This document shows, piece after piece, positions 1-64,000 of a stretch of DNA of 64,000 bases. Source of the DNA: Desulfomicrobium macestii (lineage in GTDB: Bacteria > Desulfobacterota > Desulfovibrionia > Desulfovibrionales > Desulfomicrobiaceae); assembly GCF_014873765.1 (NCBI RefSeq), contig NZ_JADBGG010000002.1:1-64000 (forward strand), in the 5' to 3' direction. Every line of letters starts with the position of its first letter. Position 1 is the stretch's first letter. The notes under the pieces are model-generated. The model worked only from the letters and a program-made list of their open reading frames with translations, was not told the DNA's origin and searched no databases. A program made the position numbers and the translations under genes.

Positions 1-124
1 GCCAGAGAAGGCCCTCGATTGTTCAGAAGTATTTCCACGGACAACATGTTCGATACGCAGCCTAAAATGTTAACTGTTTAGGGCTCGGAGTAATAAATTC
101 GGTCGTGGTTGTAACGAATGCACC
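1..124. other. no recognisable gene; possible 3' tail of an upstream reading frame
   Basis: A plus-strand frame is open from base 1 to a TAG at 79-81 and would encode 26 residues. It could be the C-terminus of a gene that starts outside the window, but it matches no family I recognise and may be chance. The stretch 82-124 is AT-richer than its surroundings and leads into the repeat array. No promoter or terminator is evident. Confidence 0.15.
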
Positions 125-683
125 GTAGGGGCAGACCTGCGTGTCTGCCCATTCCCGCGATGCCGGGCGGTCACGCGGGACCAAAGGCAGGGCGGTCACG
201 TAGGACCAAAGGCCGGGCGGTCACGCAGGACCGCCCCTACGGGGATGGGTCGTCATTAATACGGCCGTGGTTGTGACGAATGCACCGTAGGGGCAGACCT
301 GCGTGTCTGCCCTTTCCCGCGATGCCGGGCGGTCACGTGGGGCCAAAGGCAGGGCGGTCACGCAGGACCGCCCCTACGATAGGTGCGGGTTTGGTTGACG
401 GGTCGTGTTTGATGCGGTCGGGGTTATGACGAATGCACCGTAGGGGCAGACCTGCGTGTCTGCCCATTCCCGCGATGCCGGGCGGTCACGCGGGGCGGAA
501 TGCCGGGCGGTCACGCAGGACCGCCCCTACGATAGGCGCGGATTTGGTTGACGGGTCGTCATTAATACGGCCGGGGTTGTAACGAATGCACCGTAGGGGC
601 AGACCTGCGTGTCTGCCCATTCCCGCGATGCAGGGCGGTCACGCAGGACCAAAGGCAGGGCGGTCACGCAGGACCGCCCCTAC
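125..683. repeat. tandem array of four REP/BIME-like paired hairpin units
   Basis: Four units lie at 125-240, 287-377, 440-530 and 593-683. Each opens with GTAGGGGC and closes with GCCCCTAC. Each contains two hairpins pointing towards each other: GGGCAGAC-ctgcgt-GTCTGCCC, then GGGCGGTC-acgcag-GACCGCCC. Units 2-4 are 91 bp, separated by conserved 62-bp spacers, giving a 153-bp period; unit 1 carries an extra internal copy of the second hairpin's 5' half, and its spacer is 46 bp. GTAG at the foot of a hairpin, two such elements in inverted orientation, is the architecture of REP sequences paired into BIMEs, which RAYT (Y1-type) transposases mobilise. No transposase is present in the window. Confidence 0.85.
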
Positions 684-1018
684 GGTTTGATGTACGCGCA
701 GCCCTGCTGCTGCAATTTGATCAGGGCGACTACGCCGGCGGGGACGGTTTCGCATCCGGGGCAGAGGTCTTCCTCGGGGATTTCGAAGGCGCGCAGGGCG
801 TTCTGGCACACGAAGACCGTCACTTCGGACTGGATCAGGTTCTTGATGCGCGTCAGGAATTCGTCCTCGCCGTTCTTGCGGAAAAATTTGACCGCGGGTC
901 CATTGACCAGCAGATTGATGCGTGCTCCCGGCTTGGCGGCGCGCAGGTTTTCCATGTTGGTCAGGGCGATGCGCAGAACCTTTTCTTCGTCCAGGTCCAG
1001 GTGAAAGACGACCTTCAT
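680..1018 (-). CDS. DsrE/DsrF-like family protein
   Basis: A 112-residue protein with the alternating beta-strand and helix pattern of the DsrE/YchN fold, which includes sulfur-relay proteins. It opens with MKVVFHLDLDEE and has the strands INLLVNGPAVKFF and VTVFVCQNAL. Cysteines lie in VFVCQNAL and in EDLCPGCE; whether either carries sulfur is unknown. The start at 1018 is chosen because GAGGAG precedes it by six bases; an upstream ATG at 1051 lacks such a site. The TAG stop lies inside the last four bases of the adjoining repeat array, so the repeat forms the gene's 3' boundary. The family assignment is good; the function is not known. Confidence 0.8.
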   Translation of the reverse strand: MKVVFHLDLDEEKVLRIALTNMENLRAAKPGARINLLVNGPAVKFFRKNGEDEFLTRIKNLIQSEVTVFVCQNALRAFEIPEEDLCPGCETVPAGVVALIKLQQQGCAYIKP

Positions 1019-1064
1019 CGAGATCTCCTCGGTTGATGTTGAAAATTGCATTGATACAGGCGGA

Positions 1065-1805
1065 CTACGATCCGGTGCCGATGCCGCGATTACTCAAGTT
1101 GTCCCGGTGTGTGCTGGCGTAAAACGGGGACAGCCCTTCAGGCAAGAGCCTGTTTTGGCCCTGGCGCAAGCCGTCGAGATAGTCGATGGTGCCGTCCAGA
1201 ATGTCCTTGCCGCCCATGGGTCCGTGCGATGGGATGATCCTACACGCTCCCGGGTGCTTGCGCCAGCGCAGAAGCTCCCCTATCCACGCATCGAGGTCGC
1301 AGCCTGCGGGCACGCAGGGCAGGGGCAGTTCCACCGCGTCCCCGGCCAGCAGAAGCTCCATTTCCGGGATGAAAGCCACGAGGGTGTCCGGGGTGTGTCC
1401 GGGCAGGGAGTGCAGCTGGACCGTGAGGCCACCGAGGTCAAGGTCGAGGCGGCCTTCGAAGGTGATGTGCGGGGGGATGAGCTTGACCTCGTCCCACCTG
1501 CCCGGTTCCCGGGCCTGCATGTCGGCCAGGGTCTGCCCGGCCTCGACCTCGAACCGCCGGGCGCAGTCCGAGTGGCCGATGACGACGGGATTGTCCAGGG
1601 CTGCCGTGCCCTGCACGTGGTCCCAGTCGGCGTGGCTGTAGACGGCCAGACACTGCTGTCCGGCGCAGATTTGGGCGAAGCTGGCCATGTCGCGCGGACT
1701 GGTCAAGGTGTCCCAGATCAGGCAGAACCGGGTTCCCCGGATCAGGACGCTGCGGACCGAAAAGTCCCCCGCGTCGATTTCGTGGATCGCGCTGAAGTGG
1801 CTCAT
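1065..1805 (-). CDS. metallo-beta-lactamase fold hydrolase
   Basis: A 246-residue protein of the metallo-beta-lactamase superfamily. The metal-binding signature is HADWDH at residues 58-63, where the usual second histidine is aspartate, a variant seen in some subfamilies. Further metal-ligand candidates are the His in LPGHTPDTLV, the Asp in LAGDAVELP and the His in IIPSHGPMGG, in the expected order. Superfamily members hydrolyse thioesters, lactones, phosphodiesters or act as flavo-diiron components; nothing here fixes the substrate. It is divergent from larE, with 78 bases between the starts. The start has no strong ribosome-binding site, so a later start is possible. Confidence 0.8.
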   Translation of the reverse strand: MSHFSAIHEIDAGDFSVRSVLIRGTRFCLIWDTLTSPRDMASFAQICAGQQCLAVYSHADWDHVQGTAALDNPVVIGHSDCARRFEVEAGQTLADMQAREPGRWDEVKLIPPHITFEGRLDLDLGGLTVQLHSLPGHTPDTLVAFIPEMELLLAGDAVELPLPCVPAGCDLDAWIGELLRWRKHPGACRIIPSHGPMGGKDILDGTIDYLDGLRQGQNRLLPEGLSPFYASTHRDNLSNRGIGTGS

Positions 1806-1883
1806 GGCGGTCGCTTACGGTGTTTTCGGCGGGCAGGGAAGAGGAAACATTGGATGAAGATCAGCTTGAAACGAGGAGTCTCG

Positions 1884-2759
1884 ATGCCTTTGCATGATGA
1901 AACTTCCGCCTGGGATTCTCTGATCGGTCGGCTGCGTGAAGTGGGCCCTGTCACCGTGGCCTTTTCCGGCGGGATCGACAGCCGTTTTTTGGCCCATGCA
2001 GGGCTGCTGGCCGGAGTGTCGGTGGAGCTTGTGCATGTCCGTGGTCCACATGTCGCTCCCGAAGAGTCCGAATACGCTCTCGCGTGGGCTGTGAGCATGG
2101 GGCTGCCCTGGAAATTGCTGCGGCTTGATCCCTTGCATCTGCCTGAAGTCGCGGCCGGTTCGAAGGCGCGTTGCTATGAATGCAAGCGGTTTCTTTTCGA
2201 GCAGATACTGTCCGTCGCCACGGCGCCTGTCTGTGACGGTTCCAACGCCTCGGACGCCCGGCAGTTCCGTCCCGGAAGGCGGGCATTGCTTGAACTTGGC
2301 ATCCGCTCTCCCCTGGCAGAAGTCGGATTGACCAAGGACATGATCCGCGCCCTGGCCAGGAAGACGGGCCTCGCGCGCCCGGAGCAGCAGGCCCGGGCCT
2401 GTCTGCTGACCCGCCTGCCGTATGGCCTGGCGCCTGATGCGCGGCTATTGGCGCGTCTGGCCGCAGGGGAGCGGGCCGTGGAAGAGGCTTTGCAAGCGGC
2501 GGGACATGAGGAATTCCCCTTCAGGCTGCGACTTGGCGACCGGGGATGCCATGAACTGCATCTTGGCCGTGAGATTCATTCATCCCGAATGCTCTGCATG
2601 TTGGAGGAGGTTCTTCTTGCCGAGGGTTTTTCACGCATCGCGGTGCGCTGCGTGTCACAACTGAGCGGCTATTTCGACAGAATGGATGATGAGCAAAAAA
2701 CGCAATCCTTTCTTGCAGAGGGGCGTGTCGGAATGTTAGAGAGCGCACAAGACGATTGA
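1884..2759 (+). CDS. larE: ATP-dependent sacrificial sulfur transferase LarE family
   Basis: A 291-residue PP-loop protein related to LarE, which adenylates and then sulfurates the nickel-pincer nucleotide precursor of lactate racemase, donating sulfur from its own cysteine. The PP-loop SGGIDS is at residues 28-33, CYEC at 97-100, DGSNASD at 118-124, and a conserved cysteine in ACLLTRLPYG at 173, in the region of the sacrificial cysteine of characterised LarE. The start at 1884 follows CGAGGAG with correct spacing; the frame stays open upstream but overlaps the divergent hydrolase. larA, larB and larC are not in the window, so a role in another sulfuration is possible. Confidence 0.8.
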   Translation: MPLHDETSAWDSLIGRLREVGPVTVAFSGGIDSRFLAHAGLLAGVSVELVHVRGPHVAPEESEYALAWAVSMGLPWKLLRLDPLHLPEVAAGSKARCYECKRFLFEQILSVATAPVCDGSNASDARQFRPGRRALLELGIRSPLAEVGLTKDMIRALARKTGLARPEQQARACLLTRLPYGLAPDARLLARLAAGERAVEEALQAAGHEEFPFRLRLGDRGCHELHLGREIHSSRMLCMLEEVLLAEGFSRIAVRCVSQLSGYFDRMDDEQKTQSFLAEGRVGMLESAQDD

Positions 2760-2834
2760 TCAGGTCCTTTGCGTGCGTGCCATGGTGGCGCCGCGCTGTA
2801 ATCCATGCTTGGAATGATCAATCGTCTTTTTTTT
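2751..2834. terminator. 12-bp inverted repeat with T-tract between convergent genes
   Basis: GACGATTGATCA at 2751-2762 is perfectly inverted as TGATCAATCGTC at 2815-2826 and is followed by eight T residues. The left arm covers the larE stop codon and the T-tract touches the zntB stop, so the element sits exactly at the convergent junction. The 52-base interval is long for an intrinsic terminator loop but could fold internally. It most plausibly ends larE transcription. Confidence 0.5.
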
Positions 2835-3813
2835 ATAGCCAGCGGGACCGCTTGAATATCAGGAATATGCCCGCTCCCGCCAGTGCGACGCCCAGGCAGA
2901 ATGCGGCAAAGCCCCATGGGCTGCCGGATCCGGGGATGCCGCCCACGTTGATGCCGAAAAGTCCCGTCAAGAATCCCAGTGGAAGAAAGATGACCGTCAC
3001 CACCGAGAGCAGGAACATGCGCCGGTTCAGCTGTTCCGAGGCGTGGTTCACAAACTCCTCGTGGGCGAGGGCCGCGCGTTCACGCACCGCGTCAAGATCT
3101 TCTATGTGCCGAATGAGCTCGTCAGTGGTTTCGCGAATCCGGAAATGATCGTCCGGGCTCATCCATGGCACCTGCTCGGTGGTCAGCCGTGACAGAGCCT
3201 CGCGCTGTGGCGCGAGGTAGCGGCGGAGCGCGATGGCCTGCCTGCGCAGATCGGCCAGGCTTTCGCGGGCCCTGGCATCCTTGTGTTCGACGATCCTCTC
3301 TTCCACCTCGGCCATGTTGTCTTCCAGTGCCTCGATGACCTCTCCGATGTTGTCCGTCATGAGCCCGAGCAACATCACCAGGAATTCCCCGCTGCTGCGT
3401 GGGCCGTGTCCCGCTTCGAGCATGGACTGGATTGCTTCCACGGATTTGAGCCGGCGCTTGCGCGTGGAGATGATCCGGCCGTCCTCGATCCATAATCTTA
3501 TGGAGACCATGTCCTCGGGTTCGGCGCCGGGATTGAGGTTCACCCCGCGCAACGTCAGGAGCAGCCCCTCGCCGTGATGCAGTACGCGAGGCCGTGTTTC
3601 CTCGTCGAGTAAAGATTCCGCCACAGGAATGCTCAGCAATTCGGAGCGCAGCAGCCAGTCCCGGGTTTCCGGGTCGGCATAGTTCAGGTGGAACCATGCG
3701 AGGCCGTCGTTTCGGGGCACGTCCTGTCCCGGCACCCAGGCCTGAAGCGCTCCATGTCCCCGCCCGTCGAGAATTCGGAAAGCGTTTAAAGGCAATGATT
3801 CTGGCGTAGTCAT
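2833..3813 (-). CDS. zntB: zinc transporter ZntB-like, CorA superfamily
   Basis: A 326-residue CorA-superfamily membrane protein, the length typical of ZntB. A long cytoplasmic N-terminal domain with a heptad-rich helix (VIEALEDNMAEVEERIVEHKD) is followed by two C-terminal membrane segments. The pore signature after the first segment is GINVGGIPG rather than the YGMNF of magnesium CorA proteins, which is the ZntB variant. ZntB mediates proton-driven zinc movement in enteric bacteria; the cation here is inferred. The start at 3813 is preceded by GGAG at eight bases; in-frame starts at 3840 and 3849 are alternatives. A second, more canonical CorA paralogue lies at 10952. Confidence 0.85.
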   Translation of the reverse strand: MTTPESLPLNAFRILDGRGHGALQAWVPGQDVPRNDGLAWFHLNYADPETRDWLLRSELLSIPVAESLLDEETRPRVLHHGEGLLLTLRGVNLNPGAEPEDMVSIRLWIEDGRIISTRKRRLKSVEAIQSMLEAGHGPRSSGEFLVMLLGLMTDNIGEVIEALEDNMAEVEERIVEHKDARARESLADLRRQAIALRRYLAPQREALSRLTTEQVPWMSPDDHFRIRETTDELIRHIEDLDAVRERAALAHEEFVNHASEQLNRRMFLLSVVTVIFLPLGFLTGLFGINVGGIPGSGSPWGFAAFCLGVALAGAGIFLIFKRSRWL

Positions 3814-3871
3814 TTCATGGGCTCCGCTGTCACCATGCATTGTATTCATTGGCTTTCAAAGGGTGACGCGC

Positions 3872-4897
3872 CTAGTTCCAGGGCGATTTGCACGACAGGG
3901 GAATGCAGTCGGTGCGAATCCAGCGGTCCCGGCCTTCCTGCTTGGCCTGGTAAAGTCCCTGGTCGGCGGCCTGGATCAAGTCTGCCGGGATGCAGCCGGG
4001 AATCGGGATGACCGTGCTCACTCCAAGGCTTACGGTGACCACGCTCTGGACCGGCGAGTCCAGGTGTTCGATCGCAAGTTCGGCCACGGTCCGGCGCATG
4101 CTCTCCGCCACTAGCTGCGCTCCCTCGGCGCCGGTGCCCGGCAGGATGGCCGCGAATTCCTCACCGCCATAGCGCGCGACCATGTCGGCGGGTCGTCGCA
4201 TCATGCCTGCCAGGGCCGAGGCCACGCGGCACAGGCAGCAGTCGCCGGCCAGATGTCCGTAGCGGTCGTTGAAAAGCTTGAAATGATCCACATCCAGGAT
4301 GATCAGCGAGAGCGGGGTTTTTTCGCGGGCCATGCGGTTCCACTCCAGATTGAGCATCTCGTCGAATTGACGGCGGTTGGGGATGCCGGTCAGCCCGTCA
4401 AGGGACGACAGGAGTTGCAGCTGGCGGTTTTTTTCCTCCAGTTCGGCCTGCAGCAGATTGAGTTCTGCGATTCTGGCGTCAAGTTCCCTGGTCTTGCTTT
4501 GCAGTGCATGCCGCTGGCGGTGAATTTCCAGGAATATGCGGACCTTGCAGAAGAGCATTTGCGGGTCCAGGGGCTTGAACAGATAGTCCACGGCCCCGGA
4601 ATCGTACCCGCGAAAAATGTGCTGATGCTCGGTATGGCTGGCGGTTACGAAGATGATGGGGATGTGCCGGGTGCGTTTGTTGCCGCGCATCAGTTCCGCC
4701 GTTTCAAAACCGTCCATGTCCGGCATCTGTACGTCCAGAAGCACCAGGGCGAAATCGTGGTCCAGCAGGCTGGCTAGGGCTTCCTGGCCTGATCCCGCGC
4801 GCACGATGTTCAGCTCCGGGTTTTCCAGGAGATGTTCAAGAGTCAGCAGGTTTTCCGGGCGATCGTCCACGATCAGGATGTCAATCGGTGTTGGCAT
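3872..4897 (-). CDS. response regulator with GGDEF diguanylate cyclase output
   Basis: A two-domain protein of 341 residues. The N-terminal receiver starts DILIVDDRPENLL and has the phosphoacceptor aspartate in LVLLDVQMPDMDG and the lysine in YLFKPLD. A coiled coil (about residues 130-165) links it to a GGDEF domain with active-site GGEEF. An RxxD product-inhibition site (RPAD) lies five residues before GGEEF, so feedback inhibition by c-di-GMP is expected. The start overlaps the cheB stop by 17 bases, so it is the last gene of the hybrid kinase-cheR-cheB operon; a TTG at 4909 is an alternative start. Expected output is phosphorylation-controlled c-di-GMP synthesis. Confidence 0.9.
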   Translation of the reverse strand: MPTPIDILIVDDRPENLLTLEHLLENPELNIVRAGSGQEALASLLDHDFALVLLDVQMPDMDGFETAELMRGNKRTRHIPIIFVTASHTEHQHIFRGYDSGAVDYLFKPLDPQMLFCKVRIFLEIHRQRHALQSKTRELDARIAELNLLQAELEEKNRQLQLLSSLDGLTGIPNRRQFDEMLNLEWNRMAREKTPLSLIILDVDHFKLFNDRYGHLAGDCCLCRVASALAGMMRRPADMVARYGGEEFAAILPGTGAEGAQLVAESMRRTVAELAIEHLDSPVQSVVTVSLGVSTVIPIPGCIPADLIQAADQGLYQAKQEGRDRWIRTDCIPLSCKSPWN

Positions 4898-5474
4898 GGC
4901 TCGGTCCAATAAGGAGGTTGTTCAAAAAAGGGGCGATCTCGCGCAAAGGCAAGACATGGTCCACGTTGGTGGATTCCAGGGCGGCCCGTGGCATGGCGTC
5001 CGCCAGGGCCGATTCCGGGGACTGCACGACGGCCAGGCCTCCTCGGCGCTTGATGCGGGCCAGCCCTTTGGCCCCGTCCTGGTTGGCTCCGGTCAGGACC
5101 ACGCCGATGAGCGCGGCGCCGAAGGCGTCGGAGGCGGTCTCGAAGAGCACATCCACCGAGGGCCGCGAAAAATTCACTTTCGGGTCAACGCTAAGGGAAA
5201 GGCTTCCGTCCGGTTCCACCAGCAGATGATAATCGGGTGGAGCCACATACGCCACGCCCGCCTGCAGAAACTCCTTGTCCTCGGCCTCCTTGACCTTGAG
5301 TCCGCTCACCTCGTCCAGGCGGAGCGCAAGATAGGAGTCGGCCTGTGGCGAAAGGTGCTGCACGATGAGCACGGGTACGGAGAGGTCCTTGCGCAGGCCC
5401 GGGACAAGAATCTTGAGGGCTTCGAGACCACCGGACGAAACTCCGACAACCACTGCCTTGAACGCTCTTTTCAT
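4881..5474 (-). CDS. CheB-type protein-glutamate methylesterase domain, stand-alone
   Basis: A 197-residue protein consisting only of the CheB methylesterase domain. The predicted triad is Ser13 in GVSSGG, His40 in LIVQHLSP and Asp133 in TGANQDG. Canonical CheB has an N-terminal receiver domain that regulates the esterase; it is absent here. The start overlaps the cheR stop by four bases (ATGA), indicating translational coupling. The pair CheR and CheB next to a hybrid kinase and not next to CheA or CheW suggests methylation-type adaptation of a kinase or of receptors encoded elsewhere, which is inference. Confidence 0.9.
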   Translation of the reverse strand: MKRAFKAVVVGVSSGGLEALKILVPGLRKDLSVPVLIVQHLSPQADSYLALRLDEVSGLKVKEAEDKEFLQAGVAYVAPPDYHLLVEPDGSLSLSVDPKVNFSRPSVDVLFETASDAFGAALIGVVLTGANQDGAKGLARIKRRGGLAVVQSPESALADAMPRAALESTNVDHVLPLREIAPFLNNLLIGPSHANTD

Positions 5475-6304
5475 GCGTCCCTGCGCTTGCGGTAAATTTT
5501 TTCTTTTTCCCGCACGACTTCAAATTTTTCCGCATGCCTGGAAAATTTGAGACTCTCCTTGCTTCCCAGGCACAAGAATCCTCCCGGACACAGGCTATCG
5601 ACAAACAGTCCCACCACCCGATCCTGCAACTCGCGGTCGAAGTAGATGAGGACGTTGCGGCAGACAATCAGGTGCATTTCGCCGAAAACTCCGTCCGTGA
5701 CCAGGTTGTGCTCGGAAAAGAAAATCCTCTCTTTGAGGAACGAACACAGCAGCGCCCGTTCGTCGTCGGCCGCGTAGTAGTCGGCAAATGAATTTTCCCC
5801 GCCCGCCTGCTGGTATTTGGTCGTGTAGTCCTTGAGCTGCGCCAGCGGAAAGGCGGCTTCCCTGGCCTGTTCCAGAATGGCGCGGTTGAAGTCCGTGGCG
5901 TAGATCTGCCCGCGCTCGCGCATTCCCGCCTCGTGCAGCAGGATGGCCATGGAGTACACTTCCTGTCCGGCGGAACATCCCGCATGCCAGATCTTGAAGG
6001 ACGGGTAGGTGCCGAGCATGGGCAGGATCTCGTTTCTGAGCGCCTTGTAGAACGGCGGGTCCCTGAACATCTCCGAGACATTGATGGACAGGTCCTGCAA
6101 AAAAATCAGGAACATCTTTTCGTCATGCAGGACCGCGTGCTGCAACTGCGAAATGGACGCCAGCCCGGAGAGGCTCAACCTGTACTCGGCCCGCCGCTTG
6201 AGGTGGGCCATGGAGTAGTTGCGGAAGTCGTACCCGTATTTGAGGTAGATGGCTTCCAGAAGCAGGCGCAATTCGATGCGCTCGGTCTCGGGATGGACGT
6301 TCAT
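5471..6304 (-). CDS. CheR-type methyltransferase
   Basis: A 277-residue CheR-family S-adenosylmethionine-dependent protein-glutamate methyltransferase. It has an all-helical N-terminal domain (about residues 8-75, with YLKYGYDFRNYS and LKRRAEYRL) and a C-terminal Rossmann domain. The SAM loop reads HAGCSAGQEVYSMA, a variant of the usual GCSTGEEPYS. The motif MHLIVCRNVLIYFD near residue 220 matches the conserved CheR NVLIYF segment. The start overlaps the upstream kinase stop by four bases and its stop overlaps the cheB start by four bases, so all three are translated from one message. Confidence 0.9.
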   Translation of the reverse strand: MNVHPETERIELRLLLEAIYLKYGYDFRNYSMAHLKRRAEYRLSLSGLASISQLQHAVLHDEKMFLIFLQDLSINVSEMFRDPPFYKALRNEILPMLGTYPSFKIWHAGCSAGQEVYSMAILLHEAGMRERGQIYATDFNRAILEQAREAAFPLAQLKDYTTKYQQAGGENSFADYYAADDERALLCSFLKERIFFSEHNLVTDGVFGEMHLIVCRNVLIYFDRELQDRVVGLFVDSLCPGGFLCLGSKESLKFSRHAEKFEVVREKEKIYRKRRDA

Positions 6305-9300
6305 TTACGGTACAGCCAAACGCGCAGCAGCGAGAGCAGCTTGTCCATGTCCACGGGCTTGGCCAGATAGTCGTTGGCGCCGGCCTCGATGCAGGCGCTC
6401 TTGTCCCCCTTCATGGCCTTGGCGGTCAGGGCGATGATGGGCAGGTCCTTGAGCCTCGGATCCTTGCGGATTTCCCGCATGGCTTCATAGCCGTCCATGA
6501 CCGGCATCATGATGTCCATGAGCACCAGATCGATCTCGGGATTCTCCCGCAGCTTGGTCAGGCTTTCGCTGCCGTCCCGGGCCACCACGACCTGCATCCC
6601 TTTTTCCTCAAGCACGCTCGTCAGTGCAAAAATGTTGCGCATGTCGTCATCGACCACGAGGACCGTGCGCGCGTAGAGCACGGATTCCGGCTCCGAGTCG
6701 GTCTGGAGCATGCGTTGCTTTTCCTGGGGCAGATTGGCCTGGACCCGGTGCAGGAAGAGCGTCGTTTCTTCCAGCAACCGCTCCGGAGAGCGTGCGCCCT
6801 TGACGATGATGCTCTCCGCATACTGCGAGAGTCTGCGCTCTTCCTCGTCGCTCAGGTCCCGGCCCGTGTAGACGACCACGGGCAGGGTGGACGGGGTCGG
6901 GCCGGAGCGCAGCGTCCGTAGCACGTCAAAGCCGGACATGTCGCTGAGCCCAAGGTCCAGGATCATGCAGTCGAAGTTCTGGGACTTGAGCAGCGCCAGC
7001 GCTTGGGCGCCCGAGGCGGCGGTTACGGTTTCAACGTCTCCGTTGCCGATCAGTGCGCGAATGGACTCCCGCTGCAGGGCGTCGTCATCGACCACGAGCA
7101 GCCTGCGCGAGGGTTTTTTGATGAAGGTGTCTATTTTTTCGAGCAGTTTTTGCAGTTCTTCGATCTTTACGGGCTTGGTCAAAAAGGCCAGCGCGCCCAT
7201 GCGCATGGCTTCCAGGCTGCGGTCTTCCGCCGAAATGAAGGACAGAGGGATGTGCCGCGTTCCGGGATCGTTTTTGAGCCGCTCCATGACCGTCCAGCCG
7301 TCTATGCCCGGCAGGACGTTGTCGAGAATGATGGCGCTTGGCGCGTGAAAATCGGCAAAGTGCAGACCGGTCTCGCCGTCGGCCGCCAAGAGGACCTTGA
7401 AGCCCATGTCTCGCGCCTGATCACGCAGGATGCGGGCGAAATGCTGGTCATCCTCGATGATCAGGAGCGACTTGTCGCCGGATTTGAGGTTGGCGCGATC
7501 GTCCTGCAGATAGGGCGCGGGCGCTTCGACCTCGGGCTTTGCAGGCCGGGGGGGCGTCGCTTTTTGTTCGGGCGCGGACTCCCTGGGGCGGGTTTCGTCA
7601 ACGGAGGTCCCGGCGTGGTGGCGCAAGGGCAGGATCAGGCTGAAGGTCGAGCCCTGTCCTTCCCGGCTGTGCAGGCGGATTTCCCCGCCCAGAAGTTTGG
7701 TCAGTTCCCGGGAGATGGACAGCCCAAGGCCCGTGCCGCCGTATTTGCGGCTGGTGCTGCCGTCGGCCTGGCGGAAGGCTTCGAAGATCGTGCCCTGTTT
7801 GTCTTCGGGGATGCCGATGCCCATGTCCGTGACTGCGATGCAGATCGCCTCCTCGGCCGAGGGAATGCTCTCGGGCAGGGCGATTTCAGGGTCGGGACGG
7901 GAGATGGACAGGGTGACGCTGCCGTGGTCCGTGAACTTGAAGGCATTGGACAGGAGATTGCGCAGGACTTGCTGCAGCCGGTGCGTGTCGGTGAGCATGG
8001 TCTCGGGCAGGGATGGATCCTGTTCGACCAGAAAGGAGACGCCTTTTTCCACGGCGACGCCTTTGAAGACCCGCTGCAGGTCCGAGATCATGGAGGTTAG
8101 CGGCATCTCTTCCAGGTGCAGCTCGACCTTGCCCGCCTCGACCTTGGACAGGTCGAGGATTTCGTTGATGAGGCGCAACAGGTCCGCGCCCGAAGAGTTG
8201 ATGGCCGACGCCGCTTCCGTCTGCTTCGGGGAAAGGTTTCCTTCCTTGTTGTGCGCCAGAAGCTGGGACAGGATGAGGATGGAGTTGAGCGGGGTGCGCA
8301 GCTCGTGGGACATGTTGGCCAGGAATTCGGATTTGTACCTGCTCGCGCTTTCAAGTTCCTGGGCCTTGAGCTTGAGTTGCTCCTGGGCGCGCAGAAGCTC
8401 CTTGTTCTTGCGGCGGATGGCGCTTTTCTGCTCTTCAAGCTCCATGGCCCGTTCGCCAAGCTTGTCGTTGACGGAGCGCAGTTCGCCCTGCTGGTCCTGC
8501 AGCCTGCGTTCGGATTCCTTGAGGGCGCGGGTCTGTTCGGCCAGTTCCTCGTTGGTGACCTGCAACTCCTCCTGCTGGGCCTGCAGCTCGGTCTGGGACT
8601 CCTTGAGCATGTTGGTCTGTTCTTCGAGTTCCTCGTTGGCCACCCGCAGCATCTCCTGCTGCTCCTGGGCCTGCCGCAAGAGGTCTGCGATCACGCCGCG
8701 CGAGGTGGCCATGTTGAACAAAACCGCCGTGTTCTTGGCGATATCGGCTATGAACTGCCTGTGCAGAGGTGAGAATGCATATTCGCGGCCGATGAGAAAT
8801 GCGCCGAGCAGCTCCTTGCCCATGAATACGGGCGCGGCCAGGAAATGGCTGGGGACGGCTTCGCCTGGACCGAAATGAAAATGCGGCGCACCCTCTTCGA
8901 CCTGAGCGAAGGTAAGGATTTCTCCTTCCAGGGCGGCCTGGCCGACCAGCCCCTCGCCTACGCGCAGTCTGGTGAATTGCCCTTGCCGGTTGGTGAAGGC
9001 GTAGGATGAGGTCAGCACCAGTTCGCCGTCATCGTGCAGAAAAAAGAGTCCGATCTGGCTGTCCAGGTGCTTGCAGATGAAGGAGATGAAAAGCCGGGCC
9101 AGTTCCTGGGGGCTGTGTTCGCCGCGCAGGGTGTCGTCGAGGCCTGTCTTGCCCTGGTTGAGCCAGTCCATTTCGCGCAGGTTGCGGGCCATGCTGTTCA
9201 GGGCCTTGGCCAGCATGCCCAGTTCGTCCTTTTGACGCAGGTCCAGGCGGGCCTTCAAATCTCCGGCGGAGATGGCCTCGGCGAAGCTCACGCCCTGTTC

Positions 9301-10371
9301 CAGCGGCTGGCTGATGCCTTTGGCCAGGCCATAGGCGCCGGGCGCGATCATGAGAGCCAGTACCGCGCCGGTGACGCAGATGATCAGCAGGAATGTCCAG
9401 ATGGGGCGCAGAATTTCGCCCTTGTCGATCTTGGAAATGAGAATCCAGTTGGTGCCCAGTACGTCCAGCGTGTTGAAGGCCACCAGCACCGTCGTGCCCG
9501 CGCTGTCCTCGTAGGTGCCGCCGCCTCCGTCGAAGCCCTTGACCACGGCGTCATGCCAGTAGGCGGGAGTGCGGGGCAGGGTGTAGCCGATGACGTAGAG
9601 GCCATTGCCCATGGTCTTGATATCGCTGCGCATTTCGAATTTCTTTTGGGATTCGAGCCAGCGCAGCAGATAGGATTCTCCCGATTTGCCCAGGCCCTGC
9701 CGGGAGGGCATTATCTGGTTGATGAACTCCCCCGAGACGCGCGCGGCGATGACCCCGGCCACGCCGCCTTGCAGGTCAAGGACCGGATAGCCGATGAAGG
9801 CGGCCTGTTTCCCGCCATTGGGCTCGTAGACGCTGAAATCCTCGAAGGCCACGTCTCCGCTGCGCAGCACCCGTTCCCAGAGTCTGGCCAGCGCCGTGTG
9901 CCGGTAGCGACCGGTGGCCAGGCTGGTGCCAAGCTCCTCGCCCTGGCCGGCCGCGTACATGACATTACCTCCACGACGGTCGATCAGGTAGAGGTCCTCA
10001 AAGCCGTTGACGGCGATGTAGCCCTTGAGTTGGGAGTCGTATCTGCCGTGAATTCTTTGATATTCGCTTGATTCGATGGGGTAGGGGCGCGCCGGGTCAT
10101 CTTCCCCGAGCACGTTCAGGTCGCCCACGGCCTGCTGGGTCTGCCGCAGTCCGGCCAGGAGCTTGAGCCCGCTTATGCGTTCGGTCAGGGTGGTTTGCAG
10201 CTTGTCGCGCTTGATGGCCTGGATGCTGCCGAGTTGTTCAAAGGCCAGATCCAGAAGGGCGTTGGAAGCGGAGTAGCTGCCGATGAGGGCCACGATGCCC
10301 AGAGGAACGATTCCGGTCATGATGAACAGGAAAAGGAGCTTGGGCTTCATGCGGATGTTGTCAAAAATCAT
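6301..10371 (-). CDS. hybrid sensor histidine kinase with three receiver domains
   Basis: A 1356-residue membrane kinase. Order: membrane segment (12-32), periplasmic double-Cache-like domain (about 35-320), membrane segment (324-350), HAMP (350-405), GAF (about 420-560), long glutamine/glutamate-rich coiled coil (565-680), HisKA with phosphoacceptor His689 in SHELRTP, an ATPase domain with DMGIGIP and GGTGLGLS, then three receivers with aspartates near 1017, 1139 and 1286. Three receivers suggest an intramolecular relay or several competing phosphate sinks. It heads a coupled operon with cheR, cheB and a receiver-GGDEF protein, the likely phosphorylation target. The Cache domain points to a small extracytoplasmic ligand, identity unknown. 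Confidence 0.93.
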   Translation of the reverse strand: MIFDNIRMKPKLLFLFIMTGIVPLGIVALIGSYSASNALLDLAFEQLGSIQAIKRDKLQTTLTERISGLKLLAGLRQTQQAVGDLNVLGEDDPARPYPIESSEYQRIHGRYDSQLKGYIAVNGFEDLYLIDRRGGNVMYAAGQGEELGTSLATGRYRHTALARLWERVLRSGDVAFEDFSVYEPNGGKQAAFIGYPVLDLQGGVAGVIAARVSGEFINQIMPSRQGLGKSGESYLLRWLESQKKFEMRSDIKTMGNGLYVIGYTLPRTPAYWHDAVVKGFDGGGGTYEDSAGTTVLVAFNTLDVLGTNWILISKIDKGEILRPIWTFLLIICVTGAVLALMIAPGAYGLAKGISQPLEQGVSFAEAISAGDLKARLDLRQKDELGMLAKALNSMARNLREMDWLNQGKTGLDDTLRGEHSPQELARLFISFICKHLDSQIGLFFLHDDGELVLTSSYAFTNRQGQFTRLRVGEGLVGQAALEGEILTFAQVEEGAPHFHFGPGEAVPSHFLAAPVFMGKELLGAFLIGREYAFSPLHRQFIADIAKNTAVLFNMATSRGVIADLLRQAQEQQEMLRVANEELEEQTNMLKESQTELQAQQEELQVTNEELAEQTRALKESERRLQDQQGELRSVNDKLGERAMELEEQKSAIRRKNKELLRAQEQLKLKAQELESASRYKSEFLANMSHELRTPLNSILILSQLLAHNKEGNLSPKQTEAASAINSSGADLLRLINEILDLSKVEAGKVELHLEEMPLTSMISDLQRVFKGVAVEKGVSFLVEQDPSLPETMLTDTHRLQQVLRNLLSNAFKFTDHGSVTLSISRPDPEIALPESIPSAEEAICIAVTDMGIGIPEDKQGTIFEAFRQADGSTSRKYGGTGLGLSISRELTKLLGGEIRLHSREGQGSTFSLILPLRHHAGTSVDETRPRESAPEQKATPPRPAKPEVEAPAPYLQDDRANLKSGDKSLLIIEDDQHFARILRDQARDMGFKVLLAADGETGLHFADFHAPSAIILDNVLPGIDGWTVMERLKNDPGTRHIPLSFISAEDRSLEAMRMGALAFLTKPVKIEELQKLLEKIDTFIKKPSRRLLVVDDDALQRESIRALIGNGDVETVTAASGAQALALLKSQNFDCMILDLGLSDMSGFDVLRTLRSGPTPSTLPVVVYTGRDLSDEEERRLSQYAESIIVKGARSPERLLEETTLFLHRVQANLPQEKQRMLQTDSEPESVLYARTVLVVDDDMRNIFALTSVLEEKGMQVVVARDGSESLTKLRENPEIDLVLMDIMMPVMDGYEAMREIRKDPRLKDLPIIALTAKAMKGDKSACIEAGANDYLAKPVDMDKLLSLLRVWLYRK

Positions 10372-10627
10372 GGTTCATCCTGGCGCTCTGAAGGGAATGC
10401 GTCCCGGAGGTCGCGTGTAATGGGAACTGCCTTGAAAGAATCGATTGCACTTACGTTAAAACGCTTTCAAGGGCAACGCATCCGGCGTGGATTTCAGGAA
10501 CTTTTTTGCACGTTTGCGACAGGAACCGCGGGATTGAGCTTGCGTTTCGAGAGTGTCAGGCGTACGGGTGGCCATCGTTTTTTGTGTCCCGGACATTGTG
10601 CCCGGGCGACATGCAAAGGAGATCACA

Positions 10628-10714
10628 GTGGATTCTGGCGACAGTTGCGGCCCTAGGCCCTGCTTCCGACATCGTAAACTTTTTCGTCGAGCTCCCCGTC
10701 CTCATCGCGCCTGA
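10628..10714 (+). CDS. candidate leader peptide upstream of corA, first small ORF
   Basis: A 28-codon frame starts at GTG 10628, six bases after AAAGGAG. The peptide is rich in arginine and proline and contains the stretch RHRKLFRRAPRP. The enterobacterial MgtL leader peptide of the magnesium transporter gene mgtA is similarly short, with prolines and an arginine-rich tail ending in KLFR. The resemblance is suggestive only: short arginine-rich frames are common by chance in GC-rich DNA. If real, it would be a regulatory element whose translation senses proline, arginine or magnesium status. Confidence 0.25.
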   Translation: MDSGDSCGPRPCFRHRKLFRRAPRPHRA

Positions 10715-10756
10715 CCCGGCCGCCTGACGGAGCCTCGGCGCTGCGGCAGGTGGATC

Positions 10757-10861
10757 ATGCTTTCCCACACTTTTCGTTCCCGTGCGGTCTTTTGCCGCCG
10801 CTTCGTCCGTTCCGGACAGCTTCCTCGTGCCGCGGGCCGTTCCGCGGACCCGTACTCGTGA
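10757..10861 (+). CDS. candidate leader peptide upstream of corA, second small ORF
   Basis: A 34-codon frame starting at ATG 10757 and ending at TGA 10859, with AGGTGG just upstream (spacing of only three bases). The product begins MLSHTFRSRAVF and is again arginine-rich. Most of it lies over the C/T-rich stretch of the corA leader. Chance occurrence cannot be excluded; it is listed because it follows another ribosome-binding-site-bearing frame in the same leader. Confidence 0.18.
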   Translation: MLSHTFRSRAVFCRRFVRSGQLPRAAGRSADPYS

Positions 10862-10951
10862 TTCTTCAGATCGGTTTTGGGCCACGCCCGGGCTGCCGAT
10901 GAACCCGGCGTATTTTTTCTGCCTGTTCACACCATTTGAAGGACTCACAAT

Positions 10952-11881
10952 ATGATTACAATCCACAAGACCATTGATGGAATCCTGTCTCCTCAGGAAC
11001 ACCTCGACTCCGACTGCTGGGTCAATCTGATCAACCCCTCCGAAGAGGAGTTGCAGCGCACTTCGATCCTGCTCGGCATTCCCCTCGACCATCTGACCGA
11101 CCCTCTGGATGTCGACGAGCGCGCCCGCCTTGAACTGGAGGAAGGAGTGCTTCTGCTGGTCCTGCGCGTGCCGGTCGAGAATGTCTCCGACCGCATCCCC
11201 TACCTCACCCAGCCCATCGGCGTGATCATAACGCCTACGGCCGTGGTCACGGTCTGCCGCTCTCCGCAGGATCTGGTCACCGGGATTCTGAACGGACGCA
11301 CCCGCATTGTGGATACGGCGGACAGGATGCGTTTCGCCATCCATCTCATGCAGCGCACGTCGCTCATTTACCTGAGGTTCCTGAAAGACATCATCAGGCG
11401 CTCGGACGTGATCGAGCACCGGCTGCAGCAGTCCATGCGCAATGAGGAGCTCATCGAGCTTCTGGGCATCGAGAAGAGCTTGGTCTATTTCACGACGTCC
11501 CTCAAGGCCAACGACATCATCATGGACAAGGTCCTGCGCATGCGCACCATCCAGTTGACCGAGGATCAGTCCGATCTGCTGGAGGACGCCATCACCGAGA
11601 ATCGGCAGGCCATCGACATGTCCAAGATCCACAGCGACATCCTGTCCGGGACCATGGACGCGTTTGCATCCATCATCTCCAACAACATGAACATGGTCAT
11701 GAAATTCCTGACGGGATTCACCATCATCCTCATGATTCCCAACATCATTTCGGGTGTTTACGGCATGAATATCGCGACCCCTTTTCAAGGCTCGCCCCAT
11801 GCCTTCGCCATCGTTTCCGGGATCGCCGTCGGCGGATGCCTGCTCGCCTGGCTTTTGCTGGCAAGGAAGCGCTGGATGTAG
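10952..11881 (+). CDS. corA: CorA family magnesium transporter
   Basis: A 309-residue CorA-type channel protein. The N-terminal cytoplasmic domain (to about residue 245) has the alpha/beta fold and long stalk helix of the family; two C-terminal membrane segments flank the pore motif YGMN in GVYGMNIA. The C-terminus ends in the basic RKRWM, like the conserved positive tail of CorA. The first segment is preceded by FTIILMIPNIISG. An AAGGA precedes the ATG. CorA is a pentameric Mg2+ (also Co2+, Ni2+) uptake channel of the inner membrane gated by cytoplasmic magnesium. It has a long leader that may be regulatory, and a terminator follows. Confidence 0.9.
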   Translation: MITIHKTIDGILSPQEHLDSDCWVNLINPSEEELQRTSILLGIPLDHLTDPLDVDERARLELEEGVLLLVLRVPVENVSDRIPYLTQPIGVIITPTAVVTVCRSPQDLVTGILNGRTRIVDTADRMRFAIHLMQRTSLIYLRFLKDIIRRSDVIEHRLQQSMRNEELIELLGIEKSLVYFTTSLKANDIIMDKVLRMRTIQLTEDQSDLLEDAITENRQAIDMSKIHSDILSGTMDAFASIISNNMNMVMKFLTGFTIILMIPNIISGVYGMNIATPFQGSPHAFAIVSGIAVGGCLLAWLLLARKRWM

Positions 11882-11904
11882 TTTTTTCGCGAATGGGGGA
11901 ACTG

Positions 11905-11938
11905 AAGGCGGACCGGATGCGGCCCGCCTTTTTTTTTC
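11905..11938 (+). terminator. intrinsic terminator after corA
   Basis: An AGGCGG...CCGCCT stem with GC-rich interior, followed by a run of nine T residues, lies 24 bases after the corA stop. It sits at the convergent junction with the lysE-family gene. Confidence 0.8.
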
Positions 11939-11941
11939 GGG

Positions 11942-12568
11942 CTAGCGGTCGGCCCAGAGCAGGCGCAGGCCAAGCAGCATGAGGATGGCTCCGGCGCCCT
12001 TGTGCAGCCAGGCCGAAAGGGAGGGGCGGGCGGCCAGGCGGGAGTTGAGCGCTCCCGCGCCAAGGGCCACCAGTCCGAAGCCGAGCATGGTCAAAACGAC
12101 GAAGGTCAGGCCGAGGACCATCATCTGCATGGCCGGGTGCCCCTGGTCGGGGCGCACGAACTGCGGAAAGAAGGCCAGGAAAAAGATCGCGACCTTGGGG
12201 TTGAGCAGATTGGCGAGGATCGATTGGCGAAAGATGATGCGGGCCGTCTTGTCTTCCCCGTGCCCGGAGAGGACCAGCGCCGGGTCCGCCGTCCAGAGCT
12301 TGAAGCCGAGATAGAGCAGGTAGATGCCGCCCGCGATCTTGACCAGGGTGAAGGCCAAGGCCGACGAGGCCAGGATGGCCGAGAGTCCGAAGACCGCAAG
12401 CAGGGTGTGACCGATGTTGCCCAGGCTGAAGCCCATGGCGGCGGCCAGCGCGGCCGAGCGCCCCTGGGCCACGCCTCGGGTCAGCACGTAGATGATGTCC
12501 GGGCCGGGGGTGAAAATGAGTAACAGTGAGGTCAGGCTGAAGACGAGAAGCTGGTCGATGCTGATCAT
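11942..12568 (-). CDS. LysE/RhtB family amino-acid exporter
   Basis: A 208-residue membrane protein with about six hydrophobic segments, the usual length and layout of the LysE/RhtB superfamily. The signature LIFTPGPDIIYVLTRG is at about residues 17-32, and LLNPKVAIFFLAFFPQF marks the middle segment. These proteins export amino acids such as lysine, threonine or homoserine lactone from the cytoplasm; the substrate is not predictable. The start at 12568 follows GGAGGAATC; a longer frame upstream has no such site. It stands alone, convergent with corA. Confidence 0.88.
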   Translation of the reverse strand: MISIDQLLVFSLTSLLLIFTPGPDIIYVLTRGVAQGRSAALAAAMGFSLGNIGHTLLAVFGLSAILASSALAFTLVKIAGGIYLLYLGFKLWTADPALVLSGHGEDKTARIIFRQSILANLLNPKVAIFFLAFFPQFVRPDQGHPAMQMMVLGLTFVVLTMLGFGLVALGAGALNSRLAARPSLSAWLHKGAGAILMLLGLRLLWADR

Positions 12569-12668
12569 GATTCCTCCGCGGTGATGATGCCGGGATGGAT
12601 AATCGATGATCGGGCGGCGGGCAAGGGCGCGTTGGCGGGGCGTGTCGCTGCGTCGGGTACGGCCGAAC

Positions 12669-13001
12669 TCAGGGCTCGCGCTCCAGCAGACGCTTGGCAA
12701 GATGGGACCCCAGGTCCCGCCGCGTGTCGGCGATGATGTGGATGTAGATCTCTTTGGCGCGTATTTCGTAGATGATTCGGTTTTTTCCAGACAGAATCTG
12801 GCGATACTGAGTCAGGCCGAGTTGCGCGATTTCATCCGGGATGACGCCACTGCGGGGAAATTCCTGTAGTCCGCGCACGCTTTTCTTGATGTCCGCGTAT
12901 GTGTCCTGCCAATGCTTGGGCGTGAAGGTATCAATGAGATAGCGGCGCAATTCCTTCAAGTCCCGTTCGGCGGATTCGAGAATGAAGATACGCATGGTCA
13001 T
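12669..13001 (-). CDS. RelE/ParE family toxin
   Basis: A 110-residue protein with the RelE/ParE fold pattern: an N-terminal strand (MRIFILES), two helices (ERDLKELRRYL and a longer one), and a C-terminal sheet with YRQILSGKNRIIYEI and IYIHIIADTRRD. RelE members cleave ribosome-bound mRNA, ParE members poison gyrase; the sequence does not decide between them, though the R-x2-L-x2-YR-type pattern suits ParE-like members. The start overlaps the antitoxin stop by four bases, so the pair is translationally coupled and the antitoxin is made first, as usual. Confidence 0.85.
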   Translation of the reverse strand: MTMRIFILESAERDLKELRRYLIDTFTPKHWQDTYADIKKSVRGLQEFPRSGVIPDEIAQLGLTQYRQILSGKNRIIYEIRAKEIYIHIIADTRRDLGSHLAKRLLEREP

Positions 13002-13270
13002 TTCGGATCGAGGGCGTCAATCTCGGTAAAAACATCCTCAACGTCCCGGAATCTTCCCTGGTCCATCTCCCGCTTGCCCAAAGCCAGCAGTTTGAGGAGC
13101 GCGAAGGTTTCTTCCTGAGCTTCGTAGCTTTTGACGTCCATGACCACGAGTTTGGCTTCCCCGTTTTGGGTGATGAGCAGCGGTTGCCGGGTCTGCGAAA
13201 GCGTGGACACGATCTCGGCCGCATGGCTTTTGAGATAACTGATGGGTTTGACCTGGGTGGAATATTTCAT
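12998..13270 (-). CDS. Phd/YefM family antitoxin
   Basis: A 90-residue Phd/YefM antitoxin. The N-terminal DNA-binding half has the family pattern KPISYLKSHAAEIV followed by QPLLITQNGEAKLVVMDVKSYE; the C-terminal half, rich in acidic residues, would wrap the toxin and be protease-sensitive. It binds its own promoter and represses the operon in characterised family members. Two tandem 11-bp repeats lie 28-50 bases upstream and are candidate operator sites. Lon, the usual protease for such antitoxins, is encoded at 46926. Confidence 0.88.
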   Translation of the reverse strand: MKYSTQVKPISYLKSHAAEIVSTLSQTRQPLLITQNGEAKLVVMDVKSYEAQEETFALLKLLALGKREMDQGRFRDVEDVFTEIDALDPK

Positions 13271-13298
13271 GGATGCCCTCCGGATAATCGAGATGGAA

Positions 13299-13320
13299 CT
13301 TATTTAGTCCTTATTTGGTC
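13299..13320 (-). promoter_or_regulatory. tandem 11-bp repeats upstream of the toxin-antitoxin pair
   Basis: CTTATTTAGTC and CTTATTTGGTC lie directly end to end, differing at one base. The 11-bp period is one helical turn, so two bound proteins would sit on the same DNA face. The position 28-50 bases upstream of the antitoxin start and the AT-rich content within GC-rich DNA fit an operator overlapping the promoter. Confidence 0.45.
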
Positions 13321-13335
13321 TCTTGTCCATGAAGA

Positions 13336-13370
13336 GCGTCCCCGCCGTCCGGTTCGGACAGCGGGGACGC
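13336..13370 (-). terminator. strong hairpin downstream of the FmdE-domain gene
   Basis: GCGTCCCCGC and GTCCG pair with CGGAC and GCGGGGACGC around a three-base loop, giving about 15 pairs with one internal mismatch. It lies 27 bases after the stop of the minus-strand FmdE-domain gene. No T-tract follows on that strand, so it may stabilise the mRNA end or act with Rho rather than be a classical intrinsic terminator. Confidence 0.45.
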
Positions 13371-13396
13371 GTGAGGTCATTTTGCCGAAAGGGCGG

Positions 13397-15019
13397 TTAT
13401 TTGGCGAAAGTGCACTTGGGGTAGGTGCAGGTGTTGCACTGCAGGCAGACACCGCCTTCGCCGATGCGGGCCAGGTCGCGGCGGGTGATGGGCACGCCGG
13501 CCAGCAGGCGGGGCAGGAGCACGTCCAGGCTCGTGGTCTTGAAGAAGAGGGCGCAGGCGGGCACGCCCATGACCTGCACGCCTCCGATGCGGCCGATGAG
13601 CGTCATGGCTCCGGGCAGGATCGGCGCGCCGTGCAGTGCGTCGGTCATTCCTGCGTCCTCCAGGCCCTTGCGGGTCACGTCGTCGGGATCAACGGACAGG
13701 CCGGCCGTGGTCACGATCAGGTCGGCGCCACGTTCCAGCAGCTGCTTCACGCCGTCGGCAATGGCCTCCCGGTCGTCCGGGGCGACTACCTCGCCCACCA
13801 CAGTGGAACCCAGGGCTTCGGCCTTGGCCCGGATGATGGGCGCGAATCTGTCCTCGATCAGGCCCTGAAAGACCTCAGTGCCCGTGACCAGCACGCCGAT
13901 CTTGGCCTGGCGCAGCGGGGCGATGGACATGATCGGCTCGTCGCCAAGCGCGCTCAGGGCGCGGCTGAAGTTTTCGCGGCTGAGAAAAAGCGGAATGGCG
14001 CGGGTGCCGCCCACCAGGCGGCCTTCTTCGACCAGGGCGCAGTGCTGGCGCGTGGCGCACATGACGTTGGGGGTCAGGTTGAAACGTTCCAGTGCTTCAA
14101 GGTTGACCTGCAGGAGGCCGGAACAGGCCGCATGAAAGTCGATCTTGCCTTCGCGGGGCTCGGGCGTGCATGCGATGCCGGGGCCCGCCATGCGGGTGGC
14201 AAAGCTGATCGCCGCGTCGTTTTCGTGCACGAATTCGCCTTCGGGCAGGCTTTCGTCCTGCACGTAGACACTGTTGCGGCCCATCTGCTGCAACCGGCAG
14301 ACATCGCCTGCCGTGATGGTCTGTCCGGCCAGGAATTCCGCGCCCTTGCTCTGGCCGGGTTCGATGCGGGTCATGTCGTGCAGTGCCTTGCGGCCGACAG
14401 CCTCGGCCACGGGTACGCGGGTCGGCATGCATTCCTCGACTTCAACTGCGCGCGAATGTTCGTAGGGGGCCTCGCCCTGGCAGCCTCGGCAGATGGCTCC
14501 GTCGCTGACCGGATAGGCTTCACGGCAGACTGGGCAGCGGTCGATGCGGGTCATGTGGCTGTGTCCCAGGAGCCTCTGCTGCACCGTAATCTTTTCCAGG
14601 CGCAGGATGCTGTCTCCGGCGGCCTCGATCTCCCGGAACAGCTCTTCGGTGTCCTGGTCCTTCTTGGGCACGAGCTTCAAGAACCAGCCTTCGATCTGCG
14701 GCCAGTCCTTGAGTTTGTCCAGATCGACGCTGACGCGCACGCCGACGCCCGTGTACTTGTCGAAAAGGGAGACGGCATAGCGGCCAAGGTTGACTATCTT
14801 CATCCAGCCGTTGCCGATGCTGCACAGGGTCAGGAGCTGCACCGCGTCGGGCAGGCATTTCTTGCTCTCGACCACGGCCTCGAAAAGGATATTCGGGGGC
14901 AGCGCGGCCTTGGCCATCTCGACCATGTAGCCGCCTATCAAGAGGCCGGGGGCGGGATAGCCGTGAAATTCGGCGGCTTTGTCCTTGAATTCCTGAAAGG
15001 TGTAGGAGCCTACGTGCAT
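13397..15019 (-). CDS. FmdE domain fused to a molybdopterin-binding (MoCF) domain
   Basis: A 540-residue protein. Residues about 5-165 are FmdE-like, with FHGYPAPGLLIGGYMVEMA and the NLGRYAVSLFDKYTGVGVRV core; FmdE accompanies formylmethanofuran dehydrogenase but is widespread in sulfate reducers. A zinc-ribbon-like CPVC...CRGC pair follows (about 180-200). The C-terminal part contains a MoeA/MogA-type molybdopterin-binding domain, with IGVLVTGTEVFQG and LIVTTAGLSVDPDDVTRKG. The C-terminus has four cysteines (CLQCNTCTYPKC), able to bind metal or a cluster. GAGGA precedes the start. It probably helps insert or sort molybdenum or tungsten cofactor; the exact role is unknown. Confidence 0.8.
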   Translation of the reverse strand: MHVGSYTFQEFKDKAAEFHGYPAPGLLIGGYMVEMAKAALPPNILFEAVVESKKCLPDAVQLLTLCSIGNGWMKIVNLGRYAVSLFDKYTGVGVRVSVDLDKLKDWPQIEGWFLKLVPKKDQDTEELFREIEAAGDSILRLEKITVQQRLLGHSHMTRIDRCPVCREAYPVSDGAICRGCQGEAPYEHSRAVEVEECMPTRVPVAEAVGRKALHDMTRIEPGQSKGAEFLAGQTITAGDVCRLQQMGRNSVYVQDESLPEGEFVHENDAAISFATRMAGPGIACTPEPREGKIDFHAACSGLLQVNLEALERFNLTPNVMCATRQHCALVEEGRLVGGTRAIPLFLSRENFSRALSALGDEPIMSIAPLRQAKIGVLVTGTEVFQGLIEDRFAPIIRAKAEALGSTVVGEVVAPDDREAIADGVKQLLERGADLIVTTAGLSVDPDDVTRKGLEDAGMTDALHGAPILPGAMTLIGRIGGVQVMGVPACALFFKTTSLDVLLPRLLAGVPITRRDLARIGEGGVCLQCNTCTYPKCTFAK

Positions 15020-15114
15020 GTATTCCTCGCGGGGGAAAGGTTTTTGTTTGACCGCGAAGATTTAGCAGTGAAGCGGCCAAAAGAGAACTTTGTGAAAAAG
15101 GTGGATATCACGCA

Positions 15115-15145
15115 ACAAAAAAAAGCCGGTCCTAAGACCGGCTTA
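15115..15145 (-). terminator. intrinsic terminator of the tRNA-Pro/tRNA-Thr transcript
   Basis: On the minus strand AAGCCGGTC pairs with GACCGGCTT around a four-base loop and is followed by a run of T residues (an A-run at 15117-15124 on the plus strand). It begins six bases after the tRNA-Thr 3' end. Confidence 0.85.
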
Positions 15146-15150
15146 TAATC

Positions 15151-15226
15151 TGGAGCCCACAAGCAGGATTGAACTGCTGACCTCGTCCTTACCAAGGACG
15201 CACTCTACCGACTGAGCTATGTGGGC
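15151..15226 (-). tRNA. tRNA-Thr (GGT)
   Basis: A 76-base cloverleaf. The acceptor stem GCCCACA pairs with TGTGGGC; the anticodon stem CGTCC/GGACG encloses the loop TTGGTAA, giving anticodon GGT (reads ACC and ACU). The T arm holds GTTCAATCC, and CCA is genomically encoded. It is cotranscribed with the tRNA-Pro eight bases upstream. Confidence 0.95.
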
Positions 15227-15234
15227 ATTTCGTG

Positions 15235-15311
<77 letters not shown>

Positions 15312-15324
15312 ACACGAGAAAACG

Positions 15325-15353
15325 CTTCTAGGTAGAGCCTTGGGCTTTGTCAA
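15325..15353 (-). promoter_or_regulatory. sigma-70-type promoter of the tRNA pair
   Basis: On the minus strand a perfect -35 TTGACA (15348-15353) is 17 bases from TAGAAG (15325-15330, four of six consensus). The -10 is 13 bases before the tRNA-Pro 5' end, so transcription would start just ahead of the mature tRNA. Confidence 0.75.
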
Positions 15354-15460
15354 ACACTTTTTTGATTTCAACCCGAAATAACGTGACATTTTTTGAAATT
15401 GTTTGTTTTTCCGGGCCGCTGTGTTTGGGTCATGGCTGGATGAAACTGTTTGCAGGCGGT

Positions 15461-15487
15461 AAAAAAGGCCGCATGCGGCCCTTTTTT
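15461..15487. terminator. bidirectional intrinsic terminator after the chemoreceptor
   Basis: The palindrome GGCCGCATGCGGCC is flanked by A6 on one side and T6 on the other, so it can terminate in both directions. It lies 17 bases beyond the minus-strand receptor gene's stop. Confidence 0.85.
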
Positions 15488-15504
15488 CCACCCACTGCAC
15501 GGGC

Positions 15505-17565
15505 CTAGATCTTGAAACGTGAAACCTGATCCCGCAGGCGTTCGGCAAGTTCGGAGAGCTCCATCGCGCTCTGCTGCACTGTCTGGCTGCTCGCGGTCAT
15601 CTCGTCCGAGGCCGAGCGCACTTTTTCGATGTCGGAGCTGATGGAGTGGGTCATGGACGAACTGGTGGCCACGTTGGAGTTGATCTCTGTGATGCCCATG
15701 GACGCCTGCCCGACGTTTTCGGCGATGTCGCGAGTGGTCACGGATTGCTCCTCGACCGCGGCGGCGATGGTGCCCACGATTTCATTCATCTCGGCGATGA
15801 CTCCGGTGATGTCGGAGATGTCGCCCACCGTCTGGGTGGTCACGGATTGGATGCCCGTGATCCTCTCGCGGATGTCCTCGGTAGCCTTGGCGGTCTGCTG
15901 TGCGAGTTCCTTGATCTCGTTGGCCACCACGGCAAATCCGCGTCCGGCCTCGCCCGCCCGCGCCGCCTCGATGGTGGCGTTCAAGGCCAGCAGGTTGGTC
16001 TGGGAGGAGATGGCGGTGATGGTCGCGGTCACGGCGCTGATTTCCTTGGCGGCCGCGCCCAGTTCGTCGACCCGGCCCGATGCGGCCTGGGCCTTGGATA
16101 CCGCGCTGGCCGTGGTGTTCTTGGCCCGCTCGGAATTCTGGGCGATCTCGTGGATGGTGGCGGACATTTCTTCAGCCGCCGTGGCCACGGTGGTCATGTT
16201 CATGGAGGCCTGTTCCATGGCCGCCGAGACGGAGTTCATGTTGCCGCTGACTTCCTCGGCCGCGTTGCTGACCGTGTTGGCCATGTTCGCGGTCTGGGCC
16301 GACCCCTCGGTCATCTGGGAGGATATGCTCGACAGTTGCGTGGACGCGGTGGCCAGGGACTGGGTGGCGGTGTTGATTTCGCCGAGCATTTCCTTGGTGC
16401 GGCCGACCATGGTGTTCAAGGCGTCGGACAGATGCCCGATGGCGTCCTTGGCCGGGTGGGTGAAAGCGATGGTGTAGTCGCCATCGGCCACCTGCAGGCT
16501 CTTGGCCGCGAGCTGGTTCAGGGGCTTGGCGATGCCGCGGATGAGCAGCACGGCGATGAATACGCCGAGGAGCATGACGGCCAAGCCGACGTAGATGCTA
16601 TCGGTAATGATTTCCGTGTCCAGCCCGCGAACCATCTGTGCATCACTCAGGCCAACGGCGACATGCCAGTCCCAGGGTTCGAAGTGGTGAGTGAATGTGA
16701 TTTTATGCTCTCCGTTCCACTCATAGTCGAGGAAGCCGTTCTTGTGTTCGCGAAAGAAGTCCCCGATACCGGGCACCTCAAAAATATTTTTTCCTTCGAG
16801 GGAGGGATGAACCAGCACCTCTCCTTTGGAATTGTACACGAAAAAGTAACCGACACCGCCCGCCTTGATGGTGGTCAGCATCTCGCGCAGCTGCGGGGTC
16901 AGTATCTTGCGTCCCACGAAGAGGACCGCCACGATCTTGTCGTCGGCGTTGTACACGGGCTTATACGAAGTCACGTACCAGTCGTTGACCACAAAAGCGC
17001 GGCCGTTATAGGTTTCGCCGCTCATGACTGTCTTGTATACGGGACTGTCGGCGGGGATGTAAGTGTCCACCGCACGGTCCGTTTCGTTGATGCGCACGTT
17101 GGTGGATACCCGCAGCAGTTTGTCGTCCAGCACCTGAAAGATGGTGGCCACACCACCGGTCATGAACTGGATCTTGTCCACGATGCCCGTGTTGCCGTTC
17201 ATGACCGTTCCGCCGAGCATTAGTCTGGGTATGCTGACTTGCTTGGATTTTTTGCTGACCTGATTGATGATGGTTCGGTCCAGCATGTAGCTTGGGTCCA
17301 GGTCAAAGGAACCATAGCGGTCCAGTTCTCCCTCCAGGATGGTCATGTCGCCGGCGAGTTTTTCGAGCAAAAGGGAGTTCTGGGTTTCAAGCGAGATGAA
17401 GACGGAGTTGTTGATGTTCTCCAGCGCATCCCTGCCGAGACTTTCCAGTCCGTCCTTGACGAGAATGTTAGAGACCGCGATTACCGATATCAATGACAGA
17501 ATCAGAATGGACAGGATTCCGGTAAACAGTTTTGTGGTGAATTTGATGGACTGGGTGTTGATCAT
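15505..17565 (-). CDS. methyl-accepting chemotaxis protein with Cache sensor
   Basis: A 686-residue transmembrane chemoreceptor. Order: membrane segment near residues 12-32, a periplasmic Cache-type sensor (about 35-310; [21 protein letters not shown] and [20 protein letters not shown] are typical), a second membrane segment (about 320-340), HAMP, and a signalling domain whose hairpin tip is near [28 protein letters not shown]. The Cache class binds small organic ligands such as acids or amines. The start at 17565 has GAGGAGG five bases upstream; a longer frame upstream lacks a site. It is monocistronic, closed by a bidirectional terminator. Confidence 0.92.
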
Positions 17566-17698
17566 GCGCCCTCCTCTCATGAGGTAGTGTAATACGAGTT
17601 GCGTAGTACAATTTATACGTATTTTGACTGAATAAATCAGCAAGGATTATTAATATTAAGTGGTTAAAAAAATTGCGTAGGTAGTAGGCGCGTGTACG

Positions 17699-18169
17699 TC
17701 AGGCGCGCAGGGTGGCTTTGAGGCGTGTGGGGTGCAGCAGAAGATCAAGGCCGGCCTCGATGCCGGGAACCAGAATGTGGGCCGAGGTGAGGGCGGCCCT
17801 TGCTACCCCTTCGGGCTGAAGAACGGCTATGGCCAGTCCGGCCTCCGCGAGCATGACGGCGTCGTTGTTGCCATTGCCGAGACAAACGCAGGACGGGGCC
17901 TTGAGTTCGCGCACGTATTCGGCCTTGGCCGCGCATTCATTGCCAGCGGGCAGGACATGCACCGTGTAGTCTGTCTGTCCGAAGGTCGAACGCACTGTAC
18001 CGTATGTGTCCGCGGTGAGGATGTGGATTTGCAGTTGGCTCTTGAGCTGGCTCAGGCGCGAAAAGACGCCGGGCTGGACCCGACCGTCCAGGGCCAGGGT
18101 GCCGTTGTAGTCCAGAACCAGATGGTGGAGGGTGCGTTGCCCGAAACCGGAGATGTCGAATTCAATCAT
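17699..18169 (-). CDS. HAD-superfamily hydrolase, soluble P-type-ATPase-like
   Basis: A 156-residue HAD phosphatase-fold protein with no cap domain. Motif I is LDYNGTLALDG (nucleophile Asp20 in DYNGT), motif II HILTADTYG, and motif IV GNGNNDAVMLAEAG; the basic residue may be the Lys in ECAAKAEYV. This short form resembles the phosphorylation domain of P-type ATPases, and members are often annotated as ATPase P. The motif I second aspartate is asparagine, so phosphatase activity by the usual mechanism is uncertain. The start overlaps the upstream GGDEF gene's stop by eight bases. Confidence 0.82.
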   Translation of the reverse strand: MIEFDISGFGQRTLHHLVLDYNGTLALDGRVQPGVFSRLSQLKSQLQIHILTADTYGTVRSTFGQTDYTVHVLPAGNECAAKAEYVRELKAPSCVCLGNGNNDAVMLAEAGLAIAVLQPEGVARAALTSAHILVPGIEAGLDLLLHPTRLKATLRA

Positions 18170-19478
18170 GGTGGTGCGAGGTCCTTGCCGGTTGGGAGGC
18201 TGTTTTTGGAATGGGAGCGTCTTGCCTGGCGGCGGGATCTTCCCTTGAGAGAGTCTTGTTCTTGTACATGTGCAGGTCGGCGGCCTTGATGAGGCTTTCC
18301 AGACTCTGGTGCGGCTGGTGAAGGGCTGCGCCGACAGATGCGGAAATTCGCAGATCCGTGTCCAGGGAGCAGACCCGGCTGACGTCGATGTCGGCCAGGG
18401 TCCGGCGCAGGCGATTCACGAACGTGCGGGTCATGTCTCCATCGGTGTCCGGGAGCAGAATGACGAATTCGTCTCCGCCGAGGCGCACGAAGATGTCGTA
18501 CTTGCGGATCATGGCCTTGATGGATCTGGCCACCTCCACCAGTATGGCATCCCCTGCCTCATGCCCAAGGGTGTCGTTGACCGCCTTGAACCCGTTCAGA
18601 TCGATGAAAAGCAGATGCACGGGAAGATTTTTGCGTGCCGCGAAATCGAGGATGCGTCCGGCATGGCGTTCCAGGTAGGTGCGGTTGTTCACTCCGGTCA
18701 GGGCGTCGCGTACGGTTAATTCCTCAAGCTGGGCGTGTTCCAGGGCGGTGATCAGGGTGCACGCCAGGATATTGCAGAAATGGCTCAGAAAATCGGTGGC
18801 TTTGTCCGGAGCGTAGCGCGTTGGGTCGGGATCGTAGGCTGCCACCACGCCGATGATCTTCGAGTGCACGTATTTGTGCCCAAGGGCGAAGATGAAGCAG
18901 GATCCGGATGGAGGGTCCTCTTCCAGCCCGAGAAAAAAACCGGGGTTTTCGATTTGTCCTACCTCGCCGAGAAAGAGCCTTGGAGCGTGCGGGCTGGGTG
19001 AGAATTGTTTCAGGCGATCGCGGATGGTGGCTGCCGAAGCCCGCCCCACGCCCTTGGGAATGCGTCGTTCAAAAAGATCGTAATCCAGCACGACGTGGAG
19101 GGTGTGCAGGTTGCGCAGCCCTCGGATGGCGTCCAGCGTCGCGGGAAGTTCTTCCAGGCGTTTGGTCTGCTGGACGAGATCGACGGTTCCGCGAAAGGTT
19201 TCAAAAGCGTCCAGGATGGCTTTGTAGGCCGAGATCATGGAGTCGAAGCTGGTTTTCGAGGCGCGCAGCCTGCGCTTCAGGCCTTCGATTTCCTGCGTCT
19301 GCGCCTGCGTGGACGTGGACGAGGACAGGGGCACGCGCAGGATGAGTTGCCTGGCCCAGGCGACGAGTTCCTTGAGATGGGCTTTGAGCGCGACCGAGTT
19401 GCCCGCACGCGCGCTGGCCTCAATGGCGGAGACGAGGCTTTTGAGCTCCGTCAGTAGGGTGTTTTGTCCGCGCGGCAT
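18162..19478 (-). CDS. diguanylate cyclase with N-terminal helical and GAF-like region
   Basis: A 438-residue soluble protein. The N-terminal 120 residues are helical; about 125-265 resembles a GAF-type sensor; a GGDEF domain follows (about 265-420) with active site LGGDEF. An RxxD inhibition site (RKYD) lies five residues before GGDEF, so product feedback is expected. The C-terminal 30 residues are low-complexity and proline/alanine-rich, ending in HHHD. It lacks membrane segments, so it would sense a cytoplasmic cue. It is coupled to the HAD gene downstream and starts ten bases after the peroxiredoxin stop. Confidence 0.88.
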   Translation of the reverse strand: MPRGQNTLLTELKSLVSAIEASARAGNSVALKAHLKELVAWARQLILRVPLSSSTSTQAQTQEIEGLKRRLRASKTSFDSMISAYKAILDAFETFRGTVDLVQQTKRLEELPATLDAIRGLRNLHTLHVVLDYDLFERRIPKGVGRASAATIRDRLKQFSPSPHAPRLFLGEVGQIENPGFFLGLEEDPPSGSCFIFALGHKYVHSKIIGVVAAYDPDPTRYAPDKATDFLSHFCNILACTLITALEHAQLEELTVRDALTGVNNRTYLERHAGRILDFAARKNLPVHLLFIDLNGFKAVNDTLGHEAGDAILVEVARSIKAMIRKYDIFVRLGGDEFVILLPDTDGDMTRTFVNRLRRTLADIDVSRVCSLDTDLRISASVGAALHQPHQSLESLIKAADLHMYKNKTLSREDPAARQDAPIPKTASQPARTSHHHD

Positions 19479-19488
19479 GGCTTTTGGT

Positions 19489-19968
19489 TCAGACCAGCGC
19501 TTTCAAGGCGGCCAGCACTTCGGCCGCGTGCCCGGAAGCTTTCACGGTGGGCCAGGTGCGGCGGATCACTCCGGAGGGATCGATGAGAAATGTCGAACGC
19601 GCCACGCCCATGTATTCCCTGCCGTAGTTCTTCTTGAGCCGCCAGGCCCCGAACCGCTTCAGGATTTCATGCTCGGGGTCGCTCAAGAGTTCCACCTGCA
19701 GGTCATGCTTGCCCGTGAAGTTCTGATGGGATTTGATGGAGTCAGGGCTCAATCCCAGGATCACGGCATTCAGTTCCGCGAACTGGTCCTTCAGGGCGGA
19801 AAACTCCTGTGCCTCCACGGTGCAGCCGGGAGTGTTGTCCTTGGGGTAGAAATAGAGAACCACCCAGCGCCCGTGGTAGTCTTCCAGGCTGACCCCGGAT
19901 CGTGATGCGCCGTCGAGGCAAAAAGGGGGAGCCGGTTCGCCTGGAGCCGGAATTTTGAAGTCGGTCAT
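19489..19968 (-). CDS. peroxiredoxin, Bcp/PrxQ type
   Basis: A 159-residue thioredoxin-fold peroxidase that reduces hydroperoxides, using thiol donors. The peroxidatic Cys49 is in DNTPGCT and the catalytic Arg is in VARSTFLID. In many Bcp proteins a resolving cysteine lies five residues later (CTxxAC); here residue 54 is glutamine (CTVEAQ), so it would act as a 1-Cys enzyme or use another partner. AAGGAG six bases upstream fixes the start; a longer frame from an earlier TTG or ATG has no better site. It is presumably first in an operon with the GGDEF and HAD genes. Confidence 0.9.
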   Translation of the reverse strand: MTDFKIPAPGEPAPPFCLDGASRSGVSLEDYHGRWVVLYFYPKDNTPGCTVEAQEFSALKDQFAELNAVILGLSPDSIKSHQNFTGKHDLQVELLSDPEHEILKRFGAWRLKKNYGREYMGVARSTFLIDPSGVIRRTWPTVKASGHAAEVLAALKALV

Positions 19969-20094
19969 GAAAAACTCCTTGGAAAGCAAAGTCCCTTCAA
20001 GCTCCTAGCGCAACCCCTGTGTGCGTGCAAGGGTGTGCTCGTGGATCATCGGGATGTCAACATGCGGTCATGCAATCCTCACGTGCGTGCGTGG

Positions 20095-21333
20095 TCATGG
20101 GGCGTCGGAGGCGCTCAGCCCTGCCAGGTAACCCGTGGACATGGCCGCCTGCAGGTTGAAGCCGCCCGTGTCGGCGTCCATGTCGAGCACTTCCCCGGCC
20201 AGAAAAAGCCCCGGGCAGACTTTCGATTCCATGGTCTTGGGATTGACTTCGGACAGATCCACGCCGCCGGAGGTGATGATGGCCTCGCGCATTGGACGGT
20301 AGCCGCTGACGGTGAAGCGCAGTTCCTTGAGCCACAGGCGCAGGCGCTTGCGCTCCTCGGAGGAGATCTGGTGGGCGGCCTTGTCTCCGGCCAGGCGCGT
20401 CTGTTCGAGGCATACCGGGATGAGCTTGGGTGGCATGAGGCCGCGCAACAGGTTTTCCAGGTGCATTTTGCCATGTTCCGCCAGGTCGCGCAGAAGGCGA
20501 GCGTCCAGCTTGGCCGTGTCCAGGGCGGGTTTCAAATCGATGAGGATCTCGGTCTTTTTGCCTTGGTCCACCGCACGCACGGCGGCCTTGCTCAAGGTCA
20601 GGATGAGGGGGCCGGACAGGCCGAAATGGGTGAAGAGCATCTCGCCCATGTCTTCTCCGGCCTTCTTGCCGTCAACGCGCAATTCAACGCGCACGTTCTT
20701 GAGCGATAAACCCTGCAATTTCGAGGCGGTATCCCCGGCTGTGATCAGCGGGACAAGGGCCGGAGCGATGGGCACGATGGCGTGTCCCAGGCTTTTGGCA
20801 AGCTCGTAGCCGTCGCCGGTGGAGCCGGTCGCGGGGTATGAGGCACCTCCGGTGGTCAGGATGATCCTGTCCGCCGTGAGGGTTTGAGTGCCGAAGGAGA
20901 CTTCGAACCGTCCGTCCTTGCGTTTGATGCCTCGAACCCGGCAGCCGGTGCGGATGGTGACGCCCTTTGTCCTGGCGTTGCGCACAAAGGCGTCCACCAG
21001 ATCCTGTGCGCTGTCGCTGGCGGGAAAAAGGCGTCCGCCGCGCTCTTCCTTGGTCGGGACGCCAAGATCGCTCAGCAGTTCGACGGTGTCCGTGGTGAAG
21101 AAATGGGACAGGGCCGGGCGCAGGAAACGAAAATTCTTGCCGAAATGAGTCAGGAACTCATTTAAAGGCGCGGTGTTGCCGATATTGCCGCGGCCCTTGC
21201 CGCAGATCCGAAGCTTGCGGCCCGGGCGGTCCATGCGTTCGAGCAGGGTGACCGTGGCGCCTTTGGAGGCGGCGGTGGCAGAGGCCAGAAGACCGGCAGG
21301 CCCGCCGCCGATGACTATGACTGAGTGGTTCAT
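20095..21333 (-). CDS. FAD-dependent oxidoreductase, YhiN/HI0933 family
   Basis: A 412-residue flavoprotein. The N-terminal dinucleotide-binding loop is VIGGGPAGLLAS, followed by CGKGRGNIGNT, a family-specific motif at about residues 44-54. The C-terminal FAD segment is GLFLAGEVLDMDADTGGFNLQAAMSTGYLAG. The family is widely distributed and biochemically poorly defined, related to BaiN-type reductases. It appears cytosolic with no signal or membrane segment. AAGGA precedes the ATG. It is a single gene with 273 bases upstream and 105 downstream. Confidence 0.88.
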   Translation of the reverse strand: MNHSVIVIGGGPAGLLASATAASKGATVTLLERMDRPGRKLRICGKGRGNIGNTAPLNEFLTHFGKNFRFLRPALSHFFTTDTVELLSDLGVPTKEERGGRLFPASDSAQDLVDAFVRNARTKGVTIRTGCRVRGIKRKDGRFEVSFGTQTLTADRIILTTGGASYPATGSTGDGYELAKSLGHAIVPIAPALVPLITAGDTASKLQGLSLKNVRVELRVDGKKAGEDMGEMLFTHFGLSGPLILTLSKAAVRAVDQGKKTEILIDLKPALDTAKLDARLLRDLAEHGKMHLENLLRGLMPPKLIPVCLEQTRLAGDKAAHQISSEERKRLRLWLKELRFTVSGYRPMREAIITSGGVDLSEVNPKTMESKVCPGLFLAGEVLDMDADTGGFNLQAAMSTGYLAGLSASDAP

Positions 21334-21489
21334 GGGATTCCTTCAAAAACTTCATTCTGAAGGGAGCGGGGCAGGATGTAAAGGGCGTTGAGTAGGGTTT
21401 GCCCCGCACGCATGCAAACACGTACGGTTTTTCGAGGCACTGGCCTGCCCGGTGCCTGCCCGATGCCTGGGCGTCACGATCCGAGGACG

Positions 21490-21526
21490 AAAAAAGAAAA
21501 AAGCCCCTGCCGGCTGGCGGGCAGCT
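21490..21526 (-). terminator. intrinsic terminator downstream of the TRAP/UspA operon
   Basis: On the minus strand GCTGCCCGCC pairs imperfectly (one bulged A) with GGCAGGGGC and is followed by TTTTTTCTTTTTT. It lies about 80 bases beyond the uspA-family stop and would end the TRAP transporter transcript. Confidence 0.65.
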
Positions 21527-21606
21527 TCCCGGAAAAGGGAGGCCGCCCGGGCCGTCACGGGCTGCGTGATCATTCGGGGCGCGGGTGAAAAGCAGGCCCT
21601 GCGCGT

Positions 21607-22098
21607 CTAGTCCTCGTCTTCCTGGTCGCCCGATTGATCGAAGATCGCGCAGGATTCTTCGGAGTCGTAGCGTACCACCAGCACCGAGCACTGCGCATGC
21701 CGGACGACCTTGGCCGTATTTGTGCCAAGAAGATAGTCCTGCAGTTTGAGGCGATGAGCAGGCATCACAATGAGGTCTGCGTTAATCTTCTCTGCCATGC
21801 GCAGGATTCTTCTATAGATTGAACCTTGTGCGACAAGATAGTTAACATCGATGTCGTCAGGAATGTAGACTCCAACCATCTCATGCAGCATTTCCTCGGC
21901 CTCGCCGACAATCTTGTCGCCTGCGTCTGGCGGAAAGTAGTTTGCGACAATGGGCATTCCCATGTCTGGAACTACTGTCAGGATGTACAGTTGAGCCTTG
22001 TATAGGCGGCAAAGTTCAATCGATCTCTCCAGGCCCATGCAGCGGGCGCGATCATCGGGTTCCTGCAAATCAATGGGGACAAGAATGCGTTTGTACAT
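21607..22098 (-). CDS. universal stress protein, UspA family
   Basis: A 163-residue UspA-fold protein: MYKRILVPIDL at the start, ADLIVMPAHR near residue 110, and VVRHAQCSVLVVRYD at the C-terminal strand. The nucleotide-binding G-x2-G-x9-G-S/T pattern is degraded (PAHRLKLQDYLLGTN), so ATP binding is doubtful. The C-terminus is very acidic. It lies 17 bases after the TRAP permease gene. In Halomonas a UspA protein, TeaD, is encoded with the ectoine TRAP transporter and down-regulates it; a similar regulator role here is inferred from position. Confidence 0.88.
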   Translation of the reverse strand: MYKRILVPIDLQEPDDRARCMGLERSIELCRLYKAQLYILTVVPDMGMPIVANYFPPDAGDKIVGEAEEMLHEMVGVYIPDDIDVNYLVAQGSIYRRILRMAEKINADLIVMPAHRLKLQDYLLGTNTAKVVRHAQCSVLVVRYDSEESCAIFDQSGDQEDED

Positions 22099-22115
22099 GC
22101 AGTGCCTCGCCTTTT

Positions 22116-24329
22116 TTATGTTGTGACTTTTCTCTTTTTCTTGTTCTTTTTAACCGTCATTTGCCATGCGACAAGGAGGAAGAAAACGCAAACTCCCAAA
22201 ATCTGCATGCCCAGCCTGTCGAAAGGCAGGTAGGGTGCAAATGCTCCAGGGCGGAATGTCGTGGCGCATATCGCCAGCAGCAGAAGGCGTTCCCCCCAGT
22301 TGCAGCTTTTGACCAGCCAGCCCTGGATCGCCGAGGCGAACGCGAACATGGCGATCATCCCGGAAAAGAAGATCCACGCGATGTGCAGGTAGTCGTCGAG
22401 CCAGATGATGTCCCCGGTGGCGGTCACGCCGGAAATCATCAAGAGGTCCGTGTTGAAGAGAAAAATGAACGGCAGAATCGCGGTGCGCAGGTCGTAGGCG
22501 AAACCCTGCACACCGGTTTTAATTGGGTCGGAGCGTGCAATGGCCGCCCCCGCATAGGCCGCAAGTCCCACCGGCGGCGTGTCGTCGGCGAGAATGCCGA
22601 AATAGAACACGAACAGATGAGCCGCGATGATGGGGAAGACAAGCCCGGCGTCGGCGCCGAGCTGCACGATGACCGGTGCGGTCAGGGTGGCCATGATGAT
22701 GTAGTTGGCCGTGGTCGGCATGCCCATGCCCAGAATCAGGCTGGTAATGGCCGTGAAGATGAGCATCAGGACCACGTTGCCCATGGAGATGGTGTCGATG
22801 AGGGTGATGAAACGGCCGACAAGGCCGGTGATGGTCACCACTCCGACGATGATTCCGGCCGTGGCGGTGGCCACGCCCACGGAGATCATGTTGCGCGCGC
22901 CCATGATCAGGCCGTTCCAGATGTCGACAAGGCCCTGGCGGAAGGCCGCGACCATGAAGTGTCCGGTGTCCACGTCCGGGTCGAGGGTGCCGGCGCGGCG
23001 ATGGGCGCACATGGTCAGGTAGGCGATGATCGGACGCTGCACCAGCATGATCACGGTCAGACTCTCGATGGCCAGGAGCGCCGAGGTCACGGGCGAGCGA
23101 CGCACAATGACCAGGAAATAGATCAGCACCGCCAGCGGGATGATGAAATGGCAACCGCGCAGCAGCGTCTTGAAGAACGGAGGAAGTTGGGAACGGGGAA
23201 TGGCCTTGATGCCCAGCTTCATGGATTCTACGTGCACGACCCAGAACAGGGCGAGGTAGGAGATGATCGCGGGCAGGAATGCGGCCCGGACGACATCCAG
23301 ATATGGAATGCCTATTATCTCCGCCATGATGAAGGCCGCCGCGCCCATGACCGGAGGCATGAGCTGGCCGTTGGTGGACGCCGCGACCTCCACGGCCGCG
23401 GCTTTGTATGCCGGAAAGCCCACCTTCTTCATCAGCGGGATGGTGAAGGTGCCGGTGGTCACGGTGTTGGCGATGGAAGAGCCCGAGACCAGCCCTGTCA
23501 GGCCCGAAGCCAGAACAGCGGCCTTGGCCGGGCCGCCGCGAAAGGTGCCGAGCGCCGAAAAGGCCACGTCGATGAAATATTTTCCGCCGCCCGCGCGGTC
23601 GAGCAGTGCGCCGAAAAGGACGAAGAGGAAGACGAAATCCGTGGATACGCCCAGCGGCACTCCGAAAATGCCGGTGGTGGTCAGGTACATGTCGCTGATG
23701 ATGAAATCGAGCGGCACGCCGCGATGACGCAGCACCTCGGGCAAATAGGGCCCAAAGACCGTGTAGGCCAGAAAGACCGAGCCCAGTATGGTCAGCGCCG
23801 GACCAAGGGAGCGTCGGGCGGCTTCAAGCAGCAGCACGATCAGGATGATGCCCATCCAGATGTCCAAGGTGTTGGGCAGGCCCTGCCGATTGATGAGCTG
23901 GTCGTAGTCCCACCAGATGTAGAGCGCGCCTGACGTGGCCAGCGCCGCAAGGATCATGTCGTAGTAGGGAATGTAGGTGCGTATGGAGCGCCTGGCGAAA
24001 TTCGGGAGGACCTTCCGGGTCCAGTTGACCCACATGGGCGGAGTGTGCTGCTTGTAGGCCGGATAGGCCAGAAAGGCCAGACACACTGCAAACGCCAGAT
24101 GCCAGGCCCGGGCGATGTGTGAATTCAGGGGCTGGTAGGCCAGGAAAAGCTGGAAGGCGGACCAGCACAGGCACAGTAGCGTGATCGCTCCGGACGCGAA
24201 AAAATTAGAGGGTTCCCGCGCCCCTGCTTCGACCATGGCCACAAGGTCTTCGGCAGCTTTCTTCATGCTGGCGGAAGACTCCTGGCCGGGGGCGACGTTG
24301 TCTTGTTTGGGTGTTTCGTGTTCTGCCAT
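22116..24329 (-). CDS. TRAP transporter permease, fused 4TM and 12TM subunits
   Basis: A 737-residue polytopic membrane protein in which the small (DctQ-like) and large (DctM-like) TRAP permease subunits form one chain, the form that goes with TAXI-type binding proteins. The DctM portion has repeated GMGMPTTANYI, GLVGRFITLID and TNGQLMPPVMGAAAF elements. Transport is expected to be sodium- or proton-coupled uptake of a small carboxylate-containing or amino-acid-like solute delivered by the periplasmic partner. The cytoplasmic N-terminus (about 50 residues) is hydrophilic and acidic. It follows the binding-protein gene by 94 bases with a hairpin between. Confidence 0.92.
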   Translation of the reverse strand: MAEHETPKQDNVAPGQESSASMKKAAEDLVAMVEAGAREPSNFFASGAITLLCLCWSAFQLFLAYQPLNSHIARAWHLAFAVCLAFLAYPAYKQHTPPMWVNWTRKVLPNFARRSIRTYIPYYDMILAALATSGALYIWWDYDQLINRQGLPNTLDIWMGIILIVLLLEAARRSLGPALTILGSVFLAYTVFGPYLPEVLRHRGVPLDFIISDMYLTTTGIFGVPLGVSTDFVFLFVLFGALLDRAGGGKYFIDVAFSALGTFRGGPAKAAVLASGLTGLVSGSSIANTVTTGTFTIPLMKKVGFPAYKAAAVEVAASTNGQLMPPVMGAAAFIMAEIIGIPYLDVVRAAFLPAIISYLALFWVVHVESMKLGIKAIPRSQLPPFFKTLLRGCHFIIPLAVLIYFLVIVRRSPVTSALLAIESLTVIMLVQRPIIAYLTMCAHRRAGTLDPDVDTGHFMVAAFRQGLVDIWNGLIMGARNMISVGVATATAGIIVGVVTITGLVGRFITLIDTISMGNVVLMLIFTAITSLILGMGMPTTANYIIMATLTAPVIVQLGADAGLVFPIIAAHLFVFYFGILADDTPPVGLAAYAGAAIARSDPIKTGVQGFAYDLRTAILPFIFLFNTDLLMISGVTATGDIIWLDDYLHIAWIFFSGMIAMFAFASAIQGWLVKSCNWGERLLLLAICATTFRPGAFAPYLPFDRLGMQILGVCVFFLLVAWQMTVKKNKKKRKVTT

Positions 24330-24388
24330 GACAGTGTCCTTGCGTCAGAGAAGTGAGGCGGAAGAAAAATGCGGGCCTTTCAAACAGA

Positions 24389-24413
24389 CAAAGGGGCCGC
24401 TTGGCCCCCTTGT
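24389..24413 (-). terminator. intercistronic hairpin between TAXI binding protein and TRAP permease
   Basis: CAAGGGGGCC pairs with GGCCCCTTTG around AAGC on the minus strand, 11 bases after the binding-protein stop; only a short T-containing tail follows. Such hairpins after the first gene of a transporter operon typically stabilise that part of the message and reduce readthrough, so more binding protein than permease is made. Confidence 0.6.
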
Positions 24414-24423
24414 CAGGATGAGG

Positions 24424-25383
24424 CTACATCCAACCTTTTTCCTTGTAGTACTTGATCGCGCCGGGATGCAGCGGGGCGGAGAGGCCCTGCAGCATTTCCT
24501 TGGGGTTCAGGTTGCGGAAGGCGGCGTGGGACGCTTTGAGTTCGTCCAGGTTCTCGAAAACGGTCTTGACCATGTCGTAGACCACTTCCTCGGACACGGA
24601 CTCATTGGAGATGACGGTCGCGGTCACGGCGTAGGTCTCGACGTCCTTGTCCACACCCTTGTAGGTGCCGGCCGGGATCTTGGTCATGATGTAATAGGGA
24701 TGCTTGGCCACGAATTCCTTGATGCCGTCGGAATTGATGGGGACGATGTCAAGCTCGACGGACTGGGCAGGTTCTTCGACAGCGGCGCTGGGGTTGCCGA
24801 CGGTGAAGAAGAAGGCGTCGATCTTCTGGTCGACCAGGGCGCGGGAGGCTTCAGCCTGCTGCAGTGCTTCGGCGCTGAAATCCTTGTTGGGGTCCAGGCC
24901 GTAGATGCGCAGGACGTCTTCGGCATTGCCGCGCTGACCGGAGCCGGGGTTGCCGATGTTGATCCGCTTGCCCTTCATGTCCATGACGGTCTTGATGCCG
25001 GTGTCCTTGCGGGTGACCAGCAGAACGGTCTCGGGATGCATGCTGAACACGCTGCGCAGACCCTTGACGGGCTTTCCTTCCCAATCGGCGGCGCCGTTGA
25101 AGCCCTGCCAGTTGCGGTCGGACTGGGCCACCGCGAAGTCAAACGCGCCGCGGTCAATGGCATTGATGTTGAAAACCGAGCCGCCGGTGGGGCGACCGAT
25201 GTAGTTGTACTTGTCGGCTGCATGCTTGTTCATCATGTTGCTGAGCTGCAACGCGACCTGGTAGTAGACGCCGGTGATCGACGCTCCGCCGAAGAGAATG
25301 TCCTGCTTGGCCATTGCCTGGGGCGCAGTTACCGCCATTCCGAGTACGACCACAAGGGCGACCAGCCATTTTCTTCCAACCAT
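24424..25383 (-). CDS. TAXI-family TRAP transporter solute-binding protein
   Basis: A 319-residue periplasmic binding protein. The signal peptide spans about residues 1-26 (basic MVGRK, hydrophobic core, then QAMAKQD as a likely cleavage region). The mature protein begins ILFGGASITGVYYQVA, the TAXI signature, and contains GRPTGGSVFNINAI and VTRKDTGIKTVMDMKGKRINIGNPGSG. Known TAXI ligands include glutamate and glutamine; here the ligand is unknown. GGAGG five bases upstream supports the start at 25383, in preference to a longer frame. A strong promoter lies 63-91 bases upstream. Confidence 0.92.
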   Translation of the reverse strand: MVGRKWLVALVVVLGMAVTAPQAMAKQDILFGGASITGVYYQVALQLSNMMNKHAADKYNYIGRPTGGSVFNINAIDRGAFDFAVAQSDRNWQGFNGAADWEGKPVKGLRSVFSMHPETVLLVTRKDTGIKTVMDMKGKRINIGNPGSGQRGNAEDVLRIYGLDPNKDFSAEALQQAEASRALVDQKIDAFFFTVGNPSAAVEEPAQSVELDIVPINSDGIKEFVAKHPYYIMTKIPAGTYKGVDKDVETYAVTATVISNESVSEEVVYDMVKTVFENLDELKASHAAFRNLNPKEMLQGLSAPLHPGAIKYYKEKGWM

Positions 25384-25440
25384 AAGCACCTCCATCGATG
25401 AATTGTTGTGAATCAAGGATAAAAAATCCACTACGTTGTT

Positions 25441-25474
25441 GATCTTCTATGCTGAAGATCATTCATCCTGTCAA
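25441..25474 (-). promoter_or_regulatory. promoter of the TRAP operon with overlapping inverted repeat
   Basis: On the minus strand TTGACA (25469-25474) is 17 bases from CATAGA (25446-25451). A perfect 7-bp inverted repeat GATCTTC-tatgct-GAAGATC (25441-25460) covers the -10 hexamer, a typical place for a repressor operator. It lies in the gap between the peptidase and binding-protein genes, so the transporter can be expressed independently of the upstream genes. Confidence 0.6.
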
Positions 25475-25494
25475 ATTGCGAGAGGTTGGAAAAA

Positions 25495-26664
25495 TCATGC
25501 GCTTGTTGCATGATTCCAGATTGCTGCGATGGTTGCCGCCGTCAGCGCCGCTCTTTCGGACAACGTGTCTTTGAGAATATACTCCAGATCGCTGTGGTCC
25601 AGGTCTCCCACGGGTCCCAGCCCGTCGAGCACCGGCACGTCCAGACCGGCGATGAAATTGGCGTCGGACACGCCCGAGCGCAGCTCCTCGGGCAGGTCGT
25701 AACCGAAAATTTGCGCCTGCTCGCGGGCCATGGCGTAAAGCCGCCGGTTCCCTTCCGACTGGGGCATGGCCGGTCGTCCGGACTGTTCGATCAGGGTGGC
25801 CACGGTTCCGGGGATGGTGGTCCTTGAGACAATCCGGTTCAAGTCCTTTTCAAGGCGCTGTCTGCCCTGCGGGGTCAGGAACCGGGCATCGAGGGCCGCC
25901 GTGGCCAGTTCGGGCACGGTGTTGGGTCCGATTCCGCCCTCGATCAGGCCGACGTTGAGGGTGATGTCCCGGCCGTCGTTCAGTCCTTCAAGGGCGACGA
26001 TCATGTGCGCCAGCTCCAGGATGGCGCTGGCCTTGGCACCGCCCTTGGCCGCATGTCCGGCCTGTCCCTGCACGGTCAGAAGCATTCCGAGCCGACCCTT
26101 GCGGCCGGTGACCACATTCTTGTCCGCTCCGCCGCCTTCGAAGACCAGGGCGGCCAGGGCACCTTGCGCCTCTTTTTCAATCCAGGGGCGCGAAGCGGGG
26201 GAGCCGATCTCCTCGTCGGAATTGCACAGTACAGTGATCGGGATGTCGTCCAGAAGACCCAGGTGCTTAAGGGTTTTCAGGGCATGAACCGCGACAACGA
26301 GGCCTCCCTTCATGTCATAGACGCCCGGGCCGTGGCAGCGGTCGCCTTCCTCGCGAAATGCGGTGAAGGCCGTGTCGGCGGGAAAGACCGTGTCCATGTG
26401 TCCGACCAGCACGATGCCCTTGCGTCCCTTCGCGGCCGGAGCGGTCATGGCCTGGACCATGTTTCCGTGCTCCGTGAAGGGCAGGGTGCGCACGTCGGGC
26501 AAGACCTCGCCCAGGACCGTGGCCATTTCCCCCGCCATGCGGTCAAGGCCCGGCTTGTTGCGGCTGCCGCTCTGAATCTCGACCAGCCGCCGCAGCAGAT
26601 CAAGGGCATCCCTGCGGCGGGGGGCGAGATATGACTGGATTTTGTCGTGCATGGCCGGGATCAT
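25495..26664 (-). CDS. M20-family metallopeptidase, carboxypeptidase G2-like
   Basis: A 389-residue zinc peptidase. Metal-site motifs: GHMDTVFP (His and catalytic Asp), YDMKGG (bridging Asp), SDEEIGS (catalytic Glu-Glu), FEGGGADK, and a C-terminal GPVGDLDHSDLEYI carrying the final His. A dimerisation domain lies between about 180 and 290. Members cleave C-terminal glutamate, dipeptides or N-acyl amino acids in the cytoplasm. The start overlaps the KamA stop by four bases (ATGA), so it is coupled to the aminomutase; an internal ATG at 26652 is possible. Its position suggests it trims a product or import of this locus, which is inference. Confidence 0.9.
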   Translation of the reverse strand: MIPAMHDKIQSYLAPRRRDALDLLRRLVEIQSGSRNKPGLDRMAGEMATVLGEVLPDVRTLPFTEHGNMVQAMTAPAAKGRKGIVLVGHMDTVFPADTAFTAFREEGDRCHGPGVYDMKGGLVVAVHALKTLKHLGLLDDIPITVLCNSDEEIGSPASRPWIEKEAQGALAALVFEGGGADKNVVTGRKGRLGMLLTVQGQAGHAAKGGAKASAILELAHMIVALEGLNDGRDITLNVGLIEGGIGPNTVPELATAALDARFLTPQGRQRLEKDLNRIVSRTTIPGTVATLIEQSGRPAMPQSEGNRRLYAMAREQAQIFGYDLPEELRSGVSDANFIAGLDVPVLDGLGPVGDLDHSDLEYILKDTLSERAALTAATIAAIWNHATSA

Positions 26665-28223
26665 TTTTCGTACTTGGCGAAGCCGAAGTCCTGGCGGGCG
26701 TATTCTTGCGGATCGGGATCTGGGTATATAACCTGCTCGCCGCTCCAGGGCTTTTGCATCTTCACGTGGCCTTGCGCGTGTTCGAGCACGTTGGTGCGGT
26801 GCAATGGGATCTTGCCCCCTGCGGTGGCGATGTAGCGTGGAATGGCGTCACCGGAGATGTTGCCGTACATGCTCTCGATGATGCCCTGTCCCACAGCCAC
26901 GGGCACGCGCAAATGCATGAACTGCGGGTTGCGGTAGCTGCAGTTGAAGACATAGTAGGGGCGGACATAGGCTTCCTGGATGGTCTCGCACAGCTTCCAC
27001 ATCTTGACGCTGGTGTCGTTGATGCCTTTCAAGAGCACGGCCTGATTCATGACTGCCGCCACGCGTTTGGAGATGGCCTTGAACGCGGCCTTCGAGACCG
27101 GCGTGATCTCCTGGGCGGTGTTGATCTGCGTGACCACGCGCAGGGGCTTCCTGTCGCTGCTGGCCTCCAGAATATCCAGAAGTTCGTCGTCGATGCGCTG
27201 CGGCGTGGTCACGGGGATGCGTGTGCCGAGCCGTTTCATGCGCACGTGATCGATGGCGTCGAGTTCGCCCAGGAGCCACTTGAGCATGCTGTTGGGCAGG
27301 ACCAGGCTGTCGCCGCCGGTCACAAGCACGTCACGGATTTCGGGGTTGGCGCGGATGTACTGAAGGGCCTCGCCGTAGGCTTCCTTGCCGTAGAGGCGGT
27401 CCTTGGCGCCGATGTGGGCGATGCGCAGGCAATGGGTGCAGTACATGGCGCACATGTTGGTGGCCTTGATGGTCACCACTCTGGGATAAAACTGGTCGAT
27501 GAGCCGGGCCGGGGAATGGTCCGCTGCCACGGGAGGGATCTCGACGCCGGCGTTGTCGATCATCTCTCCGGTAGGCACGGACTGCAAAAGGACCGGGTCG
27601 TTGATCTGGCCAGGGAGGATCAGGCTCGCGTAATAGGGGGTGAGGCGCATGCGGTAGGTCTTGGTGACCCGCAGCACGTCCTGCACGGCCTTGGCGGGCA
27701 GATCGATCACTTTGGACAGGGTCTCGACGGATTCGATGGCATGACGAAGCTGGCCGGAATAGGAGTTCCAGTCGTCTTCGCTCATGCCCAGGACTTTTCT
27801 GATGCGCGCCTGGTTCTCGAGCATCCGGTCCCAGACTTCGATGCCGCTCGGGGCCTCCCTGGGGTGCCGGTCCAGATATTCGGCGACCCGGTCCTGGGCG
27901 GCATCGACGATGGCCAGGGCCTTGCCGACGCGGCCGCCCACAGTGACCCGATGCTCGTCGATCTGTTCATGCTTCACGGCCAGGGCCGTGAGGGCGTCTC
28001 GTGTCATATCCAACTGTTCCGGAGTCCAGCCGCGGTCGTCATGGAATTTTTCCAGCGTGGCAAAAAGGGCGACGATGGGACCGGTCAGCGTTTCGGTTTC
28101 GGCCTGCCTGAAAAGTTCGGCAATGGTCTGACGCTCTTCATCCGATGGCGCGGCGTCATTTTTCACGGTGAACAGTTTTTCAAAGAGATCCGTCGTAAAC
28201 GTGTCCAGGGCATTGATGCTCAT
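26661..28223 (-). CDS. KamA-family radical SAM aminomutase-like protein
   Basis: A 520-residue protein related to lysine 2,3-aminomutase, with about 130 extra N-terminal residues. The [4Fe-4S] motif is CAMYCTHC at 258-265. Arg267 aligns with the carboxylate-binding arginine, and Lys471 in AGGK with the PLP lysine, so it should be a PLP- and SAM-dependent radical enzyme moving an amino group between adjacent carbons. The two aspartates that bind the lysine epsilon-amine align with Ser429 and Ala466, so lysine is unlikely; the glutamate-type pattern is also absent. Start and stop overlap neighbouring genes by 1 and 4 bases. Confidence 0.88.
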   Translation of the reverse strand: MSINALDTFTTDLFEKLFTVKNDAAPSDEERQTIAELFRQAETETLTGPIVALFATLEKFHDDRGWTPEQLDMTRDALTALAVKHEQIDEHRVTVGGRVGKALAIVDAAQDRVAEYLDRHPREAPSGIEVWDRMLENQARIRKVLGMSEDDWNSYSGQLRHAIESVETLSKVIDLPAKAVQDVLRVTKTYRMRLTPYYASLILPGQINDPVLLQSVPTGEMIDNAGVEIPPVAADHSPARLIDQFYPRVVTIKATNMCAMYCTHCLRIAHIGAKDRLYGKEAYGEALQYIRANPEIRDVLVTGGDSLVLPNSMLKWLLGELDAIDHVRMKRLGTRIPVTTPQRIDDELLDILEASSDRKPLRVVTQINTAQEITPVSKAAFKAISKRVAAVMNQAVLLKGINDTSVKMWKLCETIQEAYVRPYYVFNCSYRNPQFMHLRVPVAVGQGIIESMYGNISGDAIPRYIATAGGKIPLHRTNVLEHAQGHVKMQKPWSGEQVIYPDPDPQEYARQDFGFAKYEK

Positions 28224-29647
28224 TACTTGTCATCCTCGCTTGATTCCTGTGTTTGTGAGTGTTTGCGGATGGAGTCGTTCAGTTGCTCGATGCCCAGGCG
28301 AATGTCTTCATCGAGCAGGCAGCGGTCTCGGGCCACGGCCACGACCCTGCCCAGAAACGTGCCGGGCATGACGGCCTGCTTGCCGCCGACGTGTTCGACC
28401 ACGATCACGCCGTGCTCCTGGCCGTTGCTGACGATCTGGCGAAAGAGGGTCCGCTCGTCCTCGTCCACGGGGACGATGTGCTCGGTTTCGGCCTCGTGTT
28501 CGAGCTTGAAGTTGTAGGTCCGCCAGCAGATTCCCTTCAGGGCTTCCTTGATCTCCATCTTGTTGTCCGGGAAGCGGTCGAACATCACGGCGTGATATTC
28601 CAGTTCCAGCAGGCCCGGAGTCTCGGGCGGCAGGGCGTTCTCAAGGGTGCAGCACATCTCCATGGTCGTGCCCTGCTTGCGGGCGTTGACCTCCACGAAA
28701 AATATCCGGCCCTGGTCGTCGACGATGTAGTCGCATCCGAAGATACCGCGATAGCCGCCGCGTCCCATGACCTGGCCTATCCTGCGCGTGATCTCGCGCA
28801 GCTCCTGCTGCGTGGTTTCGGGTTGCTCGGAAGGAAAGGTCGATCCGCGAAACTTGTTGCCATCGTATATTTCCTGGTCGGCGGTGGCCGCGATGAACAC
28901 GTCCTGGGCGTTGGCCACGATCCCCAAAACCGTGGGGTCGGCCACGTGCGGGATGTAGCGGCTGATGAAGAACTTGCCCCGCAGATGCGCGGTCTTGGTC
29001 TCGATCTCTTCCTGCGAGCGGGCGACAAAGCTGTTCACTCCGGCCGCCGAATAGGGCTGGCTGACAAATATGCCGTCCGGCCACTCTTCCCAGAGCTCGC
29101 GGGCCGTATCCATCATGTCCTGCGCATCCTGGCAGACGCGATAGTTGATCAGCGGGGCGACGTCTTTCAGGCGTTGCAGCTGGTAGAGCTTGTTGTTCCA
29201 GATGTTGGCGATGTGGCCGCTGGGCCCGAGGATGCGCACGCCGGGAATGAGCGCCAGGGTCAGTTCGGGCACGGATTCGAAGACGTGGATGAAGACATGC
29301 CCCTGCTTGTCCAGAAGCTGGCGGATCAGCTCATTGACCGTGTCCGATGCGGAGACCAGGGAGGCAAAGGTCCGTGGCGGGATGCGGAAGCTGACCTTGC
29401 GGCCCTTGGCCCGGAAAAGCTCCCTGGCCATGGGGTTTATGACCATGGTGTTCTTGTGCGGGTAGGATTCGAGCACATCCGGCAGGATGGAAATGAAGTC
29501 GAAAGGCTGACCGTGAATCTTGGAGAGAGTCTCCTTGAAGAATTGGTTCAGGCAGTCCGTTTTTATTTCGCCGATATACAGGAAATAAAACGTGTCCGGG
29601 TCAAGTTTGATGTCCGAAAAGAGGATGTCCTCGTCTTCCATGAGCAT
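28223..29647 (-). CDS. ATP-grasp ligase-like protein
   Basis: A 474-residue protein with an ATP-grasp domain in its middle and C-terminal parts. Visible are a central domain from about residue 145 (HIANIWNNKLYQLQ), GKFFISRYIP, and FVEVNARKQGTTMEM near residue 330, whose E-x-N is the magnesium-binding pair of the fold. ATP-grasp enzymes join a carboxylate to an amine or thiol via an acylphosphate. The start at 29647 has GGAGG seven bases upstream; MEDED at 29641 is an alternative. The stop overlaps the aminomutase start (TAATG), making it the first gene of a three-gene unit. Substrate unknown. Confidence 0.82.
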   Translation of the reverse strand: MLMEDEDILFSDIKLDPDTFYFLYIGEIKTDCLNQFFKETLSKIHGQPFDFISILPDVLESYPHKNTMVINPMARELFRAKGRKVSFRIPPRTFASLVSASDTVNELIRQLLDKQGHVFIHVFESVPELTLALIPGVRILGPSGHIANIWNNKLYQLQRLKDVAPLINYRVCQDAQDMMDTARELWEEWPDGIFVSQPYSAAGVNSFVARSQEEIETKTAHLRGKFFISRYIPHVADPTVLGIVANAQDVFIAATADQEIYDGNKFRGSTFPSEQPETTQQELREITRRIGQVMGRGGYRGIFGCDYIVDDQGRIFFVEVNARKQGTTMEMCCTLENALPPETPGLLELEYHAVMFDRFPDNKMEIKEALKGICWRTYNFKLEHEAETEHIVPVDEDERTLFRQIVSNGQEHGVIVVEHVGGKQAVMPGTFLGRVVAVARDRCLLDEDIRLGIEQLNDSIRKHSQTQESSEDDK

Positions 29648-29855
29648 AACCGCGCCTCCACGCAACAGAATTGAGCCCGTCAACGCCATTGTCGCGGGCA
29701 TTTGTTCCGCTGGCCCTAACGATTGATTCCGCAAACCGCAATTCTTTGCTTGGACCTGTGCAAAGCCGCGTCCGGACTGCGGTTCGCGGCTCCGGAATTT
29801 CGGCCGATCGCATGCCGCGCGCTGATTCTGCGGCGTTTTCCCTGCGTCCTGCCGT

Positions 29856-30242
29856 TCAGTCCAGCTTGACCCGCAGGGTCATCGTGGCGGGCTTGCCGTC
29901 GGTGATGCGGTACACAATCCTTAGTTTGTCGATGACCGTGGACATTCCCGGAATATTGATCAGCCCCGATGATTCTCCAGACTTGAGCTGCACGGGGGCG
30001 CGAAGTTCGATGGGTTCGCCTTCGACCGGAATGAGGGTCAGGCTTTCGAACATGACTGTGGCGCCGTCGATCCTGAAACGCAGATTGTCGATCTTGCCCA
30101 GCTTTTCACCCACCGGCAGGGTCGCCGAGGTGTCCGAGGCCAGAAGACGGACGGGTTCAAGGGCGGTCCACGGTCCGGCAATGGCCGCGGAGACCTGCAG
30201 GATGCCGAGCAAAAGGGTGCAAACAAGGATCAGTTTTTTCAT
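29856..30242 (-). CDS. small secreted protein of unknown function
   Basis: A 128-residue protein with a clear signal peptide (MKK, a long hydrophobic core, AAIAG, cleavage near residue 23). The mature part is predicted all-beta, with repeated short strands such as LRFRIDGATVMFESLTLIPV and KLRIVYRITDGKPATMTLRVKLD, and contains no cysteine. I do not recognise the family. GGAG is six bases before the start. It is divergent from the PAS-LuxR gene, with 151 bases between them. A periplasmic beta-sandwich role is likely, nothing more specific. Confidence 0.75.
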   Translation of the reverse strand: MKKLILVCTLLLGILQVSAAIAGPWTALEPVRLLASDTSATLPVGEKLGKIDNLRFRIDGATVMFESLTLIPVEGEPIELRAPVQLKSGESSGLINIPGMSTVIDKLRIVYRITDGKPATMTLRVKLD

Positions 30243-30393
30243 GGGAAACTCCAGTACGGGTGCGTTCACTGGTACGTACGCCGTGCACGGGCCGGGATCA
30301 AGGGCCGGTTTGTTTTGGCGAGGAGCGTCCTGGGCGCGGACCAGCAAAAAGAGGTATTCCCATAACCGCCATGAGCCCTTATCTGCTTTTTCC

Positions 30394-31314
30394 ATGACAA
30401 CCGATTCAAAAAAATCCCGGCACGATCCTGAAGCCGAAGTTGCGAACCTGCAGGGCCGCTTGCGGGTTCTGGTCGATGGCTCCCCTTTGGGGATTTTTTT
30501 TGACGACGCCGAGGACAAGTGCGTTTTCGTGAACAGGACCTTCTGCGAGATGATGGGGCTGTCCGAGGAGGAAGCCCTGGGGGACGGTTGGGTCAGGACC
30601 GTTCACCCCGGGGATCTGCCGAGGCTTTTGAACGAGCGGGCCGGAGCCGTGACCCGGGGCGAGCCGCTTTTTCGGTCCGAGTACAGGTATTCCCGCCCGG
30701 ACGGACGAGTGGGCTGGGTGGAGGAACAGACCCGGCCGGTTCACGGCCCAGACGGGAATCTGCTGGGCTACGTGGGCACCCTGGCCGAGATCAGCGGGCG
30801 CAAGGAAGAGGAGGCACTGCGGGCGCGGCACAGCGAGGTGCTGGAGGAGCGGGTCAGGGAACGCACCGCCGAACTTTTGGCCCAGACCGAACGCCTGGCC
30901 GAGATGAACACGGCGCTCAAGGTCCTTTTGCGTCAGCGCGAAGAGGATCGCGAAGATCTTGAACAAGCCGTGCTGGCCAATGTCCGCCGTAGCATCTCTC
31001 CGACCCTGGATCGCCTGCAGGGGCTTTGCGCAGGAGAAGAGGCCCGCTTGCTGGCCGATCAGCTTCGCCGGAGCCTCAAGGAATTGACTGAGCCCTTTTG
31101 CCATCGATTGTCCACGGTCTGCCAGGGGTTGACCCCAGCCGAAATCCAGGTCGCCGAATTGATCCGCGAGGGACTCGGCACCAAGGAAATCGCCGCCCGT
31201 CTGGGGGTTGGCGCCTCCACCATCGACACCCACCGCCATCATCTCCGCCGCAAGCTCGGGCTCAAGGACCGTCGGGACGGCTTGCGCTCCTATCTGCTCT
31301 CCCTTGAGTCCTGA
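30394..31314 (+). CDS. PAS domain regulator with LuxR-type DNA-binding domain
   Basis: A 306-residue regulator. A PAS domain occupies about 22-145 (PLGIFFDDAEDKCVFVNRTFCEMMG, ending YVGTLAEISGRKEEE), a coiled coil follows to about 215, and a LuxR helix-turn-helix is at the C-terminus (LTPAEIQVAELIREGLGTKEIAARLGVGASTIDTHRHHLRRKL). There is no receiver or kinase domain, so the PAS sensor probably acts directly on DNA binding. The ATG lacks a strong ribosome-binding site. It is immediately upstream of pdxST in the same orientation, with a 19-base palindrome at its stop codon. Confidence 0.85.
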   Translation: MTTDSKKSRHDPEAEVANLQGRLRVLVDGSPLGIFFDDAEDKCVFVNRTFCEMMGLSEEEALGDGWVRTVHPGDLPRLLNERAGAVTRGEPLFRSEYRYSRPDGRVGWVEEQTRPVHGPDGNLLGYVGTLAEISGRKEEEALRARHSEVLEERVRERTAELLAQTERLAEMNTALKVLLRQREEDREDLEQAVLANVRRSISPTLDRLQGLCAGEEARLLADQLRRSLKELTEPFCHRLSTVCQGLTPAEIQVAELIREGLGTKEIAARLGVGASTIDTHRHHLRRKLGLKDRRDGLRSYLLSLES

Positions 31315-31333
31315 TATGGAGAAATTCTCCATA
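31315..31333 (+). promoter_or_regulatory. 19-base perfect palindrome between the PAS-LuxR gene and pdxS
   Basis: TATGGAGAA and TTCTCCATA flank a single central A, immediately after the PAS-LuxR stop codon. TTTTC follows, so it could be a weak terminator for the regulator, but two nine-base half sites also suit a dimeric LuxR-type protein controlling pdxS, whose start is 81 bases downstream. Confidence 0.45.
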
Positions 31334-31413
31334 TTTTCTCCGCAATAAACCGCTATTGTCATTTTGCGGCCTGACTGTTTCAACGGCTGTCCAATCTCAA
31401 TCAGGAGGACAGC

Positions 31414-32310
31414 ATGAAATCAATTGACTGCAATGACGACAAGGCACTGCTCAATACGGGCCTGGCCCGGATGTTCAAGGGCGGGGTGATCATGGACGTG
31501 ATCAACGCGGAACAGGCCCGCATTGCCGAAGAGGCCGGGGCCTGCGCGGTCATGGCCCTGGAACGGGTTCCCGCCGACATCCGCGCCTGCGGCGGCGTGG
31601 CCCGCATGTCCGACCCGGCCATGATCCGCGAGATCATGGCCAGTGTCTCCATCCCGGTCATGGCCAAGTGCCGCATCGGCCATTTCATGGAGGCCCGCAT
31701 CCTCGAAGCCGTGGGCGTGGACTACATCGACGAGAGCGAGGTCCTGACTCCGGCGGATGAGGAATTCCATATCGACAAGAATGCGTTCAAGGTGCCCTTT
31801 GTCTGCGGATGCCGCAATCTGGGCGAGGCCCTGCGCCGCGTTGCCGAGGGCGCGGCCATGATTCGCACCAAGGGCGAGGCGGGCACGGGGGACGTGGTCG
31901 AGGCCGTGCGCCATGCCCGGACCGTGCAAAGCCAGATCAGGCAGGTGCAGGGCATGCCCCTCGAAGAGCTGGCCACGTATGCCAAGAATATCGGTGCGTC
32001 CCTGGAACTTCTGCGTCAGGTGCGTGAACTGGGGCGGCTGCCCGTGGTCAATTTCGCTGCCGGAGGAGTGGCCACGCCGGCCGATGCCGCGCTGATGATG
32101 CAGCTTGGCATGGACGGAGTTTTCGTTGGGTCGGGGATCTTCAAGAGCGGCGATCCGGCCAAAAGAGCGCGGGCCATCGTGCAGGCGGTGACTCATTTCG
32201 ACGATCCGTCCATTCTGGCCCGGGTCAGCGAAAATCTGGGCGAGGCCATGTCCGGCATCGCGGTTCGTTCCCTGGACGCCGCGCAGCAGTTCGCGGGCCG
32301 GGGCTGGTGA
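31414..32310 (+). CDS. pdxS: pyridoxal 5'-phosphate synthase subunit PdxS
   Basis: A 298-residue PdxS (298 is a near-typical length). It condenses ribose 5-phosphate, glyceraldehyde 3-phosphate and ammonia into PLP. Lys85 in [10 protein letters not shown] matches the substrate-binding lysine, Asp28 in [11 protein letters not shown] the catalytic Asp, and [17 protein letters not shown] the phosphate site; [14 protein letters not shown] is the C-terminal signature. Ammonia comes from PdxT, whose start overlaps this stop by one base. AGGAGG precedes the ATG. PLP made here serves several genes in the window (KamA-family, glyA). Confidence 0.98.
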
Positions 32311-32900
32311 TGCGCGTCGGCATCCTTGCCCTGCAGGGCGCTTTCGCCGAGCATGTCGAAATGCTCGAAACGCTGGGGACGCGGGCCGAACTGGTCCGCT
32401 CTTGCGCCCATCTGGAAGGGCTGGACGGGCTCATTCTGCCCGGCGGAGAGAGCACCAGCATGCGGCGCCTTGCAGGACTGTCCGGGCTTGACGTCGCCTT
32501 GCGCGATTTTGGGGCAAGCCGTCCGGTCTGGGGCGTCTGCGCGGGACTCATTCTGCTGGCCGCCAGGGTCGAGGGCGAGGAGCCTTTTCTGGGGCTCATG
32601 GACATGGGGGTCGCGCGCAATGCCTACGGCCGCCAGCAGGAGAGTTTCGTGTCAGGTTTGCGCGTTGACGGGCTGCCGGATTCCCGGCCCTACCCCGGCG
32701 TGTTCATCCGCGCTCCGAGGGTGCTCGAAACCGGTCCGGGAGTGACGGTCCTGGGCCGCCTTGGAGATGCCCCGGTGGCCTTGCGCCAGGGCCATCTGAT
32801 GGCCACGGCCTTTCACCCGGAAATGACCGGGGACGGTCGCGTGCATGCCTGTTTTCTGGATTTGTGCGCGGATCGGATGCAGGGACGTCTGGCCGGATGA
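32310..32900 (+). CDS. pdxT: pyridoxal 5'-phosphate synthase glutaminase subunit PdxT
   Basis: A 196-residue class I glutamine amidotransferase that supplies ammonia to PdxS. Nucleophile Cys77 is in GVCAGL, with His and Glu in FHPEM near the C-terminus; LPGGESTS at residues 43-50 is the family signature. An ATG at 32310 overlaps the pdxS stop (TGATG); a GTG at 32307 is an alternative start. A terminator follows. Confidence 0.97.
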   Translation: MRVGILALQGAFAEHVEMLETLGTRAELVRSCAHLEGLDGLILPGGESTSMRRLAGLSGLDVALRDFGASRPVWGVCAGLILLAARVEGEEPFLGLMDMGVARNAYGRQQESFVSGLRVDGLPDSRPYPGVFIRAPRVLETGPGVTVLGRLGDAPVALRQGHLMATAFHPEMTGDGRVHACFLDLCADRMQGRLAG

Positions 32901-32917
32901 CCACTGCATATGAATGC

Positions 32918-32945
32918 GAAAAGGCCGGAGCGGTCCGGCCTTTTC
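32918..32945. terminator. bidirectional terminator between pdxT and the chemoreceptor
   Basis: GAAAAGGCCGGA pairs with TCCGGCCTTTTC around GCGG. It has an A-rich 5' side and a T-rich 3' side, so it can stop both the plus-strand pdxST and the minus-strand receptor transcript. Confidence 0.85.
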
Positions 32946-32964
32946 AAGATGATGCGCGGGTCTT

Positions 32965-34710
32965 TCAAGGCTCGCTGAACATGGCTCGCGGGTCAAAGCC
33001 CATGATGAAGGCTCCCCAGTGCTTGCCATCGACAAATATGGGCATGGACAGGTCGTTCAGAATTTCGCCTGTATCGCGCATGTAGGTTTGCAGCAGGAGC
33101 GGGTCGGTGTGCGAGCACCTGCGCTGTTCTGTGCGGTTGCTCTGGTAGATGCGCTGGTGCCGGCTTTGGAGCAGGTCCTTGACCGGGTCTCCGGTCATGG
33201 CCTTGGAGACGGCCCCGTGATGGATGGGCAGGTAGCCTTTGCGGTCGATGGCCAGACAATAGATGGTCCCCGGGATTCTTTTCTGCGCGTCATCGACGAC
33301 GCTCTGCATCTCCTTGACGAAAACGTCGCTGAAGGCGGTGACGTATTTCTGCGGCGACGTGTTCGGCACGGTCTTGTACTGCGTGTCGAACACGTTGATC
33401 CCCCGGTCCTTCATGCCCTGAATTCGGGCCTGATAGTCGTCGCGGATCTCCTTGGCCGTATCCATGACCGTGTCGAATTTTCCTTCCCCTGTCTTGAATC
33501 GCGCCACCAGTTCGAGCATCCGCTCGGTCACGGAGTTCAGGGCGTCCACCGAGGTGGCCGAGGAGTTCATGTCCTTGGCGATCTCCTGGCTGAGCGCATT
33601 GATGTTGTTGACCTTTTCGGTGACGTCGTTGTTGTTGGTCGACAATTCCTCGATGGCGGCCGCGATTTTGATCAGCTGGTCGTTGGCCGTTTCAAAGTCG
33701 TCGATCATGCTCTCGAAATTGACGGTGGCCGCGGTTACGACCTGGTCGGTATCCCTGGCATAATCCAGGATCTGCGCGGTCTCGGTCTGGGTACGTTCGA
33801 CGATCTTGATCATTGCCCCGATATTGTTCGATATTTCTTCCGTGGCGGGCTTGATCCTGCGCGAGAGTTCACGCACTTCCTCGGCGACCACGGCAAAACC
33901 CTTGCCGTGCTCACCGGCCCGGGCGGCCTCGATGGTGGCGTTCAGGGACAAGAGATTGGTCTGTTCGGAGATGCCGTTGATGATGGTCACGATGCTCAGG
34001 ATGTTGGCCGAGCTTGCGCCAAGATCGTCCACGGTGTTGCGGAAGGATTCGACGATGGCGTTGATCTTGTGGATCTTGTCCGTGACGTCCTGCAGTTCGG
34101 TGTGCGACCTGTGGGCGGTGTTCAGGTTGCTGGTGGTCTTTTCGGCCACATACTGCGTGTTCTGCGCGATTTCGGCGATGGCCGCGTTGGCCTCGTTGCT
34201 GGCCACGGCCACTTCCTCGGCGATGGAGCCCTGCGCGGCGGTCTTGTTCCTGGTGTCGAACACGGATTTGGCCATGCGGGTGCTGTCGAGGGCGATGTCG
34301 ATGCCCATCTTGCGGATTTTTTCCACCAGTTCCCGCACGCTCGCCAGGAAGCTGTTGTAGCAGGCCGAGATGTGCTTCAAGTCCGGGTTATCCAGATCCG
34401 CCATGGTGCAGGACAGGTCGGCTTCCTGGCCCTGGATGTTCTGGAACACGGCGTTTATGTCGGCTATGCCCCGCTGCGCCTCGCGGTGCAGAACCTTCAG
34501 GGCGACGGCTCCGATCCCCACGGTCAGGAGCAGGATGATCCCGGCCACGCCCCACGACAGCGGCGGAATGGCGGAGCTTGCGGTCAGGGCGATCCAGATG
34601 AGGCCCGCGGCATTCAAGGCCAGCAGGGTCAGGATCGTCGCCGTTATCTTGCCGCGCAGCGTGGAGAGCATGGTCTCGCCCGAACTTGGGGCCGAGTCAG
34701 TGTTTTTCAT
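32965..34710 (-). CDS. methyl-accepting chemotaxis protein with C-terminal sensory domain
   Basis: A 581-residue receptor with an unusual layout. Two adjacent N-terminal membrane segments (about 25-45 and 50-70) leave no periplasmic sensor. A signalling domain follows, its tip near [27 protein letters not shown]. The last ~150 residues form a cytoplasmic domain with [32 protein letters not shown] and DGKHWGAF, a conserved module at the C-termini of some other MCPs, probably PAS/Cache-like. It would sense an intracellular signal. GAGGT seven bases before ATG 34710 fixes the start. Confidence 0.88.
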
Positions 34711-34861
34711 GTCAATACCTCGTGTTCCGTGAATTTCGTGCACAAAAGTATAATTGAGCCGGCGGCAAAAGAGAAGGACGCATTCGCGGGAAATGTCGAT
34801 TGTCTTGGTGGCGGCGTCAGGGCCTCTCTATGGACAATGCCGGGGGGATGCCGTTATCAGG

Positions 34862-34880
34862 TACCTCCAAACAACGGAGG
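34862..34880 (+). promoter_or_regulatory. hairpin sequestering the amidohydrolase ribosome-binding site
   Basis: ACCTCC at 34863-34868 is perfectly complementary to GGAGGT at 34876-34881, separated by seven bases. The right arm is the ribosome-binding site of the downstream TTG-initiated gene. The stem would mask initiation unless opened. Together with the TTG start it implies low or regulated translation. Confidence 0.45.
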
Positions 34881-34887
34881 TGGCCTC

Positions 34888-36168
34888 TTGAGTATCTTGA
34901 TAAAAAAAGTGCGCCTGAATGGAGAGTTGGTTGATGTGCTCATCAAGGGCAATCGCTTCGACTCCATCGGAACGGACGTGGATTCGTCCGCCGACGTTGT
35001 CATCGACGGGTCGGGCAAGGCCATCCTGCCGTCCTTCCACAACGCCCATACCCACGCCGCCATGACGCTCATGCGCGGCTATGCCGACGACATGGATCTG
35101 CACACCTGGCTTGCCGACCATATCTGGCCTTTCGAGTCCAGACTTGGCGAGGACGACATCTATTGGGGGGCGAAACTGGCCTGCCTTGAGATGATCAAGT
35201 CCGGAACGACTTTTTTCGCCGACATGTACTGGCATTGGAAGGGCACGGCCCGGGCCGTGACCGAGATGGGCATGCGCGCGGCCCTGTCCGCCGCCTTTTT
35301 CGATTTCGACGACCCGGTCCGCGCCGAGACCATGAAGCGTCAGGTCATGGATCTGCACGCCGTCAGTGCCGCCTTTCCGGACCGCATCCAGTTCATTCTC
35401 GGGCCTCACGCCATCTACACCGTGTCCTCGGACTCCCTGCGCTGGCTGGGGGAATACGCGAACCGCCACGGGCTTCTGGTGCATCTGCACCTTTCGGAGA
35501 CGCAAAAAGAGGTCGAGGATTGCCTGGCCAGACATGGCAAACGGCCGGTGGAGTATCTGCACGAGCTGGGTCTTTTGGCTCCGAACCTGATCCTCGCGCA
35601 TGCCGTGTGGATGGACGGGACCGAGATGGAACTCCTGGCCCGGCACGGGGTGCAGGTCGTGCACTGTCCCGTCTCGAACATGAAGCTCTGTTCCGGCCAG
35701 TTCGACCATGTCGCCATGAAGGCTCACGGAGTCACCGTGGCCCTGGGCACGGACGGGTGCTCTTCGAACAACAATCTGGACATGATCGAGGAAATGAAGA
35801 TCGCTTCCCTGCTGGCCAAGGTCACGTCCATGGACCCGACCGCCATGCCCGCCCAGGAAGCCCTCGACACGGCCACCCTGAACGGGGCGCGCATGTATGG
35901 CCTGGACGCGGGCCGCATCGCCTCCGGCAAGCTCGCGGACTGCATATTGGTCAATCTGGAGCATGTGCGCATGGTTCCGGGGCACCATCTTGCCTCCAAC
36001 CTCGTCTACAGCGCGAACAGCTCCTGCGTGGACACGACCATCTGTGACGGCCGGGTGCTCATGCTCGGCGGCAAGGTCGAGGGCGAGGAAGAGATCCTGG
36101 CCCAGGTCCGGGCGACGCTGGCCCGGCTCAACGCCCCGCAAGAGCCCGAGGGGGACGCATGCTCCTGA
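34888..36168 (+). CDS. mtaD: amidohydrolase, MTA/SAH deaminase-like
   Basis: A 426-residue amidohydrolase-superfamily deaminase. Metal motifs: HNAHTHAAM near residue 52, LHLSETQKEVEDC, the His in LAHAVWM, and GTDGCSSNNNLDM for the metal-binding Asp. SNNNLDM and ERY-like positions fit the methylthioadenosine/S-adenosylhomocysteine deaminases, which convert adenosyl groups to inosyl in methionine salvage. Close relatives such as chlorohydrolase-like or formimino-deaminases are possible. The start is TTG 34888, after GGAGGTGG; no in-frame ATG gives a sensible N-terminus (MSILIKKVRL). It overlaps cobO by ten bases. Confidence 0.85.
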   Translation: MSILIKKVRLNGELVDVLIKGNRFDSIGTDVDSSADVVIDGSGKAILPSFHNAHTHAAMTLMRGYADDMDLHTWLADHIWPFESRLGEDDIYWGAKLACLEMIKSGTTFFADMYWHWKGTARAVTEMGMRAALSAAFFDFDDPVRAETMKRQVMDLHAVSAAFPDRIQFILGPHAIYTVSSDSLRWLGEYANRHGLLVHLHLSETQKEVEDCLARHGKRPVEYLHELGLLAPNLILAHAVWMDGTEMELLARHGVQVVHCPVSNMKLCSGQFDHVAMKAHGVTVALGTDGCSSNNNLDMIEEMKIASLLAKVTSMDPTAMPAQEALDTATLNGARMYGLDAGRIASGKLADCILVNLEHVRMVPGHHLASNLVYSANSSCVDTTICDGRVLMLGGKVEGEEEILAQVRATLARLNAPQEPEGDACS

Positions 36169-36662
36169 TCTATACCGGCAACGGCAAGGGCAAGACCTCG
36201 GCCTGCGTTGGCCAGGCCATTCGCGCCTTGGGGCAGGGGCTTGGCGTGGCTTTTGGGCAGTTCATGAAGCGGGGTGATCAGGCCGGTGAACAGGAGATGC
36301 TGGCAAAGCTGCTTGGCGAGCGTTTTCTGGCCTCGGGAGCGGGCTTTTACCGCGACACCGATTTCGACACCCATCGCGAGAAGGCCACGCAGCTTCTGCG
36401 CTGGGCAGGAGAGCTCCTTGACCGGGGTGTGGACATGCTGATCCTCGATGAGGCCCTGTATGCCCTGAATCACGGCCTGCTCATGGACGATGAGGTGCGG
36501 GAACTGATCACGCGTTGCAAGGACCAGGGGTGCCACCTGGTCTTGTCCGGGCGCGGCGCTCCGTCCTGGATTGTGGAGCTGGCCGACATCGTTTCGGACA
36601 TCACCGAGGTCAAGCACGTTTACGCCCAGGGCGGCAAGGCCCGTCGCGGGATTGAATTTTAG
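36159..36662 (+). CDS. cobO: cob(I)yrinic acid a,c-diamide adenosyltransferase
   Basis: A 167-residue CobA/CobO/BtuR ATP:corrinoid adenosyltransferase. It transfers the 5'-deoxyadenosyl group of ATP to cobalt. The P-loop GNGKGKTS is at residues 8-15, and DMLILDEALYALNHGLL near 95 is the family Walker-B-like region. The N-terminal tail seen in some longer family members is missing, and the start (ATG overlapping the deaminase stop) follows GAGGGGGA. The adenosyl-processing deaminase and adenosyltransferase are in one transcript, but no other cobalamin gene is nearby. Confidence 0.93.
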   Translation: MLLIYTGNGKGKTSACVGQAIRALGQGLGVAFGQFMKRGDQAGEQEMLAKLLGERFLASGAGFYRDTDFDTHREKATQLLRWAGELLDRGVDMLILDEALYALNHGLLMDDEVRELITRCKDQGCHLVLSGRGAPSWIVELADIVSDITEVKHVYAQGGKARRGIEF

Positions 36663-36683
36663 GGAATCCGCTCCGGCTGTTTT

Positions 36684-37715
36684 TTAATCGCCCTTCCCCA
36701 GATTTTCCGGCCTGATGACGACTTCTCCGCATCCGGGACATACGCCCCGCTGCAGCCTGTTGCGCAGGATGGTGAAGCCGACCCGTTCCACGACCATCTG
36801 TCCGCACCCGGGGCAGATGGTGTTCTCCAGGTCCGATCCCGGCACGTTGCCGACAAAGACATGGGAGAGCCCGGCGGCTCGTCCTATATCGTAGGCCCGC
36901 TTCAGCGTGTCCAGCGGCGTTGGCGCGTGGTCAAGCATCTGGTGGCAGGGGTGGAAGCGCGAGACGTGCCAGGCAGTATCCTTGCCCAGTTCGTCGTGCA
37001 CGAAGCGGGCGATTTCGGTCAGTTCCCGGTCCGAGTCGTTCAGGTCCGGGATGATAAGGGTGGTGGTTTCGATGTGCCAGCCCAGTCTTTTCATGTGCGT
37101 CAGGTTTTTGAGCACCGGCCCCAGACGTGCGGCGCAGATGTCGCGGTAGAATTCCTCGCGGAAGGATTTGATGTCGATGTTGACGGCCTGGATCAGGTCG
37201 CCCAGTGCATCGAGGCATTGCGGACTCTGGAAACCGTTGCTGACCATGATGTTGGCCAGGCCTGCTTCCCGGACCATGATCGCGGTTTCGCGCATGAGTT
37301 CGAAAAAGATGGTGGGCTCGGAATAGGTGTAGGCCACGGACGCGGCCCCCGATGTCTGCGCCATGCGGATGATCTCCCGAGGCGGGATGGCCTCTCCGCT
37401 GAGCGCCTTGCCCTGCCGGGGAGGCTGGGAAAGGCTCGCGTTTTGACAGAACGCGCAGGCCAGATTGCAGCCTTGGGTGCCAAGGGAAAGAGTTTTGGTC
37501 CCGGGCAGGAAATGAAAGAGGGGTTTTTTCTCCACCGGATCGAGGTTCAGGGCCGCGACCTTGTCAGAAGACAGGGAAAAGAGCTGGCCGCTCCTGTTTT
37601 CGCGTACCCCGCACTGACCGCGTGTTCCATCTTCGATGCGGCAGAAATGGGCGCAGAGTTGACATTGCACGGCGCTGTCTTCCAATGATCGCCAGAGTAG
37701 CGCTGGTGTCTTCAT
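36684..37715 (-). CDS. amrS: AmrS-like radical SAM enzyme (AmmeMemoRadiSam)
   Basis: A 343-residue radical SAM protein. Early cysteines occur in CQLCAHFCRIEDGTRGQCGV (about 18-35), then the cluster motif CNLACAFC near 83-90 and the SAM-binding region AYTYSEPTIFFE. The C-terminal zinc-ribbon-like domain has CPGCG at two places. This matches AmrS, formerly annotated as pyruvate formate-lyase activator, usually encoded with AmrA and AmrB/Memo homologues; those are not in the window. The start has AAGGAG, and that site lies in the last codons of the upstream small gene, so expression is coupled. The reaction is not established. Confidence 0.88.
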   Translation of the reverse strand: MKTPALLWRSLEDSAVQCQLCAHFCRIEDGTRGQCGVRENRSGQLFSLSSDKVAALNLDPVEKKPLFHFLPGTKTLSLGTQGCNLACAFCQNASLSQPPRQGKALSGEAIPPREIIRMAQTSGAASVAYTYSEPTIFFELMRETAIMVREAGLANIMVSNGFQSPQCLDALGDLIQAVNIDIKSFREEFYRDICAARLGPVLKNLTHMKRLGWHIETTTLIIPDLNDSDRELTEIARFVHDELGKDTAWHVSRFHPCHQMLDHAPTPLDTLKRAYDIGRAAGLSHVFVGNVPGSDLENTICPGCGQMVVERVGFTILRNRLQRGVCPGCGEVVIRPENLGKGD

Positions 37716-37718
37716 GAC

Positions 37719-38027
37719 CTACTCCTTGATGTTGATTTCAGGAACGATGATGACGGGCTCAAGGTCTGAATCTTCCTGCGGGGGAGCAGGCGGCGGCGAG
37801 ACCAGAATCAGCGAGCCGTTGTCGGGGTCCGAATGGATGAGGATGCTCCCGTCATCGCTACCTGCCCTGCCGGTTTGCATCACGGTGTCCTTTTGTGCGC
37901 CGGAATCAATGGTGATGCCAGCCAGGGCAGCCTGCCCCATGAAAATGAAAAGACAGGCCGGCACAAGGATCGACCTTGCCAACGACGTGTTTTTTGCTTT
38001 ACTTGGTTCAGCCGTGAGATTATGCAA
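37719..38027 (-). CDS. small secreted acidic protein, unknown
   Basis: A short protein with an N-terminal signal-like segment (LARSILVPACLFIFMGQAALAG, then a presumed cleavage) followed by a serine-, proline- and aspartate-rich mature region (SPPPAPPQEDSDLEPVIIV) and IKE at the end. The start chosen is TTG 38027, five bases after GGAGG; ATG 38057 would give ten more residues but no ribosome-binding site. It ends three bases before amrS and supplies that gene's ribosome-binding site. The family is not recognised. Confidence 0.55.
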   Translation of the reverse strand: MHNLTAEPSKAKNTSLARSILVPACLFIFMGQAALAGITIDSGAQKDTVMQTGRAGSDDGSILIHSDPDNGSLILVSPPPAPPQEDSDLEPVIIVPEINIKE

Positions 38028-38097
38028 CTTGGCCTCCAGATGAAGAATGATTTGCATTAACGTAGCTGGTTGAAGGCGAAGAAACAAGGAGTTGTAC

Positions 38098-39159
38098 ATG
38101 TCCCAGCGAGACAAGGCCTACAAGGATGCCGGAGTCGATATAGAAGCGGGCAACACGTTCGTGTCCCGGATCAAGTCTCTGGTGGCATCGACCTACACCA
38201 AGGGCGTTGTCAACGATATTGGAGGATTCGGCGGGCTTTTCAAGCCGTCCATGTCCATGGTCAACGAGCCGGTGCTGGTGGCTTCCACCGACGGCGTGGG
38301 CACGAAGCTCAAGCTGGCCTTCATGTTCGACAGACACGACACAGTCGGCATCGACCTGGTGGCCATGAGTGTCAACGACATCATTGTCCAGGGTGCCAAG
38401 CCTCTTTTTTTCCTCGACTATTTCGCCACGGGCAAGCTTGATATCGACAAGGCCGAAGCGGTCATAAAGGGCATCGTCGACGGCTGCAAGGAAGGCCAGT
38501 GCGCCCTCATCGGCGGTGAAACCGCCGAGATGCCCGATTTTTACGCCGACGGCGAATACGACTTGTCCGGGTTCTGCGTCGGCATGGTCGACAATGACAA
38601 GGTCGTGGACGGTTCGAGCATCGGCGTGGGCGACATCATTATCGGCCTGGCCTCTTCGGGCGTGCATTCCAACGGGTACTCCCTTGTACGCAAGATCTAT
38701 GAGCGCTCCGGCCTGCAGCCCGCCGACATTTTTCCCGGCACGGATCAGACCGTGGCCGAAGTTCTGCTCACGCCAACCCGCATCTATGTCGAAGCCGTGC
38801 GCAACGTCATGCGGGACTGGGAAATTCATGGCATGGTCCATGTCACCGGCGGTGGCTTCTACGATAACATCGTGCGCATCCTGCCCAAGGGCGTGACCGC
38901 GCAGATCCGTTTCGGCTCCTGGAGCATCCCGCCCGTTTTTGAATGGCTGCGGACCCAGGGGGACCTCTCCTGGGAGGAGATGCTGCAGATTTTCAACAGC
39001 GGCATCGGCTATATCATGGTCGTCAAGAAGGACGTGGCCAAGGATGTGGTGCACCGGCTGGGCGCACTGAAGCAGGACGCCTGGATAATCGGCGAGATTG
39101 TCGAGCGTGTCGACGGCGAGGAGCAGGTCCGCATAGATTTTCCCGTCGCCGACGCATGA
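38098..39159 (+). CDS. purM: phosphoribosylformylglycinamidine cyclo-ligase
   Basis: A 353-residue PurM: ATP-dependent closure of FGAM to AIR, the fifth step of purine synthesis. Hallmarks are STDGVGTKLKLAFMFDRHDTVGIDLVAMSVND (about 61-94), GGETAEMPDFY, GLASSGVHSNGYSL and GFYDNIVRILP. AAGGAG six bases before the ATG decides the start. The gene is divergent from the small secreted protein, monocistronic, and closed by a terminator. No other purine gene is nearby. Confidence 0.97.
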   Translation: MSQRDKAYKDAGVDIEAGNTFVSRIKSLVASTYTKGVVNDIGGFGGLFKPSMSMVNEPVLVASTDGVGTKLKLAFMFDRHDTVGIDLVAMSVNDIIVQGAKPLFFLDYFATGKLDIDKAEAVIKGIVDGCKEGQCALIGGETAEMPDFYADGEYDLSGFCVGMVDNDKVVDGSSIGVGDIIIGLASSGVHSNGYSLVRKIYERSGLQPADIFPGTDQTVAEVLLTPTRIYVEAVRNVMRDWEIHGMVHVTGGGFYDNIVRILPKGVTAQIRFGSWSIPPVFEWLRTQGDLSWEEMLQIFNSGIGYIMVVKKDVAKDVVHRLGALKQDAWIIGEIVERVDGEEQVRIDFPVADA

Positions 39160-39208
39160 GCTGACGGCAAGGCGACAAGGGCCGCCGTTTTCTTCCCGAG
39201 AAATGTTT

Positions 39209-39243
39209 GAACCCCGTCCGGTTTTCCAGGCGGGGTTCTTTTT
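39209..39243 (+). terminator. intrinsic terminator of purM
   Basis: AACCCCG pairs with CGGGGTT across a short GC-extended stem and loop; T residues follow. It lies 50 bases after the purM stop, before a convergent radical SAM gene. Confidence 0.85.
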
Positions 39244-39278
39244 GGCTTTTTGGAAGGCCGGTTGTGCGCAGGCGGCGG

Positions 39279-40559
39279 CTATGTCCAGAGCAGGGGGGTC
39301 TTGTTCTCGATATAGGGGTTGAAATAGCCGTAATTGATCCAGGGGCAGGCTTTTTTGAGTCGTTTCATGAAATTGCCAAGGCCCATGGACGGCTCGGTCG
39401 GGTCTCCGACACAACCCAGGTAAAGCTCGGGGTCGAGGCTCAGGTTGCGCATCTGGATGTAGTCGGGCCGGGCGGAGGCGACGAGATCGGTCAGGGCTTC
39501 GAGTTCGCTTTCCACGTCGCTTACGCCGGGGAAGAAAAGGTAGTTGAGGGACACGAAAAGTCCGTGCTCCTTGGCCGTGACGATGGTGCGGCGGACGTCG
39601 GCGAAGGTGTAGCCGTGGGGCCGGTAGTAGCTGTTGTAGACGGACTCCCGCGCGCTGTTCAGGCTGACCCGGATGGAATCGAGGCCGGCCTTGGCAAGGC
39701 CTGGCATGGTATCCGGCAGGCTCGCGTTGGTGTTGATGTTGACCGTGCCCCGGCCGCCCGCACCACGGAAGAGGGCGATGGCTTCGGTCAGGAGCGCGGC
39801 TTCCGTCAGGGGTTCGCCTTCACAGCCCTGCCCGAAGGACATGACCGGATTCTTGGCCCGCTTGGAGTGTAGCTGCATGATCTCGACAATTTCTTTCGCC
39901 GTGGGGGTGAAATCAATGCGGTTCTGGGAGGACGGAAAGCCTGAGTCCAGCGGCTGGTGCGAGATGCAGCCGTAGCAGCGGGCATTGCAGGCCTTGGCCG
40001 TAGGCAGGGGCGCCTCGAACCGGCCCAGGGCCAGGTTTTTGGCGGCCGGGCAGCAAAAGGTCAGGGCGCAGCGCGAAAGATGGGAGATCAGCCGGTTTTC
40101 GGGATAGCGCTTCAGCAGATCCTGGGCGCCCTTGGTGATCCGTTCCGGCGCGACCTGGGTGAAGACCTGTCTTCTGTCCTTGTCGACCTGGGTGGCCGCG
40201 ACCCAGAATTTGTCCTTGGCGAAACCGATGGCTCCGTATGCGAACAACGGCAGCTTGGGTGCGTCGGTGTCAGGCAGGTAGGCCGCCGAGGCGGAGAGCG
40301 TATAGGACGGGCAGACAAAGGCGGCCACGGCCCGCTCTTCCATGGCCTCGGCCTTGCCAGTCTCGGGGTCCAGGCCCAGGGCGTGACGGCCGGGCAAAAG
40401 ATACAGGTCGCTGCCTTCGGGCAGGGGAATCAGCTCGTCCGGGCGGGGCAGGGTCAGTTCGCGGCCCCGGCGCACGAGCATGAGCAGGTCGGGGTGGTCG
40501 TAAACATTGCCGTCCGCATCCGCGAAAACCATGACCGGCTGGATTTTTTTGCTGCTCAC
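39279..40559 (-). CDS. radical SAM protein, uncharacterised
   Basis: A 426-residue protein starting with GTG 40559 after AAGGAG (six-base spacing), in a frame that stays open further upstream. The N-terminal 160 residues have no recognised domain. The radical SAM cluster is CNARCYGC at about residues 187-194, followed by FGQGCEGEPL and INTNASLPD, typical of SAM-binding strands. Extra cysteines before the cluster (CALTFCCPAAKNLAL) may bind more iron-sulfur. Near the C-terminus is YLGCVGDP. No substrate can be assigned. It sits next to rpsI but is oriented with it and separated by 76 bases. Confidence 0.8.
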   Translation of the reverse strand: MSSKKIQPVMVFADADGNVYDHPDLLMLVRRGRELTLPRPDELIPLPEGSDLYLLPGRHALGLDPETGKAEAMEERAVAAFVCPSYTLSASAAYLPDTDAPKLPLFAYGAIGFAKDKFWVAATQVDKDRRQVFTQVAPERITKGAQDLLKRYPENRLISHLSRCALTFCCPAAKNLALGRFEAPLPTAKACNARCYGCISHQPLDSGFPSSQNRIDFTPTAKEIVEIMQLHSKRAKNPVMSFGQGCEGEPLTEAALLTEAIALFRGAGGRGTVNINTNASLPDTMPGLAKAGLDSIRVSLNSARESVYNSYYRPHGYTFADVRRTIVTAKEHGLFVSLNYLFFPGVSDVESELEALTDLVASARPDYIQMRNLSLDPELYLGCVGDPTEPSMGLGNFMKRLKKACPWINYGYFNPYIENKTPLLWT

Positions 40560-40635
40560 AGGGCGCTCCTTGAAAAAAAGAAGGCAGAGGTGCGCGTGCA
40601 CCTCTGCCCCAGTGTGTTCGAAAACCAGAGGGCGA

Positions 40636-41028
40636 TTAACGCTTGGAGTACTGGAACCGGGCACGGGCAGCGCGCTGGCCGTACTTCTTTCTTTCCTTGA
40701 CGCGGGAATCGCGGGTCAGGAAACCGGCACGCTTGAGCACGCCGCGCATTTCCGGATCGAATTCAAGCAGGGCGCGGCTGATGCCATGACGCACGGCCTG
40801 AGCCTGTCCGGAAAGACCGCCGCCGGTGACACGGCAGGCGATGTTGAATTTTTCGAGGGTTTTGGTCAGCTTGAGGGGCTGACGAATGATCATCTGCAAC
40901 GTGGCCCGGGGAAAGTAGTCACCCAGTTCGCGACCGTTGACAGTGATGGTCCCTGTGCCTTTATACAGTCTGGTCCGGGAAACGGATGTCTTTCTTTTGC
41001 CGGTACCGTAGAAGAAATCTTGACTCAT
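40636..41028 (-). CDS. rpsI: 30S ribosomal protein S9
   Basis: A 130-residue S9, the expected length, ending in the invariant QYSKR tail that reaches the P-site tRNA. Family landmarks are [15 protein letters not shown] and [25 protein letters not shown] six bases upstream of ATG 41028 supports the start over an ATG at 41040. It forms the conserved rplM-rpsI operon with the gene 18 bases upstream. Confidence 0.98.
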
Positions 41029-41046
41029 AATCTTCTCCATCCCTGA

Positions 41047-41475
41047 TTAGATGTCCAGCACTTCAGGCTGCTGTGCCTGGTGAGGATGTTCCGTGCCGGT
41101 GTATACTTTCAGTTTTTTGATCAGCTGAAAGCCCAATGCGCTTTTGGGCAGCATGCCTTTGACCGCCTTGGTGATGACCGTTTCCGGGCTTTTGACCATC
41201 ATCTCTTCCAGAGTGGTTTCCCGAAGGCCGCCTACATAACCGGTATAACGGTAGTAGGTCTTCTGGGAAGCCTTCTGGCCGGTTACTTTGATTTTGTCCG
41301 CGTTGATGACGATGATGAAATCACCGTTATCCATGTGCGGGGCGAACTCGGCCTTGTGTTTTCCCCGGAGGCGGGTTGCTATTTCCGTTGCAAGTCGGCC
41401 CAGGACCTTGTCCTTGGCGTCGACAAGGTACCATTTGTGGGTCAGTTCACTTGCTTTGGGACTGTACGTCTTCAT
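41047..41475 (-). CDS. rplM: 50S ribosomal protein L13
   Basis: A 142-residue L13 with [20 protein letters not shown] and [30 protein letters not shown]. The start at 41475 has GGAG eight bases upstream; the frame is open much further, but extra residues have no counterpart in L13. It is first in the operon with rpsI and has a structured leader. Confidence 0.98.
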
Positions 41476-41536
41476 TTCTGTGGCTCCTGCCTGATAAACC
41501 CGAGTCGTTGCGGGTGCTTTCAACCTTGAGATCGGA

Positions 41537-41566
41537 GGTAACATGCACAAATGGTTGTGCTTTACC
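41537..41566 (-). promoter_or_regulatory. hairpin in the rplM leader
   Basis: On the minus strand GGTAA and GCACAA pair with TTGTGC and TTACC around a short loop, with a small internal loop, 62-91 bases before rplM. A leader hairpin ahead of the L13-S9 operon is a known site of ribosomal-protein autoregulation in several bacteria; homology to a characterised leader is not established here. Confidence 0.35.
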
Positions 41567-41717
41567 ACCGTAACCGCTACAACGTAACGAAACAATGCGT
41601 GTGGGATAAGGGAAGAAAGAGCTATCTTTCCTGTGCCTGCTTGTAAAGTATTTTTCTTGTTTTTTTGAGAAAAAATTTCATCCGCCGGCCTGACGCGGCA
41701 TCATGGGGAGGCCTAGA

Positions 41718-42968
41718 GTGCCTAGTATACGCAAGGGTTTGCTTCAACTTGTTTTTTCCGGAAGTTTCATGAAGCGCTGGAACGACAAGATGCGTCCCAT
41801 GGAACTTGTTGAGGTCGACAAGCAGGCCCACAAGATGATCGTCGCCTGGCTGCTTTTCGAACTCAATTCCCAGAATCTTTCCCCCGGGGACAGGGCCGCC
41901 CTTGGCGAAGACATCGTGCGCGGCGGAATTTACGATTACCTTTATCGCCTGGTCATAACCGACATCAAGCCGCCCATCTTCTATCAGATCAAGTCCAATC
42001 CGGCCCATTATCAGAAACTTACGGCCTGGGTGCTCAATGAATTACAGCCGCGCGTCCAGCCTCTGGGCAAGGATTTCTGGGATGGCATGAAGGACCATTT
42101 CGAACGGCAGGTCAGCGGCGACCAGAGCCTGGCCTCGCGGATTCTCGACGCAGCGCATCTCTTCGCCAGCAGATGGGAGTTCCACCTTATCCGGGACATG
42201 AACAAGTGGGATGAGGAAATGGACGATATCGAGGACAATTTCAGGCGCGGCCTGGAGGCGCATCTGGATCTGACCGGCGTGCGCCAGCTGATCGAGGGGC
42301 CGAGCACCCGGCTCGGGAAATTCGCCTTCATGTGCGGGCAGCTGCGTTTTCAGAAACGCTGGTCCCAGACCCCGCGCATCCCCGAGACTTCCGTCCTCGG
42401 GCATATGTTCATCGTGGCCTGTCTGGCCTATTTTTTCAGCATCGCCGTTGGCGCTTGTCCGGTGCGCAGAAAAAATAATTTCTATGCCGGGCTGTTTCAC
42501 GATATCCCGGAACTCTTGACCCGCGATATCATCTCGCCGGTCAAGAGTTCGGTTCAGGGCATCGGGGATCTGATCCGTGAATACGAAGGCCGGGAACTTG
42601 AACGCCGCCTCTTTTCCATTCTCGACCGTTCTGTGTATGGGGGGCTTGTGGATCGGCTGGAGTATTTTCTGGGCATCGAGGTAGGCTCGGAGTTCGAGTC
42701 CACCATCATGCAGGACGGACGGGCGAAAGTCGTGAGCTGGGAGCAGTTGCAGGGGCCGTACAACCGTGACGAATTCTGCCCCAAGGACGGCAGAATGCTC
42801 AAGGTGTGCGATCATCTGGCCGCCTTTCTCGAAGCCTACACCGCTCTGGCCAACGGCATCACCAACGCCCATCTGCAACAGGCTTCGTGGCGGATCAGGA
42901 CACTGTATCAGAACCAGTCGCTGACTGAGGAATTGCACATCGGCGCGCTGCTGGCCGATTTCGATTGA
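41718..42968 (+). CDS. HD-domain protein, YfbR-like
   Basis: A 416-residue protein in two halves. The C-terminal half has an HD phosphohydrolase domain: GHMFIVACL for the first His, then GLFHDIPELLTRDIISPVK with the His-Asp pair. YfbR relatives are 5'-nucleotidases. The N-terminal 190 residues are helical and unassigned. The start is GTG 41718 following GGGGAGG; an ATG at 41703 overlaps that site. It may act on deoxynucleoside monophosphates or a signal nucleotide. The gene is followed by the CBS gene, 52 bases downstream in the same direction. Confidence 0.75.
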   Translation: MPSIRKGLLQLVFSGSFMKRWNDKMRPMELVEVDKQAHKMIVAWLLFELNSQNLSPGDRAALGEDIVRGGIYDYLYRLVITDIKPPIFYQIKSNPAHYQKLTAWVLNELQPRVQPLGKDFWDGMKDHFERQVSGDQSLASRILDAAHLFASRWEFHLIRDMNKWDEEMDDIEDNFRRGLEAHLDLTGVRQLIEGPSTRLGKFAFMCGQLRFQKRWSQTPRIPETSVLGHMFIVACLAYFFSIAVGACPVRRKNNFYAGLFHDIPELLTRDIISPVKSSVQGIGDLIREYEGRELERRLFSILDRSVYGGLVDRLEYFLGIEVGSEFESTIMQDGRAKVVSWEQLQGPYNRDEFCPKDGRMLKVCDHLAAFLEAYTALANGITNAHLQQASWRIRTLYQNQSLTEELHIGALLADFD

Positions 42969-43020
42969 GTGAGTTCGGGGCCGGGCACTTTCTTCCTTAT
43001 CATTAAACAGGGGTATAATC

Positions 43021-43497
43021 ATGATGTTACGCAAGCGGGTCTGGGATATCATGCGTGAGGATTTTGCGTTCGTGCGCGAGGACGCGAGCCTTTCCGAGGC
43101 CATCACCGCCCTGCGCCAAATTCGCGCCAAACAGGCGGACACCAGTTTCGTGCTGGTTTTTTCAAAAAACGACAAATTCATTGGCGTGCTTTCCATGTGG
43201 AACCTGATCCAGGGCATTGGCCCGTGCCTGCTCAAGGGGTCCGTCCTGGACGGCAACGAGGTGGACTGGGACAGCGCCTTTGCCCATGCCTGCCGCAGCT
43301 GCTCCCAGGTCCGCATCTCGGACTGCCTGCAACATGACATCCCCATGCTGAAGCCCAACGATCCGCTGGCCCGCGTGCTTGAGGTTTTTCTCGACTACCG
43401 TCGCGGACGCGCAGTGGTCGAGGAGGGAGGCAAGATCATCGGCGTGGTCTGCATGGCCGATCTGTTCAAGGAAATCAGTGATTCCCTGATGCCCTAG
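43021..43497 (+). CDS. CBS-domain pair protein
   Basis: A 158-residue protein made of two CBS repeats, with VWDIMREDFAFVREDASLSEAI and ISDCLQHDIPMLKPNDPLARVL as parallel elements. CBS pairs bind adenosyl nucleotides and act as energy or SAM sensors. No catalytic domain is attached. ATG 43021 and ATG 43024 are both possible. It probably shares a message with the upstream HD-domain gene, with which it may work as a regulatory subunit. A terminator follows. Confidence 0.87.
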   Translation: MMLRKRVWDIMREDFAFVREDASLSEAITALRQIRAKQADTSFVLVFSKNDKFIGVLSMWNLIQGIGPCLLKGSVLDGNEVDWDSAFAHACRSCSQVRISDCLQHDIPMLKPNDPLARVLEVFLDYRRGRAVVEEGGKIIGVVCMADLFKEISDSLMP

Positions 43498-43505
43498 TTC
43501 GCATG

Positions 43506-43543
43506 CGGCGGGCCGTTGCAACCGGCTCGCCGTGATATTTTTT
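43506..43543 (+). terminator. intrinsic terminator after the CBS gene
   Basis: CGGCGGGCCG pairs with CGGCTCGCCG (one G-T wobble) around a seven-base loop, followed by TGATATTTTTT. It lies about ten bases past the CBS stop codon. Confidence 0.75.
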
Positions 43544-43602
43544 CCCAAAGGATCCCGCCATGCTTCCGCTCCCGGCGTTTCCTTCGAAAGTGAGCTGCCA
43601 CA

Positions 43603-46600
43603 ATGCGCTGCAATAAAAAGGACGTAAGCTTCGCGATCTGTCTTTGGGCACACGCGCTTCTTGTCCTCTTCTCCCTGCTTGTTCCTGTCTCGGGCGCGCT
43701 GGCTGCTCCCGATAAAATTGTTGTGGCGGATGACAGGGATTACCCCCCGTACATGTTTCTCGATGCCTCGGGTAGTCCCAAGGGGATTCTGGTCGATGTC
43801 TGGGAACTGTGGAGCAGAAAGACCGGCATTGCCGTCGAATTTAAGCTCATGGAGTGGAGCGCCGCCCTGGACGCGGTCAGGGAAGGAAAGGCCGATGCGA
43901 TTGGAGGGATGGCACGGACGCCGGAGCGTGAAGAGGTGTTCGACCTGACGTCGCAGATCACTGTCATTCCATCCGGCATATTCTTTCATGACCAGCTTGG
44001 GGGGATCAAGAACGTCAAGGATCTTGCCGGATTTTCGGTAGGGATCGTCGGCGGGGACGCTGCCCGGGACGTGGCCCTGTCCCGTTATCCGGAGTTGCGG
44101 TTCGCCACGTTTTCCGGGACGCGCGAGCTTGTCGGGGCGGCAATTTCAGGTGAGATCAAGGTGTTTATCTCGGACGTGCCGGTGGCGCGGCATTATCTGG
44201 CCCAACATGCGGGCAGCGCCGAGTTTCGTCAGGCCTTGGAACTGGTTTCGACACAGACCGTCCACGGGGCGGTGCGCAAGAACAATACCGAGCTTCTGGG
44301 CGTGATACAGGGCGGTTTCGATCAAATCACGGAGTCCGAAATTGATGCGATCATGGACGAATGGTCCGGTCATCCCGTTCAGGCAGCTTTGCCTTGGAGC
44401 ATGATCGTCCTGGTGTTCGGAATTCTGAGCTCAATACTTGTGGGCGTTTTTCTGTGGAATTTCCTTCTGCGCAGACGGGTCCAGGCTAAAACGGCAGAGT
44501 TGGCGGAATCTGTGCGTGAGGCGGGTGAGAGAAAGGAAAAATACAGACTTCTTGTGGAGCATCAGACTGACCTGCTGGTCAAGGTCGATTTGGAGGGGCG
44601 CTTTCTTTACGTGAGCCCCGCGTATTGCCGAACCTTTGGTAAATCCGAGGCCGAGTTGCTGAATTCTACCTTCATGCCGCTCATTCATGCGGATGACGTG
44701 GCCGCCACCGAAGAGGCCATGAAGGCGCTGCATGTCCCGCCTCACACTGCCTACATGGAACAGCGCGCCATGACTGTCGACGGTTGGCGCTGGTTCGCAT
44801 GGAACGATTCGGCCATTCTCGGGAAAACGGGAGAAATCGAGGCCATCGTCGGCGTTGGACGTGATGTCACCGAGCGCAAGGAAGCCGAGGAACTGCTGCG
44901 TCAGAGCGAGGAACGCTTCGCAAAGGCCTTTCATTCGAGTCCTGCGCCCTTGGTCATCTCCGATATCGCCACCGGCCGTTTCATCGACGTCAATGCCCGG
45001 TGGGTGGAGATGCTCGGCTATGCCAAGGAGGACCAGATCGGTCGAACCTCCAAGGAAGTCGGGATATGGGCGGACACGGACCTCAGGGACAGGGCCATTG
45101 CAATTCTGCGCAAGGAGGGATCCTTCAAGGAGTTTCCCATCGAGTTTCTGACCAGTACGGGCAGCGCGCGTTCCGTCCTCTGGTCCGCCGAGATTATCAT
45201 TCTTCAGGGACGGGAGGTCATGCTCTCCCTGCTTTTCGACTATACCGAGCGCAGGAAGGCCGAAGAGGCCTTGCGCAAGAGCGAGAAGCTCTATCGCTCG
45301 GTCATCGACAATATTCATGACGTCTTCTATCGCACCGACGCCGAGGGTCGGCTCGCCATGGTCAGTCCGTCGGGGGCCCGCCTGCTGGGTTACGAAAGCA
45401 CCGAGGAGATGCTCGGACGATTGAACGAGGAATTCTGGTTCGAACCCGAGGAACGTCGGAATTTTTTGCAGCGTATTCAAGCCCAGGGTTTTGTGGCCGA
45501 CTTCGAGGTGGTCTTGAAGCGCAAGGACGGCGAGCCGGTGCTCGTGGCCACATCGAGCGGGCTTTACCACGACGAGCAGGGCGCCGTTCTTGGAGTCGAG
45601 GGGATTTTTCGCGACATCACCGAGCGCAAACGCACGGAGGAGCGGCTGCGTCAATCCGAGGAAAAATTTTCGCGTCTTTTCAAGCTCTCCCCTGACGCCA
45701 TTTCGCTGTCGGACCCGGACAGCGGCCTGCTGGTTGAAGTCAATGACGCGTACGCACGGCTCACAGGATATCGCCAGGATGAGCTTGTGGGCAGGAGCGC
45801 CCTTGAGATCGGTCTGTTCGTCGATCCTGAAAGTCGCGGGCGGGTGATCGAACGGCTGAAGAGAACCGGCCAGATCAGCAATATGGAAATCGAATTCCGG
45901 CGCAAGGACGGCGCTCATGTGCCGTGCAGCGTTTCGGGCCAGTTCATAAGTCTCGGCATGGAACGCTATCTTCTGGCCGTGATACGGGATGTGACCGAGT
46001 TCAAGCGCATGCAGGAGATGATGATCCAGAGCGAGAAGATGGTCTCGGTGGGTGGCATCGCGGCCGGAGTCGCTCATGAGATCAACAATCCGCTGGGAAT
46101 CATCGTGCAGAGCGCGCAGAATCTGGTGCAGCGCACACGTCCCGATTTTCACAGGAATATCGAAGTGGCCAAGAGCATCGGCCTGGATATGGCGCAACTT
46201 GAAAAATACATGCAGGAGCGCAAAATCCTGACATTTGTGCAGGACATGCAGGACGCTGCCTTGCGCGCGGCGGACATCATCCGGCACATGCTCGATTTCA
46301 GTCGACGCAGCGAATCCAGACGCGCGGTTTGCTCGCTGCCGGTCATAGTGGACCGGGCCCTGACCCTGGCGCAAAACGACTATGACCTGAAGAAGAGCTT
46401 CGATTTCAAACAAATCCGCATCGTCAAGGATTATGCCGCGGATCTTGTGCCGGTCGAGTGCACGGAGACGGAACTTGAGCAGGTCTTTTTGAATCTGCTG
46501 CGCAATGCGGCCCAGGCCATGATCATGGGCGAATTCCGATCCGAAGATCCGAAAATCGTGGTCCGGTTGTCGAACGCGGCCTTAGGCGTACGCTGCGAGA

Positions 46601-46842
46601 TCGAGGACAACGGGGCGGGCATGCCCGCCGAGGTCATGCGCCGGATCTTCGAACCCTTCTTTACCACCAAGCCTACTGGCATCGGCACGGGTCTGGGGCT
46701 GTCCGTGTCCTACTTCATTGTGACTCGCGGGCACGGCGGAAAAATGTGGGTGGAGTCGACGCCCGGCATCGGTACCAGATTTGTCATCGATCTGCCCGCC
46801 AGCGCATCTCTGGAACAAGGCCCGAACCTCGGCCGGGCATGA
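43603..46842 (+). CDS. periplasmic-binding-domain sensor histidine kinase with multiple PAS domains
   Basis: A 1079-residue membrane kinase. A signal peptide or N-terminal anchor (about 1-35), a periplasmic solute-binding domain of the amino-acid-binding class (38-258: RDYPPYMFLDASGSPKGILVDVW), a membrane segment (265-287), four PAS domains (about 310-425, 432-550, 560-675, 685-800), HisKA-type His825 in GVAHEINNPLG, and an ATPase domain with EDNGAGMPAEV and GIGTGLGLSVSYFI. No receiver is attached and no response regulator is adjacent, so its partner is elsewhere. The binding domain probably senses an amino acid or similar polar solute. Confidence 0.92.
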   Translation: MRCNKKDVSFAICLWAHALLVLFSLLVPVSGALAAPDKIVVADDRDYPPYMFLDASGSPKGILVDVWELWSRKTGIAVEFKLMEWSAALDAVREGKADAIGGMARTPEREEVFDLTSQITVIPSGIFFHDQLGGIKNVKDLAGFSVGIVGGDAARDVALSRYPELRFATFSGTRELVGAAISGEIKVFISDVPVARHYLAQHAGSAEFRQALELVSTQTVHGAVRKNNTELLGVIQGGFDQITESEIDAIMDEWSGHPVQAALPWSMIVLVFGILSSILVGVFLWNFLLRRRVQAKTAELAESVREAGERKEKYRLLVEHQTDLLVKVDLEGRFLYVSPAYCRTFGKSEAELLNSTFMPLIHADDVAATEEAMKALHVPPHTAYMEQRAMTVDGWRWFAWNDSAILGKTGEIEAIVGVGRDVTERKEAEELLRQSEERFAKAFHSSPAPLVISDIATGRFIDVNARWVEMLGYAKEDQIGRTSKEVGIWADTDLRDRAIAILRKEGSFKEFPIEFLTSTGSARSVLWSAEIIILQGREVMLSLLFDYTERRKAEEALRKSEKLYRSVIDNIHDVFYRTDAEGRLAMVSPSGARLLGYESTEEMLGRLNEEFWFEPEERRNFLQRIQAQGFVADFEVVLKRKDGEPVLVATSSGLYHDEQGAVLGVEGIFRDITERKRTEERLRQSEEKFSRLFKLSPDAISLSDPDSGLLVEVNDAYARLTGYRQDELVGRSALEIGLFVDPESRGRVIERLKRTGQISNMEIEFRRKDGAHVPCSVSGQFISLGMERYLLAVIRDVTEFKRMQEMMIQSEKMVSVGGIAAGVAHEINNPLGIIVQSAQNLVQRTRPDFHRNIEVAKSIGLDMAQLEKYMQERKILTFVQDMQDAALRAADIIRHMLDFSRRSESRRAVCSLPVIVDRALTLAQNDYDLKKSFDFKQIRIVKDYAADLVPVECTETELEQVFLNLLRNAAQAMIMGEFRSEDPKIVVRLSNAALGVRCEIEDNGAGMPAEVMRRIFEPFFTTKPTGIGTGLGLSVSYFIVTRGHGGKMWVESTPGIGTRFVIDLPASASLEQGPNLGRA

Positions 46843-46866
46843 GCCGCGCTTCCGGGCACGGCAAAT

Positions 46867-46910
46867 GAAAACCCCCGCGACATGTTGGTGTCACGGGGGT
46901 TTTCATTTTT
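46867..46910. terminator. bidirectional terminator between the sensor kinase and lon
   Basis: GAAAACCCCCGCGACA and TGTCACGGGGGTTTTC pair almost perfectly (one mismatch) around a short loop, with A-rich and T-rich flanks. It closes convergent transcripts; lon ends 16 bases further. Confidence 0.9.
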
Positions 46911-46925
46911 AAGCGAGGGGCTGGA

Positions 46926-49340
46926 TCATTCGCTTTTCAGGGAGCGCACTTCCGGCCAGATTTCGTCGATGGTTTCCACGGTTTTGACCGTGATGCGTTT
47001 TCTGAGTTCCTTGGGAATTTCGTCCAGGTCGTGGGCGTTTCGGGCCGGGATGAGCACCTTCTTGACCCCGTGGCTGACCGCCGCCAGGATTTTTTCCTTG
47101 ATGCCGCCAACCGGCATGACCCGTCCGCGCAGGGTGATTTCGCCGGTCATGGCCACATCCGAGGCCACCGGTTCATTGCTGATGGCCGACATGAGCGCCG
47201 TGACCAGGGTCACGCCGGCGGACGGTCCGTCCTTGGGCGTGGCTCCGGCCGGGACGTGGATGTGAATGTCGTGCGTGTCGAAGAAGTCATCGGCAAGCTG
47301 CAGACTTGCGCTTTTGGTGCGCGCATAGCTCAGAGCCGCCTGGGCGCTTTCCTTCATCACCTCGCCGAGCTTTCCGGTCAGGATGAGCTTGCCCTTGCCC
47401 GGCAAAAGGCTGCACTCGATGTGCAGGATCTCGCCGCCGTAAGGCGTCCAGGCCAGACCCAGGGCCACGCCGGGAGGCATGGAGCTTTCGCGCTCCTCAT
47501 CCATGAATTTGGGCTGCCCCAGAAGCTTTACGAGCGCCGACGTGGTCACGCGGAACGGGCCCTTCTTGCCCTCGGCCACCCGGCGCGCGTACTTGCGGCA
47601 GATGGAGCCGATCTCCCGCTCCAGGTTGCGCAGGCCCGCCTCTCGCGTGTAGCCTCTGATGATTTCGGCCAGAACCGCGTCGGAGATGATCAGGGTGTCG
47701 CTCGTGAGACCGTTTTCCTTGATCTGTCTGGTCAGGAGGTAGCGCCGCGCGATGATGGTCTTCTCCTGTTCCGTGTAGCCGGGGATGCGGATCACTTCCA
47801 TGCGGTCCAAAAGGGCCGACGGGATGGTATCGAGCATGTTGGCCGTGCAGATGAACATGACCTTCGACAGATCGTAGGGCACGTTGAGGTAATGATCCGT
47901 GAAGGAGTTGTTCTGTTCCGGATCGAGCACCTCCAGCAGCGCCGAGGACGGATCGCCCCTGAAATCGTTGCCGAGCTTGTCGATTTCGTCGAGCATGATG
48001 ACCGGATTGATCGTTCCGGCGTCCTTCATGGACTGGATGATACGGCCGGGCATGGCGCCGATGTAGGTGCGGCGGTGTCCTCGGATCTCGGCCTCATCAC
48101 GCATTCCGCCCAGCGACATGCGCACGAATTTTCTCCCGAGGGATCTGGCGATGGACTTGCCAAGCGACGTCTTGCCGACTCCGGGAGGGCCTACGAAACA
48201 CAGGATCGGGCCCTTCATGGACGGATTGAGCTTGCGCACGCTCAGGTATTCGAGGATGCGCTCCTTGACCTTTTCAAGGTTGTAGTGGTCCTCATGGAGG
48301 ATCTTGCCCGCTTCCTTGATGTCAAGCCGGTCCTTGGACGTCTTTTTCCAGGGCAGGTCGATGAGCCAGTCGATATAGGTTCGCAGGATGGTCGCTTCCG
48401 AGCTGTCGGGATGCATGGACTCAAGTCGCGAGAGCTGCTTGTCGGCCTCTTTTTTTACCTTCTTGGGCAGGCCAAGGGAGTTCAGTGTTTTTCTGAGCTC
48501 TTCCATCTCCTCGCCTTCACCGCCCTTGTCGCCAAGCTCGCGGCGGATGGCTTTGAGCTGCTCGCGCAGGAAATATTCGCGCTGGGCCTTGTCCATCCCT
48601 TCCTTGGCCATGCTCTGGATCTTGGCCTGCATGGAGGCCACTTCCACTTCCTTGACCAGCTGGGAGTTGACCAGGTTCAGCCGTTCGATGGGGTCATGGC
48701 TTTCCAGGATGCGCTGGGCCTCGGAGGACTTCATGCGCAGGTTGGATGCGACCAGGTCGGCCAGGCGGCCGTGCTCGTTCACGGCGTTGAGCACGTTCAT
48801 GATCTCGCCGGCGTCGATGCCGCGCAGGGTCAGGATTTTTTCGCTCTGTTCCTTGACCGAACGCAGCAAGGCTTCCTCTTCGGGGCCGGGATTTTCAACC
48901 ACGAGTTCGTCGATGGTCTCGATCTTGACCATGTCGAAGGGATCGTGCTGCACGAATTCGGTGATTCTGGCGCGAGTCAGGCCCTGGACCAGGACTTTGA
49001 GTCGGCCGTCGGGCATCTTGAGCATGCGCATGATCATGGCCACGGTGCCGGTGGCGTAAAGATCCTCGGGAGAGGGATCGTCCACGCCCTCGTCCTTTTG
49101 CGTGCTGATGAAGATGTAGCGGCTGCCGTTGAGCGCCGCGTCCACTGCCTGCACGCTTTTTTCACGTCCGACGAACAGGGGCAGGATCATGTAATTGAAG
49201 ACGACAATGTCCCTGACCGCCAAAAGAGGCATGGTGGTAGGGATTTCCGCTTCCTGAACGGAACTGTCGGCACTGGCTGTATCTGAATTTTCGCCCTGAA
49301 GTTCGTCTTTTTCCGGGGAAAACGATTTTTCTTCGCTCAT
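46926..49340 (-). CDS. lon: ATP-dependent Lon protease
   Basis: An 804-residue LonA-type protease in canonical order: N-terminal substrate domain (about 30-230), helical linker, AAA+ module with GPPGVGKTS, VIMLDEIDKLG and arginine finger region, and the proteolytic domain with catalytic Ser in KDGPSAGVTL and Lys about 40 residues later in ILAAVSHGVKKV. Lon degrades misfolded proteins and antitoxins, including presumably the Phd-like antitoxin in this window. GAGGAG precedes the ATG. A near-consensus promoter with a palindromic spacer lies about 60-90 bases upstream. Confidence 0.97.
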   Translation of the reverse strand: MSEEKSFSPEKDELQGENSDTASADSSVQEAEIPTTMPLLAVRDIVVFNYMILPLFVGREKSVQAVDAALNGSRYIFISTQKDEGVDDPSPEDLYATGTVAMIMRMLKMPDGRLKVLVQGLTRARITEFVQHDPFDMVKIETIDELVVENPGPEEEALLRSVKEQSEKILTLRGIDAGEIMNVLNAVNEHGRLADLVASNLRMKSSEAQRILESHDPIERLNLVNSQLVKEVEVASMQAKIQSMAKEGMDKAQREYFLREQLKAIRRELGDKGGEGEEMEELRKTLNSLGLPKKVKKEADKQLSRLESMHPDSSEATILRTYIDWLIDLPWKKTSKDRLDIKEAGKILHEDHYNLEKVKERILEYLSVRKLNPSMKGPILCFVGPPGVGKTSLGKSIARSLGRKFVRMSLGGMRDEAEIRGHRRTYIGAMPGRIIQSMKDAGTINPVIMLDEIDKLGNDFRGDPSSALLEVLDPEQNNSFTDHYLNVPYDLSKVMFICTANMLDTIPSALLDRMEVIRIPGYTEQEKTIIARRYLLTRQIKENGLTSDTLIISDAVLAEIIRGYTREAGLRNLEREIGSICRKYARRVAEGKKGPFRVTTSALVKLLGQPKFMDEERESSMPPGVALGLAWTPYGGEILHIECSLLPGKGKLILTGKLGEVMKESAQAALSYARTKSASLQLADDFFDTHDIHIHVPAGATPKDGPSAGVTLVTALMSAISNEPVASDVAMTGEITLRGRVMPVGGIKEKILAAVSHGVKKVLIPARNAHDLDEIPKELRKRITVKTVETIDEIWPEVRSLKSE

Positions 49341-49401
49341 TGAGGTCTCCTCGTGGTGTTGTATTCGCGTTGTTTCAAGTCGCGAAAAGCAAATTCAGTC
49401 A

Positions 49402-49429
49402 ATTATAAGGCTCCTGGAGCCCCAGGCAA
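49402..49429 (-). promoter_or_regulatory. lon promoter with palindromic spacer
   Basis: On the minus strand TTGCCT (49424-49429) is 16 bases from a perfect TATAAT (49402-49407). The spacer contains GGCTCC-A-GGAGCC, a palindrome with one central base, at 49409-49421. A dyad between the two hexamers is characteristic of activator or repressor sites; no CIRCE-type or sigma-32-type element was seen. Confidence 0.6.
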
Positions 49430-49440
49430 GAAAAAAAATG

Positions 49441-49469
49441 GATTTTTTCCCTTTTGGGAATAAAAAATC
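49441..49469 (-). terminator. AT-rich hairpin at the end of radC
   Basis: GATTTTTTCCC and GGGAATAAAAAATC pair around TTTT. The arm overlaps the last bases of the radC stop. It could end the radC transcript, although the stem has few GC pairs. Confidence 0.4.
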
Positions 49470-50151
49470 AGAGCAGGCCCTGGGCGCGGAAGCTGGAAAA
49501 GGTCTCGGAAGTCACGACGATGTGGTCGAGCAGGCGCAAACCGAGGTCATCGGCCAGGCGGGCGATGGTTTCGGTCAGGGCCTTGTCTTGCGATGAGGGG
49601 ACGGGGTTTCCGCCGGGGTGGTTGTGGACCAGGATCAGTCCGCCGGCATGGTGGCGCAAGGCCAGTTCGAGGATTTCGCGCGGGTAGGCCGCGGTTTGAT
49701 CCACGGTGCCCCGAAAGACGCGTTCAAAGGAGATGAGCCTGTTCTGGTTGTCGACGAGGATGACCCAGAATTCTTCCTTGGTAAGATGTCCAAGGCGGGC
49801 GCAGACCATGTCCCGAACCTGTTCCGGCGACGAGAATTTTTCCCTGCGGGCTATCGCGCCGCATGCCTGGCGCGCGCGGCATTCGTGCAGGGTCCGCCAG
49901 AATCTGGCAGCGCCTTCGCCCAGGCCGGGGATTTCGGCGATGCGGCCGGGGTCGGCGAGCAACGCGTCGCCAAGCGACCCGAAACGGGAGATCATCTCCT
50001 TGGCGATGGGCTTGGTGTCCTTGCGGGGCAGGGCATAGGTCAGCAGCAATTCCAGCACTTCATAATCGGACAAGGCCCGGGGATCGTTGTCCAGGCGTTG
50101 GCGCAGCCGCAGACGGTGTCCCAGAGAGTGGGCAGCGTCCTCTTTCACCAC
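49468..50151 (-). CDS. radC: RadC/YicR-like JAB domain protein
   Basis: A 227-residue RadC-family protein with an N-terminal helix-hairpin-helix-like region (IAEIPGLGEGAARFW) and a C-terminal JAB/MPN metalloprotease-like domain whose zinc motif is HNHPGGNPVPSSQD, with an upstream Glu in EILELAL. Despite the name, a DNA-repair role has not been confirmed in the family. The start is GTG 50151 or GTG 50148, overlapping the holA stop by up to seven bases, so it is the distal gene of the leuS-lptE-holA operon. Confidence 0.9.
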   Translation of the reverse strand: MVKEDAAHSLGHRLRLRQRLDNDPRALSDYEVLELLLTYALPRKDTKPIAKEMISRFGSLGDALLADPGRIAEIPGLGEGAARFWRTLHECRARQACGAIARREKFSSPEQVRDMVCARLGHLTKEEFWVILVDNQNRLISFERVFRGTVDQTAAYPREILELALRHHAGGLILVHNHPGGNPVPSSQDKALTETIARLADDLGLRLLDHIVVTSETFSSFRAQGLL

Positions 50152-51098
50152 AGGCGCTGGGCTTCCTTGACGAGGTTCTCCATGGCCTGGGCGGGCTTAA
50201 GCCTTCCGGTTTTGATGTCCGTGTCGGCCTGCAGTACGATATCCCAGAAGCGGCCGATGCGCGCCGGTCCCAGACGCTGGGCCAGGCGTTTTTTTTCCGT
50301 CTTCAGGCTGGGGTAGAGTTGGACCTTGCCGTCTTCCCCGTGCAGGAGCTGCCAGAGCTGGCGGGCTTCGCGCAGCATGAGCGAGGAGACCGGAAAAACC
50401 ATGTCTCCGCCGGCCATGGCCGGGTCGTTCAGGAGTCGATCCCAGGCCTTCTGACGGCCGACGGGAGTTTGCAGGGAACGCAGAAAGGCGAACAGATCAA
50501 AGGCCTCCTCGGCATCAAGGGCCGCGAGGTGTTCGGGCTGGATAGATTTTTCCGGGCCTGCCAGGAGCAGGATTTTTTCCAGCTCGTTGCGCAGGGCGAT
50601 GGTGCTGAGCGGCAGGGATTCCGCCAGGATTTTCTTGACGCCATGGGCGTAGGTCAGTCCGTGGCGTGCGGCGAAACGATCGAGTTCCTGGCCGATGGTG
50701 GCGCGGGAGAGTCCGGGATGTTCCCAGATCCAGCCCCTTTTTTGCGCGGCGGCCCAGTATCTGCCCTTGCTCACGGTCTTCGGTACGTTGGACTTGCCGG
50801 ATTTCCACTCGCCCTCAAGGCAGAACATGGGCCAGACCGAGGGTCTGGCCATGGCCAAAAGGGGGCCCATGCGGGTCCAGAATTCGTCGTTCTGGTCCTG
50901 GGCCCGGCGCAGGACCACGGCGTTGGGCGGGCCCATCATGGACGGAACGGTCAGGGTCTGCCAGAAGCGATCCGGGAGATCTTCATCACCCCAAAAGGTT
51001 CGAACGGCGAAACCCTGGCCTTCCAGGAGTTCGTCCACGCGGTCCTTCAAAAGTTCCGGGTCCGCGCAGACGAGAAAGGAGAAGCCCTGTCTGGTCAT
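50145..51098 (-). CDS. holA: DNA polymerase III delta subunit
   Basis: A 317-residue clamp-loader delta subunit. Regions recognised are the N-terminal SFLVCADPELLKDRVDEL, the middle LRNELEKILLLAG, and the C-terminal LMLREARQLWQLL and LKPAQAMENLVKEAQRL, the usual collar-domain pattern. No P-loop is present, as expected for delta, which opens the sliding clamp rather than hydrolysing ATP. It lies between lptE (seven bases upstream) and radC, the order common in Desulfovibrionales and gamma-proteobacteria. The start lacks a strong ribosome-binding site. Confidence 0.88.
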   Translation of the reverse strand: MTRQGFSFLVCADPELLKDRVDELLEGQGFAVRTFWGDEDLPDRFWQTLTVPSMMGPPNAVVLRRAQDQNDEFWTRMGPLLAMARPSVWPMFCLEGEWKSGKSNVPKTVSKGRYWAAAQKRGWIWEHPGLSRATIGQELDRFAARHGLTYAHGVKKILAESLPLSTIALRNELEKILLLAGPEKSIQPEHLAALDAEEAFDLFAFLRSLQTPVGRQKAWDRLLNDPAMAGGDMVFPVSSLMLREARQLWQLLHGEDGKVQLYPSLKTEKKRLAQRLGPARIGRFWDIVLQADTDIKTGRLKPAQAMENLVKEAQRLW

Positions 51099-51105
51099 GT
51101 CCGGA

Positions 51106-51684
51106 TCAGAACTTCTGGCCCAGCTGGTCGGCCACTTTGCGCACCGCGAGGTCCACGGCTTCCTGGGTCGCTTCGCGCTTGGCGCTGGTTGACTGCAGGG
51201 TGCCCGAGCTCGACTGGATTTCGCTGGAGCCCCGAAAGGATTCAGAGGCCGAGATCGGACCCGAGGTCCAGATCAGGGCGTTGGTCTTGGTGCTGAAAAA
51301 GGTGACCACCATCTGAATGCTGGCCGCTGACTTGAGGGTCACGTCATCGCGGCCCTTCAGGGAGTCGGAGGTGCTGTAGGATCGCACGTCGATGTTGACC
51401 GTGGCCTCGGCCTCGTCCCGGCTGACCCATGTCACGTTGCCGCGGCGGGTCAGTTCGTCGCGCAGGCTGCTTCTGAGCATGGGCTCGATCCATGTCTCGG
51501 TGGTCGGGTTGGTGACCTTGTCCAGATAGAGGCGCGTGCTGTCCTGGGGCAGCTGGATCGGAGCCCGGGCAGTGAGCTGATACCCGCATGCGGGCAGCAG
51601 CAGGGCGATGCAGAGCACCGCCCACACGAGGCTACCTGACAACCACGTTGACCAGTTTTCCGGGAATGACGATTGTTTTGACAA
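51106..51684 (-). CDS. lptE: LPS-assembly lipoprotein LptE
   Basis: A lipoprotein that plugs the LptD outer-membrane channel for lipopolysaccharide export. A hydrophobic signal ([14 protein letters not shown]) ends in a lipobox LPAC, whose Cys is followed by GYQL. The mature part has [28 protein letters not shown] and a C-terminal [19 protein letters not shown], as in LptE. The start is unsettled: TTG 51684 overlaps leuS by 53 bases, TTG 51642 and GTG 51627 (just after the leuS stop) are alternatives; the last would lack a basic N-terminus. Confidence 0.85.
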
Positions 51685-54121
51685 TTGTTTTGCCCTCGAT
51701 GTGTCGTGAGACGTTTTGATCGTTCATGGCCTGAGTCTCGATTTCTTCCGAGGTCGCATCCGCCGCCACCGTTATCTGGCCGCGAAGCTTGCCGTTGACC
51801 TGCAGAACCACGGTCACCTCGTTGGTCTTGAGGGCTTCGGGGTCGTGCGTGGGCCAGGGTTCGGCGGCCAGGGTCCTGGTGTATCCCATGCGGTTCCAGA
51901 CCTCTTCGCAGACGTGCGGAGCGATGGGTGACAGGGTCACCAGCAGGGAAGAGATGGCCGATGACAAAAGGCGCGGGCCGTGCTTGCTTCCGCGCAGGTC
52001 GTCCTTGGTCGCGTAGAGGGTGTTGACCAGCTCCATCATGGCGGCAATGGCCGTGTTGAACTGGAACTTGTTTTCAATGTCGCGTTCCACCCTGCGCACG
52101 GTGTCGTGTTCCTTGCGGCGCAGCTCGGCCGCGGCCTCGCCGAGCATACCGTCCACGCTCACGCATGTGCCGACGGGGGAGAGGATGTCATCGAGTTCGT
52201 CCACCAGCCGCCACAGGCGGTTCAGAAAGCGGCTTGAGCCTTCGATGCCCTTGTCGTTCCATTCCAGATCCTTTTCCGGCGGAGCGGCGAAAAGGCAGAA
52301 CAGGCGAACGGTGTCCGCTCCGTACTTGGCGATCATTTCGTCGGGGTCGACCACGTTGCCCTTGGATTTGGACATCTTGGAACCGTGCAGCAGGACCATA
52401 CCCTGGGTCAGCAGGTTCTTGAAGGGTTCGTCGTGGGTGAGGTAGCCTTCGTCGCGCAGGGCCTTGACGAAAAAGCGCGAATACAAAAGATGCAGGATGG
52501 CGTGCTCGATGCCGCCGATGTACTGGTCCACGGGCATCCAGTAGGCGACCTCCGCCGGATCGAAGGCCACGGTTTCGTTGCGGGCCGAGGTGTAGCGGGC
52601 GAAATACCAGGATGACTCCACGAAGGTGTCCATGGTGTCCGTCTCGCGACGGGCGGGCTTGCCGCAGGTCGGGCAGGCGACGTTCACAAAGCTTTCGCAA
52701 TCCGGCAGGGGAGAGCGACCGTCGGCGTTGACCTTGACGTCCAGGGGCAGTTCCACCGGGAGCTGGCTTGCCGGCACGGGCACGATGCCGCAGTCATCGC
52801 AATAGATGACCGGGATGGGCGCGCCCCAGTAGCGCTGGCGGGAAATGTTCCAGTCGCGCAGGCGATAATTGACCGTGGGCTTGCCCAGATCCCGGGCCGC
52901 GAGCATGTCCACGATGGCCTTCTTGGCCTCTTCGTTGCCCATGCCGTCGAACTGTCCCGAATTGGTCATTATGCCGGGGTCGGAATAGGCCTCGGTCATG
53001 GTCTTCGGATCAAGACTCATGTCCTTGGGATTTATGACCACCTGCACGGGCAGCTTGTACTTGGCCGCGAATTCGAAATCGCGCTGGTCGTGAGCCGGGA
53101 CGGCCATGACCGCGCCCGTGCCGTAGCCCATGAGCACGAAGTTGGCCACGTAGATGGGCATTTCACGACCGTTCAGGGGATTGATGCAATACCGTCCGGT
53201 GAAGACGCCTTCCTTTTCCAGGTCGTCGGCGGTGCGGACGATGCGGTCCATCTTGGCGATGCGGTCCACGAATTCGCCGACAGCGGCTTCCTGAGCGGTT
53301 CCGGCGACGAGTTTCTGCACCAGCGGATGTTCCGGAGCCAGGCTCATGAACGTCGCGCCGAAGAGCGTGTCGGGACGGGTCGTGAATACGGGGATCTGTT
53401 CGTCAAGGCCCTGGACCTTGAAGGATATCTCGGCGCCGATGCTTTTGCCGATCCAGTTGCGCTGCATGGTCAGCACGCGCTCTGGCCAGCCCTCGGTCAG
53501 CTTGTCCAGATCAGCCAGAAGCTCCTCGGCGTAGTCGGTGATGCGCAAGAACCACTGCGAAAGCTGTTTTTGCTGCACTTCGGAATCGCAGCGCCAGCAC
53601 AGGCCTTCCTCGACCTGCTCGTTGGCCAGCACCGTGTGGCAGCTCGGACACCAGTTGACCGGAGCGTTCTTGCGGTAAACCAGCCCTTTTTCCAGGAACT
53701 TGAGGAAGAATTCCTGTTCGAAACGGTAGTATCCGGGGTGACACGTCGCGATTTCCCGATCCCAGTCGTAGGAATAGCCCAGGCGTTTGAGCTGGGTGCG
53801 CATGTAGGCGATGTTTTCGTAGGTCCACTTGGCGGGGTGGGTGTTGTTCTTGATGGCCGCGTTCTCGGCAGGCAGGCCGAAGGCGTCCCAGCCCATGGGG
53901 TGGAACACGTTGAAACCCTGCATGCGTTTGTAGCGGGCGACCACGTCGCCGATGGAATAGTTGCGCACATGTCCCATGTGGATGCGTCCCGAGGGGTAGG
54001 GAAACATTTCCAGGACATAGTATTTTTCGCCGTCCCGGGACATGTCGGTTCGAAAACAGGCCTGGTCTTCCCATGCCTTTTGCCATTTTTCCTCGATCTG
54101 CTTGAAATCGTAATGCCTCAT
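51632..54121 (-). CDS. leuS: leucyl-tRNA synthetase
   Basis: An 829-residue class I aminoacyl-tRNA synthetase. The HIGH-type motif is HMGHVRNY near 50, the KMSKS motif is [16 protein letters not shown] near 590, and the zinc-type CPSCH / CWRCDSE region near 160-180 is visible, with the editing domain in between ([13 protein letters not shown]). It charges tRNA-Leu and hydrolyses mis-charged norvaline or isoleucine. GAGGA precedes ATG 54121; the frame is open upstream but without homology. It is downstream of nusB by seven bases. Confidence 0.98.
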
Positions 54122-54128
54122 GCTGTCC

Positions 54129-54593
54129 TCAAGATTCCGTGTTGCCGGACTGAATTGTCTTGTGTTCATTGCGCTGGGCACCTTTGGCCGCGGCGTCGAG
54201 CACTCCGTTGACGAAGGTCTTGGAGTTGTCGTCCCCGAAATCCTTGGCCAGTTCGATGGCTTCGTTCATGGCCACCTTGATGGGGATGTCGGGGCAGAAG
54301 AGCATCTCGAAGAGGGAGAGCCGCAGGATGGTCAGCTCGACCTTGGCGATGCGGTTCAATTTCCAGTGCTGCGAGTGCTTGGTGATGATCTCGTCGATGC
54401 TGTCGTAATTGTCGAACACGCCTTCGACCAGAGTCCAGGCATAGGAATCCTGGCGCTCCATGTCGAATTCCTCTTCGGTCCAGAAATTGTCGAAGGACTT
54501 GATGAGGGAGTCCTTGGACATTTCCCGGCCGAAAACCAGCGAATATATGACCTGAAAGGCGAAGCGGCGTTGATGCCGACGGTTGTGAGTCAC
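54129..54593 (-). CDS. nusB: transcription antitermination factor NusB
   Basis: A 154-residue all-helical NusB, which binds boxA RNA with NusE/S10 in rRNA antitermination. It begins with the arginine-rich [15 protein letters not shown] and contains [21 protein letters not shown] and [24 protein letters not shown], the family signatures. The start is GTG 54593, five bases after AGGGGA. It follows ribH by nine bases, the widespread ribH-nusB pairing. Confidence 0.96.
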
Positions 54594-54602
54594 GGATTTC
54601 CC

Positions 54603-55073
54603 CTAGATCTGCTGCAATACGCGCAGGGTTTCCAGAACCGCGGACGCGGCTTCGACGCCCTTGTTTCCGCCCTTGCTGCCGGCGCGTTCGATGGACTGTT
54701 CCAGGGTGTCCGTAGTCAAAAGGCCAAAGCCGATGGGTACGCCGGTGTCCATGGACACGTGGGCGATGCCCTTGGTGGCCTCGCTGCAGACATAGTCGAA
54801 ATGGGGTGTGGCGCCACGGATTACCGCGCCCACGCAGACGATGGCGTCCGCCTTGCCGCTCCTCGCGACTTTCTGGGCCACCAGGGGCATCTCGAATGCT
54901 CCGGGCACGCGGATGAGGGTGATGTTCTCGCGGGTGGCTCCGTGACGAAGCAGATAATCCACGGCCCCGCCGATGAGGCGATCGACGATGAAGTCGTTGA
55001 AGCGGCTGGCGATGATCGTGAACTTTTGATCCTGGGCCTGCATCTGGCCTTCGATGGTCTTGATGTGCAGCAT
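54603..55073 (-). CDS. ribH: 6,7-dimethyl-8-ribityllumazine synthase
   Basis: A 156-residue lumazine synthase, condensing the RibA-derived pyrimidine with 3,4-dihydroxybutanone 4-phosphate from RibB. Signatures are [48 protein letters not shown] and [18 protein letters not shown] precedes the ATG. It is fourth in a ribD-ribE-ribBA-ribH set. Confidence 0.98.
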
Positions 55074-55093
55074 GTCTACTCCCTTAAAAAAAA

Positions 55094-56308
55094 TTATTTG
55101 TTTTCGGCTTCAAAATGCAACAGATGGCCGAGTTTTGAATGCTTGGTGTGCAGATAGCACTTGTTGTCGTCGCAGGCCGGAATTTCGATGGGCACCCGTT
55201 CCACGACTTTCAGGCCGTAGCCCTCCAGGCCGATGATCTTCTTGGGGTTGTTGGTCATGAGCCGCATGTGCTTCACGCCAAGATCGACCAGGATTTGCGC
55301 GCCCAGACCGTAATCGCGCAGATCGGGGGCGAAGCCCAGTTCCAGATTCGCTTCCACGGTGTCGCGACCCTCGTCCTGCAGGTGGTAGGCCTTGATCTTG
55401 TTGCCAAGGCCAATGCCGCGGCCTTCCTGACGCATGTACAGGATGACGCCGGCGCCTTCGTCGTTGACGATCTGCATGGCCCGCTGCAGCTGGCTGCCGC
55501 AGTCGCAGCGCATGGAGCCGAACACGTCGCCGGTCAGGCATTCGCTGTGCACCCGGACCAGCACGGGGTTGTCCTCGGAGATATCCCCCTTGACCAGGGC
55601 GATGTGCGTATGGGCGTCGATGTCGTTCTCGTAGGCCACGATGGTGAAATCGCCGTAGCATGTGGGCATGCGCGCCTCGGCCACGCGGCGGACCAGGGAG
55701 TCCTTGCGGGAGCGGTAGGCGATGAGATCGGCGATGGTGGCGATCTTCATGTCGTGCTCTTCGGCGAATTTCCTGAGGTCTGGCATGCGCGACATGGTGC
55801 CGTCGTCGTTCATGATCTCGCAGATGACGGCCGCGCCCTTGAGTCCGGCCAGGCGGGCCAGGTCCACGGAGCCTTCGGTCTGTCCGGCGCGAACCAGGAC
55901 TCCGCCGGGCTTGGCGCGCAGGGGGAAGATGTGGCCGGGGGTGGCCAGATCCTCGGGGGTGGTCTCGTCGGCCACGGCGGTCTGGATGGTCAGGGCCCGG
56001 TCATGGGCCGAGATGCCCGTGGTCACGCCCTGCTTGGCCTCGATGGACACGGTGAAATTGGTGCCAAACTTGGAGGTGTTGCGGCGCGCCATGAGGGGGA
56101 GTTCCAGCTTGTCGACCAGTGCCGGCTCCAGGGCAAGGCAGATGAGGCCGCGTCCGAACTTGGCCATGAAATTGATGGCATCGGGAGTGACCATTTCGGC
56201 GGCGATGGTCAGATCGCCTTCATTTTCCCGGTCTTCGTCGTCGACCAGGATGATCATCTTCCCGGCCTTTATTTCCTTGATGGCCTCTTCGGCCGAACAT
56301 TTGTGCAT
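55094..56308 (-). CDS. ribBA: bifunctional RibB/RibA riboflavin enzyme
   Basis: A 404-residue fusion. The N-terminal domain (about 1-205) is 3,4-dihydroxy-2-butanone 4-phosphate synthase, with [11 protein letters not shown] and [13 protein letters not shown]. The C-terminal domain (about 210-400) is GTP cyclohydrolase II, with zinc cysteines in [18 protein letters not shown] and [17 protein letters not shown]. It supplies both precursors for RibH. GAGGA precedes ATG 56308. No FMN riboswitch is seen at this gene. Confidence 0.97.
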
Positions 56309-56347
56309 CTTTTTCCTCGTTTATGGGCTGTCGGACTGGAGTGACGA

Positions 56348-57004
56348 TCAAAAACCGTGTTCTTTCAGAAAATCAGGGGTGATGGCCGATGGAGTTCCCT
56401 TGGGGCGACCTTCGCTCCAAGGATCGAGCATGCGCTGCACATACTTGCCGATGACATCGGTCTCCATGTTGATCCGTCGTCCCTGCGTCCAGTCCGAAAT
56501 GGTTGTCTCCCGTTGCGTGGCCGGGATGATGTTTACTTCCAAAAAACCCTGACCGCAATCGTTGACTGTCAGGCTGATCCCGTCCAGGGCCACGGAACCC
56601 TTGGGGATGACCTGGGCCGAGTAGGGAGCGGGGAAGCCCAGACGGTAGATCCGGGACTGGCCTGCCTGCCGGACGGTCAGCACCTCGGCCAGGCAATCGA
56701 CATGGCCGGAGACGATGTGTCCGCCAAGGCGGTCCCCCACGGCCAGGGCCCGCTCGATGTTGACCACCGAGGAGATGCCAAGGGCGCCAAGGTTGGTCAC
56801 GGACATGGTCTCGCCGGAAGCATAGGCCGTGAACCAGCCTGTTCCGAAAGTTTCCACGGTCAGACAGACCCCGTTCACGGCGATGGATTCGCCAAGGGCG
56901 TAGTCGGTCAGGGTAAAGTCCGGGCGGATCTTGAAGCGGGTTTCGCCGCCGCTTCGGTCCATGCCCGCCACCCGGCCAAGGCCCTGGATGATTCCTGTGA
57001 ACAT
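56348..57004 (-). CDS. ribE: riboflavin synthase, alpha chain
   Basis: A 218-residue riboflavin synthase with two lumazine-binding repeats; the first begins MFTGIIQGLGRV and has ESIAVNGVCLTV, the second has GSVALDGISLTVND. It dismutates two lumazines into riboflavin. The start has AAGGAG five bases upstream and its ATG is three bases beyond the ribD stop. It is usually called RibE or RibC. Confidence 0.96.
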   Translation of the reverse strand: MFTGIIQGLGRVAGMDRSGGETRFKIRPDFTLTDYALGESIAVNGVCLTVETFGTGWFTAYASGETMSVTNLGALGISSVVNIERALAVGDRLGGHIVSGHVDCLAEVLTVRQAGQSRIYRLGFPAPYSAQVIPKGSVALDGISLTVNDCGQGFLEVNIIPATQRETTISDWTQGRRINMETDVIGKYVQRMLDPWSEGRPKGTPSAITPDFLKEHGF

Positions 57005-57006
57005 TC

Positions 57007-58131
57007 CTACTCCTTTGCTCGCAGCCTGAGATAGAGATCGGTATCGAAAAATCCCTGCTCCACGGTCCGAAATTCCCAGCAGTCCTGCATGGAAAGGGCC
57101 TTGCGTCCGGCAAATGCCGAGCGGGCCTCTTCGTCGCCCAGAACCTTCATGGCCTGAAAGATGCGCAGTTCGTCGACCAATCCCTGCCTTTGCATGGATC
57201 CGGCCAGGTGTCCGCCGCCCTCGGTCAGGGTGTACAGGCAACCCTTGTCACTGCGCAGCAGTTGCAGCCCCGCGCCAAGGTCCAGGGTCTCGGGCTCGGA
57301 TTTCAGGAAGGGCAGTCCCCAGACCGTGACGCCAAGGTCCGCAAGCTGCGCGGCACGCCCGGAGCGGCTTTGGGCCTCGGTAGTCCAGAATACGGTCTGG
57401 CCGGGCCGGGCGGACAGAAGATGAGAGCCTTTTGCCGGGTCCGGCAGTTCGCGGGAAACGATCACGGCCAGGGGCTGCGGGCCATCGTATCCGGGCAGCC
57501 GGCAGGTCAGCATCGGGTTGTCGGCGCGGAACGTGCCGCCGCCGACGATGACCGCTCCGCACCAGGTCCGCAGCCGGTGCACTTCGCGGCGCGAGGCTTC
57601 TCCGGAGATCCAGGCCGCTTGGCCGTCGCGGGTGGCGATCTTGCCGTCCAGGGTGGTGGCCAGCTTGAGAATTGAGTACGGACGGGCAGTGGTCTGCCAG
57701 ATCAGAAAGTCGGCGATGAGATCCTTGCATTCCTGTTCGCGAAGACCCGTGCGCACCCTGACGCCCCCGTCCAGCAGACGATCGGCCCCGCCTCCGGCCA
57801 CGGAACGGTTGGGATCGGTACAACCGATGACCACCTCCCCGATTCCGGCTTCCAGGATGGCCTGGGTGCAGGGAGGCGTCTTGCCGTGATGGTTGCATGG
57901 CTCAAGGGTGACGTAGAGGGTGCATTCGCTCGGATCAATGCCCTTGGCCCGTGCGTCGCGCAGGGCCTCGACCTCGGCATGAGGCTGTCCGCAAGCCGTG
58001 TGCCAGCCCTCGGCCACGGCTTCGCCGCCGCGCACCAGCACCGCGCCGACGCAGGGGTTGGGCGCCGTGCGCCCACGTCCCTTTTCGGCCAGGCGGATGG
58101 CCCGGTCCATGAAAACGCTTTCGTCACGCAT
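57007..58131 (-). CDS. ribD: bifunctional diaminohydroxyphosphoribosylaminopyrimidine deaminase/reductase
   Basis: A 374-residue RibD. The N-terminal cytidine-deaminase-fold domain has the zinc site HAEVEAL and [12 protein letters not shown] (about 52-86). The C-terminal reductase domain has SLDGKIA-like [17 protein letters not shown] and [11 protein letters not shown]. It deaminates and reduces the pyrimidine from RibA. Start overlaps the deaminase gene upstream by eight bases, indicating coupling; no strong ribosome-binding site is seen. Confidence 0.97.
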
Positions 58132-58585
58132 CGGCGGGCTTCTCCAGCCGGGAATATGGGATTTTAGCTTCGTCCAGCATCTCCCGGGACATTTCGTCGG
58201 GGTAGCCTTCGGCGAAGTAAATGGCTCGCACCCGGCAGTTGATGAGCATTTTTGCGCAGAGGATGCACGGCTGGGTGGTGCAGAAGATGTCTGCGCCCTC
58301 GATGCTTACCCCGTGGATGGCGGCCTGGATGATGACGTTCTGTTCGGCATGTAGGGCGCGGCAGAGTTCGTGGCGCTGGCCGGAGGGGATGCCGAGCTTT
58401 TCGCGCAGGCAGCCGAGTTCAAGGCAATGGGTCAGTCCGGCAGGCGCACCGTTGTAGCCCGTGGCCAGGATGCGCTTGTCCTTGACGGCCAGGGCCCCGA
58501 CTTTTCGCCGCAGACAGGTGGAGCGTTCGGCCACCAGGTAGGCGATGCTCATGAAATATTCCGGCCAGGGGATGCGGTTGTCCAT
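58124..58585 (-). CDS. dCMP/deoxycytidylate deaminase family protein
   Basis: A 153-residue deaminase of the ComEB/dCMP deaminase class. Zinc ligands: His in [10 protein letters not shown] and cysteines in [12 protein letters not shown] second metal-type cysteine pair ([10 protein letters not shown]) near 53-59 is typical of this group. It provides dUMP for thymidylate synthesis. ATG 58585 has GAGGT four bases upstream, and a GTG at 58591 is a weaker alternative. It lies between glyA and ribD, the usual place in this lineage; a 12-bp hairpin separates it from glyA. Confidence 0.92.
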
Positions 58586-58608
58586 GGTCACCTCTTTGGA
58601 AATGAATC

Positions 58609-58640
58609 AACCACAGGGCCTGCAAATCGGCCCTGTGGTT
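58609..58640 (-). terminator. intercistronic hairpin between glyA and the deaminase gene
   Basis: AACCACAGGGCC and GGCCCTGTGGTT pair without mismatch around eight bases. No T-tract follows on the minus strand, so it is more likely an mRNA-stabilising or processing element after glyA than a full terminator. Confidence 0.55.
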
Positions 58641-58668
58641 GGAGAAAGGCGGTAGAGAAAAGCGTGGT

Positions 58669-59907
58669 CTACCAGGCGAAAAGCGGGAACTGGCCCGCGA
58701 ATTTCTCCACGTCAAGCCGGATCTCGGTCAGTCTGGACTCGTTGTCCAGATTCTCGAGGATGGCGACAATCCATTTGGCCACCTTGCGCATGTCGTCGCT
58801 CTTCATGCCGCGCGTGGTCAAGGCCGGTGTGCCAAGACGCACCCCGGAGGTGACGAAGGGCGAGCGGGTCTCGAAGGGCACGGTGTTCTTGTTGACGGTG
58901 ATGCCGCCCTTGTCGAGGCCGATCTCGGCGTCCTTGCCGGTGATGTCCTGGGCGGTCAGGTCCACCAGCATGAGGTGGTTGTCCGTTCCGCCGGAGACAA
59001 GGTGGTATCCCGCGTCGGTCAATTCCTTGGCCAGGGTGGCGGCGTTGTCGAGAACCTGCTGCTGATATTCCTTGAACTCGGGGCGCAGGGCCTCAGCGAA
59101 GGCCACGGCCTTGGCCGCGATGACGTGCATGAGCGGTCCGCCCTGGATGCCGGGGAAGATCTGGGAGTTGAGGGTCTTGCCGAATTCCTCGGAGCTTAAA
59201 ATCATGCCGCCGCGAGGCCCGCGCAGGGTCTTGTGCGTGGTCGTCGTGGTGTAGTGGGCGTGCTTGATGGGCGAGGGGTGCAGATCCGTGGCCACGAGCC
59301 CCGCGATGTGAGCCATGTCGACCAGCAGCTTGGCTCCGACGCTGTCGGCGATGGCCCGAAAGCGGGCGAAGTCGAGGGTGCGCGGGTAGGCGCTGGCACC
59401 GGCGATGATCAGCTTGGGCTGATGTTCCTTGGCCAGGGCTTCGATTTCGTCATAGTTGATCTGGCCGGTTTCCTTTTCCACGCCGTAGAAGGCGGTCTTG
59501 AACAGGCGGCCCGAAAAATTGACCGGGCTACCGTGAGTCAGGTGACCGCCGTGGGACAGGTTCATGCCAAGGATGGTGTCGCCCGGTTCGATGACGGCAA
59601 AATACGCGCCCATGTTGGCCTGGGAGCCCGAATGGGGCTGGACGTTGGCGTACTCGGCTCCGAAAAGCTGACGGGCACGCTCCATGGCCAGGTTTTCGGC
59701 CATGTCCACGAACTCGCATCCGCCGTAATAGCGCTTGCCCGGATAGCCTTCGGCGTACTTGTGGGTCATGACGCTGCCCATGGCGGCGCGAACCGCAAGA
59801 GAGGTGAAGTTCTCCGAGGCGATGAGCTCGAGTTTGGTGATCTGGCGGTTGGTCTCCAGCTGGATAGCCTTGGCTATCTGCGGATCCTGGCGGGTGAGTT
59901 CGTCCAT
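58669..59907 (-). CDS. glyA: serine hydroxymethyltransferase
   Basis: A 412-residue PLP enzyme that converts serine and tetrahydrofolate to glycine and methylene-THF. The PLP lysine lies in [14 protein letters not shown] near residue 227, with [24 protein letters not shown] and [10 protein letters not shown] as signatures. The start is ATG 59907 with GGAG eight bases upstream; an open frame upstream overlaps fabF and is not real. It is co-oriented with fabF 44 bases upstream. Confidence 0.97.
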
Positions 59908-59951
59908 GGCGGTGTCTCCACTCTGTTGAGCCGCGCTGTGGCGGCAAATCG

Positions 59952-61193
59952 TTATTTGAAACTGCGCAGGATAACGGAGGCATTGGTGCCGCCGAATCCA
60001 AACGAGTTGCTGATGCCGTATTCCAGGTCCATTTCCCTGCTGGCGCCCGGCGTGTAATCCAGGTCGCAGTCCGGGTCCGGGGTGTCCTGATTGATTGTCC
60101 CGGGAATAATGCCCGTGGTCAGGCTCATGGCCGTGAATACTGCCTCGGCACCGCCGGCAGCGCCAAGCAGGTGCCCGATCATGCTCTTGTTGGCGGTGAT
60201 GGGCATCTTGTAGGCGTGAGCGCCGAAGACGGCCTTGATGGCCTTGGTTTCGGTCTTGTCGTTGAGCTTGGTCGATGTGCCGTGCGCATTGACGAAGGTG
60301 ATCTGTTCCGGTGCCAGTTCGGCATCCCGCAGGGCGCACTTCATGGCCTGGGCCATGCCCGTGCCGGACTCTTCGGGAGCGGCGATGTGGTATGCGTCTC
60401 CGGAAGCCCCGTAGCCGACTACCTCTGCGTAGATTTTGGCTCCGCGCGCCTTGGCGTGTTCAAGCTCTTCAAGCATGAGCAGGCCCGCACCCTCGCCGAT
60501 GACGAATCCGGTCCGGTCGGCGTCAAAGGGACGGCTGGCCTTTAGCGGTTCGTCGTTGCGGGTGGACAGGGCCTTCATGGCCGTGAAACCGGACACGCCC
60601 ATGGGCGTGATCGTCGACTCCACGCCGCCGGTGATGCAGGCCTTGACCCGGCCAAGCTTGATGTCGGAATACGCATAGCCGATGGCGTGCGTGGCCGAGG
60701 CGCAGGCCGAGGTAGTGACCAGGTTCGGGCCCTTGGCGCCGGTGTGGATGGAGATCTGCCCCGAAGCCATGTTCGCGATGAGCATGGGTATGTAGAAGGG
60801 GGAAATCCTGCCCGGACCGGATTTGAGCAGCTTGCTGTGGAAGTCCTCGATGGTGGACAAACCGCCGAGTCCGCAGCCCAGGAGCACGCCCACTTCGGGG
60901 GCCATGGTTTCATCCATGACCATGGCGCAGTCTTCCATGAGTTGCTTGCCGGCAGCCACGGCGATCTGGACAAAACGGTCCATGCGCTTGGCATCCTTGA
61001 CCCCGACATAATTCGTCGGATCGAAATTTTTCAGTTCCCCTGCGATCTTCGTGTCGAACTCGGAACAGTCAAAGAGAGTGATGGGACCAATGCCGCAGAC
61101 TCCGCCGACAAGGTTGGTCCAGCTCTCTTCAAGGGAATTGCCAATGGGGGTCATGGCCGCAAGGCCTGTAACGACAACGCGTTTTCCAATCAT
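59952..61193 (-). CDS. fabF: 3-oxoacyl-[acyl-carrier-protein] synthase II
   Basis: A 413-residue KAS-II condensing enzyme for fatty-acid elongation. The nucleophile Cys is in [15 protein letters not shown], with the two active-site His in [14 protein letters not shown] and [25 protein letters not shown] is the C-terminal strand. It ends the acp-fabF part of the fab operon; a terminator separates it from acpP, so it may also have its own promoter. Confidence 0.97.
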
Positions 61194-61249
61194 GATCTTC
61201 TCGAAAAGTTAGGACTTGCAAGGCGAAACGTTCCGCCCGGCTGTGCATG

Positions 61250-61283
61250 AAAAAAAAGGTACCCCAGACGGACCGGGGTACCG
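61250..61283 (-). terminator. intrinsic terminator after acpP
   Basis: On the minus strand GGTACCCC pairs with GGGGTACC around nine bases, followed by eight T residues. It lies 22 bases beyond the acpP stop and precedes fabF, so it should partly terminate and raise acpP over fabF. Confidence 0.8.
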
Positions 61284-61305
61284 TGTCATGGCGACGATAC
61301 GGGTC

Positions 61306-61536
61306 CTAGGACTTGGACTTGATATAGTTGATGGCGTCCTGGACGGTGGCGATCTTCTGTGCGTCTTCGTCATCGATTTCGATGTCGAATTCTTCTTCCA
61401 TGGCCATGATCAGTTCGGTCAGGTCCAGGGAATCGGCGCCCAGGGACTCCACAAAGGAGGACTCAAGCTTTACTTCTTCCGCGGAAACGCCCAGCTGTTC
61501 GACCACCAGTTCTTTGACTTTTTCTTCAATAGACAT
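61306..61536 (-). CDS. acpP: acyl carrier protein
   Basis: A 76-residue acidic acyl carrier protein. Ser36 in GADSLDL is the phosphopantetheine attachment site. GGAGG six bases before the ATG indicates strong translation. It lies between fabG and fabF, the standard position. Confidence 0.98.
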
Positions 61537-61580
61537 TTTAATCCTCCAAAGTGTGTATTCGTACGTAAAGTGGAATCAGG

Positions 61581-62324
61581 CTACAGATACATGCCGCCAT
61601 TGATTCCGAGCACCTGACCGGTGATGTATTCAGCCTGGTCGGATGCCAGATAGGCCACGGCGTCGGCGATGGTTTGCGCCGAACCGAGGCATCCCAGAGG
61701 AATGCGTTCGAGATATTTTTCCCGCACGTCCTGGGGGAGAGTTTCAGTCATGTCGGTCTCGATGAACCCCGGCGCGATGGCGTTGACGGTGATGCCGCGC
61801 GAGCCAAGCTCAAGTGCGGCGGCCTTGGTCAGCCCGATGAGGCCGGCCTTGGACGCGCAGTAGTTGGCTTGTCCGGCATTGCCCATCTGCCCCACGACGG
61901 AGGAAATATTGACGATGCGCCCTTTTCGCTGCTTAAGCATGATCTTGGCTGCCTGTTGCAGGCAGACGAAGGCTCCGGTCAGGTTGATCTGGATCACCTG
62001 TTCCCACTGCTCGCGCTTCATGCGCATGATCAGGCCATCCTTGGTGATGCCGGCATTGTTGACCAGGAGTTCAAGGCTGACCTTGTCCTTGATCTGCGCG
62101 GCAAAAAAATCGGCCACGGCGTCCCAGTCGCTGGCGTCGAGTTGAAAGCCCCGGGCCGCGCCGCCAGCGGCCGCGATTTCGGCGCACACTGCTTCAGCCA
62201 GTTCCGGTCTGCTTACGTAGGTGAAATAAACCTGGTACCCCAAGCCTGCAAGTTTTTTTACGATCGCCTTGCCGATCCCTCTTGTGCCGCCGGTGACCAA
62301 GGCGGTCCTGACCAGTTCGCTCAT
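61581..62324 (-). CDS. fabG: 3-oxoacyl-[acyl-carrier-protein] reductase
   Basis: A 247-residue short-chain dehydrogenase. The NADPH site is TGGTRGIGKAI near 12, with NNAGITKDGL, catalytic Ser in NISSVVGQMG, and Tyr-Lys in NYCASKAGL. It reduces the beta-keto group in each fatty-acid cycle. GAGGT precedes ATG 62324. It lies 55 bases after fabH. Confidence 0.97.
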   Translation of the reverse strand: MSELVRTALVTGGTRGIGKAIVKKLAGLGYQVYFTYVSRPELAEAVCAEIAAAGGAARGFQLDASDWDAVADFFAAQIKDKVSLELLVNNAGITKDGLIMRMKREQWEQVIQINLTGAFVCLQQAAKIMLKQRKGRIVNISSVVGQMGNAGQANYCASKAGLIGLTKAAALELGSRGITVNAIAPGFIETDMTETLPQDVREKYLERIPLGCLGSAQTIADAVAYLASDQAEYITGQVLGINGGMYL

Positions 62325-62379
62325 GATTGACCTCGTGGTTTGCTTGAAATGTGCGAATTGAGTGGTTACTCAACGACCA

Positions 62380-63369
62380 CTAAAATTGCAACAAGGCCGA
62401 TGCCCAGGTAAATCCGCCGCCAAAGGCCGTGAGCAGGACTTTCATGCCGGGCTGGATGCGGCCGCTGGCCACGGCTTCGGTCAGGGCGATGGGTATGGAA
62501 GCTGCGGAAGTGTTTCCGATCCGGTCGACATTGACGTAGATTTTTTCCGAGTCCACGTTCAATTTTTTTCCGATGGCTTCGATGATCCGGATATTGGCCT
62601 GGTGGGGGATGATGAGGTCGATGTCGTCCGTGGTCAGCCCGTTTTTCTCGAGCAGATTCGCGGAAATTTCCACCATGCAGCGTACGGCGTGCTTGAAGAC
62701 GTCGCGTCCGTTCATTTCTACAAAATATTCCGGTCCGATGGTCTGGCCAAGGACCGGTTTGCACGCCGAGCCGCCACCGTGGACGGTCAGGAGGCTGCCC
62801 ACGGAGCCGTCGGCCTTGAGCATGGCGTCGATGACCTTGACGCGTCCGGGGTTTGCCTGCCCGGTGACGATGGCCGCGCCCGCCCCGTCCCCGAAGAGCA
62901 CGCAGGTGGTGCGGTCCTCGAAGTTGAGGCGCGAGGTGGTCACTTCACTGCCGACGATCAGGATCTTGGCGTCCGGGTACATGCAGGTGTAGGCCCGGGC
63001 AGTCTCCAGGCAATACAGAAAGCCGGAGCAGGCCGCGGCCAGATCGAAGGCCGGGATGCCCTTGAGACCCAGCATGTCTTGCAGCAGGCAGGCAGTGCTG
63101 GGCAGGTTGTAGTCTCCGGAAAATGTACCCACAAAAATATGCGTGAGGTCCTGGGCGGTCATTCCCGCGTTTTCCAGGGCATTGCATGCGGCATGGTAGG
63201 CCAGGACGGAGCAGGGCTCGTCGGCCTGGGCGAAATGTCTGGTTGCGATGCCGGTGCGCGTGCGAATCCATTCGTCGGAAGTGTCGACGATATGTTCCAG
63301 ATCAGAATTCGTTACGAGTGTCCGGGGCAGGTGCAAGCCCAGTCCCGAAATGAAGCACGGTGAAGACAT
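62380..63369 (-). CDS. fabH: 3-oxoacyl-[acyl-carrier-protein] synthase III
   Basis: A 329-residue KAS-III that begins fatty-acid synthesis from acetyl-CoA and malonyl-ACP. Cys114 in AAACSGFLY is the nucleophile; His and Asn are in IIPHQANIRI and RIGNTSAAS. The start at ATG 63369 (MSSPCFISGLG) matches family length; a GTG at 63408 would overlap the plsX end and has no clear site. It is downstream of plsX by 48 bases. Confidence 0.96.
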   Translation of the reverse strand: MSSPCFISGLGLHLPRTLVTNSDLEHIVDTSDEWIRTRTGIATRHFAQADEPCSVLAYHAACNALENAGMTAQDLTHIFVGTFSGDYNLPSTACLLQDMLGLKGIPAFDLAAACSGFLYCLETARAYTCMYPDAKILIVGSEVTTSRLNFEDRTTCVLFGDGAGAAIVTGQANPGRVKVIDAMLKADGSVGSLLTVHGGGSACKPVLGQTIGPEYFVEMNGRDVFKHAVRCMVEISANLLEKNGLTTDDIDLIIPHQANIRIIEAIGKKLNVDSEKIYVNVDRIGNTSAASIPIALTEAVASGRIQPGMKVLLTAFGGGFTWASALLQF

Positions 63370-63417
63370 GAGAGGATTCCTACATTCCCTTGAGGGGGGC
63401 TGCGTCACGTTGCAAAG

Positions 63418-64000
63418 CTAAAGGCCCGAGGCTTCCTGCTTGAGAGCGGAGGCCTTGCCGGTCCGGGAGAATAGGCTCAGTTCCGTGTTGGCGTGCAGGC
63501 CCTCCACGAGGTAGTCGTTGGCCTTTTTTTCGACGAAAATGGCGGCTTGTTGCAGTGCGGTGGTGATGGCCCGCGCGTTGGATTTGCCGTGGCAGACAAT
63601 GGCGATGCCGTTCAGGCCAAGTATGGGCGCGCCGCCGTATTCGGCGTAGTCGATTTTTTTGGCGAAACGTTTGAAGGCGGGCAGTGCGATGAGCGTTCCA
63701 AGACGCGACCAGATTGACTTCTTGAGCTCAGTCTTGAGCATGGAAGCCAAGGCCGAGCCCAGTCCTTCGCTCAGCTTCAGGGCCACGTTGCCGACGAAAC
63801 CGTCGCAGACGATGACATCGGTCTCGCCGGTGAAGACGTCACGGCCCTCGACGTTGCCGACAAAATTGAGAGAGGAGCCCTTCAGCAAGGTAAAGGCGTC
63901 CTTGGTCAGGCTGTTGCCTTTGCCTTCTTCCTCTCCGATGCTCAAGATGCCGACTTTCGGACTGGGTATGTCCAGCACGCAACGGGCCAGCACTTCGGCC
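63418..64000 (-). CDS. plsX: phosphate acyltransferase PlsX, 5' end outside window
   Basis: The C-terminal 194 residues of PlsX, which makes acyl phosphate from acyl-ACP for phospholipid synthesis. GILSIGEEEGKG, VIVCDGFVGNVALKLSEG and GAPILGLNGIAIVCHGKSNA are the conserved motifs. The gene enters from beyond base 64000, so its start is not visible. It is the upstream neighbour of fabH, as in most bacteria. Confidence 0.95.
   Translation of the reverse strand, partial: AEVLARCVLDIPSPKVGILSIGEEEGKGNSLTKDAFTLLKGSSLNFVGNVEGRDVFTGETDVIVCDGFVGNVALKLSEGLGSALASMLKTELKKSIWSRLGTLIALPAFKRFAKKIDYAEYGGAPILGLNGIAIVCHGKSNARAITTALQQAAIFVEKKANDYLVEGLHANTELSLFSRTGKASALKQEASGL

Follow-up and report, generated by a model that had tools for sequence, protein, structure and literature searches.

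To our knowledge, few substrates have been described for the radical SAM 2,3-aminomutases, namely lysine, glutamate, arginine and the EF-P-related lysine. The protein analysed here, a member of the KamA family, shares with the lysine 2,3-aminomutase of C. subterminale (LAM; AblA/KamA, structure 2a5h) the fold (Z 34), the Cx3CxxC motif, R134 and the PLP lysine K337. However, it has S429 and T467 in place of D293 and D330, about 135 more N-terminal residues and, in its gene context, ATP-grasp and M20 partners instead of AblB. With glutamate 2,3-aminomutase (TIGR04368), which gives its best score among the curated models, it also shares the region before the core (residues 110-147), but the score is 340.8 against a cut-off of 650 bits and the Lys/Asn pair of that enzyme is absent. 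The arginine 2,3-aminomutase BlsG (TIGR04468) has in common with it the KamA core and a Thr at the D330 position; BlsG retains an Asp at the D293 position, however, and the protein scores 232.7 against 600 bits with the BlsG model.

Two further systems are comparable with respect to the ligase encoded next to it. BesA is a propargylglycine-glutamate ligase, and in its pathway (gamma-Glu-propargylglycine) ligation to a gamma-glutamyl dipeptide precedes modification. BesA is the nearest characterised relative of the ATP-grasp partner, but the similarity is weak (33 vs 750 bits) and the BesA pathway has no KamA. In PylB/PylC, a radical SAM isomerase is likewise paired with an ATP-grasp amino-acid ligase, and the fold matches of the ligase include PylC; PylB, however, is not a KamA enzyme and works without PLP, and no M20 hydrolase is found there.

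A KamA-family protein outside the substrate-defined subfamilies tested

The window (the whole stretch of DNA analysed, 64,000 nucleotides from Desulfomicrobium macestii) contains the following genes in the same-strand order ATP-grasp, KamA, M20, TAXI, TRAP fused permease and universal stress protein:

28223..29734, minus strand: ATP-grasp amino-acid ligase, true start near 29647 suggested by homologues; 1-bp overlap of its stop with the start of KamA (TAATG)
26661..28223, minus strand: KamA-family radical SAM/PLP aminomutase, 520 aa; single open frame, family profile, sequence and fold match to 2a5h
25495..26664, minus strand: M20 metallohydrolase, carboxypeptidase-G2-like, 389 aa; 4-bp overlap of its start with the stop of KamA (ATGA)
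24424..25431, minus strand: TAXI-type TRAP solute-binding protein (profile matches)
22116..24329, minus strand: TRAP fused permease (profile matches)
21607..22098, minus strand: universal stress protein, following the last transporter gene (profile match)

The original prediction placed a KamA-family gene at 26661-28223 and gave no strand. The frame was found on the minus strand, with its ATG at 28223, its stop at 26661 and 520 uninterrupted codons. The product passed the model for KamA family radical SAM proteins, TIGR00238 (229.5 bits, cut-off 199.2). In contrast, it failed the equivalog models for glutamate and arginine 2,3-aminomutase, with the scores given above, and likewise those for lysine 2,3-aminomutase (TIGR03820, 286 vs 525.4 bits) and EpmB (TIGR03821, 178.2 vs 369.3 bits). 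By sequence, 2a5h was the only clear solved relative (E 1.6e-64). An AlphaFold model built from a 40-sequence alignment (mean pLDDT 82.6, the radical SAM loop being low) matched 2a5h with a Z of 34.0 and an rmsd of 2.4 Å over 322 aligned residues. Sequence, motif and fold thus all place the 520-aa protein in the KamA family, and it lies outside every substrate-defined subfamily among those tested. A 2,3-aminomutase activity is predicted from the family, the fold and the cofactor residues.

Cofactor residues and substrate pocket

Three segments of the protein were located by alignment:

27429..27452, minus strand: Cx3CxxC [4Fe-4S] motif, C258/C262/C265 (LAM 125/129/132), followed by R267 (LAM R134)
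26928..26939, minus strand: S429-Y430-R431-N432, with S429 at the LAM D293 position, then a one-residue insertion and an invariant Arg
26811..26837, minus strand: R463-Y-I-A-T467-A-G-G-K471, with T467 at the LAM D330 position and K471 at the PLP-lysine position

For residue mapping, 59 KamA proteins were aligned together and the protein was also aligned pairwise to 2a5h; the two results agreed. LAM C125, C129, C132, R134 and K337 correspond to C258, C262, C265, R267 and K471 in the alignment of the 59 proteins, confirming that the iron-sulfur cysteines, the arginine and the PLP lysine are retained, as had been claimed. For the two substrate positions, Ser429 and Ala466 had been proposed as the counterparts of D293 and D330. 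The first was right, but the second was off by one: D330 falls on T467, gap-free in both alignments. The loss of both aspartates stands.

According to SFLD, the lysine enzymes have two aspartates at these two substrate positions and the glutamate enzymes have Lys and Asn (PMC3965090). The Asp293/Asp330 pair is missing here, S429 and T467 being found instead. The Lys/Asn pair is also missing at the LAM-equivalent positions, as mapped through the LAM alignment; a search of 61 related genomes and 8 others gave no hit over the TIGR04368 cut-off that could have served as a true glutamate 2,3-aminomutase for comparison. The earlier claim that neither pattern is present is borne out by the S429/T467 alignment.

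Among 77 aligned sequences of the clade, S429, R431, N432, R463, I465, A468 and K471 are invariant, as are C258, C262, C265 and R267, and T467 is kept in 75. The pocket motif NCS-Y-RN...PRYIATAGGK is unchanging among the clade homologues, and the one-residue insertion that sets R431 after S429 is absent from every other KamA group aligned. Because S429, R431, R463, K471 and the others are invariant and T467 nearly so, the pocket is a maintained one and not a product of decay. A Ser/Thr pair together with invariant R431 and R463 would suit a side chain that is uncharged or acidic, not cationic.

A simple possibility is that the enzyme is still a lysine 2,3-aminomutase which binds lysine in another way, as the KamA fold and the cofactor residues are retained. 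However, both epsilon-amine aspartates are replaced throughout the clade, TIGR03820 is far below its cut-off and a canonical AblA is encoded in the same genome, and we regard this possibility as extremely improbable. That the protein works neither as a lysine nor as a canonical glutamate 2,3-aminomutase is supported by the wide margin by which every curated equivalog model is missed, by the deviating pocket, by the separate clade and by the presence of an AblA in the same genome. The original reading, in which some other alpha- or beta-amino acid is the substrate, is plausible but lacks precision.

The extra N-terminal region

27822..28223, minus strand: helical N-terminal extension, residues 1-134, in which H85, DEH 89-91 and GGR 96-98 are conserved (prediction and clade alignment)

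An extra, unassigned N-terminal region of about 130 residues had also been noted. The region is real, LAM residue 11 being aligned with residue 146 of the KamA protein, and comparison with Pfam and the PDB gave no convincing match, only chance-level ones to designed helical repeats and coiled coils. Its length has to be corrected, however: the TIGR04368 profile covers about 35 of its residues (110-147), so about 110 are truly extra. The region is all-helical in the prediction, and E90, H91, V93 and GGR96-98 are conserved in the clade. It is a matter of speculation that the EH/GGR motif of these helices could extend to the far end of a longer substrate.

The predicted operon and its partner genes

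The six genes listed above are predicted to form one operon, within which the ATP-grasp, KamA and M20 genes, with their TAATG and ATGA overlaps, are probably translationally coupled. At 54 of the 66 testable loci KamA is immediately preceded by the ATP-grasp gene, and at no fewer than 51 of the 68 loci with enough flank it is immediately followed by the M20 gene; TRAP/TAXI genes are near KamA in only 21 of 34 loci with enough flank. Among 150 genomes of the order, the ATP-grasp family occurs in 36, nearly the same ones as KamA (34). No Rfam families were found near the operon, promoter and terminator scans of it gave results no better than shuffles, and in the collection of literature searched no paper was found that describes an operon of KamA and ATP-grasp genes or beta-glutamate in sulfate-reducing bacteria. 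About 1.7 kb from this operon, which encodes a PLP enzyme, pdxS and a pdxT-like gene (PLP synthase) are present at 31414-32900 on the plus strand.

The ATP-grasp protein passed PF02655 (28.6 vs 23.2 bits), and its model (pLDDT 92.2) has a clear ATP-grasp fold with structure matches at Z ~25, PylC included. BesA (8yi6) is the nearest characterised ligase by sequence, but the BesA equivalog was failed (33.3 vs 750 bits), the match being confined to some 100 residues in the ATP-binding part. The M20 protein passed PF01546 (97.5 vs 24.6 bits), has the conserved metal-site motifs GHxDT, GPGVxDMKG, EE and DHS, and is nearest to carboxypeptidase G2 (E 4.3e-35), an enzyme that removes C-terminal glutamate. 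Regulators of the GntR/FCD type were found in 10 loci, and sigma-54 activators in two (L031, L042). The neighbouring genes, which were missed originally, carry most of the functional information and suggest that the substrate or the product is amide-linked, in the manner of a dipeptide.

Carnosine is made by a synthase of the ATP-grasp type, and the carnosinases belong to M20. An alanine 2,3-aminomutase or similar enzyme could supply beta-alanine for a carnosine-like dipeptide made by the ATP-grasp protein, with the M20 protein as carnosinase, and the loss of charged side-chain ligands would suit so small a substrate. However, invariant Arg residues lie near the pocket, the GGT-family replacement described below does not fit, and the nearest M20 enzyme is carboxypeptidase G2 and not a carnosinase. 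This explanation is very unlikely.

The main rival to an amide-linked substrate is free glutamate: the protein may be a 2,3-aminomutase of glutamate (or aspartate) whose carboxylate site has been rebuilt, with R431, shifted by two residues together with the one-residue insertion, taking the place of the Lys in the known glutamate enzymes. The free beta-amino acid would then be joined to a second amino acid in a dipeptide solute, which the M20 protein would degrade. The invariance of R431 and R463, the rank of TIGR04368 as best-scoring curated model and an importer of the TAXI type linked to glutamate (PMC5812351) all agree with this proposal, and the ligase and the hydrolase fit the making and breaking of a dipeptide. 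On the other hand, TIGR04368 is far below its cut-off (340.8 vs 650), the Lys/Asn pattern is absent and only putatively does R431 reach the pocket. We consider free glutamate a somewhat unlikely substrate.

Loci without the ATP-grasp gene

Twelve testable loci have no ATP-grasp gene directly upstream of KamA. One of them (L039) has an ATP-grasp gene nearby on the opposite strand; in the other eleven genomes, no ATP-grasp relative was found at E 1e-20 in a whole-genome search. In seven of the eleven (L031, L041, L042, L045, L054, L072 and L076), a GGT-family gene without a signal peptide is located at KamA, and most of these seven loci also have a Dpp/Gsi-type peptide ABC transporter. The GGT-family enzymes score just below TIGR00066 (311-354 vs 357.85 bits), with the TTH nucleophile motif intact and the SS motif mostly kept. 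The position of E. coli GGT R114, which we take to be the alpha-carboxylate residue, is apparently Ser in them. Because of this change their ordinary gamma-glutamyl specificity is uncertain, and they may act on something other than ordinary gamma-glutamyl groups. Four loci (L048, L077, L081 and L083) have neither ligase nor GGT.

One genus of the same order has three genomes (G050, G060, G359) with a more distant ATP-grasp relative but without this KamA. In the two inspected (G050 and G060), it adjoins a B12-binding radical SAM enzyme with DUF4070 (L124 7530-12957, L125 6258-9397), L124 also having a glycosyltransferase; this is possibly another ligase/radical SAM pair. The theme shared by these various loci would be amide chemistry beside a radical SAM enzyme.

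Distribution of the clade and co-occurrence with AblA

In species genomes, 80 loci were found, whose proteins are with few exceptions 61-87% identical over most of their length. The hosts are mostly Desulfobacterota, with Spirochaetota, SAR324 and a few others, and many have names or sources indicating marine, saline or soda-lake habitats. A phylogeny of KamA clades had been proposed along with the original prediction; in a FastTree tree of the KamA core the protein falls in a separate, monophyletic clade with a support of 1.0, apart from AblA, BlsG and the other KamA types. The distribution of the clade is patchy, since the family was present in only 3 of 297 genomes of an even phylum sample.

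The host genome encodes three other KamA proteins, one of which is a true AblA (775 vs 525.4 bits). AblA is the first enzyme of the N-epsilon-acetyl-beta-lysine solute pathway. Among the 150 genomes of the order, the KamA family is present in 34 and AblA above cut-off in 49, with 22 shared, i.e. AblA occurs in 22 of 34 carriers of the KamA clade and in 27 of 116 non-carriers (Fisher p 1.6e-5, kinship not corrected). Within the genus the association is 7/7 vs 1/9 (p 0.0014, again uncorrected for kinship). As kinship was left uncorrected, this co-occurrence gives only a hint of a link between the KamA family and salt adaptation. Ectoine synthase was considered as a second salt marker and proved uninformative, being almost absent from the order.

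These data also bear on whether the genes serve uptake and breakdown, with a foreign beta-amino acid or peptide being imported (by TRAP or a peptide ABC transporter) and cut, and KamA running in the beta-to-alpha direction into central metabolism. Importers adjoin the cluster in many loci, the GGT loci are partnered by a peptide importer and hydrolases, and regulators of the GntR/FCD type (10 loci), like the sigma-54 activators, typically control catabolic genes. An ATP-consuming ligase, however, would be an odd catabolic partner, and the AblA correlation suggests salt adaptation. A role of this kind seems quite unlikely.

Proposed reaction and its significance

KamA probably makes an unrecognised beta-amino acid compound, not beta-lysine, because its pocket is different and its partner enzymes make and cut peptide bonds. 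Tentatively, and with rather low confidence, we prefer the explanation that it is a 2,3-aminomutase acting on an amide-linked amino acid of the glutamate family, the ligase making the amide and the hydrolase cutting it. A glutamate-family substrate bearing an amide or a further carboxylate would fit the residues of the pocket. A gamma-glutamyl amide or dipeptide is favoured, because the pocket lacks the lysine and glutamate charge patterns but has an invariant Arg, and a ligase and a carboxypeptidase-like hydrolase are encoded alongside.

We infer a substrate class, an order and direction of steps and a physiological role as follows. The ATP-grasp enzyme would form the amide using ATP. KamA, with SAM, the [4Fe-4S] cluster and PLP, would rearrange the free alpha-amino end of this amide by shifting the amino group between C2 and C3 of the glutamate-family amino acid, whose side chain would have no free cation and would probably be amide-linked (a gamma-glutamyl amide or dipeptide, or glutamine-like). 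The M20 hydrolase would cut the amide again, freeing or recycling the beta-amino acid, and the TAXI-TRAP system would bring in the product or its precursor. The product may act as a salt-stress solute. In its most specific form, i.e. an amide-linked gamma-glutamyl substrate made by the ATP-grasp enzyme and cut by the M20 enzyme, yielding an unrecognised beta-glutamyl salt-stress solute of marine anaerobes, the proposal is unlikely.

The amide-linked substrate is favoured by the cofactor residues, the Z 34 fold, the Ser/Thr and Arg of the pocket, the coupled genes and their co-distribution, and the likeness of the partners to BesA and carboxypeptidase G2. In addition, the seven genomes without ATP-grasp have a cytosolic GGT-family enzyme and mostly a peptide ABC transporter; the AblA correlation and the description of a TAXI protein as a glutamate/glutamine binder (PMC5812351) count in the same direction. 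Against it, the BesA similarity is weak and leaves a gamma-glutamyl specificity unfixed, R114 is changed in the GGT-family enzymes, four loci lack both ligase and GGT, and TRAP/TAXI genes occur in only 21 of 34 loci with enough flank. Moreover, the GntR/FCD and sigma-54 regulators would also suit a catabolic role, and that R431 and R463 face the pocket is an assumption from the alignment.

A large clade whose pocket is invariant but different, which is spread among marine sulfate-reducing bacteria and spirochaetes and whose genes accompany those for a ligase and a hydrolase, points to an undescribed beta-amino acid pathway. Such a pathway would extend the set of beta-amino acid biocatalysts and inform on the solutes or peptides of anoxic marine sediments. 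Genes of this kind should not be annotated as lysine 2,3-aminomutase.

Related KamA genes

A shorter KamA paralogue (about 380 aa, pocket motif FICRPTVGN) lies divergently beside an ATP-grasp gene at four loci (L029 189-1337, L062 124-1425, L067 4968-6095 and L127 13448-14557). It was considered as a part of the system, and none is present in this window. At G391:C1:1518522-1520053 and L016 7974-9566 the gene of the KamA clade is split into two open frames, by a frameshift, a stop or a sequencing error. The host genome and others also encode a third KamA type of about 600-650 aa (L004 940-2895, L040 4013-5812), whose N-terminus is long and whose pocket (FAPKA / FNTKG) differs strongly.
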